Below, piece after piece: positions 1 through 34,350 of a stretch of DNA of 34,350 nucleotides; within the stretch, counting starts at the first letter, position 1, and each line of letters starts with the position of its first letter. The notes under the pieces were generated by a model. The model was not told the DNA's origin. It did not search any database and worked only from the letters and a program-made list of their open reading frames with translations. The position numbers were made by a program, and so were the translations under genes. Origin of the DNA: Deltaproteobacteria bacterium. GTDB taxonomy: Bacteria > Desulfobacterota > Desulfobaccia > Desulfobaccales > 0-14-0-80-60-11. The stretch spans positions 1 through 34,350 of the forward strand of contig JASEFS010000036.1 in NCBI GenBank assembly GCA_030018495.1, read 5' to 3'.

Positions 1-2
1 AT

Positions 3-62
3 CTGGGTGGAACCTTCCTCCACTGGCATCTCGCGCCTTCGTGGCGCACTGAATTGTCCGGG
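3..62. repeat. Left copy of a 60 bp inverted repeat found at both window ends
   Basis: This 60 bp stretch matches the reverse complement of 34291-34350 with one mismatch (G here, A there, near the inner edge). It contains a small hairpin at 33-47, GCGCC-TTCGT-GGCGC. Its inner edge touches the stop codon of the prepilin peptidase gene at 63-65. Identical ends in opposite orientation suggest a dispersed repeat that broke the assembly. They do not suggest a circular molecule, which would give direct repeats. Confidence 0.9.
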
Positions 63-686
63 TTAGAAGGGCAAAAGGAGTCCACCCGTCTGGTTCGGCC
101 CTTTTAAAATGCTGTTTATCAGGAGCATCGCCATCCCCGCGGCCAGAGCCACTGCATAAGGGATGCCGCCGCCGAGGGAGTCGGAGCGGGAATCCGCGGT
201 TTTCTTCTGACGGCCGTATGGCCTTAGCAGGACCCAGCCCACGATAAAGTTTTTTAGAGATGAGAGGCCCTGGCGCAGGCTCGACCAGAGCTGCCCCCGC
301 CACCAAAGCGCGAAGACGCTCATAACCCCGCCGAATATGGCCATGTAGATGAACAGCTCAAAGGTCCTGGCCGGACCCAGCCAGGCACCCAACGCGGCCA
401 TCGCCTTGACGTCGCCGGCCCCCATTCCCCCTATGATGTAGAAAACAACCAGCAGGGCAAAACCCAAAACCATGCCGAAAAGACCGCTGGCCAAACCGGA
501 CCAGCCCTGGACCCCTGCCTGGAAGCCGAGGCCGGCCAGCAGGGTTCCCAGGGTGAGATAATTGGGAATGCGACGGGTTTTGATATCTCCCCAGGCCATC
601 CATATGGACAGACAAAGAGGGACGATAAGATTGATGTTGGCCCCCAGCCAACGGCCAGCCTCCGCGAAGAAATCAGGTCTGCCCAT
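63..686 (-). CDS. Prepilin peptidase, A24 family (CpaA/TadV type)
   Basis: This is a predicted integral membrane aspartic peptidase that cleaves the leader of type IV or Tad/Flp-type prepilins on the cytoplasmic side of the inner membrane. The 207 residues are very hydrophobic, with several membrane segments. The two aspartates expected for the family are visible: D34 in the DIKTRRIPN motif and D92 in the GMGAGDVK motif (GxGD type). There is no N-terminal methyltransferase domain, which fits the short CpaA/TadV type over full-length PilD. The protein is somewhat longer than minimal CpaA proteins because of a C-terminal extension. The Shine-Dalgarno is weak. No pilin or other pilus gene lies in the window, so the substrate is unknown. 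The stop codon abuts the terminal inverted repeat. Confidence 0.85.
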   Translation of the reverse strand: MGRPDFFAEAGRWLGANINLIVPLCLSIWMAWGDIKTRRIPNYLTLGTLLAGLGFQAGVQGWSGLASGLFGMVLGFALLVVFYIIGGMGAGDVKAMAALGAWLGPARTFELFIYMAIFGGVMSVFALWWRGQLWSSLRQGLSSLKNFIVGWVLLRPYGRQKKTADSRSDSLGGGIPYAVALAAGMAMLLINSILKGPNQTGGLLLPF

Positions 687-1043
687 CTTATTCCAACTGC
701 CCCCCTGCTTTCAACAAAATTGCTTTCTTTTGAACCACTTCCAGTTATCGGCACGGGCACGATTATCTTGACGCCCTTGTCGCGGGATCCGGGCCAGGAA
801 ATTTTCGCCCATGTAGCGCCTGCTACAGCAGCCCGGAAAAACCTGGGCTATTATACCTTAAAAAGTGCCTGCGTCATTGCTAAATTGGCATTATTACCGG
901 CTGGCGCAGCCGAATGCTTCGGCAACCTCTAAGCGGAGCATAAACCGGGAGATTGCCCGCCGCTTCCAAAGCCTCCGGCAGGATATCTTAATTTCGCCAG
1001 GTATGATAGGGTAAATGAGCGGTGCGGCAAAAGGAGGATAAGC
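687..1043. other. Divergent intergenic region between prepilin peptidase and flavoprotein
   Basis: I see no credible gene in these 357 bases. It holds a perfect hairpin at 812-827 (TGTAGC-GCCT-GCTACA). A second, imperfect one follows at 830-850 (AGCCCGG, loop AAAAA, CCTGGGCT, one bulged base). Next comes an AT-rich stretch around 849-862 (TATTATACC). I could not fit a convincing -35/-10 pair on either strand, although divergent promoters are expected here. A strong ribosome-binding site (AAGGAGG) lies at the right edge, just before the flavoprotein gene. Confidence 0.5.
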
Positions 1044-1706
1044 ATGATTCTGGCTATCAACGGCAGCCCCAAACCCAACGGCAATCTGCACCGCATGCTG
1101 GAAAAAGTGGCCCGGGACACCGGCTATGAGTATGAGATGGTGCACTTGGCCCGCCTCAACATCAAGCCCTGCATCGGCTGCGTCAAATGCGCCAAAGACA
1201 ACCGCTGCGTGCAAAAGGACGACATGGCCCCGCTGTATGACAAAATTGTGGCCGCGGATGCGCTGATTGTCGGTCCGGTGGTGTATTTCGGCAAGGCCAA
1301 CGCCTTCACCCACACTTTCCTGGAGCGCCTCTTTCCCCTGCGCCACGTGGAGCCGCAAACTATGGGCAAACCGGCCGCGGTGGTGTGCGTGGGCGGAGAC
1401 GAAGCCGAGCAGGTGGTGCGGGATGTGTCTTATCAGCTGAACAGTTATTTTGAGTTCAAGATTGCGGGTTCGGTGTTCTTCAACAGCGCCACGCCGCCCT
1501 GCTTTATTTGCGGCTTCGGCACCACCTGCAAGTACGGCGGCCCGGCCCGCTGGATGACTCCGGAGGAATTCGAGAATTTTACGGAAATCACCCCGGACAT
1601 GTTCCAGAATTTTGAGGACCATCCGGAGGTGGTGCGGGCCTGCGAGCTTCTGTCCCGGGAACTCAGGGAAGTTATCAGCTCCAAAGCTGTAAGCTTTAAG
1701 CTTTAA
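1044..1706 (+). CDS. Iron-sulfur flavoprotein, NADPH-dependent FMN reductase family
   Basis: This is a predicted cytoplasmic flavodoxin-fold redox protein that binds FMN plus a 4Fe-4S cluster. The N-terminus has the flavin phosphate-binding pattern INGSPKPNGN (residues 5-14). The cluster ligands C43-X2-C46-X2-C49-X5-C55 match the compact cysteine motif of the iron-sulfur flavoprotein family. Further cysteines (PPCFICGFGTTC, about residues 151-162) occur near the middle. The ATG is supported by a strong AAGGAGG Shine-Dalgarno. The electron donor and substrate cannot be read from the sequence. The last seven codons and the stop lie inside a 7 bp tandem repeat array (1684-1725), so the C-terminal tail AVSFKL looks repeat-derived, not ancestral. 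Confidence 0.85.
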   Translation: MILAINGSPKPNGNLHRMLEKVARDTGYEYEMVHLARLNIKPCIGCVKCAKDNRCVQKDDMAPLYDKIVAADALIVGPVVYFGKANAFTHTFLERLFPLRHVEPQTMGKPAAVVCVGGDEAEQVVRDVSYQLNSYFEFKIAGSVFFNSATPPCFICGFGTTCKYGGPARWMTPEEFENFTEITPDMFQNFEDHPEVVRACELLSRELREVISSKAVSFKL

Positions 1707-1725
1707 GCCATAAGCTTTAAGCTAA
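1684..1725. repeat. AAGCTTT heptad array, six 7 bp units
   Basis: Six consecutive 7 bp units (AAGCTGT, AAGCTTT, AAGCTTT, AAGCCAT, AAGCTTT, AAGCTAA) run through the end of the flavoprotein gene and past its stop codon at 1704-1706. The period equals that of the GAAAAC arrays elsewhere in the window, but the unit sequence differs. Short tandem heptamers of this kind are known from filamentous cyanobacteria (the STRR repeats); this is an analogy, not an assignment. Confidence 0.85.
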
Positions 1726-1777
1726 AGGACCGGGCGCAAGAGCTCATCGGGTTAACTCGAACGGGCGCAGTTTTTGC

Positions 1778-1814
1778 CGAAAACCAAAAACCGAAAACAG
1801 AAAACGGATTTTAC
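1778..1814 (+). repeat. GAAAAC heptad array with cap, copy 1, abutting the Crp/Fnr start codon
   Basis: Four 7 bp units (CGAAAAC, CAAAAAC, CGAAAAC, AGAAAAC) at 1778-1805 are followed by the cap GGATTTTA (1806-1813) and one C. The ATG of the Crp/Fnr gene begins at 1815. The array occupies the place where a ribosome-binding site would be expected, and I see none. Confidence 0.85.
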
Positions 1815-2522
1815 ATGGGTTGTATATGCGACCAGGAGGCAGGCCGGGAACACGACCTTGCCCCCGTGTGCATCGGCCATCTCTGGGTCTTTGAACACCT
1901 GAAGCCGGAAGAGCTGGCGGCTTTGACTGCCGCGGCTCTGCGGCGGGCGTATCCCAAGGGCCGGGAGGTCTTTGCCCAGGGCCAGCCCGCCCGGCAGATG
2001 TTCCTCATCAAAACCGGTCGGGTCAAATTGAGCAAACTGACGGAGGCCGGGGAGGAAATCACTCTGGATATCCGCAAGGGCGGGGATTTTTTGGGCGAGA
2101 CCATGCTCCTGGAAGACGACGCCCTCTATCCGTTGACCGCCTTGTGTCTGGAGGATACGCTGATCTGCGGGTTTACCCGGGACGGGTTTGAAAAGCTGGT
2201 GCTGGCGCATCCCAATATCGGCTTGCAGGTCATCAAGAACCTGAGCCGGCGCATCGATTGGCTCACCAGCCGGGTGGGCAGCCTGTCCTGCACCAACCTG
2301 GAGGACCGGCTTTATCACATCTTGGCTCATGTGGCGCGGGAACACGGGGTGCAAAGCCGGCGGGGCCACGTCATTCAGTTTCCCCTCACCCATGAGGAGC
2401 TGGGCTTTCTGGTGGGAGCCCACCGGGTGAGCATTACCAGGGCCTTGAAGGCCCTGCGGGAATCCGGCAAAGTCATTCAGGAGGGGCGGACCCTGATCCT
2501 CTGCGAGCCGCTGTCCCTTTGA
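1815..2522 (+). CDS. Crp/Fnr family transcriptional regulator with N-terminal cysteines
   Basis: This is a 235-residue DNA-binding regulator. A cyclic-nucleotide-binding-type beta-roll covers about residues 25-120 (GxVKL near 68-72, GDFLGE at 90-95), followed by a dimerization helix and a winged helix-turn-helix at about 190-220. Cysteines at 3, 5, 19, 111 and 118 recall the Fe-S ligands of FNR, but the N-terminal spacing (C-X-C-X13-C) differs from FNR's C-X2-C-X5-C. Oxygen, NO or redox sensing is therefore possible but unproven. In the recognition helix (HRVSITR, 203-209), the glutamate usual in CRP and FNR is valine 205, while R209 is kept, so the operator probably differs. Upstream is a heptad repeat instead of a Shine-Dalgarno. 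The N-terminal cysteines favour this ATG. Confidence 0.85.
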   Translation: MGCICDQEAGREHDLAPVCIGHLWVFEHLKPEELAALTAAALRRAYPKGREVFAQGQPARQMFLIKTGRVKLSKLTEAGEEITLDIRKGGDFLGETMLLEDDALYPLTALCLEDTLICGFTRDGFEKLVLAHPNIGLQVIKNLSRRIDWLTSRVGSLSCTNLEDRLYHILAHVAREHGVQSRRGHVIQFPLTHEELGFLVGAHRVSITRALKALRESGKVIQEGRTLILCEPLSL

Positions 2523-2575
2523 CTGATTTGCTTCAAAGACAGCGTAGAGAAAAACTTCCCCCCGCACTCCAACCC

Positions 2576-2662
2576 CCTCCCCCAAATTGGGGGAGAGGGA
2601 GCTAATCCGGCGGCGCTAAATTCCCCTTCCTCGTGGGAGAGGCTCGGGGTGAGGGTGAATAT
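2576..2662. repeat. Palindromic C/G-rich intergenic repeat
   Basis: The spacer after the Crp/Fnr gene holds a hairpin, CTCCCCCAA-A-TTGGGGGAG. About 30 bp later comes a second C/G-rich stretch containing GTGGGAGAGGC and CGGGGTGAGGGTG. Similar 'CCCTCTCCC...GGGGTGAGGG' repeats are scattered between genes in many proteobacterial genomes. I see no gene or convincing terminator in 2523-2742 apart from this. Confidence 0.6.
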
Positions 2663-2742
2663 GACGATTCAGGCGCCCCTGTGGCCAGAAGAAATATCCG
2701 AGGGCAACTCTTTCTCCAAGAGCCGCCGGTCAGCGCCTCAAA

Positions 2743-3297
2743 TCAAGCCCTGCGGTCCCGGCCCTGGACGTCGCACACCATGACCACCAGATCACCCCTC
2801 TTGCCGGAAGGGTCTTTGACCAGGTCTTCGAAGACCGCCTTGGCGGCAAACCCGGCCTTCTTAAACACGGCAATGGCGGCCGGGGCCTGCAGGTGGATTT
2901 CGGCCACCAGCTTCTCCAACCCGAATTCCACCGCCAGGTCCACCAGCTCATTGACGAGCAGGGTGGCCAGCCCTTTATTCTGGTACTCTTTGGCCACCAC
3001 CACCCGGACGTTGCCCAGGTGGCGCTTCCAGCCCACCTTGCGCATATGCAGGGTGGCGTCCCCTATGATCTTGCCGTCCACTTCGGCAATCAAGGGGAAA
3101 ACCCGGCGGTAATCAATGTGTTTGACCCATTCGTCGATAACCTTGGGGTCCCGGACATCGGTGCGCAAAAACATCAAATCATTCTCGTCCACCCGATTAA
3201 AGAAGTCCCTGAGTTTGTCCCGGTCATCTTCGGTCATGGCCCGGAGCACCACCACAGTGCCGTCTTTCAAAATGCCCGTTTTGTAAAGAGACGCCAT
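2743..3297 (-). CDS. GNAT family N-acetyltransferase
   Basis: This 184-residue protein of the Gcn5-related fold is predicted to transfer an acyl group from acyl-CoA to an unknown amine. The acyl-CoA binding motif A is visible as YQNKGLATLLVNEL (about residues 104-117), following beta strand NVRVVVAKE. The N-terminal pattern GTVVVLRAMTEDD is typical of stand-alone GNAT proteins. A GGGAGGAA Shine-Dalgarno supports the ATG at 3297. The gene lies 15 bp downstream of a metallophosphoesterase gene on the same strand, so the two are probably co-transcribed. The substrate cannot be predicted. Confidence 0.85.
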   Translation of the reverse strand: MASLYKTGILKDGTVVVLRAMTEDDRDKLRDFFNRVDENDLMFLRTDVRDPKVIDEWVKHIDYRRVFPLIAEVDGKIIGDATLHMRKVGWKRHLGNVRVVVAKEYQNKGLATLLVNELVDLAVEFGLEKLVAEIHLQAPAAIAVFKKAGFAAKAVFEDLVKDPSGKRGDLVVMVCDVQGRDRRA

Positions 3298-3312
3298 CGC
3301 TTCCTCCCGTGA

Positions 3313-4053
3313 TCAAAGGCCCTGGGCCAGCCGCTCGGCCAGAAATTCCGGCAGGCCGGCTTCCAATATCCGCCGTTGCGCCGTTTTGACATCATAGGGC
3401 ACTGATTTAAAGTGGATGGAGAATTCTTCGTCGTCATAAACAGCGTACGCCGCCTCCGGGCTGCCGTCCCGGGGTTGGCCCACGCTGCCGGGATTAATGA
3501 GGTAAAGGCAATTTTTATCCAGTCTCATTTTGTAAGGCCTTACGGATATCAGCGCGATCTTGCCCCGAATATCCCGGTACCAGAGGGCCCGCCGGTGCGT
3601 GTGTCCGAAAAAGCACACCCGCACGTCAGGGAGATGTCTTAGGTAGTTAAAGACGCGCTTGCCCTGGAAATGATAGGACAGGTAGGCATCCGTACTGGTG
3701 GGGGTGCCGTGGCAGGCAATAAAGCCTTTGCCTTCCCGGGTTATGGGCAGGCTGCGGAAAAAATCCAGGTAGCCCTCTTTGACCTGCTCCCGCGACCACA
3801 GCAGGGCCTGATAAGCGATGATATTGAAATTTTCGGCCCGGCTCACTTCCAAGAGGGCCAAGTCATGGTTGCCCGCCAAGCTGACGACCGGCCTGTCCCA
3901 CAGAAGTTCAAGGCATTCATTGGGGCTGGCATTGTACCCTATAATGTCCCCCAGGTTGAGGATGGCGTCCACGCCATCCCGGTCGATTTGGGGAAGCACG
4001 CTTTGCAGCGCCTCGAAATTGCTGTGAATATCTGAAATGACGGCCAGGCGCAT
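3313..4053 (-). CDS. Calcineurin-like metallophosphoesterase, YfcE/MJ0936-like
   Basis: This is a predicted cytoplasmic two-metal phosphoesterase of 246 residues. All the metal-binding blocks are present: D8 and H10 in SDIHSN, D36 in LGDIIG, N62-H63 in AGNHDLA, H115 in ACHG, and H151 and H153 in GHTHR. The closing NPGSVGQPRDGSPEAAY block is typical of this subfamily. Likely substrates are small phosphodiesters or phosphomonoesters, but the physiological one is unknown. It is the first gene of a two-gene unit with the downstream acetyltransferase. The Shine-Dalgarno is weak, but the start is fixed by the conserved N-terminal strand MRLAVISDIH. Confidence 0.88.
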   Translation of the reverse strand: MRLAVISDIHSNFEALQSVLPQIDRDGVDAILNLGDIIGYNASPNECLELLWDRPVVSLAGNHDLALLEVSRAENFNIIAYQALLWSREQVKEGYLDFFRSLPITREGKGFIACHGTPTSTDAYLSYHFQGKRVFNYLRHLPDVRVCFFGHTHRRALWYRDIRGKIALISVRPYKMRLDKNCLYLINPGSVGQPRDGSPEAAYAVYDDEEFSIHFKSVPYDVKTAQRRILEAGLPEFLAERLAQGL

Positions 4054-4221
4054 ATAGACTAAATCTTGACACCCCCGGATTTTGGTTTGGTGTCCGTCGG
4101 AAAAGTTTTAGAATAGTATCTGAGGAAGCCGTTTTGGTTCAGTGCAGGAGAATCCGGCTCTTCCCGCCGTCGGCCTCCCTTGACTTTTCTATGGATTCTG
4201 ATACCTTTCCCCCATTTTACC

Positions 4222-6213
4222 ATGGAAACGGGTTATTTAGTCGAATTCTTTGAAGAGAAAAGAATCCTGTGCGGAACAGTCCTTGAACTTAAAGGGGAGC
4301 GGCTCCACGTTCTTACGCAAAACAGCCGGGAGCTGACCCTGACCCGCAAACGGGTCCTTTTTGCCAACCCCGCCCCTCTGCCCGCCTCCGCCTCCCGCCA
4401 GCAATGGCTTGATTACCTTCAGGAAGTCGCCCGGAAAAGGGAGGATTTCAAGGCCGCCATCCGGATGGCCGACCTTTGGGAGCTCCTGGTGGAGGAAAAT
4501 CAGGCTGTCACAAGAGACGATCTGGCCGACCTCTGGTTCGGCGGCAAGGCCTCTCCCGACCAGGTGGCCGCGGCAGGCCGCGCCCTATATGAGGATAGAT
4601 TTTTTTTTAAGCATAAGGACGATCTCTGGGTGCCGAATCCGCCCGAGGTGGTGGAAAGCCTCCAGGAAAAGGTCCGCCGGGAGGAGGAAGCCCAACGGGA
4701 ACTGGAAACCGCCGGGGCCTTGCTCCGGCATGCCTGGGAAAAGGGCGACATCCCCGATCCTCACTGGCGGGAGCGGCTTATAGCCGTCCTCAAAGACTTG
4801 GCGGTATTTGGCGAAGAGGCGCCCCACTACCAGCAAGGCAAAGCCTTTCTTCATAAAGCCGGCCTTAACGCGGATAATGCTCCCTTTCGCCTGTTGGTGC
4901 GCCTCAAGGTATTCCAGGAGGATGAAAACCTGGACCTCTACCGGTTGCAGGTGCCTACGGATTTTTCTCCGGAAGCGCGGCGCCAGGCGGTGAACTTGGC
5001 CCAAAGCCGGTTGCCTGACCCTTACGAGAGCAACCGCATCGATTTGACTCATCTGGAATGTTTCACCATAGACGGGGAACGCACCCGGGACTTTGATGAC
5101 GCCTTAAGCCTGGAGCCCCTGGAGGACGGCTGGCGGCTGGGGATTCACATCGCGGATGTGGCTTCTCTGGTAGAGGCCGACAATCCTTTGGATTTGGAAG
5201 CCCGGGAGCGCGGCACCTCCATCTATCTCCCGGAGATGCGCCTGCCCATGTTTCCGGAGGAGATCTCCGAAAACACTTTGAGCCTGGTGGCCCGGGAGGA
5301 ACGTCCGGCCTTGAGTTTTTTGGTGGATGTGACCGCCGCGGGGGAGATTAAAGACTGGTCCATCACCCCCAGCCGCATCAAGGTCAGGCGGCGTTTGACT
5401 TATGGTGAAGTGGACCAGTTTCTGGCCGAACAGGACGAGACCCTGGCCGCGTTGATCCGCCTGGCCCGTGAGCTCAAGGCCCGCCGCCTGGCCCGGGGCG
5501 GCTATGAGCTGAAGCTCCCTGAAGTCTGGGTCAGCTTCAACCACCACGGCGGCATCCATGTCATGACGGAGGACCAGGAGACCGTCAGCCACCTGCTGGT
5601 GGCCGAAGCCATGGTGCTGGCCAACTGGCTGGCGGCCAGGTTTCTCTCGGAGCGGGGGTTCCCGGCCATCTACCGGGCCCAGCCGGAGCCCCGGGAGCCC
5701 ATCAAAACCGAGGAGCCCAAGGACCTGGTGGCCTTATGGCAGGACCGCCGGAAGCTGTCCCGGGTGGTCATGGACACCACGCCCCAACCGCACTGGGGCC
5801 TCGGCTTGCCGGTGTACACCTTCGCCACCTCGCCCATCCGGCGTTACCTGGACCTGGTGATCCACCGGCAAATTTTGAGCTTGCTGAAAGGAGGGGCGCC
5901 TCTTTACGGCCAGGCTGAACTGGAAAAAATCCTGATGACCATCGAGCCGGCCATGCGCCGCGCCGGCCTGCTCAAGGCCCGCCGCCTGCGCTATTGGCTC
6001 CTGAAATACCTGGCCGGCCAGATAGGCCAGAAAAAAGAGGCGCTGGTGGTTGAACCCCTGCAAAACCGCTACCGCCTGCTCTTTCCCGACCTGCTGCTGG
6101 AGGTGTTCCTGGCAGCCCCGGCTTCCCTCCAGCTTAAGCCCGGCGACACCGTGCGCGTGCGCCTGGATAAGGTCCTGCCCCGCGAAGACCAGATCAAGCT
6201 CTCCTTGGCCTGA
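4222..6213 (+). CDS. RNB-domain 3'-5' exoribonuclease (RNase II/RNase R family)
   Basis: This is a processive hydrolytic 3'-5' exoribonuclease of about 663 residues for RNA turnover. The metal-binding aspartates D284, D290, D292 and D293 in the block IDGERTRDFDDAL have exactly the spacing of the E. coli RNase II active site. LGIHIADVASLV follows, and the late motif TSPIRRYLDLVIHRQ lies near residues 536-550. The C-terminus carries a short S1/OB-like segment (PGDTVRVRLDKV). The opening VEFFEEKRILCGTV resembles the cyanobacterial and chloroplast RNase II/R branch. The open frame extends upstream to a TTG at 4180, but ATG 4222 gives the family-like N-terminus. Neither start has a good Shine-Dalgarno. 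It is monocistronic and converges on purB. Confidence 0.9.
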   Translation: METGYLVEFFEEKRILCGTVLELKGERLHVLTQNSRELTLTRKRVLFANPAPLPASASRQQWLDYLQEVARKREDFKAAIRMADLWELLVEENQAVTRDDLADLWFGGKASPDQVAAAGRALYEDRFFFKHKDDLWVPNPPEVVESLQEKVRREEEAQRELETAGALLRHAWEKGDIPDPHWRERLIAVLKDLAVFGEEAPHYQQGKAFLHKAGLNADNAPFRLLVRLKVFQEDENLDLYRLQVPTDFSPEARRQAVNLAQSRLPDPYESNRIDLTHLECFTIDGERTRDFDDALSLEPLEDGWRLGIHIADVASLVEADNPLDLEARERGTSIYLPEMRLPMFPEEISENTLSLVAREERPALSFLVDVTAAGEIKDWSITPSRIKVRRRLTYGEVDQFLAEQDETLAALIRLARELKARRLARGGYELKLPEVWVSFNHHGGIHVMTEDQETVSHLLVAEAMVLANWLAARFLSERGFPAIYRAQPEPREPIKTEEPKDLVALWQDRRKLSRVVMDTTPQPHWGLGLPVYTFATSPIRRYLDLVIHRQILSLLKGGAPLYGQAELEKILMTIEPAMRRAGLLKARRLRYWLLKYLAGQIGQKKEALVVEPLQNRYRLLFPDLLLEVFLAAPASLQLKPGDTVRVRLDKVLPREDQIKLSLA

Positions 6214-6298
6214 TTTTCGGGCCCCAGCCCACTTTGAGAAGCAATCACTTAGGGGATTTGGCTCCCATTATTGTTCCACACTTGGATTTCATAATTTG

Positions 6299-6324
6299 CG
6301 TTCCCAAGCAGGAGCTTGGGAACG
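6299..6324. repeat. GTTCCCAAGC palindromic repeat
   Basis: A near-perfect hairpin with 10 bp arms GTTCCCAAGC and GCTTGGGAAC lies between the convergent exoribonuclease and purB genes. Two related copies lie at 22725-22749 and 22767-22794. The family occurs between genes in many bacteria. The A-rich tract after it gives no U-tract on the + strand, so it is not a standard terminator for the exoribonuclease. Confidence 0.8.
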
Positions 6325-6357
6325 AGAAAAAAAACTAGCCCAAACTCTCCCATAACT

Positions 6358-6382
6358 GCGCAAGCTAAAGTTTGCGGCTACA
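6358..6382. repeat. GCAAGCT-AAGTTTGCGGC palindromic repeat
   Basis: A second short imperfect palindrome (CAAGCT, AA, AGTTTG with a G-U pair, followed by CGGCTACA) sits 25 bp before the purB stop codon. It resembles a family of small intergenic palindromes scattered in many genomes. Only one copy is seen in this window. Confidence 0.5.
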
Positions 6383-6406
6383 TTATTTAAGGCTTTCGTC
6401 TGCCGG

Positions 6407-7702
6407 CTACTCCCCGAACACCCGCCGGAACAAATCCTCCACATGGCGCAGGTGATGCTTGAGGTCAAAGAGTTTGCCCAACTCTGCGGCGCTTAAATGC
6501 TTGCCGATATCGGCATCTTTGGCCACCGCGTCCGGGAAATTGCCCCCCTCCTGCCACACCTGCATGGCAACCCGCTGCACCAGGCGGTAGGCCTCGTCCC
6601 GGGAAAGCCCCTTCTGCACCAGGGCCAAGAGGAGAGTCTGCGAAAAAACCAGCCCCCGGCTGAGATTCAGGTTGGCCTGCATCTGCTCGGGGTAGATCAG
6701 GAGGTTTTTCACCAGCCCGGTCAGGCGGGCCAGCATGAAATCCAGGAGAATGTTGCTGTCCGGGAAGATGACCCGCTCCGCAGAAGAGTGGCTTATATCC
6801 CGCTCATGCCATAGAGGGATGTTCTCGAGAGCCGCCAGGGCATTGGCCCGGACTATTCTGGCCAAGCCGCAGAGGTTCTCCGAAAGTACGGGGTTCCGCT
6901 TGTGGGGCATGGCCGAAGAGCCTTTTTGGCCGGCCGCGAAAAACTCCTCGGCCTCCCTGACTTCCGTGCGCTGCAGGTGGCGGATTTCCAGAGCCACTTT
7001 TTCAATGCTGCCGCCGATCAGGGCCAGGGTGGTGAGGTAGGCGGCGTGCCGGTCCCGCTGGATGATCTGGGTGGAGATAGGGGCGGGTTTCAGCCCCAAG
7101 CGCTTACAGACGCTTTCTTCCACCGCAGGCGGCAGGTGCGCGAAGGTGCCCACCGCGCCGGAAAGCTTGCCCACGCTCACCGTCTCCTTGGCCTGTTCGA
7201 GCCTCGTCCGCTGGCGCTGAAACTCGGCATACCACAGGGCGAACTTGAGCCCCAGGGTGACGGGTTCGGCGTGCACCCCGTGAGTGCGGCCCACCATTAC
7301 CGCGTCCCGGTAGCGGTGGGCCTGGTCCTTGAGGGCCGCCAGCAGGTCGTCCAGGCCGTTGAGCAAGAGTCCGGCGGATTCCTTGAGGCGCAGGGCCAGC
7401 GCAGTGTCCAGAATGTCGGAGGAGGTGAGGCCGAAGTGGAAATAACGGCCGTAATCCCCCAGGGTTGATGACACCTGGTCCACGAACGCGGCCACATCGT
7501 GGTGCGTCTGCTTTTCAATTTCCTCGATGCGCGCCACGTCTATAACCGCCAGGATCTTCGCCTTATTGGCGGCTTCCTGGGGAATGAAGCCGTGCTCGGC
7601 CAGCGCCTCCATGGCCGCCAACTCCACCTTGAGCCAGCTCGTGAACTTGTTTTCCTCGCTCCAGATGCGGGCCATGGCCTCACGGGAATAACGGGGGATC
7701 AT
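6407..7702 (-). CDS. purB: Adenylosuccinate lyase
   Basis: PurB cleaves SAICAR to AICAR plus fumarate, and adenylosuccinate to AMP plus fumarate, in purine biosynthesis. It is a cytoplasmic homotetramer. The 431-residue length is normal. The fumarate lyase signature GSSAMPHKRNP occupies residues 261-271, the catalytic histidine block GRTHGVHAEP lies at 138-147 (H141), and GLTSSDILDT at 91-100 forms part of the active site. The open frame extends 13 codons further, but the ATG at 7702 gives the usual MIPRYS start and has an AAGAGGTG Shine-Dalgarno. It lies downstream of the flagellar operon, separated by a strong terminator, so it probably has its own promoter in 7703-7766. No other purine genes are present. 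Confidence 0.97.
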   Translation of the reverse strand: MIPRYSREAMARIWSEENKFTSWLKVELAAMEALAEHGFIPQEAANKAKILAVIDVARIEEIEKQTHHDVAAFVDQVSSTLGDYGRYFHFGLTSSDILDTALALRLKESAGLLLNGLDDLLAALKDQAHRYRDAVMVGRTHGVHAEPVTLGLKFALWYAEFQRQRTRLEQAKETVSVGKLSGAVGTFAHLPPAVEESVCKRLGLKPAPISTQIIQRDRHAAYLTTLALIGGSIEKVALEIRHLQRTEVREAEEFFAAGQKGSSAMPHKRNPVLSENLCGLARIVRANALAALENIPLWHERDISHSSAERVIFPDSNILLDFMLARLTGLVKNLLIYPEQMQANLNLSRGLVFSQTLLLALVQKGLSRDEAYRLVQRVAMQVWQEGGNFPDAVAKDADIGKHLSAAELGKLFDLKHHLRHVEDLFRRVFGE

Positions 7703-7766
7703 GGAACACCTCTTGGTAACAATTGTCGGTGCAGGAGGCACGCTGGCCGTCCTCCACCTTCATAAA

Positions 7767-7808
7767 ATAATCAGGCGGCGCCAAGTCTTACCTGGCCCGC
7801 CTGATTAT
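7767..7808 (-). terminator. Rho-independent terminator after flgE
   Basis: Perfect 12 bp arms at 7767-7778 and 7797-7808 enclose an inner GCCA/TGGC helix with one bulged base. Read on the - strand, the stem is followed by ATTATTTTAT. It lies 57 bp past the flgE stop and separates the flagellar operon from purB. Confidence 0.7.
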
Positions 7809-7865
7809 AACCAGAGACAGCCGCTAACAGTCAAAGAATTTATTTTCCCGATGGGGCCGGACGTT

Positions 7866-9092
7866 TTACCGCTTCAGGGACAGCACCTCCTCCATCAGGG
7901 TGTCGGTGGTGGTGATGATGCGGGAGTTGGCCTGGAAGGCCCGCTGATAGAGGATCATGTGCACGAATTCATTGCTTAAGTCAACGTTGGACTGCTCCAG
8001 GGAGTTGGCGTTGATTTTCCCCAGGCCGTTGGTCCCCGGCGAGCCGGTGAGGGCCACGCCGGAGTCCTGGGTCTCGGAGTAAAGGTTGCTGCCTTCACGG
8101 TGGAGCTTGCTGGGTGCGTTGAATCGGGCCAAAGTCAACTGGTAATGCGGGATGATCTGGCCGTTGCTGTAATGGCCGGTGATGACCCCTTCGTTATTGA
8201 TGGACAGGCGCTGGAGGAATCCCGGCCCGTAGCCGTCCTGGGAGGCGTAGTTGGTCACGGAGGAGGCGGCGTACTGCGTGGTGCTGCCGCCGCTCGTGTT
8301 GATCAGGTTGAGATTGACGGAGCCGATGTTGAAGGCGCTCAGGTCTATGGCATAAAGCCCCCCGGTGGTCATGGAGCCGTTGGTGTCGAAAATCATGTGG
8401 GAGGGCCCGCCCCCGCCCTGGTCCGTGATATTGGCAGTGATGTCGGCGCCGTCCAGAGTGCCGCTCACCGTCCAGTCATTGGCCGCCGCCTTGGTAAAAG
8501 TCATGGTGAGGACATGCAGGTTCCCCAGGTTGTCGTAAAGGTTAAGGGCCGAGGAATACGAGTCCCCCGCCACGGCGTTGGCGTCCAGGTTCAAGACCAT
8601 GTCCGCGCTGGTGGTGGCCCGGGGGGCCGAGTAGTTCTGGGCGATAAAGATGTCCGTGTCCACGCCGCTGGGGGTGCCGGTGACGGGATCGATGGCCTTG
8701 CCCTGGACCCGGTAGCCGTGGGAATTGATCAGGTAGCCGTCTTTGTTTAAGGAGAAGTTGCCGTCCCGGGTATAGAACAGCCCCTGATCCAGGGGGTCCT
8801 TGACGATGAGAAAGCCGGTGCCGGTGATGGCCACGTCCACTTCATCGGCGCTGGTCTCCAGGGAGCCCTGCTGCCAGACCGTGGAGATATCGGAAATGCG
8901 GGAGCCGCGGCCTACCTCGCCCGGACCGGAGCCGGTGGAGACCATTTGCGCCATCAGGTCCTCAAAATGCACCGCACTGTATTTGAAGCCCGTGGTGTTG
9001 AGGTTGGCGATATTGTCGCCCACCACGCCCATGGCCTCCCCATGGCTGTTCAAGCCGCTCAAACCGCTGTACATGGCCGTGGATAAAGACAT
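7866..9092 (-). CDS. flgE: Flagellar hook protein FlgE
   Basis: FlgE is exported by the flagellar type III apparatus and polymerizes into the hook joining the rod to the filament. The N-terminus carries the flagellar rod/hook signature (MYSGLSGLNSHGEAMGVVGD, then NIANLNTTGFK). The C-terminus ends with the matching helix SNVDLSNEFVHMILYQRAFQ and a short tail. The central, surface-exposed part is rich in G, S, T and N, as in other hook proteins. At 408 residues it is close to the usual size. A GAGGAGG Shine-Dalgarno supports the start. It is the last gene of fliK-flgD-flgE, 38 bp after flgD, and is followed by a strong terminator. Confidence 0.96.
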   Translation of the reverse strand: MSLSTAMYSGLSGLNSHGEAMGVVGDNIANLNTTGFKYSAVHFEDLMAQMVSTGSGPGEVGRGSRISDISTVWQQGSLETSADEVDVAITGTGFLIVKDPLDQGLFYTRDGNFSLNKDGYLINSHGYRVQGKAIDPVTGTPSGVDTDIFIAQNYSAPRATTSADMVLNLDANAVAGDSYSSALNLYDNLGNLHVLTMTFTKAAANDWTVSGTLDGADITANITDQGGGGPSHMIFDTNGSMTTGGLYAIDLSAFNIGSVNLNLINTSGGSTTQYAASSVTNYASQDGYGPGFLQRLSINNEGVITGHYSNGQIIPHYQLTLARFNAPSKLHREGSNLYSETQDSGVALTGSPGTNGLGKINANSLEQSNVDLSNEFVHMILYQRAFQANSRIITTTDTLMEEVLSLKR

Positions 9093-9130
9093 GCTCGATG
9101 CCTCCTCGGATTAAAGATGCTTCATTGTGA

Positions 9131-9826
9131 CTAAGAAGGTTGACTTACGGAAACAATATTGTCCAGCGGCACCTCCCGGCCGTCAATCTTGAGCCAGATA
9201 CCCCGCTGGTCCTGAAACACCTCCTGGACTCTGCCGGTGAAATAATTGGTGACCTCAAGGCTTTTGCCCTGGCTGTCCGTGGCGGCCACCTGATAGGTGT
9301 AAGTGCCGTCAGGCAGCGTGTTGCCATGCGCGTCCTTGCCGTCCCAGGCGAACTGGTGCAGCCCCGCGGCCTGGCTCCCCGATTTCAGCGTGCGTACCAG
9401 GCCGCCGGCGCGGTCAAAAATGGTGATGGTAACGTCCTTGGCCTCGCCGGCCAGCTGGTAGGAAGCGCCGGTTACCCGGCCCCCGGAGAGGCTCAAAGAG
9501 TTGCTCAGGCCCTTGACGGTTTTCCCTAAAAGGTTCACCCCCCGGGACATGCCCAGGGATTCCTTCAATGAACTAACCGATTGACCGACGCTCTCCAGGT
9601 TTTGGTTGGCGTTGATTTGCTGCTCCAGCGAGCTGAACTGCGCCAGTTGCGCCACAAATTCCTTAGGGTCGTCGGGGCTCAAAGGATCCTGGTACCTGAG
9701 CTGCGTGACCAGGAGCCTTAAAAAATCTTCCTTGCCCATGTCCTTTTGAATAGCCTGGGAAGGGCTCAAGACCGCAACACTGCCGTCGCTGCCCTGCCCG
9801 ATGGAAGATGAGACGCTTGCAGCCAT
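9131..9826 (-). CDS. flgD: Flagellar hook-assembly scaffold FlgD
   Basis: FlgD is the cap that sits on the growing hook and directs FlgE assembly; it is discarded when the hook is complete. The N-terminal FlgD core is clear: GKEDFLRLLVTQLRYQDPLS, followed by EFVAQLAQFSSLEQQ (about residues 31-73). The C-terminal half contains the Tudor/FnIII-like module with ITIFDRAGGLVRTL and WDGKDAHGNTLPDGTYTYQV. A length of 231 residues is normal. The start ATG has AGAGGAT upstream. It lies between fliK (63 bp upstream) and flgE (38 bp downstream), the classical order. Confidence 0.95.
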   Translation of the reverse strand: MAASVSSSIGQGSDGSVAVLSPSQAIQKDMGKEDFLRLLVTQLRYQDPLSPDDPKEFVAQLAQFSSLEQQINANQNLESVGQSVSSLKESLGMSRGVNLLGKTVKGLSNSLSLSGGRVTGASYQLAGEAKDVTITIFDRAGGLVRTLKSGSQAAGLHQFAWDGKDAHGNTLPDGTYTYQVAATDSQGKSLEVTNYFTGRVQEVFQDQRGIWLKIDGREVPLDNIVSVSQPS

Positions 9827-9889
9827 ATCATTTATCCTCTGCAGTCGATAATCACAATTATCAGGTATGGCGCCCTGTTAAGTTTATCC

Positions 9890-11710
9890 CTAGACAAACC
9901 TGTCCACCCGGCTGGTGCGCCGGCGCCTGGCGGCATCGCCGGCGTCCTGTTCCCTTTTGGGCATTTCTCTTTGTGCTCCGGAGGAACCGAAGGCCTCGGG
10001 CGCGGCGGCCCGCACCTGCACCTGAAACTGACTCAGGACCAAACCCTGCTGGGACAGGGTCTGGGCCAACTGCTCCACCCCGGCGCCGGCCAAATGGGCC
10101 ACCTCAGGGCGCGACATCAGGGCGGTGACGGCCAGTTCCTCGCCCTTCAAATTGAAAATCAACTCAATCCGCCCCAGGTGCGGCGGGTTCAGCAGGAGAT
10201 TGAGCCGGTTTTCCCCGGGTCTGAGGTTTCCCAGGATGGCCGATTCAATTTGGGACCAGAAGGCTTGGCGCACCTCTGGACTCCACCGGCCGCCGATGCC
10301 CTCTCCAAGGTTTGCCCCTGAAAAGGCCGGGGACCCTGCGGCCAGGGTAAGCAGGGAAGAAAAAGTCTCCTGGTTTTCCTTGGCCAAAAACGCCGCCGAA
10401 TCGAATTTCCCGGAGTCAGATAAGAAGGTCTGACCGCTCTCCCCCTCCTTCAAATCGGGCTTCAGGCCTTCCTGGTTATCCCGCCACATGGAGCGCAGGC
10501 GCAAGCTTTCGGGCAGGTACAGGGGCTTGGGGGCATCCTGAGGGTCGGCCGGCGGGGCCGAAGGGGCCAGGGCGGCCAGCCGCGCCCTCAGTTCGCCGGC
10601 GCTGGCCGGCGCCTGGGAGCCCAACAGCCCCTCCACCGCGTCGGGGCTGAAGCCGATTTGCATAAGCAACTGCCGCCATTTGGCCAATTCTTCTCCGGAC
10701 GGCGGGCTGGCCGGAAGGTTCGGCTTCGCCAAAGACGCGGCGTCTGCCTGGGAACCTGCGGCTTGCTCTTCGGTCCTAACTTTTTTGATGATCTGCCAAA
10801 TCTGGCCCAGCGGCAACCCCTGGGGGGTGGCTTGGTCTTCCAGCCCGGCCAGGGCCTCGGGGCTGGCGCCCAACTGCTGGAGGGCCAGGCGCAGGTCCGG
10901 CAAGGCCTGGACGGGCAGACGCAGCCGTTCCCACAGCCGGTGATAGCCGGGCCGGCCGGTCACCTGCTCCACTGCTTGGTTTCGGACTGTTGCCTCCTGA
11001 ACCGGTGAAGGGGTTAGGGCTTTAACCCAAGCCCACTTGAGGGCTTCGGCGGTCAGGCCGTGCTCCTGCACTTCGGAAGAAGCAAGCAGGCTCTCGATTT
11101 GTTTTGGCGTAAACCCGGCTTCGCCGAGCAGCGCGGCAATTTCCGGTTGGCGGGTGGCCGGCACCGGCAGGGTCCGGCCCGGGCTTTGCTCTATCAGCTC
11201 CAGCAAACCTGACAGAGCCGGCGAAGGGGACCCTGAGAATAATTCAGCGGGCCCTTCCGATTTTGCCCCCGCTCCCATAGAAGCATCAGCCTGAAATTCC
11301 CGCCAGGCCCGGCCCAGATCATCGAAGCTGAGACCCTCTTTCTGAATTCGGGGGTCGGTCAGGAGCCGCTCCAGGGGCTCCGGGGGAAACCCGCCCTGAA
11401 GCAGCACAGCCGCGGCTTCCGGAAGCCGCTCCGGGGGCACGGTCCTGGTCCTGCTATGTGAGGACCTGTCCGTTTGGCGGAAAGCCGCGCTCGCTCTGCC
11501 AGAATGGTCCTGCGCTCTTGAGTCAGGTTTCGATATTTGTTGGGCGTTCTGCCTTTTCGCCGCCCCTCCTGCCGCCGACCGCCTAAGGTGGGCCACCAGC
11601 CGCCCCTGCAAGACGTTCTTGAAAGAATCTGCCGCCGGCAGACCCCCGTTCGGCTTTATGAGAGCATTTTTGGATGCCGGAAGCGGCAGTGCGGGAGCGA
11701 AAGCCTGCAT
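9890..11710 (-). CDS. fliK: Flagellar hook-length control protein FliK
   Basis: FliK is a secreted ruler that measures hook length and switches export from hook to filament subunits. The C-terminal hook-length domain is recognizable (LNLLLNPPHLGRIELIF, then GEELAVTALMSRPEV, about residues 497-540 of 606). A basic tail, ARRRRTSRVDRFV, follows. The N-terminal part is low in conservation, as expected. It contains four divergent helical modules at about residues 91-139, 181-231, 266-311 and 339-381, with the pattern LLxxxGFxPxxLExLL. The frame is open to a GTG at 11734, but ATG 11710 has GGAG five bases upstream plus the sigma-54 promoter at the right distance. It leads the fliK-flgD-flgE operon. 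Confidence 0.9.
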   Translation of the reverse strand: MQAFAPALPLPASKNALIKPNGGLPAADSFKNVLQGRLVAHLRRSAAGGAAKRQNAQQISKPDSRAQDHSGRASAAFRQTDRSSHSRTRTVPPERLPEAAAVLLQGGFPPEPLERLLTDPRIQKEGLSFDDLGRAWREFQADASMGAGAKSEGPAELFSGSPSPALSGLLELIEQSPGRTLPVPATRQPEIAALLGEAGFTPKQIESLLASSEVQEHGLTAEALKWAWVKALTPSPVQEATVRNQAVEQVTGRPGYHRLWERLRLPVQALPDLRLALQQLGASPEALAGLEDQATPQGLPLGQIWQIIKKVRTEEQAAGSQADAASLAKPNLPASPPSGEELAKWRQLLMQIGFSPDAVEGLLGSQAPASAGELRARLAALAPSAPPADPQDAPKPLYLPESLRLRSMWRDNQEGLKPDLKEGESGQTFLSDSGKFDSAAFLAKENQETFSSLLTLAAGSPAFSGANLGEGIGGRWSPEVRQAFWSQIESAILGNLRPGENRLNLLLNPPHLGRIELIFNLKGEELAVTALMSRPEVAHLAGAGVEQLAQTLSQQGLVLSQFQVQVRAAAPEAFGSSGAQREMPKREQDAGDAARRRRTSRVDRFV

Positions 11711-11740
11711 GTCTTCTCCACATTTTTCTTGCACCGCATG

Positions 11741-11756
11741 AGCAAGGCTTGTGCCA
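11741..11756 (-). promoter_or_regulatory. Sigma-54 (RpoN) promoter for fliK-flgD-flgE
   Basis: On the - strand the sequence is TGGCACA-AGCC-TTGCT. It has the GG and GC dinucleotides exactly 10 bases apart and nearly matches the consensus TGGCACG-N4-TTGCW. The predicted transcript start is near 11730, about 20 bases before the fliK ATG. Hook genes are commonly RpoN-dependent. The activator is not in the window. Confidence 0.85.
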
Positions 11757-11883
11757 ATCCGCCGGGGTGCAGAAAATTCAAGCAGAATGGCAAGAAGGTT
11801 CGAAGGGACTTCAACAAACCGGCAAAAGCGGACACCTCGCCGGGAAAAAACTGCCGGGACTGCGAAGACAACTCAGGCCTGCC

Positions 11884-11901
11884 GCTTGCCAAAAGGCAAG
11901 C
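11884..11901. other. Hairpin upstream of ispG
   Basis: A perfect 7 bp inverted repeat, GCTTGCC-AAAA-GGCAAGC, lies about 70 bp before the ispG start, in the divergent fliK/ispG region. It has no T-tract. It could be an operator or a leader hairpin; I found no convincing -35/-10 pair for ispG. Nothing else stands out in 11757-11972. Confidence 0.4.
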
Positions 11902-11972
11902 AAGATCGCCCTGCTCCCTTGCCATAATTAATGAGAACAAGTAGAATTTCCGAAAAAGTGCACAAGAATTCC

Positions 11973-13064
11973 ATGCAATTCGCACCCAGGAAAAAAACCA
12001 GGTCCATCCGGGTCGGCTCCGTGCAAATCGGCGGCAGCGCGCCGGTTTCGGTGCAATCCATGACCAACACGGACACCCGGGACGTGGCTGCGACTCTGGC
12101 GCAGATCGAGCGCCTGGCCGAGGCCGGCTGCGACATCGTCCGTTTGGCCGTGCCGGATCAGAAGGCCGCCCGGGCCTTCGGGGAGATCAAGCGCCAGGCC
12201 CCGGTGCCCCTCATTGCCGACATCCATTTCAACCATCGCCTGGCCCTGGCCGCCCTGGAGCAGGGAGCGGACGCGGTGCGCATCAATCCCGGCAACCTGG
12301 GAGGCGCGGCCAAAACCAAGACCGTGGTGGAAGCCTGCTTAAGCCGCGGGGTGCCGTTGCGCCTGGGGGTGAACGCCGGCTCTTTGGAGGCGGACATTTT
12401 GGCCAAGCACGGCGCGCCCACGCCCGAAGCCCTGGTGGAGAGCGCCTTGCGCTGGGTGAAAAAATTTGAAGATTGGGGCTTTTTTAATTTCAAAATTTCC
12501 TTGAAATCTTCTGATGTTGTTGCTACAGTGCTATCTTACCGGGAATTGTCCCGCCGGGTGGACTATCCTCTGCATTTAGGGGTCACCGAAGCGGGCGGGC
12601 TGATTGCCGGCACGGTGAAGTCGGCCTTAGGCATCGGCCTGCTCCTGGCCGAGGGCATCGGCGACACCATCCGGGTTTCCCTCACCCGGGACCCGGTGGA
12701 AGAGGTCCGGGTGGCTTATGAGATTCTCCGGGCCCTGCATCTCAGAGAGCGGGGCGTGGAGCTCATCAGTTGCCCGACCTGCGGCCGTTGCCGGATCGAC
12801 CTCTTCGGCTTGGCCGAAGAGGCGGAACGTCGTCTTCTCAAGGTGGCCGCGCCCATAAAAGTGGCGATTATGGGCTGCGTGGTCAACGGGCCGGGGGAGG
12901 CCCGGGAGGCGGACGTGGGCATCGCGGGAGGCCAAAAAGTCGGGGCCCTGTTTAAAAAGGGAGAGTTGGTGCGCAAGGTGCCGGAAAGGCAGCTGCTGAC
13001 GGCTTTGCTGGCCGAAGTGGCCGCCTTGACCGGGGAGAACGTGGACTTTGAGGAGGGAGGTTGA
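11973..13064 (+). CDS. ispG: 4-hydroxy-3-methylbut-2-enyl diphosphate synthase (IspG/GcpE)
   Basis: IspG is the 4Fe-4S enzyme that converts methylerythritol cyclodiphosphate to HMBPP, the penultimate step of the non-mevalonate isoprenoid pathway. The sequence shows the N-terminal TIM-barrel block (SVQSMTNTDTRDV, then ADIHFNHRLA and RINPGNLGG). The C-terminal cluster domain has cysteines in SCPTCGRC and in MGCVVNGPGEA, and the nearby glutamate expected as the fourth ligand. It is the short bacterial form without an inserted domain. The frame opens at ATG 11931. I prefer the internal ATG 11973 because MQFAPRKKTRSIRVG resembles other IspG starts, but neither has a clear Shine-Dalgarno. A small secreted protein gene is coupled 4 bp downstream. 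Confidence 0.93.
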   Translation: MQFAPRKKTRSIRVGSVQIGGSAPVSVQSMTNTDTRDVAATLAQIERLAEAGCDIVRLAVPDQKAARAFGEIKRQAPVPLIADIHFNHRLALAALEQGADAVRINPGNLGGAAKTKTVVEACLSRGVPLRLGVNAGSLEADILAKHGAPTPEALVESALRWVKKFEDWGFFNFKISLKSSDVVATVLSYRELSRRVDYPLHLGVTEAGGLIAGTVKSALGIGLLLAEGIGDTIRVSLTRDPVEEVRVAYEILRALHLRERGVELISCPTCGRCRIDLFGLAEEAERRLLKVAAPIKVAIMGCVVNGPGEAREADVGIAGGQKVGALFKKGELVRKVPERQLLTALLAEVAALTGENVDFEEGG

Positions 13065-13068
13065 GCAG

Positions 13069-13440
13069 ATGGGTAGAAAAAGCCTTATTATTCTTTGTCT
13101 TCTGGGAATGTTCGCCATTATTGTCTTGTCGGGGGCCGACGCCACCACCCCCGCCCTGTCAGAACCTCCGTACGTGGGAGTAATCCGCAACCTGACCAAA
13201 AACGACATCGCCTTTTACTCGGAAAACAGTCAGGGAACCATCGTCGTGCCGGCCAAGGGCTGGGTGGAGTATGTAGTCTGGCATGAGAACTTCGACCTTA
13301 TCGGCTATCTCAACGGCGACCCGTACTACTGCAAAAAGATGGAAGTTATGCCGGGGAATTTTCAATTCAATTGCAAATCTTACGATTTTATGGCGGTTAT
13401 CGGTGCGGAGGAGCCCACGCCGGTGGAGGGCTTAGGCTAA
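13069..13440 (+). CDS. Small secreted protein, unknown function
   Basis: I do not recognize this 123-residue protein. It begins with a signal peptide (MGRKSLII, a hydrophobic core to about residue 21, likely cleavage after SGADA). The mature part is about 98 residues and contains IRNLTKNDIAFYSENSQG, an aromatic stretch GWVEYVVWHENFDLIGY, and two cysteines about 14 residues apart that could form a disulfide in the periplasm. It ends in an acidic, proline-containing tail. The gene starts 4 bp after ispG, and its Shine-Dalgarno (GGAGGGAGG) lies inside the end of ispG, so translation is probably coupled. Nothing in the sequence links it to isoprenoid synthesis. Its two stop codons (TAA TAA) are in tandem. 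Confidence 0.8.
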   Translation: MGRKSLIILCLLGMFAIIVLSGADATTPALSEPPYVGVIRNLTKNDIAFYSENSQGTIVVPAKGWVEYVVWHENFDLIGYLNGDPYYCKKMEVMPGNFQFNCKSYDFMAVIGAEEPTPVEGLG

Positions 13441-13473
13441 TAAGCGGGCGCGGCGCATCTCAACCTGTTTACC

Positions 13474-13510
13474 CGGGGCGGGGCTTTCCCTGCCCCGAAG
13501 TTGTTTTAGG
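13474..13510 (+). terminator. Probable terminator of ispG operon
   Basis: A 10 bp GC-rich stem (CGGGGCGGGG with CCCTGCCCCG, one G-U pair, loop CTTT) at 13474-13497 follows the small secreted gene by 33 bp. The downstream tract is only moderately T-rich (TTGTTTT), so termination may be incomplete. The hairpin could also serve the convergent cupin gene. Confidence 0.5.
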
Positions 13511-13525
13511 CCCGGAAGCGATCAT

Positions 13526-13843
13526 CTAAAACGGCGGGGCCAGAAAGACCAGCATCCGGAGCCGGCTGGTGGCCTTGAAACCGTGCGGCTCGCTCACCGG
13601 CATGACATGCAGGCTCCCGGTCTTAATGGCCGTATCTGAATCCTCGCAGGTAAACACCCCTTCTCCATCCAGCACCAGAAAAGCCAGTTGTGAGTCGGCG
13701 TGATGTTCGTGCACCGGCATCTCCTGCCCGGGTTCGAAGTTAAAAATGAGAATCCTTAAGCTGGGAGAATCGAATAGAATTTTGCGCAAGGGGGAAGTGC
13801 TGCTGAACTGCGTCATCTCTGACAACTGAACTTGCATCATCAT
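13526..13843 (-). CDS. Cupin-domain protein
   Basis: This is a single-domain, 105-residue cupin, a small beta-barrel that usually binds a metal ion. The first cupin motif is present as GQEMPVHEHHADSQ followed by LDGEGVF. The second is present as GSLHVMPVSEPHGF. The histidines in HEHH and in the second motif are plausible metal ligands. Such small cupins can be enzymes or sensors, and no substrate can be assigned. Three consecutive ATG codons occur at the start. The first (13843) has AAGGAG at good spacing, which decides the start over the longer frame. It lies 34 bp downstream of dtd on the same strand, probably in one transcript. Confidence 0.85.
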   Translation of the reverse strand: MMMQVQLSEMTQFSSTSPLRKILFDSPSLRILIFNFEPGQEMPVHEHHADSQLAFLVLDGEGVFTCEDSDTAIKTGSLHVMPVSEPHGFKATSRLRMLVFLAPPF

Positions 13844-13877
13844 GAGGGGACTCCTTTGCCCCGGCACTCACAATCAG

Positions 13878-14327
13878 TTAAAAAATCTTTTTGCTGTCCA
13901 GGAGGAGCGTCACCGGGCCGTCGTTCACCAAGCCCACTTCCATCATCTCCCGAAAGCGCCCGGTGGCCACTCTGAGACCGTAGCCCGCCAGGGCTGCGAC
14001 CAGATCTTCATAGAGCTTCTCGGCCAGCTCCGGCGGCGCGGCCTGGTCGAAAGAGGGACGCCGGCCCTTGCGGCAATCTCCCAAGATGGTGAATTGCGAA
14101 ACTATTAAAGCTTCATACTGAAGGTCCAGGAGCGACAGGTGCATGAGGCGCCGGCCTTCGGCAAAGATTCTCAAGTTGGCCAGCTTTTTGGCCAGATATT
14201 CCACATCCTCGGGACCGTCGTCCGCGGCCACCCCGGCCAGGATCAGGAGGCCGGGGCCGATGCGGCTCACTTCTTCGCCGTTGATGCGCACCCAGGCTTC
14301 CTTTACCCGCTGCACCACCGCCCGCAT
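13878..14327 (-). CDS. dtd: D-aminoacyl-tRNA deacylase
   Basis: Dtd hydrolyses D-amino acids (and glycine from tRNA-Ala) mischarged onto tRNA, a proofreading step in the cytoplasm. The two cross-subunit active-site motifs are visible: SQFTILGDCRKGRRPSF, a variant of the usual SQFTLYADxxKGxRPSF, and VNDGPVTLLLDS. The 149-residue length fits. The frame extends to an upstream GTG, but the internal ATG gives the canonical MRAVVQRV start and has GTGGAG in front. It probably shares a transcript with the downstream cupin gene and has a candidate promoter at 14406-14435. Confidence 0.95.
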   Translation of the reverse strand: MRAVVQRVKEAWVRINGEEVSRIGPGLLILAGVAADDGPEDVEYLAKKLANLRIFAEGRRLMHLSLLDLQYEALIVSQFTILGDCRKGRRPSFDQAAPPELAEKLYEDLVAALAGYGLRVATGRFREMMEVGLVNDGPVTLLLDSKKIF

Positions 14328-14405
14328 GCGTTTCTCCACTGGATAGGGTATAATTGCTAAGGGCTAAAGGGTTTGTGATTCATTCCACAAACTAGACTCA
14401 AGGCC

Positions 14406-14435
14406 AGCATAATTGAAGTTGAACAATTGTGTCAA
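14406..14435 (-). promoter_or_regulatory. Candidate sigma-70 promoter for dtd-cupin
   Basis: On the - strand a perfect TTGACA (14430-14435) is followed after 18 bases by TATGCT (14406-14411). A hairpin with arms GTTTGTG and CACAAAC (about 14371-14392) would lie in the leader of the transcript. Confidence 0.45.
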
Positions 14436-14488
14436 GATGGCACGGTTTTCTTTGTAATTTTTATCGGCCAGAAGTTTTGACGGACGGA

Positions 14489-14548
14489 GGCTTATCAGAC
14501 CTCTGCCACACATGGCGGGCGAATCGGCCGAACCGCCATTGATAAGCC
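14489..14548 (+). ncRNA. Candidate structured RNA leader upstream of ABC permease
   Basis: An outer 9 bp helix (GGCTTATCA with TGATAAGCC) and an inner 7 bp helix (ATGGCGG with CCGCCAT) share a continuous right-hand strand; the left strand has a 14-base bulge. The left arm could instead form a local GAGG/CCTC hairpin, which would exclude the long helix. No known riboswitch consensus is recognized. It lies about 95 bases before the permease start. Confidence 0.4.
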
Positions 14549-14642
14549 CCGGTGCGAATGATAAATTAAGTTAACTTCCTGGATAAAGGTTTTAATTCCT
14601 CTTCCGTATGAGGAAACCAGTCAGTCTTTTGCAATAACGGCT

Positions 14643-15617
14643 ATGTGGCTTTACCTGCTTAAACGCCTGTCCTTCATGCTCCCCATGCTCCTGGGGATTA
14701 CCATTGTTTCCTTCACGGTCATCCACTTGGCCCCGGGCACGCCCACGGACATGCAAACCACCCTGAATCCCAAGGCGTCTCTGGAAGCTCAGAAGCGTCT
14801 CAGGGAACTCTACGGACTGGACAAGCCCCTGTATGTGCAATACTGGGATTGGCTGTCCAGGATGGCGGTCCTGGACTTCGGACTGTCTTTTTCGCCGGAC
14901 CGCCGCCCGGTGTGGGACAAAATCAAGGAGCGCATCGGCATCACGGTGGGCATCAATCTCTTGGCCATGCTCATCATTCTCTCCGTGGCCATCCCCATAG
15001 GCGTCATTGCCGCGTGCCGGCCTCACTCCTGGTTCGACCGGGCCACCACCCTTTTTGTCTTTTTCGGCTTCGCCATGCCCACCTTCTGGCTGGCCCTCCT
15101 GCTTATGATTTTCTTCGGGGTGTATCTTGACTGGCTGCCCATATCCGGGCTCACCTCCCTGAACTTCGCCCAGTTCCCTTTCTGGCAAAAAGTCCAGGAT
15201 TTGGCGGCCCACCTGATGCTGCCGGTGCTGGTCTCGGCTTTCGGCGGCTTGGCCGGCATGTCGCGCTACATGCGGGGCAATATGCTGGAGGTCATCCGCC
15301 AGGATTTCATCACCACGGCCAGGGCCAAGGGCCTGCCCGAACGCACGGTCATCTTCAAGCACGCCCTGCGCAACGCCCTGCTGCCGGTGATTACCATTTT
15401 GGGCTTATCGGTGCCCGGCCTGATCGGCGGCAGCGTCATTTTCGAATCCATCTTCGCCATCCCCGGCATGGGCCAATTATTCTACGGCGCGGTCATGGCC
15501 CGGGACTATCCCCTGGTCATGGGCGAACTGGTCATCGGCGCGGTGCTCACTCTGATGGGCAACCTCCTGGCCGACGTGGGCTATGCTTTGGTGGATCCGC
15601 GGATCAGAACAGGGTGA
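14643..15617 (+). CDS. ABC transporter permease, DppB/OppB family
   Basis: This is an inner-membrane permease subunit of a peptide/nickel-type ABC importer (324 residues). It has the usual N-terminal membrane helix with [19 protein letters not shown], about five further helices, and the EAA loop for ATPase contact ([20 protein letters not shown], about residues 223-242). The C-terminus closes with [11 protein letters not shown]. The Shine-Dalgarno is poor. The partner permease follows, but 254 bp of repeat-rich sequence separates them, which is unusual because such pairs normally lie a few bases apart. No binding protein or ATPase gene is present in the window, so the substrate is open. Its stop codon TGA is the outer end of a heptad-repeat cap. 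Confidence 0.92.
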
Positions 15618-15645
15618 AAGACAGTTTCCAGTTTCCAGTTTTCTG
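15615..15645 (-). repeat. GAAAAC heptad array with cap, copy 5, on the stop of the DppB-like gene
   Basis: Read on the - strand: AGAAAAC, TGGAAAC, TGGAAAC (15644-15624), then the cap TGTCTTTCA (15623-15615). The last three bases of the cap are the complement of the TGA stop codon. This is the only copy in the opposite orientation, and its cap still faces the gene. Confidence 0.75.
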
Positions 15646-15693
15646 TGGAAAAATAGGTTCAACTGTCACGAAAAGTCCCTCAGACGGCCTCAA

Positions 15694-15719
15694 GGACAGG
15701 TGAGGACACCCGTGCCACC
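15694..15719 (+). repeat. GGCACAGGC...GTGCCACC palindromic repeat, copy A
   Basis: A 26 bp diverged palindrome aligns with 30432-30456 and 31582-31607 (consensus GGCACAGGC-SGGAY-GCCTGTGCCACC). It lies in the spacer between the two permease genes, about 117 bp left of a heptad array. Confidence 0.65.
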
Positions 15720-15836
15720 AATGCTTTTCACGGTTTTCAGAGAGCGGAAGCTCATGAGCGATGCTCGGAACAACCGAACATTTTCGACAATTCGTAAAAA
15801 GGCTAGTAGAACAACTTTGGTTTTTTAATCTTTTAC

Positions 15837-15872
15837 CGAAAACTGAAAACCGAAAACCGAAAACCGTTTTTA
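15837..15872 (+). repeat. GAAAAC heptad array with cap, copy 2, on the start of the DppC-like gene
   Basis: Four units (CGAAAAC, TGAAAAC, CGAAAAC, CGAAAAC) at 15837-15864 are followed by the cap CGTTTTTA (15865-15872). The last A of the cap is the first base of the ATG start codon. The frame stays open upstream through the repeat, but that extension is repeat-encoded. Confidence 0.85.
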
Positions 15873-16708
15873 TGAAGAAACGCGAATTCTGGGGGCGCTT
15901 CAGGCGCAACAAGATGGCCATGGCCGGGCTGGTCCTGGTGCTGGGAATGTTTGCGGTGTCGTTGGCGGCACCCTGGCTGGCGCCTTATGATCCCAGCCAT
16001 ATTGACCTGAAGGCGGTGCTGATGCCCCCCAGCCCCGAGCATCCCCTGGGCACCGATCCCTTGGGGCGGGATGTGCTTTCCCGCATCATCTACGGGGCCC
16101 AGGTTTCCCTCAAGGTGGGATTCGTCGCCGTGGGGCTGGCCACCCTGATTGGTTTGATCATCGGAGCCATCGCCGGATTTTACGGCGGCTGGGTGGATTT
16201 CTGGCTCATGCGCCTGGTGGACCTGATGCTCTGCTTCCCCAGTTTTTTCCTGATCCTGGCGGTGATCGCCATCCTGGAACCCAGCATTTGGAACATCATG
16301 GTGGTCATCGGCCTCACCAGTTGGATGGGCGTGGCGCGCCTGGTCCGGGCGGAATTTCTGTCCCTCAGAGAGCGGGAATTCGTGATCGCGGCCAGGGCCC
16401 TGGGGGCTTCCGATGTCCGGCTCATGATGCGGCATATGCTGCCCAATGCCTTGGCCCCGGTTATGGTGTCCGCCACCCTGGGGGTGGCCGGGGCAATTCT
16501 GACAGAGAGCGCCTTGAGTTTTTTGGGGCTGGGGGTGCAGCCTCCCACTCCCAGTTGGGGCAACATTCTCACCGCCGGTAAAGACAACATCGAAATCGCC
16601 TGGTGGCTTTCCCTCTTCCCCGGTCTGGCCATCCTGATCACGGTAATGAGTTATAATCTCCTGGGAGAAGGCATCCGGGAGGCCGTCGACCCCCGCCTGA
16701 AAGAATAA
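15872..16708 (+). CDS. ABC transporter permease, DppC/OppC family
   Basis: This is the second inner-membrane permease of a peptide/nickel-type importer (278 residues). It has a short basic N-terminus (MKKREFWGRFRRNK), a first helix, and the family block HPLGTDPLGRDVLSRIIYGA (about residues 57-76). The EAA loop is EFVIAARALGASDVRLMMRH, and SFLGLGVQPPTPSWG lies near residues 223-237. The upstream open frame to 15761 is rejected because it reads through the heptad repeat (PKTENRKPKT) and lacks family similarity. As a result no ribosome-binding site is visible. Translation may depend on an unusual signal, or the native signal may have been displaced by the repeat. Confidence 0.92.
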   Translation: MKKREFWGRFRRNKMAMAGLVLVLGMFAVSLAAPWLAPYDPSHIDLKAVLMPPSPEHPLGTDPLGRDVLSRIIYGAQVSLKVGFVAVGLATLIGLIIGAIAGFYGGWVDFWLMRLVDLMLCFPSFFLILAVIAILEPSIWNIMVVIGLTSWMGVARLVRAEFLSLREREFVIAARALGASDVRLMMRHMLPNALAPVMVSATLGVAGAILTESALSFLGLGVQPPTPSWGNILTAGKDNIEIAWWLSLFPGLAILITVMSYNLLGEGIREAVDPRLKE

Positions 16709-16754
16709 CAGCCCCCAAGCGGCAAAAAAAGAATGCGGAAGTCTGCCAAAGTCG

Positions 16755-16783
16755 TTGACAATTTCTTCGGCAGCGCCTAAGGT
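16755..16783 (+). promoter_or_regulatory. Weak candidate promoter for the first TPR gene
   Basis: A perfect TTGACA (16755-16760) is followed after 17 bases by TAAGGT, a poor -10. The position, about 55 bp before the start codon of the secreted TPR gene, is suitable. Confidence 0.3.
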
Positions 16784-16838
16784 GGGGGTCAATGCGGGGC
16801 GGCAACTTATGAAAATTGTTAGCCAAGTGAGGAGGCCT

Positions 16839-17300
16839 ATGAAATTCAAAGCGATTTGTCTTGTCACGGCCCTGGTACTGTGCACCGCCGGACTGTCCCT
16901 GGCGGCCAAGCAGGCCGGCGAAATGGACGCCAACAAGCTGCTGATGTCCAGCTTCGAGATGATGGAAAAGGGTAAGTTCAAGGAAGCCGAGAAAATGCTG
17001 GAACAGGTGTTAAAGAAGGACCCCGGCAATCCTCTGGCCTTGAACAACCTGGCCGCGGTCATGGTTAAAGCCAATAAATTCGATAAAGCCGACACCTACC
17101 TGAACCAGGCCCTGCCACGGGCCAAAGGCTATATGGTGCAGGTCAACCGGGTCTGCCAGGTGGGAGGAATCTGCTTGGCTTTCAAACCTGTCACTACCGG
17201 AAGCGGCAATCAGGAACTGGCTCCCTTGGTCATGCTGAATATTGAAATGGTCAAGCAATATATGTCCTCGGAGCCTCTGCCCGCCAAAGGTCCCAGATAA
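16839..17300 (+). CDS. Secreted TPR protein with CxxxGICLAF motif, paralog 1
   Basis: This is a 153-residue exported protein. A signal peptide (MKFKAICLV, hydrophobic core, end near LSLAA) is followed by two TPR-like helical pairs: MMEKGKFKEAEKMLEQVLKK with DPGNPLALNNLAAVMV, then KFDKADTYLNQAL. The C-terminal third holds the block VCQVGGICLAFKP and then LAPLVMLNIEMVKQY. The same block layout occurs in the next gene, so the two are tandem paralogs of a family I cannot name. The two cysteines of the motif may pair in the periplasm. ATG 16839 has a GTGAGGAGG Shine-Dalgarno, so the longer upstream frame is rejected. A strong terminator follows. Confidence 0.85.
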   Translation: MKFKAICLVTALVLCTAGLSLAAKQAGEMDANKLLMSSFEMMEKGKFKEAEKMLEQVLKKDPGNPLALNNLAAVMVKANKFDKADTYLNQALPRAKGYMVQVNRVCQVGGICLAFKPVTTGSGNQELAPLVMLNIEMVKQYMSSEPLPAKGPR

Positions 17301-17334
17301 ACGTTTCCGGTGCCGCCCCCTCGCACCGGTCTTG

Positions 17335-17359
17335 GACCCCATAGGGGTCTTTTTTTTTT
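17335..17359 (+). terminator. Rho-independent terminator after TPR paralog 1
   Basis: A perfect GACCCC-ATA-GGGGTC hairpin (17335-17349) is followed by ten T's. It lies 34 bp past the stop codon and separates the two paralogs into different transcripts. Confidence 0.9.
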
Positions 17360-17412
17360 GGTATTGATCAATTTAAATCTGCAAACCCAAACCTAGCTGC
17401 CCCCGCCCTGGA

Positions 17413-17440
17413 TTGACAAACCCTGCTAACGACTTACTAT
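17413..17440 (+). promoter_or_regulatory. Sigma-70 type promoter for TPR paralog 2
   Basis: TTGACA (17413-17418), a 16 base spacer, then TACTAT (17435-17440). The expected start near 17447 leaves a leader of about 195 bases that contains two palindromic repeats. Confidence 0.65.
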
Positions 17441-17490
17441 TCGGAGCATAGAATATCTTCCCTGATAACTTTCGCAATTATATATCCGGG

Positions 17491-17539
17491 AAGACAGGCA
17501 TCTTGCCTGTGGAGCACAGGCTGGAAAGCTTGTGCTGCC
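17491..17539. repeat. Paired ACAGGC palindromes in a leader region
   Basis: Two adjacent small palindromes occur here: GACAGGCATCTTGCCTGT and AGCACAGGCTGGAAAGCTTGTGCTGCC written in two arms. The second is a diverged member of the GGCACAGGC family seen at 15694, 30432 and 31582. They would be transcribed in the 5' leader of TPR paralog 2. Confidence 0.6.
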
Positions 17540-17642
17540 GATACGAGGGCTGGGCTTTGGCGGAAGGGCAAGGGGTTTATGACCCCTGGGCCCCTCCCCC
17601 AAAAACGAACTTGCGACCGATTTTTTTTAAGAGGATGAGGAC

Positions 17643-18089
17643 ATGAGGAGGTTTCGGAGGCAAATCGCACTGCTTTTGTGCCTGGCCCTTTCCCTGCCCG
17701 GCTTGATTTCGGCTCAGCAGCCAAACAACCTGACCCAGAAGCTGATCCAGAGCTATGATCTCATGGAGGCGGGCAAGCTGGAGGAAGCCAAAAAAGTCTA
17801 TGAAGAAATTCTGGCGGAGCAGCCCGGCAATCCCCTGGCTCTCAACAATCTGGCGGCCGTTCTGGTCAAGCAGAAGGATTACCGGGGGGCCTTGAGCCAC
17901 CTGGAGAAGGCCTTGCCCCAGGCCAAGGACTACCGGGTCACGGTGTCCAGGTTATGCGAAGTGGACGGTATCTGCCTGGCCTTCCGGCCCATGTCGGCGG
18001 CCTACGGCACCCAGGAGCTGGAGCCGTTGATCAGGCTGAATATTGAACTGCTAAAGAGCAAGATGGCGGCTGAAGGGCAGGCCGGCTGA
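17643..18089 (+). CDS. Secreted TPR protein with CxxxGICLAF motif, paralog 2
   Basis: This 148-residue exported protein is homologous along its length to the gene before it. A signal peptide ends near GLISAQQ. TPR-like pairs cover MEAGKLEEAKKVYEEILAEQ with PGNPLALNNLAAVLV, then DYRGALSHLEKALPQAK. The C-terminal block is LCEVDGICLAFRP, then LEPLIRLNIELLKSK. The strings NPLALNNLAAV, GICLAF, QEL.PL and LNIE are shared with paralog 1, while other positions differ widely, so the duplication is old. An AAGAGGATGAGG ribosome-binding region supports the ATG. It has its own promoter. The role is unknown; periplasmic scaffolding is a guess from the TPR fold. Confidence 0.85.
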   Translation: MRRFRRQIALLLCLALSLPGLISAQQPNNLTQKLIQSYDLMEAGKLEEAKKVYEEILAEQPGNPLALNNLAAVLVKQKDYRGALSHLEKALPQAKDYRVTVSRLCEVDGICLAFRPMSAAYGTQELEPLIRLNIELLKSKMAAEGQAG

Positions 18090-18134
18090 TCCATCGGGAA
18101 ACGCCGCATTTTATATCATCCAGGCGCCGCCTGG

Positions 18135-18824
18135 TCAATTTTCGGGGTTTGCCGCGGCGTCGGCCAATTTTTCCTTATAATAAGGCACCAGGACCGGACT
18201 GGATGCCTTCTCCAGGAGCTTCTCCCAATATTTATTAGCCTCCTGATGATTGCCCGCTTTATCATAAAGCCAGGCCAGCCGTCGGGTGAGCTCACTCTGA
18301 AAAGGGCCGGAGGTTTTTTCCACCAGGGGCTGAAGCACTTGCGCGGCTTCGGCGAAATTGCCTGATCCTTCGTAGCAGTAACTCAAGCTCTCCGTGACAA
18401 GAATTTGCACCCCCGGTTCGGCCTGGATGGCAGGATAGGCCAGGAGCTCTTTATAGGACTTGGCGGCCTCCTCATACTTCTTAAGCTGATAGAGCAGGTG
18501 GGCGCGCTGCATGGCGGCTTCCCCGGCCGCGGGAACATTACCGTAGCGGCTGATGATGCTGGTCAGGACCGGCAAGACTTTTTCGGCATCCTCCGGCCCC
18601 TTCATGGCAAGCCGGGCCTCGGCCAGGGCCGCGGCGGCCGCGTCGCGGCGGGATTGCTGCCAATAGCTGACGCCCAAAACTGCGGCGGTAATGACCGCCG
18701 CCAACGCCGCACCGGCGATCACCCATTTCTGGTGCAACTTGATAAAACCAACGGCCCGCTGGGCCAGGGACAGAACTTCGTCCTCTTTCAACGGGTCCCG
18801 TCGGCGGGAAAAGGTTCTGGCCAT
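18135..18824 (-). CDS. YfgM-like membrane-anchored TPR protein
   Basis: This 229-residue protein has a cytoplasmic N-terminal tail rich in basic residues, one membrane helix at about residues 34-54 (WVIAGAALAAVITAAVLG), and a periplasmic helical-repeat domain (KKYEEAAKSYKELL, GNFAEAAQVLQPLV, GNHQEANKYWEKLL). The layout matches the YfgM/TPR family, whose E. coli member associates with the Sec translocon and periplasmic chaperones; that role is inferred only from architecture. The ATG at 18824 has GGAG at good spacing, and the longer TTG-initiated frame is rejected. It lies 149 bp downstream of tsaE on the same strand and could belong to the nnr-CBS-tsaE transcript or have its own promoter. Confidence 0.8.
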   Translation of the reverse strand: MARTFSRRRDPLKEDEVLSLAQRAVGFIKLHQKWVIAGAALAAVITAAVLGVSYWQQSRRDAAAAALAEARLAMKGPEDAEKVLPVLTSIISRYGNVPAAGEAAMQRAHLLYQLKKYEEAAKSYKELLAYPAIQAEPGVQILVTESLSYCYEGSGNFAEAAQVLQPLVEKTSGPFQSELTRRLAWLYDKAGNHQEANKYWEKLLEKASSPVLVPYYKEKLADAAANPEN

Positions 18825-18973
18825 TAAAGTCTCCGCATTAATCAATTTCAATTATCTGTAAAAAATATGTCCTCGAAGGTCACCTGGAATCAATAGTAGG
18901 GCGGGAAAGCGAAGCGCATCCCGCCTGGCGCAAAAAGATGTCACAGGGGCTGACACTGGGCCGCCGATTCTTT

Positions 18974-19462
18974 TCATGGTCGGCACTCCCCCAGGTGGCC
19001 CGAAAGAGCCGCAAGCAATTCCCGGCCCCGGGCCCCGAATCCCTGGAAAGTGATCTCCCGTTCCGTCTCCCCGGTGATGCTCAGGTGCACCTCCAGGAAA
19101 TCCGGCGGCAGCAGATCCCCCAGCCGCTCGGCCCATTCGACGGCCGCGACCTGATCCCCGAAAAGGTATTCCTCCAGATTGGGCAGGAATTCCGGAGTTA
19201 TCTCCTCCAGGCGGTAGAGGTCCAGGTGCATCAAAGTCAGGCGGCCGGGGTACTCGTGCACCAACACAAAGCTGGGGCTGGCCACCGGCACTTCCGGCGG
19301 CACCGCCAGCCCCGCGGCCAGACCCCGGACAAACTCCGTTTTGCCGCTTCCCAGTTCTCCCTTTAGGGCCACCACGTCGCCGGGCTTGAGGAGGGCGCCC
19401 AGCCGGGCCGCCAATTCTCTGGTCTGGGCCGGGTCGCGGCTCAAAACCGTGAATTTCTTCAC
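18974..19462 (-). CDS. tsaE: tRNA t6A biosynthesis ATPase TsaE
   Basis: TsaE is the small ATPase that works with TsaB and TsaD to make N6-threonylcarbamoyladenosine at position 37 of ANN-decoding tRNAs. The Walker A loop GELGSGKT spans residues 35-42. The family blocks SPSFVLVHEY and LMHLDLYRLE follow, then VAAVEWAERLGDLLP. At 162 residues it is of normal size. It begins with GTG, and its start overlaps the CBS gene stop by 4 bp (GTGA), which implies coupled translation. No tsaB or tsaD is present in the window. Confidence 0.94.
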   Translation of the reverse strand: MKKFTVLSRDPAQTRELAARLGALLKPGDVVALKGELGSGKTEFVRGLAAGLAVPPEVPVASPSFVLVHEYPGRLTLMHLDLYRLEEITPEFLPNLEEYLFGDQVAAVEWAERLGDLLPPDFLEVHLSITGETEREITFQGFGARGRELLAALSGHLGECRP

Positions 19463-19920
19463 TCCGATGCTTGCCGGGCCAGACCCCGGATCAGGTCCAT
19501 CTTGCCGACGATGCCCACCAGCTTGCCCCGGTCCACCACCGGCAAAGTATGCACCTTTTCCCGGTCCATCAGCTTGGCGATTTCCTTGACAGGCATATCC
19601 GGCGGGATGGTGATGGGTTCGGGGGTCATGACCTCCCGCACCGTATCCCCCAGCATCTTTTCCAGCCGCCGCTTGAAGCCGGAGGGGGTTTCCAGGAACA
19701 TGTGGAGGTCCAGGATATTGATGGCCGGGGGCAGTTCCAGGTCCCGGCTGCGCTTCACCAAGTCGCTCTGGGTGATGACGCCCACCAGCCGGCCGTCGGC
19801 TTCCACCACCGGCACGCCGCCGATTTTGCGCTGCTCCAATAGCCGCGCCAGATTCTCGATGGAATCCTCGGGACTTATGGTCACCACTTCTGTGGTCATG
19901 ACATCACGCGCCTGAAGCAT
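19459..19920 (-). CDS. Protein with tandem CBS domains
   Basis: This is a 153-residue stand-alone pair of CBS domains (about residues 1-60 and 90-150) with the repeated pattern VMTxxVxTI... GGVPVV... LVGVITQSDL. Such Bateman modules usually bind adenine nucleotides or NAD-type ligands and regulate a partner. Here no catalytic domain is attached. The gene overlaps the end of nnr by 25 bp and the start of tsaE by 4 bp, so all three are translated together. A ligand related to NAD(P)HX or ATP status is tempting but unproven. The start has GAGGAAGG upstream, inside the nnr gene. Confidence 0.88.
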   Translation of the reverse strand: MLQARDVMTTEVVTISPEDSIENLARLLEQRKIGGVPVVEADGRLVGVITQSDLVKRSRDLELPPAINILDLHMFLETPSGFKRRLEKMLGDTVREVMTPEPITIPPDMPVKEIAKLMDREKVHTLPVVDRGKLVGIVGKMDLIRGLARQASE

Positions 19921-21491
19921 ATGCCTTCCTCTATTTTGGGGACCTGCCCATTCAGAAATTTGCCCAGAAGTTCGGGGAAGACCCTCAGCAGGTCTCCGGC
20001 CACCAGGCTCCGGCCGCCGGTGGTCTGCATCAGGTAATCCGCGGCCAGGCCATGGAGATAAACCCCTAGTCGGGCCGCGTCCCAGGGCACCAGGTGCTGG
20101 GCCAGAAAGCCGCCGATGAGGCCGGTGAGCACATCCCCGGTGCCGCCCGAAGCCAGGGCCGGATTACCCGTGGAATTAAGGCTGACGCGGCCGTCGGGCG
20201 CGGCCACTACAGTTTGGGCGCCTTTCAATACCAGATAAACGCCATAGCGGGCCGCGGCTTCACGGGCGCTCTCCAGCCTCCGGGCCTGAACTTCCTGGAC
20301 GGTAAGTTTCAGGAAGCGGGCCATTTCCCCGGGATGGGGCGTCAGGATGCGGGGGCCGGCCGCGTCCGGCAGACAGCCCGGCTCCTGGCTCAGACAATTG
20401 ATGCCGTCCGCGTCGATAACCATGGGCTGGGGCAGCCGCCGCACCAATTCCCGCACCAGTTCCCGGGTTTCCGGGTGGGTGCCGATCCCCGGCCCCAGGG
20501 CCAGGGCGGTTTTGCCGGCCATGAATTCCAGCAGAGGCTCCAGGGCTTTGCTGCCGAAAGCCCGCACTCCCGGCGCCTCGGGCATTGGCAGGGTCATGGC
20601 TTCGGTGATTTTTGCCTCCAGGATGTCGTTGAGGCTGGCGGGGCAAGCCGCGGTGACCAGACCCGCGCCGGCCCGCAAGGCTCCTTCGGCCGTAAGCGTG
20701 CAGGCTCCGGTCTTGCCTTCGGAACCGGCCACCACCACCAGATGCCCGTAACTGCCTTTATGACTCCCGAAGGCGCGGGGCGGCAAACACCGCCGCAATT
20801 CCTCCGGCTCCGCCAGTTCCACACTAAGGCCGGCCTCGAAGACCGCCGGAATGCTGATGTCCACCACCCACAAGCGCCCCACGTAGTCCCGGCCCGGCGG
20901 CAGAATCTGGCCCAGTTTGGCAAAGCCGTAAGTGACGGTGACGTCCGCTTTGACCGCGGTCCCCAAAGGTTCGCCGCTATCGGCGCTCAGTCCTGAAGGA
21001 ATATCCACGGCCACAATATGCGGCCGCAAATGGTTGATGCGGTCGATAAGGCCCGCCATGAGCCCCCTGACCGGCGAATTGAGGCCGGTGCCCAGGAGGG
21101 CGTCCACGATGAGCTCCATCCGGCTCAACTGATGCACCACCGGATTCAGGTCAGCGTCGGTGAGAACCTCCGTGACCGGCACTCCCATGCGGTCCAGGAT
21201 ATCCAGGTTGACCCGGGCGTCGCCCTGCACCAGGCCTTTCCCGGCGAGCAAAAACACGGCCACGGAGAACCCGTCGTTGGCCAGATACCGCGCCACCACG
21301 AAGCCGTCGCCGCCGTTATTTCCGCGGCCGGCCACGACGCCCACCGGTCCCTTGAGGTCCGGGAATTCCCGGCGCAGGACCTGATAGGTGGAGCGGCCCG
21401 CGTTTTCCATGAGGACCAGAGAGGGGACGCCCACCTCCTCGATGGTGCGCCGATCAAGTTCCCGCATCTCCTGGGCGCTGACCAGTTTCAT
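19896..21491 (-). CDS. nnr: Bifunctional NAD(P)HX epimerase/dehydratase
   Basis: Nnr repairs damaged nicotinamide cofactors. The N-terminal YjeF_N half (residues 1 to about 215) epimerizes R- to S-NAD(P)HX, and the C-terminal half (about 225-520) dehydrates S-NAD(P)HX using ADP or ATP. Visible motifs are GRGNNGGDGFVVARYL (56-71) and VDIPSGLSAD in the epimerase half, then GHLVVVAGSEGKTGA, LALGPGIGTHP, LTPHPGEMARF and GNPALASGGTGDVLTGLIGG in the dehydratase half. At 531 residues it is a complete fusion. The ATG has AAGGAT upstream. It is the first gene of an overlapping cluster with the CBS protein and tsaE; nnr next to tsaE is a common arrangement in bacteria. Confidence 0.96.
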   Translation of the reverse strand: MKLVSAQEMRELDRRTIEEVGVPSLVLMENAGRSTYQVLRREFPDLKGPVGVVAGRGNNGGDGFVVARYLANDGFSVAVFLLAGKGLVQGDARVNLDILDRMGVPVTEVLTDADLNPVVHQLSRMELIVDALLGTGLNSPVRGLMAGLIDRINHLRPHIVAVDIPSGLSADSGEPLGTAVKADVTVTYGFAKLGQILPPGRDYVGRLWVVDISIPAVFEAGLSVELAEPEELRRCLPPRAFGSHKGSYGHLVVVAGSEGKTGACTLTAEGALRAGAGLVTAACPASLNDILEAKITEAMTLPMPEAPGVRAFGSKALEPLLEFMAGKTALALGPGIGTHPETRELVRELVRRLPQPMVIDADGINCLSQEPGCLPDAAGPRILTPHPGEMARFLKLTVQEVQARRLESAREAAARYGVYLVLKGAQTVVAAPDGRVSLNSTGNPALASGGTGDVLTGLIGGFLAQHLVPWDAARLGVYLHGLAADYLMQTTGGRSLVAGDLLRVFPELLGKFLNGQVPKIEEGICFRRVMS

Positions 21492-21582
21492 GAGTTATCC
21501 TTGCGGCTTTTGCCTGGTAAGGATAACACAATTTGGGGGAGGAAGCCATAAGGAGCCCGGCTGTGACCGGCCTGAAATGCAG

Positions 21583-21613
21583 AAAAAAAAGAGGCGACCC
21601 TCGCGAGCCGCCC
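21583..21613 (-). terminator. Terminator after the beta-barrel gene
   Basis: On the - strand a GC-rich stem (GGCG, then the self-complementary CTCGCGAG, then CGCC, with small bulges) is followed by CTC and eight T's. It lies about 25 bp past the stop codon of the outer-membrane gene, before nnr. Confidence 0.6.
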
Positions 21614-21638
21614 GGTTCCGGCGCGGACGGTGGAACAT

Positions 21639-22514
21639 TTAGAGGAAGTGAAAAGTCACGCCCACCACGACTTTATGGTTGGTGAAATCGAACATGGCGG
21701 TGCCTGCACCTTCGCGGCCCAAACCCTGGGATACCACCCGCTGATCTTCCAGCTCCACTTCCCATTGCTGGCTGAACTTGTACTCCACAAACGCGGAGAG
21801 ATTTCTCAAAAGCATATAGCGCACGCCGGCTTCGGCATCCAGGGAGAAATTCTTGGCCGCGTCACGCCAGGAATAAAGGATCACAAAGCCGGGGCCGATG
21901 CCCACGTAGGGCTGCAGCCGGCCGAAGGGCACCTCTTTGTCCGGGAGAAAGCCGTAGCGGCCCAGGAAATGAAAGGCCATGGTCCAGACGTACAGCCTGG
22001 CCGCGGCGACGTCGGCCCGGTCGCTGGCCGGCGCGCCCACCGGGCGGCTCAAGGTGCCGGCGGCCTGGCGGATATCCTGACGGTTGAAGCTCGATTCCAC
22101 TTCCACCCCGAGCCACGGCAGGGTATGCGAGTAATACCCAAGTTTGAGACCACCCACAACGGAAGGCGAAAACTTGATGGTGGAGAATGTTGTTTCTCCG
22201 GCTCCCCCTCCGGGAAACGCCAGGTTGTTGAACTTCCAATCATCACTGTGGACGAAAGAGGCTCCCATATAGCCTCCGAAGAAAAAGCCGCCGGGGCCTT
22301 TAGGACTCCAGTCCACCCTGTCCTGGTTGGCGGGCCGGTTTTTCCAGGCCAGGTAGGAAAAAGCCAGAAAAGAGGTCACACCGAAAGTCGTCCAGGCCGC
22401 GGCCGCGGCCGCGTCGGCCGCGTTGATGGCCCGGGCCGGTTGCGGGGCCATGCAAGTCAAACTGATAATCATCAAAACGATAAGAAGCTTGACTCCGATT
22501 TTGCTTGTTTTCAT
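21639..22514 (-). CDS. Outer-membrane beta-barrel protein
   Basis: This is a 291-residue exported protein. A signal peptide (MKTSKIGVKLL, hydrophobic core, cleavage near QPARA at residue 29) is followed by an alanine-rich stretch and a hydrophobic segment (TTFGVTSFLAFSYLAW). About 200 residues of alternating amphipathic strands come next, such as GGFFFGGYMGASFV, VGGLKLGYY, PYVGIGPGFVILY and LSAFVEYKFSQQWEVE. It ends VVVGVTFHFL, close to the aromatic C-terminus used by the outer-membrane insertion machinery. The pattern resembles OmpA/opacity-like eight-stranded barrels. ATG 22514 has GGGGGAG upstream, so a 22-codon upstream extension is rejected. It has its own promoter and terminator. The specific role is unknown. 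Confidence 0.82.
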   Translation of the reverse strand: MKTSKIGVKLLIVLMIISLTCMAPQPARAINAADAAAAAAWTTFGVTSFLAFSYLAWKNRPANQDRVDWSPKGPGGFFFGGYMGASFVHSDDWKFNNLAFPGGGAGETTFSTIKFSPSVVGGLKLGYYSHTLPWLGVEVESSFNRQDIRQAAGTLSRPVGAPASDRADVAAARLYVWTMAFHFLGRYGFLPDKEVPFGRLQPYVGIGPGFVILYSWRDAAKNFSLDAEAGVRYMLLRNLSAFVEYKFSQQWEVELEDQRVVSQGLGREGAGTAMFDFTNHKVVVGVTFHFL

Positions 22515-22578
22515 CGGTCTCCCCCGCAGAAACCTGGACTCCCGGACGCCGGGGCAGGCAGAGTTATCAGGATGACCC

Positions 22579-22608
22579 ATTCTAGAGAAGGCTTCCTGAA
22601 GATGTCAA
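22579..22608 (-). promoter_or_regulatory. Sigma-70 promoter for the beta-barrel gene
   Basis: On the - strand a perfect TTGACA (22603-22608) is followed after 18 bases by TAGAAT (22579-22584). The expected transcript start near 22572 gives a leader of about 58 bases. Confidence 0.65.
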
Positions 22609-22703
22609 GAGAAAAGCCGGAATCGCCTAAGGAAGCGTTGCCAAGTCAAAATTGGATAAAATTAACATTTGTTAGATTATCCGGTAGCGTGTTCTCATGG
22701 ACG

Positions 22704-22794
22704 GCTTGGGCAAAGCGGACCTTTGCCCAAGCGGGAGCTTGGGAACGAGCAGAGGATTACGTTCCTCGTTCCCACGCTCCTGCTTGGGAACGAG
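22704..22794. repeat. Cluster of palindromic repeats, GCTTGGG family
   Basis: Three hairpins follow one another. The first is a perfect 12 bp inverted repeat, GCTTGGGCAAAG-CGGAC-CTTTGCCCAAGC (22704-22732). The second, at 22725-22749, overlaps it (CCCAAGC with GCTTGGGAAC). The third is at 22767-22794 (GTTCCCACGC with GCTTGGGAAC). They match the repeat at 6299-6324. The overlap of the first two allows alternative pairings. They lie between the divergent beta-barrel and hisH genes. The rest of 22609-22891 shows nothing I can name. Confidence 0.8.
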
Positions 22795-22891
22795 CGGAAT
22801 TAAGCTTGATGCGCGGGGAGGCCGGGGGGACCAGCCTCCTGGAGCAAAGGTGCATAAAATTCCCGCCGTCTCTGATGGCGGCAAACATATA

Positions 22892-22920
22892 TTGACTACC
22901 AAAACGCCGATTGATAAATT
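22892..22920 (+). promoter_or_regulatory. Sigma-70 type promoter for hisH-hisF
   Basis: TTGACT (22892-22897), a 17 base spacer, then TAAATT (22915-22920). The predicted start near 22927 is about 30 bases before the hisH ATG. Confidence 0.6.
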
Positions 22921-22955
22921 TAATTGTTCTCAAAAAAATCCCCTCCCGATTAACT

Positions 22956-23576
22956 ATGGTGGTTATCATCGATTATCAGGCAGGCAACCTGACCAGCGTT
23001 GAAAGAGCATTAGAAGCTTTGGGTGTGCAGGCCACTGTAACCGCGGAACCGGAGGTGGTTGCCCAGGCCTCCCGGGTGGTTTTCCCCGGCGTGGGGGCCG
23101 CAGGCAAAGCCATGCAAACCCTCCGGGAGCGCCGCCTGGACCAGGCGCTGCTCAGGGTTTTTGAGAACGCGGTGCCGATCCTGGGCATCTGCCTGGGGGC
23201 GCAGATTATCCTGGATCAAAGCGACGAGAACGACGCCCTGTGTTTGGGCCTCCTGCCCGGGCGCACCCGGGCTTTGCCGCGCCAAACCGGGGTGAAAATT
23301 CCCCATATGGGCTGGAATCAGGTCCGCTTCATCCGGGAACATCCTGTATTCAACGGCCTGCCGGAACTGGCCGAATATTACTTTGTGCACAGCTATTATC
23401 CCGACCCGGCCCGCCCTGCCATGGTGTTGGGCGTGACCGAGCATGGCATCAGCTTCCCCAGCGTGGTGGCCTGGAAGAATCTGGTGGCCACCCAGTTCCA
23501 CCCGGAAAAGAGCGGGCGCGTCGGCCTGAAAATTTTGGCAAATTTTCTGGCCTGGGACGGCTCCTATGCTCAGTAA
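22956..23576 (+). CDS. hisH: Imidazole glycerol phosphate synthase, glutaminase subunit
   Basis: HisH hydrolyses glutamine and channels ammonia to HisF in histidine biosynthesis. The class I glutaminase triad is complete: C79 in GICLGAQ, and H182 and E184 in QFHPEKSG. The oxyanion block [10 protein letters not shown] lies at 44-53, and HSYY near 145-148 is typical. The 206-residue length is normal. ATG 22956 is preferred over a start 15 codons upstream because it gives the conserved [11 protein letters not shown]; no clear Shine-Dalgarno is seen. It overlaps hisF by 11 bp. Other histidine genes are absent from the window, so the pair sits apart from any larger his operon visible here. Confidence 0.95.
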
Positions 23577-24345
23577 ACGCATTATCCCCTGCCTGGATGT
23601 CAGGAACGGACGCACCACCAAGGGGATAAAGTTCCTTAATAACATTGATATAGGCGATCCGGTGGACATGGCCCGGGCGTATTATGAAGCCGGGGCCGAT
23701 GAACTGGTGTTCTACGACATCACCGCGTCCAGCGATCGGCGCGGCATCATGATCGACGTGGTGCGGCGCACCGCAGCCGAAATCTTCATCCCTTTCTCCG
23801 TGGGCGGCGGCATCCGGACGCTGGAGGATATGCGCGACGTTCTCCTGGCCGGGGCCGAAAAGGTGAGCGTCAACACCGCGGCGGTGCTCAATCCCGACTT
23901 GATCAGCGAAGGTGCCAAGGTTTTCGGCAGCCAGTGCATCGTTTTGGGCATGGATGTGAAAAAAGTGTCGGCCACCCCGGAAATACCCTCAGGCTACGAA
24001 ATCGTCATTAACGGCGGCCGCACCCCCATGGGCATCGACGCCTTGTGGTGGGCCAAAGAAGCGGTGCGCCTGGGGGCCGGGGAAATATGCCTCAACTCCA
24101 TTGACGCGGACGGCACTCAGGAGGGCTATGAGATCACCCTGACCCGGATGATTTCCGAGGCCGTGCCCATCCCGGTGATCGCCTCGGGCGGGGCCGGCAA
24201 AGCCGAACATCTTTTTGAAGTGCTCACCGAGGGCAGGGCTGACGCCGCGCTCATTGCCTCCATGGTCCATTACGGCGCGTACACGATTAAAGAAATCAAG
24301 GATTATCTCCATCAACGCGGCATCCAGGTTCGCCTCACCTGGTGA
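23566..24345 (+). CDS. hisF: Imidazole glycerol phosphate synthase, cyclase subunit
   Basis: HisF uses ammonia from HisH to convert PRFAR to imidazole glycerol phosphate and AICAR. The TIM barrel is complete at 259 residues. The catalytic aspartates D11 (PCLDVRNGR) and D130 (LGMDVKK) are in place. The phosphate-binding loops [10 protein letters not shown] and [12 protein letters not shown] and the strand FYDITASSD are typical. It overlaps hisH by 11 bp, so the two subunits are made in balance. The AICAR produced re-enters purine synthesis. rpoH starts 22 bp downstream on the same strand, so read-through into rpoH is likely. Confidence 0.96.
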
Positions 24346-24367
24346 TTAAGGCGAGCATCGAGGGTTT

Positions 24368-25345
24368 ATGAATCGGCGCTACGAACCCGAAGTGGAACTC
24401 GAGGAAGAATTTGTCGAAGAGCCCGAGCTCCCGGAGGTGGAGCCCGAAGAGCCCTATGAGGAAGAAGTCGGCCTGCCCGTTCCCTCGGAACTCGACCCGC
24501 TGCAGCGCTACATCCGGGAAGCAAACAGGTTCAGCCTGCTGACGCCGGACGAGGAAAAGGAGCTTACCAGGCGCTACAAAGAGACCGGTGACGCGGACAT
24601 CGCCTATCGCCTCATCACCAGCAACCTCCGGCTGGTCATCAAAATCGCCCTGGAATATCAGAAGTACTGGATGAAGAACCTCCTGGACCTGATTCAGGAA
24701 GGAAATATAGGGCTGATGCAGGCCATCAAGAAGTACGATCCCTATCGGGGCATTAAACTTTCCTATTATGCCTCTTTCTGGATAAAGGCTTACATTCTCA
24801 AATTCATCATGGATAACTGGAAGCTGGTGAAAATCGGCACCACCCAGTCCCAGCGGAAACTTTTTTATAATCTTAAGCGGGAAAAAGAGAAATTACGGGC
24901 CTTGGGCTTCGAACCCGGCCCCAAACTTCTGGCCGACATCCTCCAGGTCCGGGAGGAGGAAGTAATTGAAATGGAGCAGCGCCTGGGAGGCTGGGAATTG
25001 TCCCTGGACACCCCCCTCAAAGAAGGCTCGGAGGAATACCACAAAAATTTTCTGCCCTCGGTTGAGCCCCAGGTGGAAGAAGTCCTGGCCGACACGGAAA
25101 TGAAAAAGCTTTTCCGCCAGAAACTGGCGGAGTTTCGCCAGGAGCTCAACGATAAAGAAATTGACATTCTGGACTTGCGCCTCCTGGCGGAAAAGCCCAT
25201 GACTTTACAGGAAATCGGCGCACGGCACGATATTTCTAGAGAACGGGTGCGGCAGATTGAAGACCGTCTCATCAAGAAACTCAGGCATTTTCTTCAGACC
25301 GAAATTGCCGACTGGGAGGAGTACCACACGCCGGTGGGTGATTAG
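24368..25345 (+). CDS. rpoH: RNA polymerase sigma factor, RpoH (sigma-32) type
   Basis: This sigma-70 family factor of 325 residues is predicted to direct heat-shock transcription. Region 2 is clear (LRLVIKIALEYQ, DLIQEGNIGLMQAIKKYD, ASFWIKAYILKFIMDNW). The diagnostic RpoH box QRKLFYNLK lies at 162-170. Region 4.2 has the helix-turn-helix MTLQEIGARHDISRERVRQI near 280-300. Region 1.1 is absent. The N-terminus is unusual: about 16 of residues 6-33 are glutamate, with no basic residues, ahead of the conserved LDPLQRYIREANR. It follows hisF by 22 bp. A J-domain protein gene, a classic RpoH target, lies 3.7 kb downstream. Confidence 0.88.
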   Translation: MNRRYEPEVELEEEFVEEPELPEVEPEEPYEEEVGLPVPSELDPLQRYIREANRFSLLTPDEEKELTRRYKETGDADIAYRLITSNLRLVIKIALEYQKYWMKNLLDLIQEGNIGLMQAIKKYDPYRGIKLSYYASFWIKAYILKFIMDNWKLVKIGTTQSQRKLFYNLKREKEKLRALGFEPGPKLLADILQVREEEVIEMEQRLGGWELSLDTPLKEGSEEYHKNFLPSVEPQVEEVLADTEMKKLFRQKLAEFRQELNDKEIDILDLRLLAEKPMTLQEIGARHDISRERVRQIEDRLIKKLRHFLQTEIADWEEYHTPVGD

Positions 25346-25413
25346 TAAGTGGAAAAACCATTTTTTTTGTGTGATATTTAAATAATTCAATCAGCGTTTT
25401 CACCGGCAGGCCC

Positions 25414-27159
25414 ATGACAAAATCAACCAAGAGGGCTTTAGCCCTCCTCTTTTTTGTTTGCCTCTGGCTGGCCTCGGGCTTTTTGGGATGCCAGACCATG
25501 CAACAGTTCATCGCTCCAGCCGCAGACACAGAGAGGATTGACCAGGAATCCGCTCAGAGCGAGGCTTACTATCATTATTTCAAGGCCCAACAATATCTTT
25601 TTGCGGACGACCTGTCGGCCGCCGTCAAAGAATACGAAGAGGCCCTGAAATATGACCCCAACTCGGTCCAGATGCAGATCGAGGTGGCGTCTCTCTACCA
25701 GCGGCAGGGTAATTTGAAGGAAGCCCTGGCCCATGTGGAACAGGCTCTGAAAAAGGAACCGCACAACCAGGAGGCGCACTTTCTCCTGGCCGGTCTGCAC
25801 GTGGGCCTGAACCATTTGGAGGAAGCCACCGCGGAATACGAGCGCATCCTGGTCCTGAATCCTGAAAACCGGGAAGCCCGGCTCTTCCTGGCCGCTTTAT
25901 ACGCCCAGCAGAGAAAATTCCCCAAAGCGATCCGCATGATCAAGGAAATCCTGCAGCAGCAGCCCGATCTGCTGGTCGGCTATTATTACCTGGGCCGGTT
26001 CTACCTGGAAATGGACCAGGTGCAGGAGGCCAAAAAGTACTTTTCCCAGGTCCTGGAAATGGACCCCGAGTTTGTCCCGGCCATGTTTGATCTGGCCGTG
26101 GCCCTGGAAAAAGAGAAACACTACACGCAAGCCATGAATCTGTATCGCCGGGTGCTGCGGCTCCATCCCAACAACTCCCGGGCCTGGGCCAACCTGGGGC
26201 GTCTCAATTTGATGATGAGGCATTACGGGGAAGCCCAAAAGGCCTTCCAAAAGGCCAAAAGCCTGGAAAGAAACGATCCGGCCGCGTTCGTTCAAATCGG
26301 GGCAATCTATCTGGAGCAGAAATATTATGACGACGCCATCCGGGAATTCCGCCAGGCCCTCAATCACTCCCGCTACCGCAACCAGGTGCGCTATTACATC
26401 AGCTTGGCTTTGGAGGAAAAAGGCGATTTGGAAGCCGCGGCGCGGGAATATTCCCTGGTGGAGAGGCGCTCGGAGTTTTTCATTCCAGCCCGCCTCCGGC
26501 TGGCGTACGTCTATTACCAAACGAAACGCAAAGATCAGGCCCGGGCCATTTTGGATGAAATTAAAGCCCTCGCGGCCGACCGGGAGGAAATCTATTTAGC
26601 CATTTCTTATTTCTACGAAGAAGAATCCATGTGGCACCGGGCCAGCGCCGCGCTTCTGGAAGGTCTGGAAAAGTCGCCCCGCTCGACGGAGATGCACCTC
26701 CGACTGGCCTATATATATGAAAAGCAAAAAGAGCGGGACAAAAGCATAGAGCACGTAAAAAAAGTCCTGGAGATTGATCCCAACAACGCCGACGCCTTGA
26801 ATTTTTTGGGTTACACCTACGCCGAAGAGGGCATTCATTTGGAAGAAGCGGAGAGGCTGGTGAAGGCGGCCTTGCGCGTCAAACCGGACAGCGGTCACAT
26901 CATTGACAGCCTGGGTTGGGTGTATTACAAGCAAGGACAGTACGACAAGGCGGTGGTGGAATTGGAGCGGGCCTTTGAGAAGATGCCCATGGACGCCGCC
27001 ATTGCCGAACATTTGGCGGATGCTTATGTCAAGCAAAACCGCTACGGCGAAGCCTTGAAGCTGTATCGCCGGGCCCTGGACCTGGAAAATCCCGAGGTGC
27101 CCCGCCTTAAAGAGAAAATCAGAAATCTGGAACTTCAGTTGCAAAGACAGGCTTTATGA
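25414..27159 (+). CDS. Large TPR-repeat lipoprotein
   Basis: This 581-residue envelope protein is built almost entirely of tetratricopeptide repeats, roughly 14 or 15 from residue 48 onward. Well-formed examples are DDLSAAVKEYEEALKYDPNS, NLKEALAHVEQALKKEPHNQ and HYTQAMNLYRRVLRLHPNNS. The N-terminus is a signal peptide ending in ASGFLGC; cysteine 26 is a plausible lipidation site, although phenylalanine at -3 is not ideal. TPR arrays bind other proteins, so a scaffold in outer-membrane or exopolysaccharide assembly is likely but not shown. The downstream LolB-like gene overlaps by 4 bp (ATGA). Such TPR-plus-LolB-like pairs point to a shared envelope function. Confidence 0.87.
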   Translation: MTKSTKRALALLFFVCLWLASGFLGCQTMQQFIAPAADTERIDQESAQSEAYYHYFKAQQYLFADDLSAAVKEYEEALKYDPNSVQMQIEVASLYQRQGNLKEALAHVEQALKKEPHNQEAHFLLAGLHVGLNHLEEATAEYERILVLNPENREARLFLAALYAQQRKFPKAIRMIKEILQQQPDLLVGYYYLGRFYLEMDQVQEAKKYFSQVLEMDPEFVPAMFDLAVALEKEKHYTQAMNLYRRVLRLHPNNSRAWANLGRLNLMMRHYGEAQKAFQKAKSLERNDPAAFVQIGAIYLEQKYYDDAIREFRQALNHSRYRNQVRYYISLALEEKGDLEAAAREYSLVERRSEFFIPARLRLAYVYYQTKRKDQARAILDEIKALAADREEIYLAISYFYEEESMWHRASAALLEGLEKSPRSTEMHLRLAYIYEKQKERDKSIEHVKKVLEIDPNNADALNFLGYTYAEEGIHLEEAERLVKAALRVKPDSGHIIDSLGWVYYKQGQYDKAVVELERAFEKMPMDAAIAEHLADAYVKQNRYGEALKLYRRALDLENPEVPRLKEKIRNLELQLQRQAL

Positions 27160-27932
27160 GACTTTCCTGTCTGATTTGCCTGCTGGGTATTTTAGCCGTT
27201 GCCGGGTGCCGCACCGTGCCCCCGCCGACCCCTGTTCCCCGCCTCGCCTCCTCTGAGGAAGTTTTGTCCATCCTCAAGGCCCGCCAGACGGGTCTCGACT
27301 CCTTCCAGGCCAAAGGCCGCCTGACCCTGATCGCACCGGGGCGCAGTTATTCCGGCACCGCCCGACTCAAGGGCAGCCTGCCGTCCACCCTCAGGGTGGA
27401 TGTCCTGGATTTTTTCGGCCGTTCTCTCTTGAATTTTGCCAGCGACGGGCAGCAGGTGGAGGTCCTGTTTCCCCGGGAGAGCAAGCTCTTTTACGGGCCT
27501 GCCACACCGGCCAATTTAGCGGCCTTCGTTCCGCCGGGGGTGACCGTCGACCAGGCCTTGAAAGTGGTGGCCGGGGACTTGCCCTTGAGTTCCGGTGAAC
27601 CCGCGGAATATCGCTATGATGCGGCAACCGAGTCTTACCTCCTGACCTGGCGCAACCCCGGCGGCAGCCTCAAGGAGAAGCTTTGGGTAGACAGCCAAAG
27701 CCTCCATCCGGTCAAAGAGGAATGGTACGGCAGCGACGGCAAACTCACTTTTACCGCGGAATTGAGCGAGTTCGCCGGCAACCGTCCGCAGCAGATTATC
27801 TTCAAGACCACCGAGCCGGCCACGGAACTGCGCCTGGCTCTTCAGGATATGGAGCTCAATCCCTCGTTCAACCGGGCCGATTTGCGCGTCCCGCAACTGC
27901 CGGGCGTCCAAAGAGTCCCCTTCAGACCGTAG
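27156..27932 (+). CDS. LolB-like outer-membrane lipoprotein
   Basis: This is a 258-residue lipoprotein with a canonical lipobox LAVAGC (cysteine 18) followed by a proline-rich linker. The body alternates polar and hydrophobic strands (FQAKGRLTLIAPGRSYSGTA, STLRVDVLDFFGRSLLNF, ESYLLTWRNPGG), matching the half-barrel LolA/LolB-type fold and DUF4292-like proteins. LolB receives lipoproteins from LolA and inserts them into the outer membrane. Whether this is true LolB or a relative is uncertain; sequence identity in this fold is low. It is translationally coupled to the TPR lipoprotein through an ATGA overlap. Confidence 0.78.
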   Translation: MRLSCLICLLGILAVAGCRTVPPPTPVPRLASSEEVLSILKARQTGLDSFQAKGRLTLIAPGRSYSGTARLKGSLPSTLRVDVLDFFGRSLLNFASDGQQVEVLFPRESKLFYGPATPANLAAFVPPGVTVDQALKVVAGDLPLSSGEPAEYRYDAATESYLLTWRNPGGSLKEKLWVDSQSLHPVKEEWYGSDGKLTFTAELSEFAGNRPQQIIFKTTEPATELRLALQDMELNPSFNRADLRVPQLPGVQRVPFRP

Positions 27933-27991
27933 CCGGGACCGGCGCTTTTTGATTTAATAAAGGAACCCCCAAGCGTCTTCGGCTGGGAACC

Positions 27992-28498
27992 ATGAAATTC
28001 ATCGTTGACACGCCCTTGGGCGGACTGGCCAAATGGCTGAGGTTCTGCGGCTTCGACGCGGCGGTGCAGCCTCTGGCAGGGGGCCGCGTCGGCAGCCTGC
28101 CCGAGCCCCGCGCTGCCACCCGCTTGCTCACCCTGCAAAAATCGCTGGGCAGATTGCACCGCGAAGATATTATAATCCTGAGCGCCTCCACTCCTGAGGC
28201 CCAACTGGCCGAGGTGCTCCAGCGCCTCAACATCTCCCGCCGGATGATCAATCCCATGAGCCGCTGCGTCAAATGCAACGAGCCTTTGAGGCCGGCATCC
28301 CGGGAGGCGGTGGCCGGCCGGGTCCCGGAATATGTGCTGCATACCCAGAAAGAGTTCTATGAATGTCCCGCCTGCCGCCGCCTCTACTGGCCGGGAAGCC
28401 ACGTGACCGGCATCAGTCACAAGGTTTTGGAAGCCTTGCGCCGCCAGGCCCCCGAACCGTCCAACGCGGCTTGTGGCAATCAAAGGAGCGGTCCATGA
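27992..28498 (+). CDS. Mut7-C family protein with zinc ribbon, likely degenerate nuclease
   Basis: This 168-residue protein has a PIN-like Mut7-C domain. The N-terminal acidic motif is kept (FIVDTPLGGLAKWLRFCGFDA; D6). A C-terminal zinc ribbon has C92-X2-C95 (SRCVKCNEPL) and C125-X2-C128 (ECPACRRLYWPGSH). Family members usually have an LLTRDxxL block carrying a second catalytic aspartate. Here the equivalent is LLTLQKSL (45-52), so that residue seems lost. The protein may therefore bind RNA without cutting it. It overlaps the next gene by 4 bp (ATGA). Confidence 0.78.
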   Translation: MKFIVDTPLGGLAKWLRFCGFDAAVQPLAGGRVGSLPEPRAATRLLTLQKSLGRLHREDIIILSASTPEAQLAEVLQRLNISRRMINPMSRCVKCNEPLRPASREAVAGRVPEYVLHTQKEFYECPACRRLYWPGSHVTGISHKVLEALRRQAPEPSNAACGNQRSGP

Positions 28499-28905
28499 GT
28501 GCGATTTCTCCTGGAAAGGTCGGCGGCTTCGTCGCCGCGGTCGGACGTTTTTTAATTAACTTCTTGACCAACATGGTGCGTCGCCTGCTCATTTTCGGGC
28601 ACTATATCCTGATCTGCTGGCAGCAGCAGCGCCTGCGCCGGGCCTGGCGGCAGCTGGGGCAGCGCCTTCACCTGTCCCTGGAGGAGGGCGAAGTCAACCC
28701 CATGCTCACCGAACCGGTCAAGGACGCGGTTGACAAGGCCCGGCAACTGAAAGCCGGCAAAGACCGGCAGTATCAGGCCATAGCTGAAATCAGGGAGAAG
28801 ATGCGGGCTGGGCACGTCGCCAAGCCGGCAGCGCCGCCCCCGGAAGCGTCCGGACCGCAGGAGCCTCCGAAGGGACGCGATCAGACTGATGTTTCCAAGG
28901 AATAG
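28495..28905 (+). CDS. Small membrane protein, unknown function
   Basis: I do not recognize this 136-residue protein. It has one hydrophobic segment (about residues 10-46, FVAAVGRFLINFLTNMVRRL and LIFGHYILICWQ), followed by a basic, probably cytoplasmic helix (QQQRLRRAWRQLGQRLH) and a charged helical region. It ends in a disordered proline-, glutamate- and lysine-rich tail. AAAGGAGCGG precedes the ATG, and the overlap with the Mut7-C-like gene (ATGA) indicates coupling, so the two may act together. A longer frame starting inside the upstream gene was rejected. Confidence 0.75.
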   Translation: MSAISPGKVGGFVAAVGRFLINFLTNMVRRLLIFGHYILICWQQQRLRRAWRQLGQRLHLSLEEGEVNPMLTEPVKDAVDKARQLKAGKDRQYQAIAEIREKMRAGHVAKPAAPPPEASGPQEPPKGRDQTDVSKE

Positions 28906-28939
28906 CCGTCCTTAAAGACCGGCTTCCTGGTTTTAGGAC

Positions 28940-28969
28940 CTTGCCAGCCGTTGCTTCATTGCCCCGGCG
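28940..28969 (+). promoter_or_regulatory. Weak candidate heat-shock promoter before cbpA-like gene
   Basis: CTTGCCA (28940-28946), a 15 base spacer, then CCCCGGCG. The layout resembles the enterobacterial sigma-32 pattern CTTGAAA-N(11-16)-CCCCATNT but has several mismatches. It lies about 97 bp before the J-domain gene. Confidence 0.25.
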
Positions 28970-29065
28970 TATTTAACTTTAGCCGGAGGGCCGGGGCGGC
29001 CGCATTTGGCCAGAGCTGGTTTCCCTGAAATCCCGGCTGACTCAAACCCCATCCGTCGGCCCCTT

Positions 29066-30022
29066 ATGGAATTCAAGGATTACTATAAAATTTTGGGTCT
29101 CGACAAAAGCGCGGGACAGGACGACATTAAAAAGGCCTTCCGCAAGCTGGCCCGAAGATACCATCCCGACGTCAATCCCGGCGACAAGGCTGCCGTAGAG
29201 AAATTCAAGGAGATCAACGAAGCCTATGAAGTGTTGTCCGACCCCGAGAAGCGGGAGAAATACGACCGCTTCGGGGCGCAATGGCAGCAGTACGCGCAAG
29301 CCGGGGGCCGCCCGGAGGACTTCCGCTGGGAGCAATGGCGGGCCCGCCCCGGCACCCGTTACGAATACCGCACCATCACCCCGGAGGAACTCAGGGAAAT
29401 GTTCGGCGGCGCAGGGGGCTTCTCCGATTTTTTTGAGACCCTGTTCGGCGGCATGGGCCGCGGTCCCGAGGCTTTCACCGGCAGCGAATACGCTTACCAG
29501 CCCCGGCCTCGCCGCGGCCGGGATATCGAACACACCCTGAGGATAACTTTGGAGGAGGCCTTTCACGGCACCACCCGGGTGCTGGAATGGGAAACCGGGC
29601 GCAAAATCGAGGCGAAAATCCCCAAGGGCGTGAATACCGGCTCCAGGGTGCGCCTCAAGGGCCAGGGCGAGCCCGGCGTTTTCGGCGGCGAGCCCGGGGA
29701 CTTGTTTCTCCGGATCGAAGTCGCACCTCATCCTCGTTTTGAACGGGAAGGCGACAACCTCAGGGTTAAGGTGCCGGTGGATTTTTTCACCTTGCTGCTG
29801 GGCGGGAAGATCGAGGTCGCCGGCCTGGATCGCACCGTTAAGATGGAAATCCCTCCCGAAACTCCCAACGGCAAAGTGTTTCGTCTCAAAGGATTGGGCA
29901 TGCCGCGCCTTAAGGATCTCAGCCAACGAGGCGACCTGCTGGTGGAAGTAAACGCGGTATTGCCCGGCCACCTGAAGCCGGAGGAGAAGGAACTCGTGGA
30001 GAAGTGGCGGAAGATGCGGTAA
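29066..30022 (+). CDS. cbpA: J-domain co-chaperone, CbpA/DnaJ C-terminal class
   Basis: This is a 318-residue Hsp40 co-chaperone that stimulates DnaK ATPase and delivers clients. The J domain covers residues 4-70 with the essential HPD at 33-35. A G/F-containing linker follows (about 110-145, FGGAGGFSDFFETLFGG). The two substrate-binding beta domains fill the rest (DIEHTLRITLEEAFHGTTR, IPKGVNTGSRVRLKGQG, GDLFLRIEVAPHPRFEREGD). The cysteine-rich zinc domain of DnaJ is absent, which places it in the CbpA class. ATG 29066 gives the conserved start EFKDYYKILG, so a 20-codon upstream extension is rejected. A MerR-like CbpM-type gene follows 16 bp downstream. Expression is plausibly under the RpoH encoded upstream. 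Confidence 0.93.
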   Translation: MEFKDYYKILGLDKSAGQDDIKKAFRKLARRYHPDVNPGDKAAVEKFKEINEAYEVLSDPEKREKYDRFGAQWQQYAQAGGRPEDFRWEQWRARPGTRYEYRTITPEELREMFGGAGGFSDFFETLFGGMGRGPEAFTGSEYAYQPRPRRGRDIEHTLRITLEEAFHGTTRVLEWETGRKIEAKIPKGVNTGSRVRLKGQGEPGVFGGEPGDLFLRIEVAPHPRFEREGDNLRVKVPVDFFTLLLGGKIEVAGLDRTVKMEIPPETPNGKVFRLKGLGMPRLKDLSQRGDLLVEVNAVLPGHLKPEEKELVEKWRKMR

Positions 30023-30038
30023 TCCCAAGAGACCGGTT

Positions 30039-30422
30039 ATGCAGAACAACGAATTCAGAAATGCGGCGCAGCGCCAGGGACCCCTTTTCACCAGGCCCAT
30101 CGCCGCGCAGCTTGCCCGCGTCAGCATGGATTTTTTAGAGATGCTGGAGGAGGAGCGCCTTATCCGGCCCCGAACCACGGCTCAAGGGGAGAAGGGCTAC
30201 AGCGCCGAAGATATCACCCAGATCGTCCGCATCCGCCGCCTGCACGAAGACCTGGGGCTGGACCTGGAAGCGGTGGAGATCGTGCTTCACATGCGGCGCC
30301 AGATTGTGGATTTGCTGCAGCGCATGGAGGAAATGGAGCGGCGGCTGGCTCAACGGGAAAGCGACCTGCTGGCGGAAATCCAGGAATTGCGCCGACGCCT
30401 GGGAGTGAAGGTGGAGCGGTAA
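30039..30422 (+). CDS. MerR-like chaperone modulator, CbpM/HspR-like
   Basis: This 127-residue protein has a MerR-type helix-turn-helix (about residues 18-72: FTRPIAAQLARVSMDFLEML, YSAEDITQIVRIRRLHEDLG). A long C-terminal coiled coil follows (IVDLLQRMEEMERRLAQRES and on). Genes of this kind next to cbpA encode CbpM, which binds the J domain and inhibits it. The related HspR proteins repress chaperone operons by binding DNA. Position, size and coiled coil fit either, and the sequence alone does not decide. It lies 16 bp after the J-domain gene and is the last gene of that unit. Confidence 0.82.
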   Translation: MQNNEFRNAAQRQGPLFTRPIAAQLARVSMDFLEMLEEERLIRPRTTAQGEKGYSAEDITQIVRIRRLHEDLGLDLEAVEIVLHMRRQIVDLLQRMEEMERRLAQRESDLLAEIQELRRRLGVKVER

Positions 30423-30431
30423 TAATCCTGT

Positions 30432-30456
30432 GGCACAGGCGGGATGCCTTGCCACC
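30432..30456 (+). repeat. GGCACAGGC...GCCACC palindromic repeat, copy B
   Basis: A 25 bp palindrome, GGCACAGGC-GGGAT-GCCTTGCCACC in two arms, lies 10 bp after the MerR-like gene. It aligns with 15694-15719 and 31582-31607. A heptad array begins about 130 bp to its right, and a short GCTAATT-GCTATCC pair lies at about 30534-30547. Nothing else is seen in this 196 bp spacer. Confidence 0.75.
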
Positions 30457-30585
30457 TTACTTATTTTTGAGGAGCAGGGACAAAAGCCCGGGTCTGCAAA
30501 TTTATTTCATTAATCTTTCATTCATTGGCATCCGCTAATTGCTATCCTGAGCGCTCCATGCCTGAATCTGCATTGACATTCCAAC

Positions 30586-30621
30586 CGAAAACCGAAAACC
30601 AAAAACCAAAAACCGTATTTA
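30586..30621 (+). repeat. GAAAAC heptad array with cap, copy 3, on the stop of mogA
   Basis: Four units (CGAAAAC, CGAAAAC, CAAAAAC, CAAAAAC) at 30586-30613 are followed by the cap CGTATTTA (30614-30621). The last three bases, TTA, are the complement of the mogA stop codon TAA. Confidence 0.85.
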
Positions 30622-31110
30622 CGCCGCGCCGCACTCTTCCTGGCTGCCCTTCAGTTTTTCCAGGGCATGGGGCAGGGCCGGAAGCACGGCCTCCAGGCTC
30701 TCCCGGGCTCCCCTGGGGCTGCCGGGCAGGTTGATGATGAGCGTCCCCCCCCGGAGCACGGCCACTCCCCGGGACAGCATGGCGTGGGGGGTCTTGGCCA
30801 GCCCCGCGGCCCGCATGGCCTCAGGCAGGCCCGGCGCCAGGCGCTCGGCCACCGCCAGGGTGGCCTCCGGGGTGATGTCCCGGGGCGTAAAGCCGGTGCC
30901 GCCGGTGGTGAGAATCAGATCCAGCCGGTCCCGATCGCTCCACTCTACCAGCGCCGCCACGACGGCTTCGTGTTCATCGGGCACGGTGCGGAAATGGTTC
31001 ACCTCATATTGCCGGGCTCTTAGCAGATTGGCCAGTTCTGGACCGCTGGCGTCGTGGCGCTCCCCGGCGTGGCCCTTGTCACTGACCGTCAGGATTCCCA
31101 CCCGGAACAT
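30619..31110 (-). CDS. mogA: Molybdopterin adenylyltransferase/MoaB family protein
   Basis: This is a 163-residue enzyme of the MogA/MoaB fold that adenylates molybdopterin before molybdenum insertion. Motifs are ILTVSDKGHAGERHDASGP at the N-terminus, the MPT-binding loop TTGGTGFTPRDITPEAT (about residues 69-85), and NLPGSPRGARESLEAVLPAL near 128-147. Choosing between Mog and MoaB is not safe from the sequence. Its start overlaps the MOSC gene by 32 bp, and the ribosome-binding site (GAGGTG) lies inside that gene, so the two are co-translated. Its stop codon is the end of a heptad-repeat cap. Confidence 0.88.
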   Translation of the reverse strand: MFRVGILTVSDKGHAGERHDASGPELANLLRARQYEVNHFRTVPDEHEAVVAALVEWSDRDRLDLILTTGGTGFTPRDITPEATLAVAERLAPGLPEAMRAAGLAKTPHAMLSRGVAVLRGGTLIINLPGSPRGARESLEAVLPALPHALEKLKGSQEECGAA

Positions 31111-31570
31111 CGAGCACCTCGATCACGTCGCCGGGTTTGACCCGGCCGCCTTTTATCACCCGGACGAAGATCCCCTCCCGGGGCATGACGCAGTCTCCCA
31201 CCAATTCCCGGATGGCGCAGCCCTTGTGGCAGGCCTTGCCGATCTGGGTGACCACCACTTCAGCCTCAGAGCCGATTTTTAAGTGCGTCCCGATGGGCAG
31301 GGCGTCCACTGCGATGCCCCGGGTGGTGATATTTTCGGCAAAGTCGCCGGGCTTGACGTCCGCGCCCGCGGCCCGCATCTTCTCGATGCTCTCCAGCGCC
31401 AGCAGGCTCACCTGGCGCTTGCCGCCTTCGGCGTGGGCGTCCCCTGCCAAGCCGTGCTCCACCACCAGGCGGGCTTCGGGGACATTATGCTTGACCACGC
31501 CTTTCCTGTCGCTGATGGAGACGGCCGCTACCCGCGGCGGGCCATCAGTATTTGCTAATTGCTGTGCCAT
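31079..31570 (-). CDS. MOSC-domain protein
   Basis: This 163-residue single MOSC domain is related to the C-terminal domain of molybdenum cofactor sulfurases and to YiiM. The block TQIGKACHKGCAIRE contains the conserved cysteine region that can carry sulfur, and KPGDFAENITTRGIAV and EGIFVRVIKGGRVKPGD are typical. It probably acts in molybdenum cofactor handling together with MogA/MoaB, whose gene overlaps by 32 bp. The frame opens 12 codons earlier. I place the start at ATG 31570 because the upstream part reads through repeat sequence, but no good Shine-Dalgarno is visible. The first codons (AGCAATTAGCAAATA) again show a 7 bp rhythm, so the N-terminal QLAN may be repeat-derived. Confidence 0.83.
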   Translation of the reverse strand: MAQQLANTDGPPRVAAVSISDRKGVVKHNVPEARLVVEHGLAGDAHAEGGKRQVSLLALESIEKMRAAGADVKPGDFAENITTRGIAVDALPIGTHLKIGSEAEVVVTQIGKACHKGCAIRELVGDCVMPREGIFVRVIKGGRVKPGDVIEVLDVPGGNPDGQ

Positions 31571-31581
31571 ATTAATAAAAT

Positions 31582-31607
31582 AGCACAGGCCGGACGCCTG
31601 TGCCACC
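31582..31607 (+). repeat. GGCACAGGC...GTGCCACC palindromic repeat, copy C
   Basis: A 26 bp palindrome with arms around GCACAGGC and GCCTGTGC lies 12 bp upstream of the MOSC start. It aligns with copies A (15694) and B (30432) in the same orientation. A heptad array begins about 100 bp to its right. A C/G-rich palindrome (GGGGCG...CGCCCC, about 31623-31645) lies between them. Confidence 0.8.
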
Positions 31608-31706
31608 GGTTCTTAGGGTGTAGGGGCGGTTCGCGCCCCGCCCCTGCCTTCAGCCCTCATTAAAGCCTTATGTCCTTCATTCTAAAGTTACATTTGCTTT
31701 TCTAAC

Positions 31707-31742
31707 AGAAAACTGAAAACTGAAAACCGAAAACTGTTTTTA
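31707..31742 (+). repeat. GAAAAC heptad array with cap, copy 4, on the stop of the EF-G-like gene
   Basis: Four units (AGAAAAC, TGAAAAC, TGAAAAC, CGAAAAC) at 31707-31734 are followed by the cap TGTTTTTA (31735-31742). The last three bases, TTA, are the complement of the TAA stop codon of the EF-G-like gene. Confidence 0.87.
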
Positions 31743-33818
31743 TTCCTTTTCCCTGGCGGCGTTGGCTTCGGCGATGATTTTTTCCGCCAGGTGCGGCGGG
31801 ACTTCCTCGTAATGGGAGAACTCCATGTCAAAGGTGCCGCGGCCGCCCGTCATGGAGGTGAGGTCAGGTGCATACATCAGGACTTCGGACATGGGTACAT
31901 TGGCCGAAATGGCCTGCATTTTGCCCCGGGCCGCCATGCCCAGGACCCGACCCCGCCGGCCGTTCAGGTCGCCGATGATGTCGCCCATGTACTCCTCCGG
32001 CACCAGAACCGTCATTTTCATGATGGGTTCCAGGATAACGGGGTTGCACTGCTGCACGCCCTTTTTGAAGCCCATGGAGCCGGCGATCTTAAAGGCCATG
32101 TCCGACGAATCCACTTCATGGAAGGAGCCGTCGTAGAGAGTCACTTTGACATCCACCACGGGAAACCCGGCCACCACCCCTTCCTGCATGGCTTCTACAA
32201 TGCCTTTCTCCACGGACGGGATGTATTGCTTGGGGATAACCCCGCCCACGATTTTGTCCACGAACTGGAAGCCTTCGCCCCGAGGCAGGGGTTCGATTTC
32301 CAGCCAGGTATCGCCATATTGGCCGCGGCCTCCGGACTGGCGCTTATATTTGCCCTGCACCTTGGTGGCGCCCTTGATGGTCTCCCGGTACGGCACTTTG
32401 GGGAGCTTGAGGTTGACTTCCACCCCGAACTTGCGCTTCATCTTTTCCGCGGTGGCTTCGATATGCACTGCGCCCATGCCGGACAAAAGGATTTCCTTGG
32501 TTTCCGCGTTGCGGTTGACGCTTAAAGAAATATCCTCTTCCGCCAAACGCTGAAGGGAAGAGTACACCTTGTCTTCGTCGCCCCGGGACTTGGGCTCCAC
32601 TGCAAAGGTCATCATGCTTTTGGGCGGGGTCAGGGGCGGCAGCAGGATGGGATTGCCTTCGGTCGCCAGGGTGTCGCCGGTGACGGTTTCCTTCAATTTG
32701 GCCACCGCCGCGATGGCTCCCGGCCCCGCTTCCGCCACGGCTTTCTGGTTCTTGCCTTCCAACAGGAAAAGCTGGCCGTAGCGTTCAGGCGCGGCTTTGT
32801 TGACATTGAGCACGGTGGAATCGGATTTGACGGTGCCGGAAAATACCCTAAATATGGACAGGCGGCCGGCATAAGGATCGGCCACGGTCTTGAATACCTG
32901 GGCTGCGAGCGGGCCGTCGGGGTCCGGCTCCAGCGCGACTTCTGCCCCGCTTTTGGGCTCGATGCCTTTGATCTGGCCGCGGTCCTCGGGAGACGGCAGG
33001 AACAGGTTGACCGCTTCCAGCAGCAGAGGATAGCCCAGATTGTTGTGGGTGGCGCCGAACAGCACCGGCACAAACTGACCCGCCAGGGTGCCGGCTCTGA
33101 GGCCCCGGTAAATTTCGTCCACCGGGAGGTCTCCCTCCTCCAAAAATTTTTCGATCAGTTCGTCATCGCTTTCCGCAGCATAGTTCAGAAGATCGCTCCG
33201 CCACTCGTCCACTTGGCCTTTAAGGTCGTCCGGAATAGGGCCGCTTTCCATCTGTTTGCCGGCGCCGCCGGTGTAGGCCTTCAGGCTCACCAGATCCACT
33301 ACGCCTTTGAATGCCGCTTCCTGGCCGATGGGAACCTGCAAAGGCACGGGTTTGGCCTCCAGGATGTCCTGTAAACCTTTGAGCACTTGGCTGTAGTCGG
33401 CCCGCTCCCGGTCCATCTTGTTGATGTACACCAGGCGCGGCAGGCCATATTCATTGGCCGTGCTCCACACCTTTTCGGTGCCCACTTTGACGCCGTCCAC
33501 CGCGTCAATGACCACGACGGCCGCGTCCGCCACATGCAGCGCGGCCCGGGTGTCCGCCAGAAAATTGTCATCCCCCGGCGTATCCGCAATATAGACGGTG
33601 TGCTTTTTCCAGGTATAGTGATGAAAGGCCGTGGAAATGGTGATCTTGCGTTTCAGCTCCTCCGGTTCATAATCCAGAACGGAGGTGCCGTCATCCACCT
33701 TGCCTAAGCGCGCGGTCGCGCCCGCGGTGAAAAGCATGGCCTCTGCCAGAGAGGTTTTGCCGCAGCCGCTGTGGCCGATGAAGGCCAGGTTGCGGATATG
33801 AGCCACTTTACCGGACAT
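31740..33818 (-). CDS. Elongation factor G-like GTPase (FusA2-type)
   Basis: This 692-residue translational GTPase has the EF-G domain order: G domain, beta-barrel domain II, then III, IV and V. Nucleotide motifs are GHSGCGKTS (residues 15-23) and NKMD (133-136). The switch II motif reads DTPGDDNF (79-86), where canonical EF-G has DTPGHVDF, so the catalytic histidine position is aspartate 83. Domain IV includes YKRQSGGRGQYGDTWLEIEP, and domain V includes LEPIMKMTVLVPEEYMGDII. The P-loop SGCGKTS, unlike the DAGKTT of housekeeping EF-G, marks it as the EF-G paralog. Its role (translation under stress, or ribosome recycling) is not settled by the sequence. The ATG has GGAAGGAG upstream. It is not next to ribosomal protein genes. 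Confidence 0.93.
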   Translation of the reverse strand: MSGKVAHIRNLAFIGHSGCGKTSLAEAMLFTAGATARLGKVDDGTSVLDYEPEELKRKITISTAFHHYTWKKHTVYIADTPGDDNFLADTRAALHVADAAVVVIDAVDGVKVGTEKVWSTANEYGLPRLVYINKMDRERADYSQVLKGLQDILEAKPVPLQVPIGQEAAFKGVVDLVSLKAYTGGAGKQMESGPIPDDLKGQVDEWRSDLLNYAAESDDELIEKFLEEGDLPVDEIYRGLRAGTLAGQFVPVLFGATHNNLGYPLLLEAVNLFLPSPEDRGQIKGIEPKSGAEVALEPDPDGPLAAQVFKTVADPYAGRLSIFRVFSGTVKSDSTVLNVNKAAPERYGQLFLLEGKNQKAVAEAGPGAIAAVAKLKETVTGDTLATEGNPILLPPLTPPKSMMTFAVEPKSRGDEDKVYSSLQRLAEEDISLSVNRNAETKEILLSGMGAVHIEATAEKMKRKFGVEVNLKLPKVPYRETIKGATKVQGKYKRQSGGRGQYGDTWLEIEPLPRGEGFQFVDKIVGGVIPKQYIPSVEKGIVEAMQEGVVAGFPVVDVKVTLYDGSFHEVDSSDMAFKIAGSMGFKKGVQQCNPVILEPIMKMTVLVPEEYMGDIIGDLNGRRGRVLGMAARGKMQAISANVPMSEVLMYAPDLTSMTGGRGTFDMEFSHYEEVPPHLAEKIIAEANAAREKE

Positions 33819-33842
33819 TCAAATCTCCTTCCCCAAAATGTG

Positions 33843-33884
33843 CCGTCCCACCCTGCCATTCCGGGCCGGCCTGGGACGGTTTTT
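33843..33884 (+). other. Terminator-like hairpin in the leader of the EF-G-like gene
   Basis: Arms CCGTCCCA (33843-33850) and TGGGACGG (33872-33879) enclose a GC-rich loop, and five T's follow on the + strand. No + strand gene ends here. On the - strand it falls 25-60 bases before the EF-G-like start codon and could be a leader structure. Nothing else is recognizable in 33885-34058. Confidence 0.45.
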
Positions 33885-34058
33885 AACTATCAGATTTTAA
33901 AAGATATCTCAAGCGGGTTTTACTTCTTACTTTAGATGGCTCTTATTCGCGGTGAACGCCTGACCTCAAAGCTGCAGGCCGAATTTTAGCAAAAGACAAT
34001 GCCGCTGAAAGGCCGCGCCCTAATCTTTAACTGATCGGAGCCGATGCCGGGGAAATCA

Positions 34059-34087
34059 TTGACACCGGACCGGCCGCCTGTTACATT
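34059..34087 (+). promoter_or_regulatory. Sigma-70 promoter of tRNA-Pro
   Basis: A perfect TTGACA (34059-34064), a 17 base GC-rich spacer and TACATT (34082-34087). The expected transcript start near 34094 is just before the tRNA. Confidence 0.85.
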
Positions 34088-34097
34088 TATTTTCTGT

Positions 34098-34174
34098 CGG
34101 GACGTAGCGCAGCCTGGAAGCGCACCTGAATGGGGTTCAGGGGGTCGGAGGTTCAAATCCTCTCGTCCCGACCA
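34098..34174 (+). tRNA. tRNA-Pro, anticodon GGG
   Basis: A complete cloverleaf of 77 bases with encoded CCA. The acceptor arms are CGGGACG and CGTCCCG. The D stem is GCGC/GCGC and the anticodon stem CCTGA/TCAGG, with loop ATGGGGT giving anticodon GGG. The T arm is GGAGG-TTCAAAT-CCTCT-like with the TTCAAAT loop. The C1-G72 pair is typical of bacterial tRNA-Pro. Confidence 0.96.
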
Positions 34175-34195
34175 GGGACAGGCAAAAAAATAAAG

Positions 34196-34237
34196 GCAAG
34201 TTACAGGGGTTCAACCTGCAGCTTGCTTTTTCTTTTT
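34196..34237 (+). terminator. Rho-independent terminator of tRNA-Pro
   Basis: A stem GCAAGTTACAGG with CCTGCAGCTTGC (one G-U pair, one mismatch, 7 base loop) is followed by TTTTTCTTTTT. It lies 21 bases after the tRNA. The remaining sequence to 34290 shows no gene. Confidence 0.85.
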
Positions 34238-34290
34238 GGAATGATGCTCCTCCGAATGAGCATTACGGGGCTGCCCGCCCTGTCCCTTAG

Positions 34291-34350
34291 CCCGGATAAT
34301 TCAGTGCGCCACGAAGGCGCGAGATGCCAGTGGAGGAAGGTTCCACCCAG
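34291..34350. repeat. Right copy of the 60 bp inverted repeat at the window ends
   Basis: It is the reverse complement of positions 3-62 with one mismatch. It includes the same internal hairpin with arms GCGCC and GGCGC. It lies 53 bp after the tRNA-Pro terminator, so at this end it has no coding partner in view. Confidence 0.9.

Follow-up and report, generated by a model that had tools for sequence, protein, structure and literature searches.

The gene at positions 9890 to 11710 on the reverse strand of the window (the whole 34,350-nucleotide stretch of DNA analysed here) encodes a modular variant of the known flagellar ruler FliK, in which the ruler is probably a string of beads. Four modules in its ruler part are homologous to one another by computation; they are conserved, have a predicted fold and change in copy number between relatives. 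The open-licence papers listed in literature searches included none that describes FliK with repeated, folded modules. The gene starts with an ATG at 11710, preceded by GGAG, which gives a product of 606 aa plus stop, and the residue numbering of the original prediction agrees with this start. We identify the product as FliK, the flagellar hook-length ruler and export switch, because it carries the Flg_hook switch domain (PF02120 at residues 494-567, E 1.5e-12, 47.6 bits against a cut-off of 29.8) and because the hook genes follow on the same strand: flgD, encoding the hook cap (9131 to 9826, reverse strand; PF03963, E 6e-22, and PF13860, E 4.1e-22), and then flgE, encoding the hook protein (7866 to 9092, reverse strand; PF07559, E 6.6e-16, and TIGR03506, E 4.7e-93). 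As a FliK it would be secreted through the flagellar exporter and control hook length. No NCBIfam family matched this FliK at E <= 1, a plasmid collection searched with the whole FliK gave no match, and a Pfam scan yielded no model for the ruler part, a region for part of which the module can now serve as a marker.

The protein, read on the reverse strand throughout, begins with a presumed export-signal region (residues 1-46, positions 11573 to 11710), so named by analogy with Salmonella FliK, with a predicted helix at residues 29-46 (AlphaFold pLDDT about 50-64); residues 1-45 have a mean pairwise identity of 34% and a length of 43-46 residues in 12 proteins. The four modules were delimited by profile homology. 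Module 1 covers residues 90-145 (11276 to 11443; pLDDT 81-88 by block). Module 2 spans residues 161-232 (11015 to 11230; pLDDT 80-91 when modelled with module 3) and module 3 residues 255-315 (10766 to 10948; pLDDT 80-92 when modelled with module 2), the helix in front being counted in for both. Module 4, a short form without strands, takes up residues 338-384 (10559 to 10699; pLDDT 65-81 by block). Just after module 4 lies a stretch containing PKPLYLP (residues 385-405, 10496 to 10558), which is conserved in the family as strongly as the switch domain (mean pairwise identity 55% each). A variable linker (residues 406-474, 10289 to 10495; 22% identity, 62-98 residues, pLDDT < 50) leads to the C-terminal switch domain (residues 475-572, 9995 to 10288; PF02120, 97-98 residues in relatives). 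The remaining sequence forms a C-terminal tail (residues 573-606, 9893 to 9994) ending in VDRFV. Relatives have VDFFA, IDCFA or IDLFA at this place, and the ending is similar to the GVDIFA with which E. coli FliK closes.

The original prediction had placed four divergent modules near residues 91-139, 181-231, 266-311 and 339-381, and comparison of family profiles with shuffled controls confirms that these are homologous. The pattern quoted for them, LLxxxGFxPxxLExLL...GL...L..AW, fits modules 1 and 2 in full and modules 3 and 4 in part: module 3 has LGASPEAL for GFxPxxLE and IW for AW, and module 4 keeps the first two helices without the GL...AW part. When the single protein was aligned with itself (Smith-Waterman, 2000 shuffles per module pair), five of the six pairs stood out, with the observed score reached by 0 shuffles for modules 1 and 2, 4 for modules 1 and 3, 2 for modules 1 and 4, 7 for modules 2 and 4, and 5 for modules 3 and 4. 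The score of modules 2 and 3 was reached by 82 of 2000 shuffles, so this pair is unconvincing from one sequence. Family profiles built from up to 12 relatives gave probabilities of 99.5% for modules 1 and 2, 93.5% for 1 and 3, 95% for 1 and 4, 88% for 2 and 3, 82% for 2 and 4 (89% without the leading helix) and 42% for 3 and 4, the matches of modules 2 and 4 and of modules 3 and 4 being short (19 and 29 columns). In the control, which used the core of module 2, none of the 100 column shuffles per pair reached any of the six scores. This module 1 profile contained the first copies of one genus, which are duplicates of module 2; a second set, with a module 1 profile made from five clear orthologues, gave 99.2, 93.5, 92.5, 91.6, 86.7 and 40.2%, with 0 of 20 shuffles reaching each score. 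This second comparison comprised 36 pairs, and shuffles equalled the score of two of them, both joining groups from outside the order (DfB-DvA in 1 of 20 shuffles, DfC-DvA in 6 of 20). Stretches outside the modules matched the modules at a profile probability of at most about 3%. A chance likeness of Ala/Leu-rich helices, which the single-sequence result for modules 2 and 3 would fit, is hardly credible, given that no family-profile shuffle reached any of the six pairs and that an unrefined module profile matched 9 of 100 FliKs at iE <= 0.01 against 0 of 1000 decoys, with 1 domain at iE 0.01 among 1220 decoys of a second set.

AlphaFold, run on an input alignment of 12 sequences only, modelled the whole protein with a mean pLDDT of 53.1 and a pTM of 0.28. 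By ten-residue block, pLDDT was mostly 80-88 in modules 1 to 3, 65-81 in module 4 and mostly < 50 in the rest; low pLDDT is no proof of disorder, because the switch domain was also modelled at low confidence. Residues 154-322 modelled alone reached a mean pLDDT of 81.5, with 80-92 in modules 2 and 3, and a pTM of 0.43. With pTM this low in both models, the placement of the beads relative to each other is not given. A repeated fold is predicted: modules 1 to 3 share the order strand, helix, helix, strand, helix, and module 4 consists of three helices with no strands. Modules 1 and 2 also have a short helix just ahead of their second strand, and a further helix precedes modules 2 and 3. The modules are thus predicted to fold, and the linkers look disordered.

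Searches for a known fold point to a likeness of module 2 to EF-hand lobes. Foldseek returned nothing significant (best match calmodulin, E 0.86), nor did it return anything at E <= 0.001 with the full-length model (best E 0.21). VIA-align was run on 128 chains chosen by Foldseek, and of the 50 matches listed 43 fell on module 2 and 7 on module 3; judging by their titles, we take 41 of the 43 and 1 of the 7 to be EF-hand lobes. The best module 2 match was calmodulin (Z 5.6, 75 residues, 3.8 A), with troponin C, calpain and centrin also listed, and the module 3 matches were mostly to other folds, the best of them to a primase domain (Z 4.3); a Z under 8 may reflect a common arrangement only. 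In a second look at the full-length model, matches fell mostly on residues 483-572 (Z <= 4.2), and no EF-hand match was specific to module 1 or 4. The calcium-ligand pattern (D/N/S at positions 1 and 5, E/D at position 12) was present in 0 of the 85 second loops that could be scored among 98 modules. No EF-hand Pfam model appeared among the matches to E 10 for 23 and for 10 modules, in searches whose HMMER filters drop most weak matches. These results suggest that module 2 is EF-hand-like in fold and is not an EF-hand; for modules 1, 3 and 4 the likeness would hold only through their homology to module 2. Scattered Pfam matches, to Pex14_N (E 1.5e-4, 2 of 23 modules), Homeobox_KN (E 3.6e-4, 1 of 23) and WH_Rok (E 0.0056, 1 of 10), were taken as a likeness among small helical bundles because they are not common to most modules. 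Matches of a profile of modules 2 and 3 to designed repeat proteins among PDB sequences (nominal E 5.6e-15, 1.9e-11 and 8.5e-5) were put down to chance because they are made up of many weak pieces with single E-values all above 19.

Across 12 family FliKs, module 2 is 71-72, module 3 60-61 and module 4 45-47 residues long, with mean pairwise identities of 46, 47 and 44%, respectively. Linkers have 20-23% identity and range from 8 to 139 residues, the latter figure including the leading helix of an additional unit that one genus carries. Module 1 varies more (33% identity) and is missing or decayed in some relatives. Trp and Gly positions are invariant in the 12 sequences, the invariant residues including W228, G199 and W260. 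The modules themselves seem to be under selection, because they keep a fixed length and 44-47% identity while the linkers drift.

A search with the whole FliK matched 22 of 59 genomes (the window genome included), namely 15 of the 29 within the order and 7 outside it, the latter through the switch domain only. The module profile was searched in 395 genomes of the phylum, with at most 17 candidates scored per genome, and all 36 matches at E <= 4.5e-5 lay in FliK frames, from 10 genomes of the order; as far as strong matches go, the module is confined to FliK. Another 13 matches were weaker: 6 of them again fell in FliK frames, 2 fell in what we read as an enzyme or transporter of another kind, and 5 in frames without a name. 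The weak matches in G025 (contig C77) and G335 were set aside as noise, their frames looking, by our own reading, like an ABC transporter and a purine-synthesis enzyme. Relatives share the repeats: each of the 15 FliKs recovered from the order carries 3-6 modules, and 7 of the 15 had a match in a PF02120 search, which is independent of the modules. That search matched 169 of 297 genomes, and the 100 FliKs scored with the unrefined profile were drawn from the matches listed and chosen for spread over families. After five refinements, the module was found at iE <= 0.1 in 43 of 122 FliKs and was not found in 79 of 122, with E-values that are flattering since the FliKs scored were also those used to build the refined profile. 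Outside the order, 28 of 107 FliKs matched at iE <= 0.1 and 25 of 107 at 0.01, some with two to four modules, the 28 being no blind estimate because L102, L135, L136 and L137 come from genomes with an earlier weak FliK module match. The last refinement round that included decoys gave 4 domains at iE 0.1 and none at 0.01 among 1220 decoys. This survey covered FliKs of Desulfobacterota and one E. coli FliK; the latter has no module (best domain 0.8 bits), while the hook profile matches it. The modules are therefore not needed for a ruler as such, since E. coli FliK and 79 of the 122 sampled show none.

The most likely reading, at about an even chance, is that the ruler works as a string of folded beads that the exporter unfolds, the beads adding helix-prone length and perhaps slowing transit. 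The beads would be small helical domains of about 45-70 residues each, joined by disordered-looking linkers and folded in the cytosol, where they would keep a long ruler compact. A folded lobe would be wider than the export channel, which measures 13 A in the injectisome, a limit also argued for the flagellum in part of PMC5073101, so the exporter would have to unfold the beads. In the channel the chain would be helical or extended, and the total of residues, beads and linkers together, would set hook length as in Salmonella, where passages of PMC6126814 report hooks lengthening by 0.2 nm per residue inserted in FliK and FliK sizes of 363-785 aa. Extrapolated from Salmonella (405 aa, 55 nm, 0.2 nm per residue), which belongs to another phylum, a FliK of 606 aa would set a hook of about 95 nm and one of 987 aa a hook of about 170 nm. 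Unfolding may also slow the transit of FliK, so that its C-terminal switch domain has long enough to act on FlhB. This pausing role would be carried over from the other end of Salmonella FliK, where an excerpt of PMC13344023 attributes the pause required for switching to a folded region of the switch domain. On this view the gain or loss of a bead would alter length stepwise and might alter the transit time as well, and the linkers would supply most of the length differences seen here. A more specific version, in which calcium-free EF-hand-like beads are unfolded one by one and their number sets both a dwell time and fixed length steps in many FliKs of the phylum, is doubtful; if true, hook-length control would be partly kinetic.

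A serious, though less likely, alternative is that the modules are docking domains which, like calmodulin-type lobes, grip a helix belonging to FlgE, FlgD, FlhB or some other export component, and that their conservation reflects binding. EF-hand lobes commonly bind helices, module 2 is nearest to such lobes, and the conserved modules with their invariant Trp and Gly positions would suit binding. Sections of PMC6972891 describe FlgD and FlgE as binding partners of the N-terminal domain of Salmonella FliK, with weaker FlgE binding and longer hooks once residues 129-159 are lost. Against docking, the likeness in fold is weak and comes from module 2, and many of the conserved positions look, as judged by eye, like core residues.

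It is unlikely that the modules are passive, helix-prone filler, with duplication having lengthened a ruler in which only helical content matters. The helical content of YscP reportedly sets injectisome length, judging from the title of a 2009 paper. The increment of 0.2 nm per residue is likewise said, in part of PMC6126814, to fit a helix. A fixed module length and 44-47% identity would be unexpected of filler while the neighbouring linkers drift.

The idea of a modular ruler is supported in that folded modules are predicted, relatives share them and copy number varies; the proposal that module number sets hook length is not supported. FliKs of the family carry 3 or 4 copies, whereas one from the sister family (L029) carries 6 and another, with an interrupted frame, 5. 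The extra copy in 4 of the 6 FliK-bearing species of one genus is a second module-2 unit including its leading helix. In the tree, a clade with support 100/96 unites the first copies and groups with module 2, the wider fork being less firm at 87/88, so that the extra unit reflects a tandem duplication or its loss. Control by module number alone would fit the range of 3 to 6 copies and one genus in which the switch domain starts at 542-624 with four modules and at 499-501 with three. Across 13 FliKs of the family, in which the switch domain starts at 449-624, module number showed no significant correlation with that position (Spearman 0.12, p 0.69; 0.29, p 0.34 when L037 is scored without its first module, which is decayed). 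L036 has a fifth match of 5.8 bits, which did not enter the count. Adding the six-module L029, whose switch domain starts at 844, gave 0.34 or 0.46 (p 0.23 or 0.10). The switch domain starts at 449 in both a three-module and a four-module FliK (L038 and L002). The residues outside the modules (241-419) correlated with switch-domain position at 0.83 in the 13 species, and we attribute most of the length differences to the linkers because these residues track ruler length and module number does not. Module number as the sole setter of hook length is accordingly quite improbable.

Three of the surveyed FliK loci look unusual. In G028 (L030, 3272-5176), fliK stops after 635 aa without reaching the switch domain, and a 141-aa frame of its own encodes the latter; this is a frameshift, either natural or from assembly. 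In G021 (L034, 3569-5677), the FliK frame runs to the contig end with an apparent second switch-domain start after the first, either a duplication or an assembly artefact. The 987-aa L029 (3229-6189), from the sister family, contains a long repeated segment that includes a piece resembling module 4; the repeat has the look of a recent internal duplication.

A bead-string ruler would bear on the question of whether a secreted ruler measures by chain length alone or also by folded parts and pauses. Close relatives with 3, 4 and 6 copies and different linkers should make length, fold and timing separable experimentally. Among known systems, the EF-hand lobes of calmodulin, troponin C and centrin resemble module 2 as modelled in having helix-loop-strand-helix twice; the modules differ from them in lacking the calcium-ligand pattern DxDxDGxIxxxE and a listed EF-hand Pfam match, and the Z values are below the level of kinship. 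YscP of the Yersinia injectisome is likewise a secreted ruler, and its helical parts have been inserted to lengthen FliK (a passage of PMC6126814); the modules described here are homologous domains seen in FliK. That FliK rulers are usually described as unstructured, as the original prediction assumed, is not the general view, since the passages concerned call the central part of Salmonella FliK alpha-helical (PMC6126814) and only its linker intrinsically disordered (PMC6972891). The FliKs of Salmonella and E. coli share with this protein the C-terminal switch domain, an N-terminal ruler and a similar C-terminal end, and they are 405 aa (per a section of PMC6972891) and, without a module, 375 aa long, respectively, against 606 aa here.
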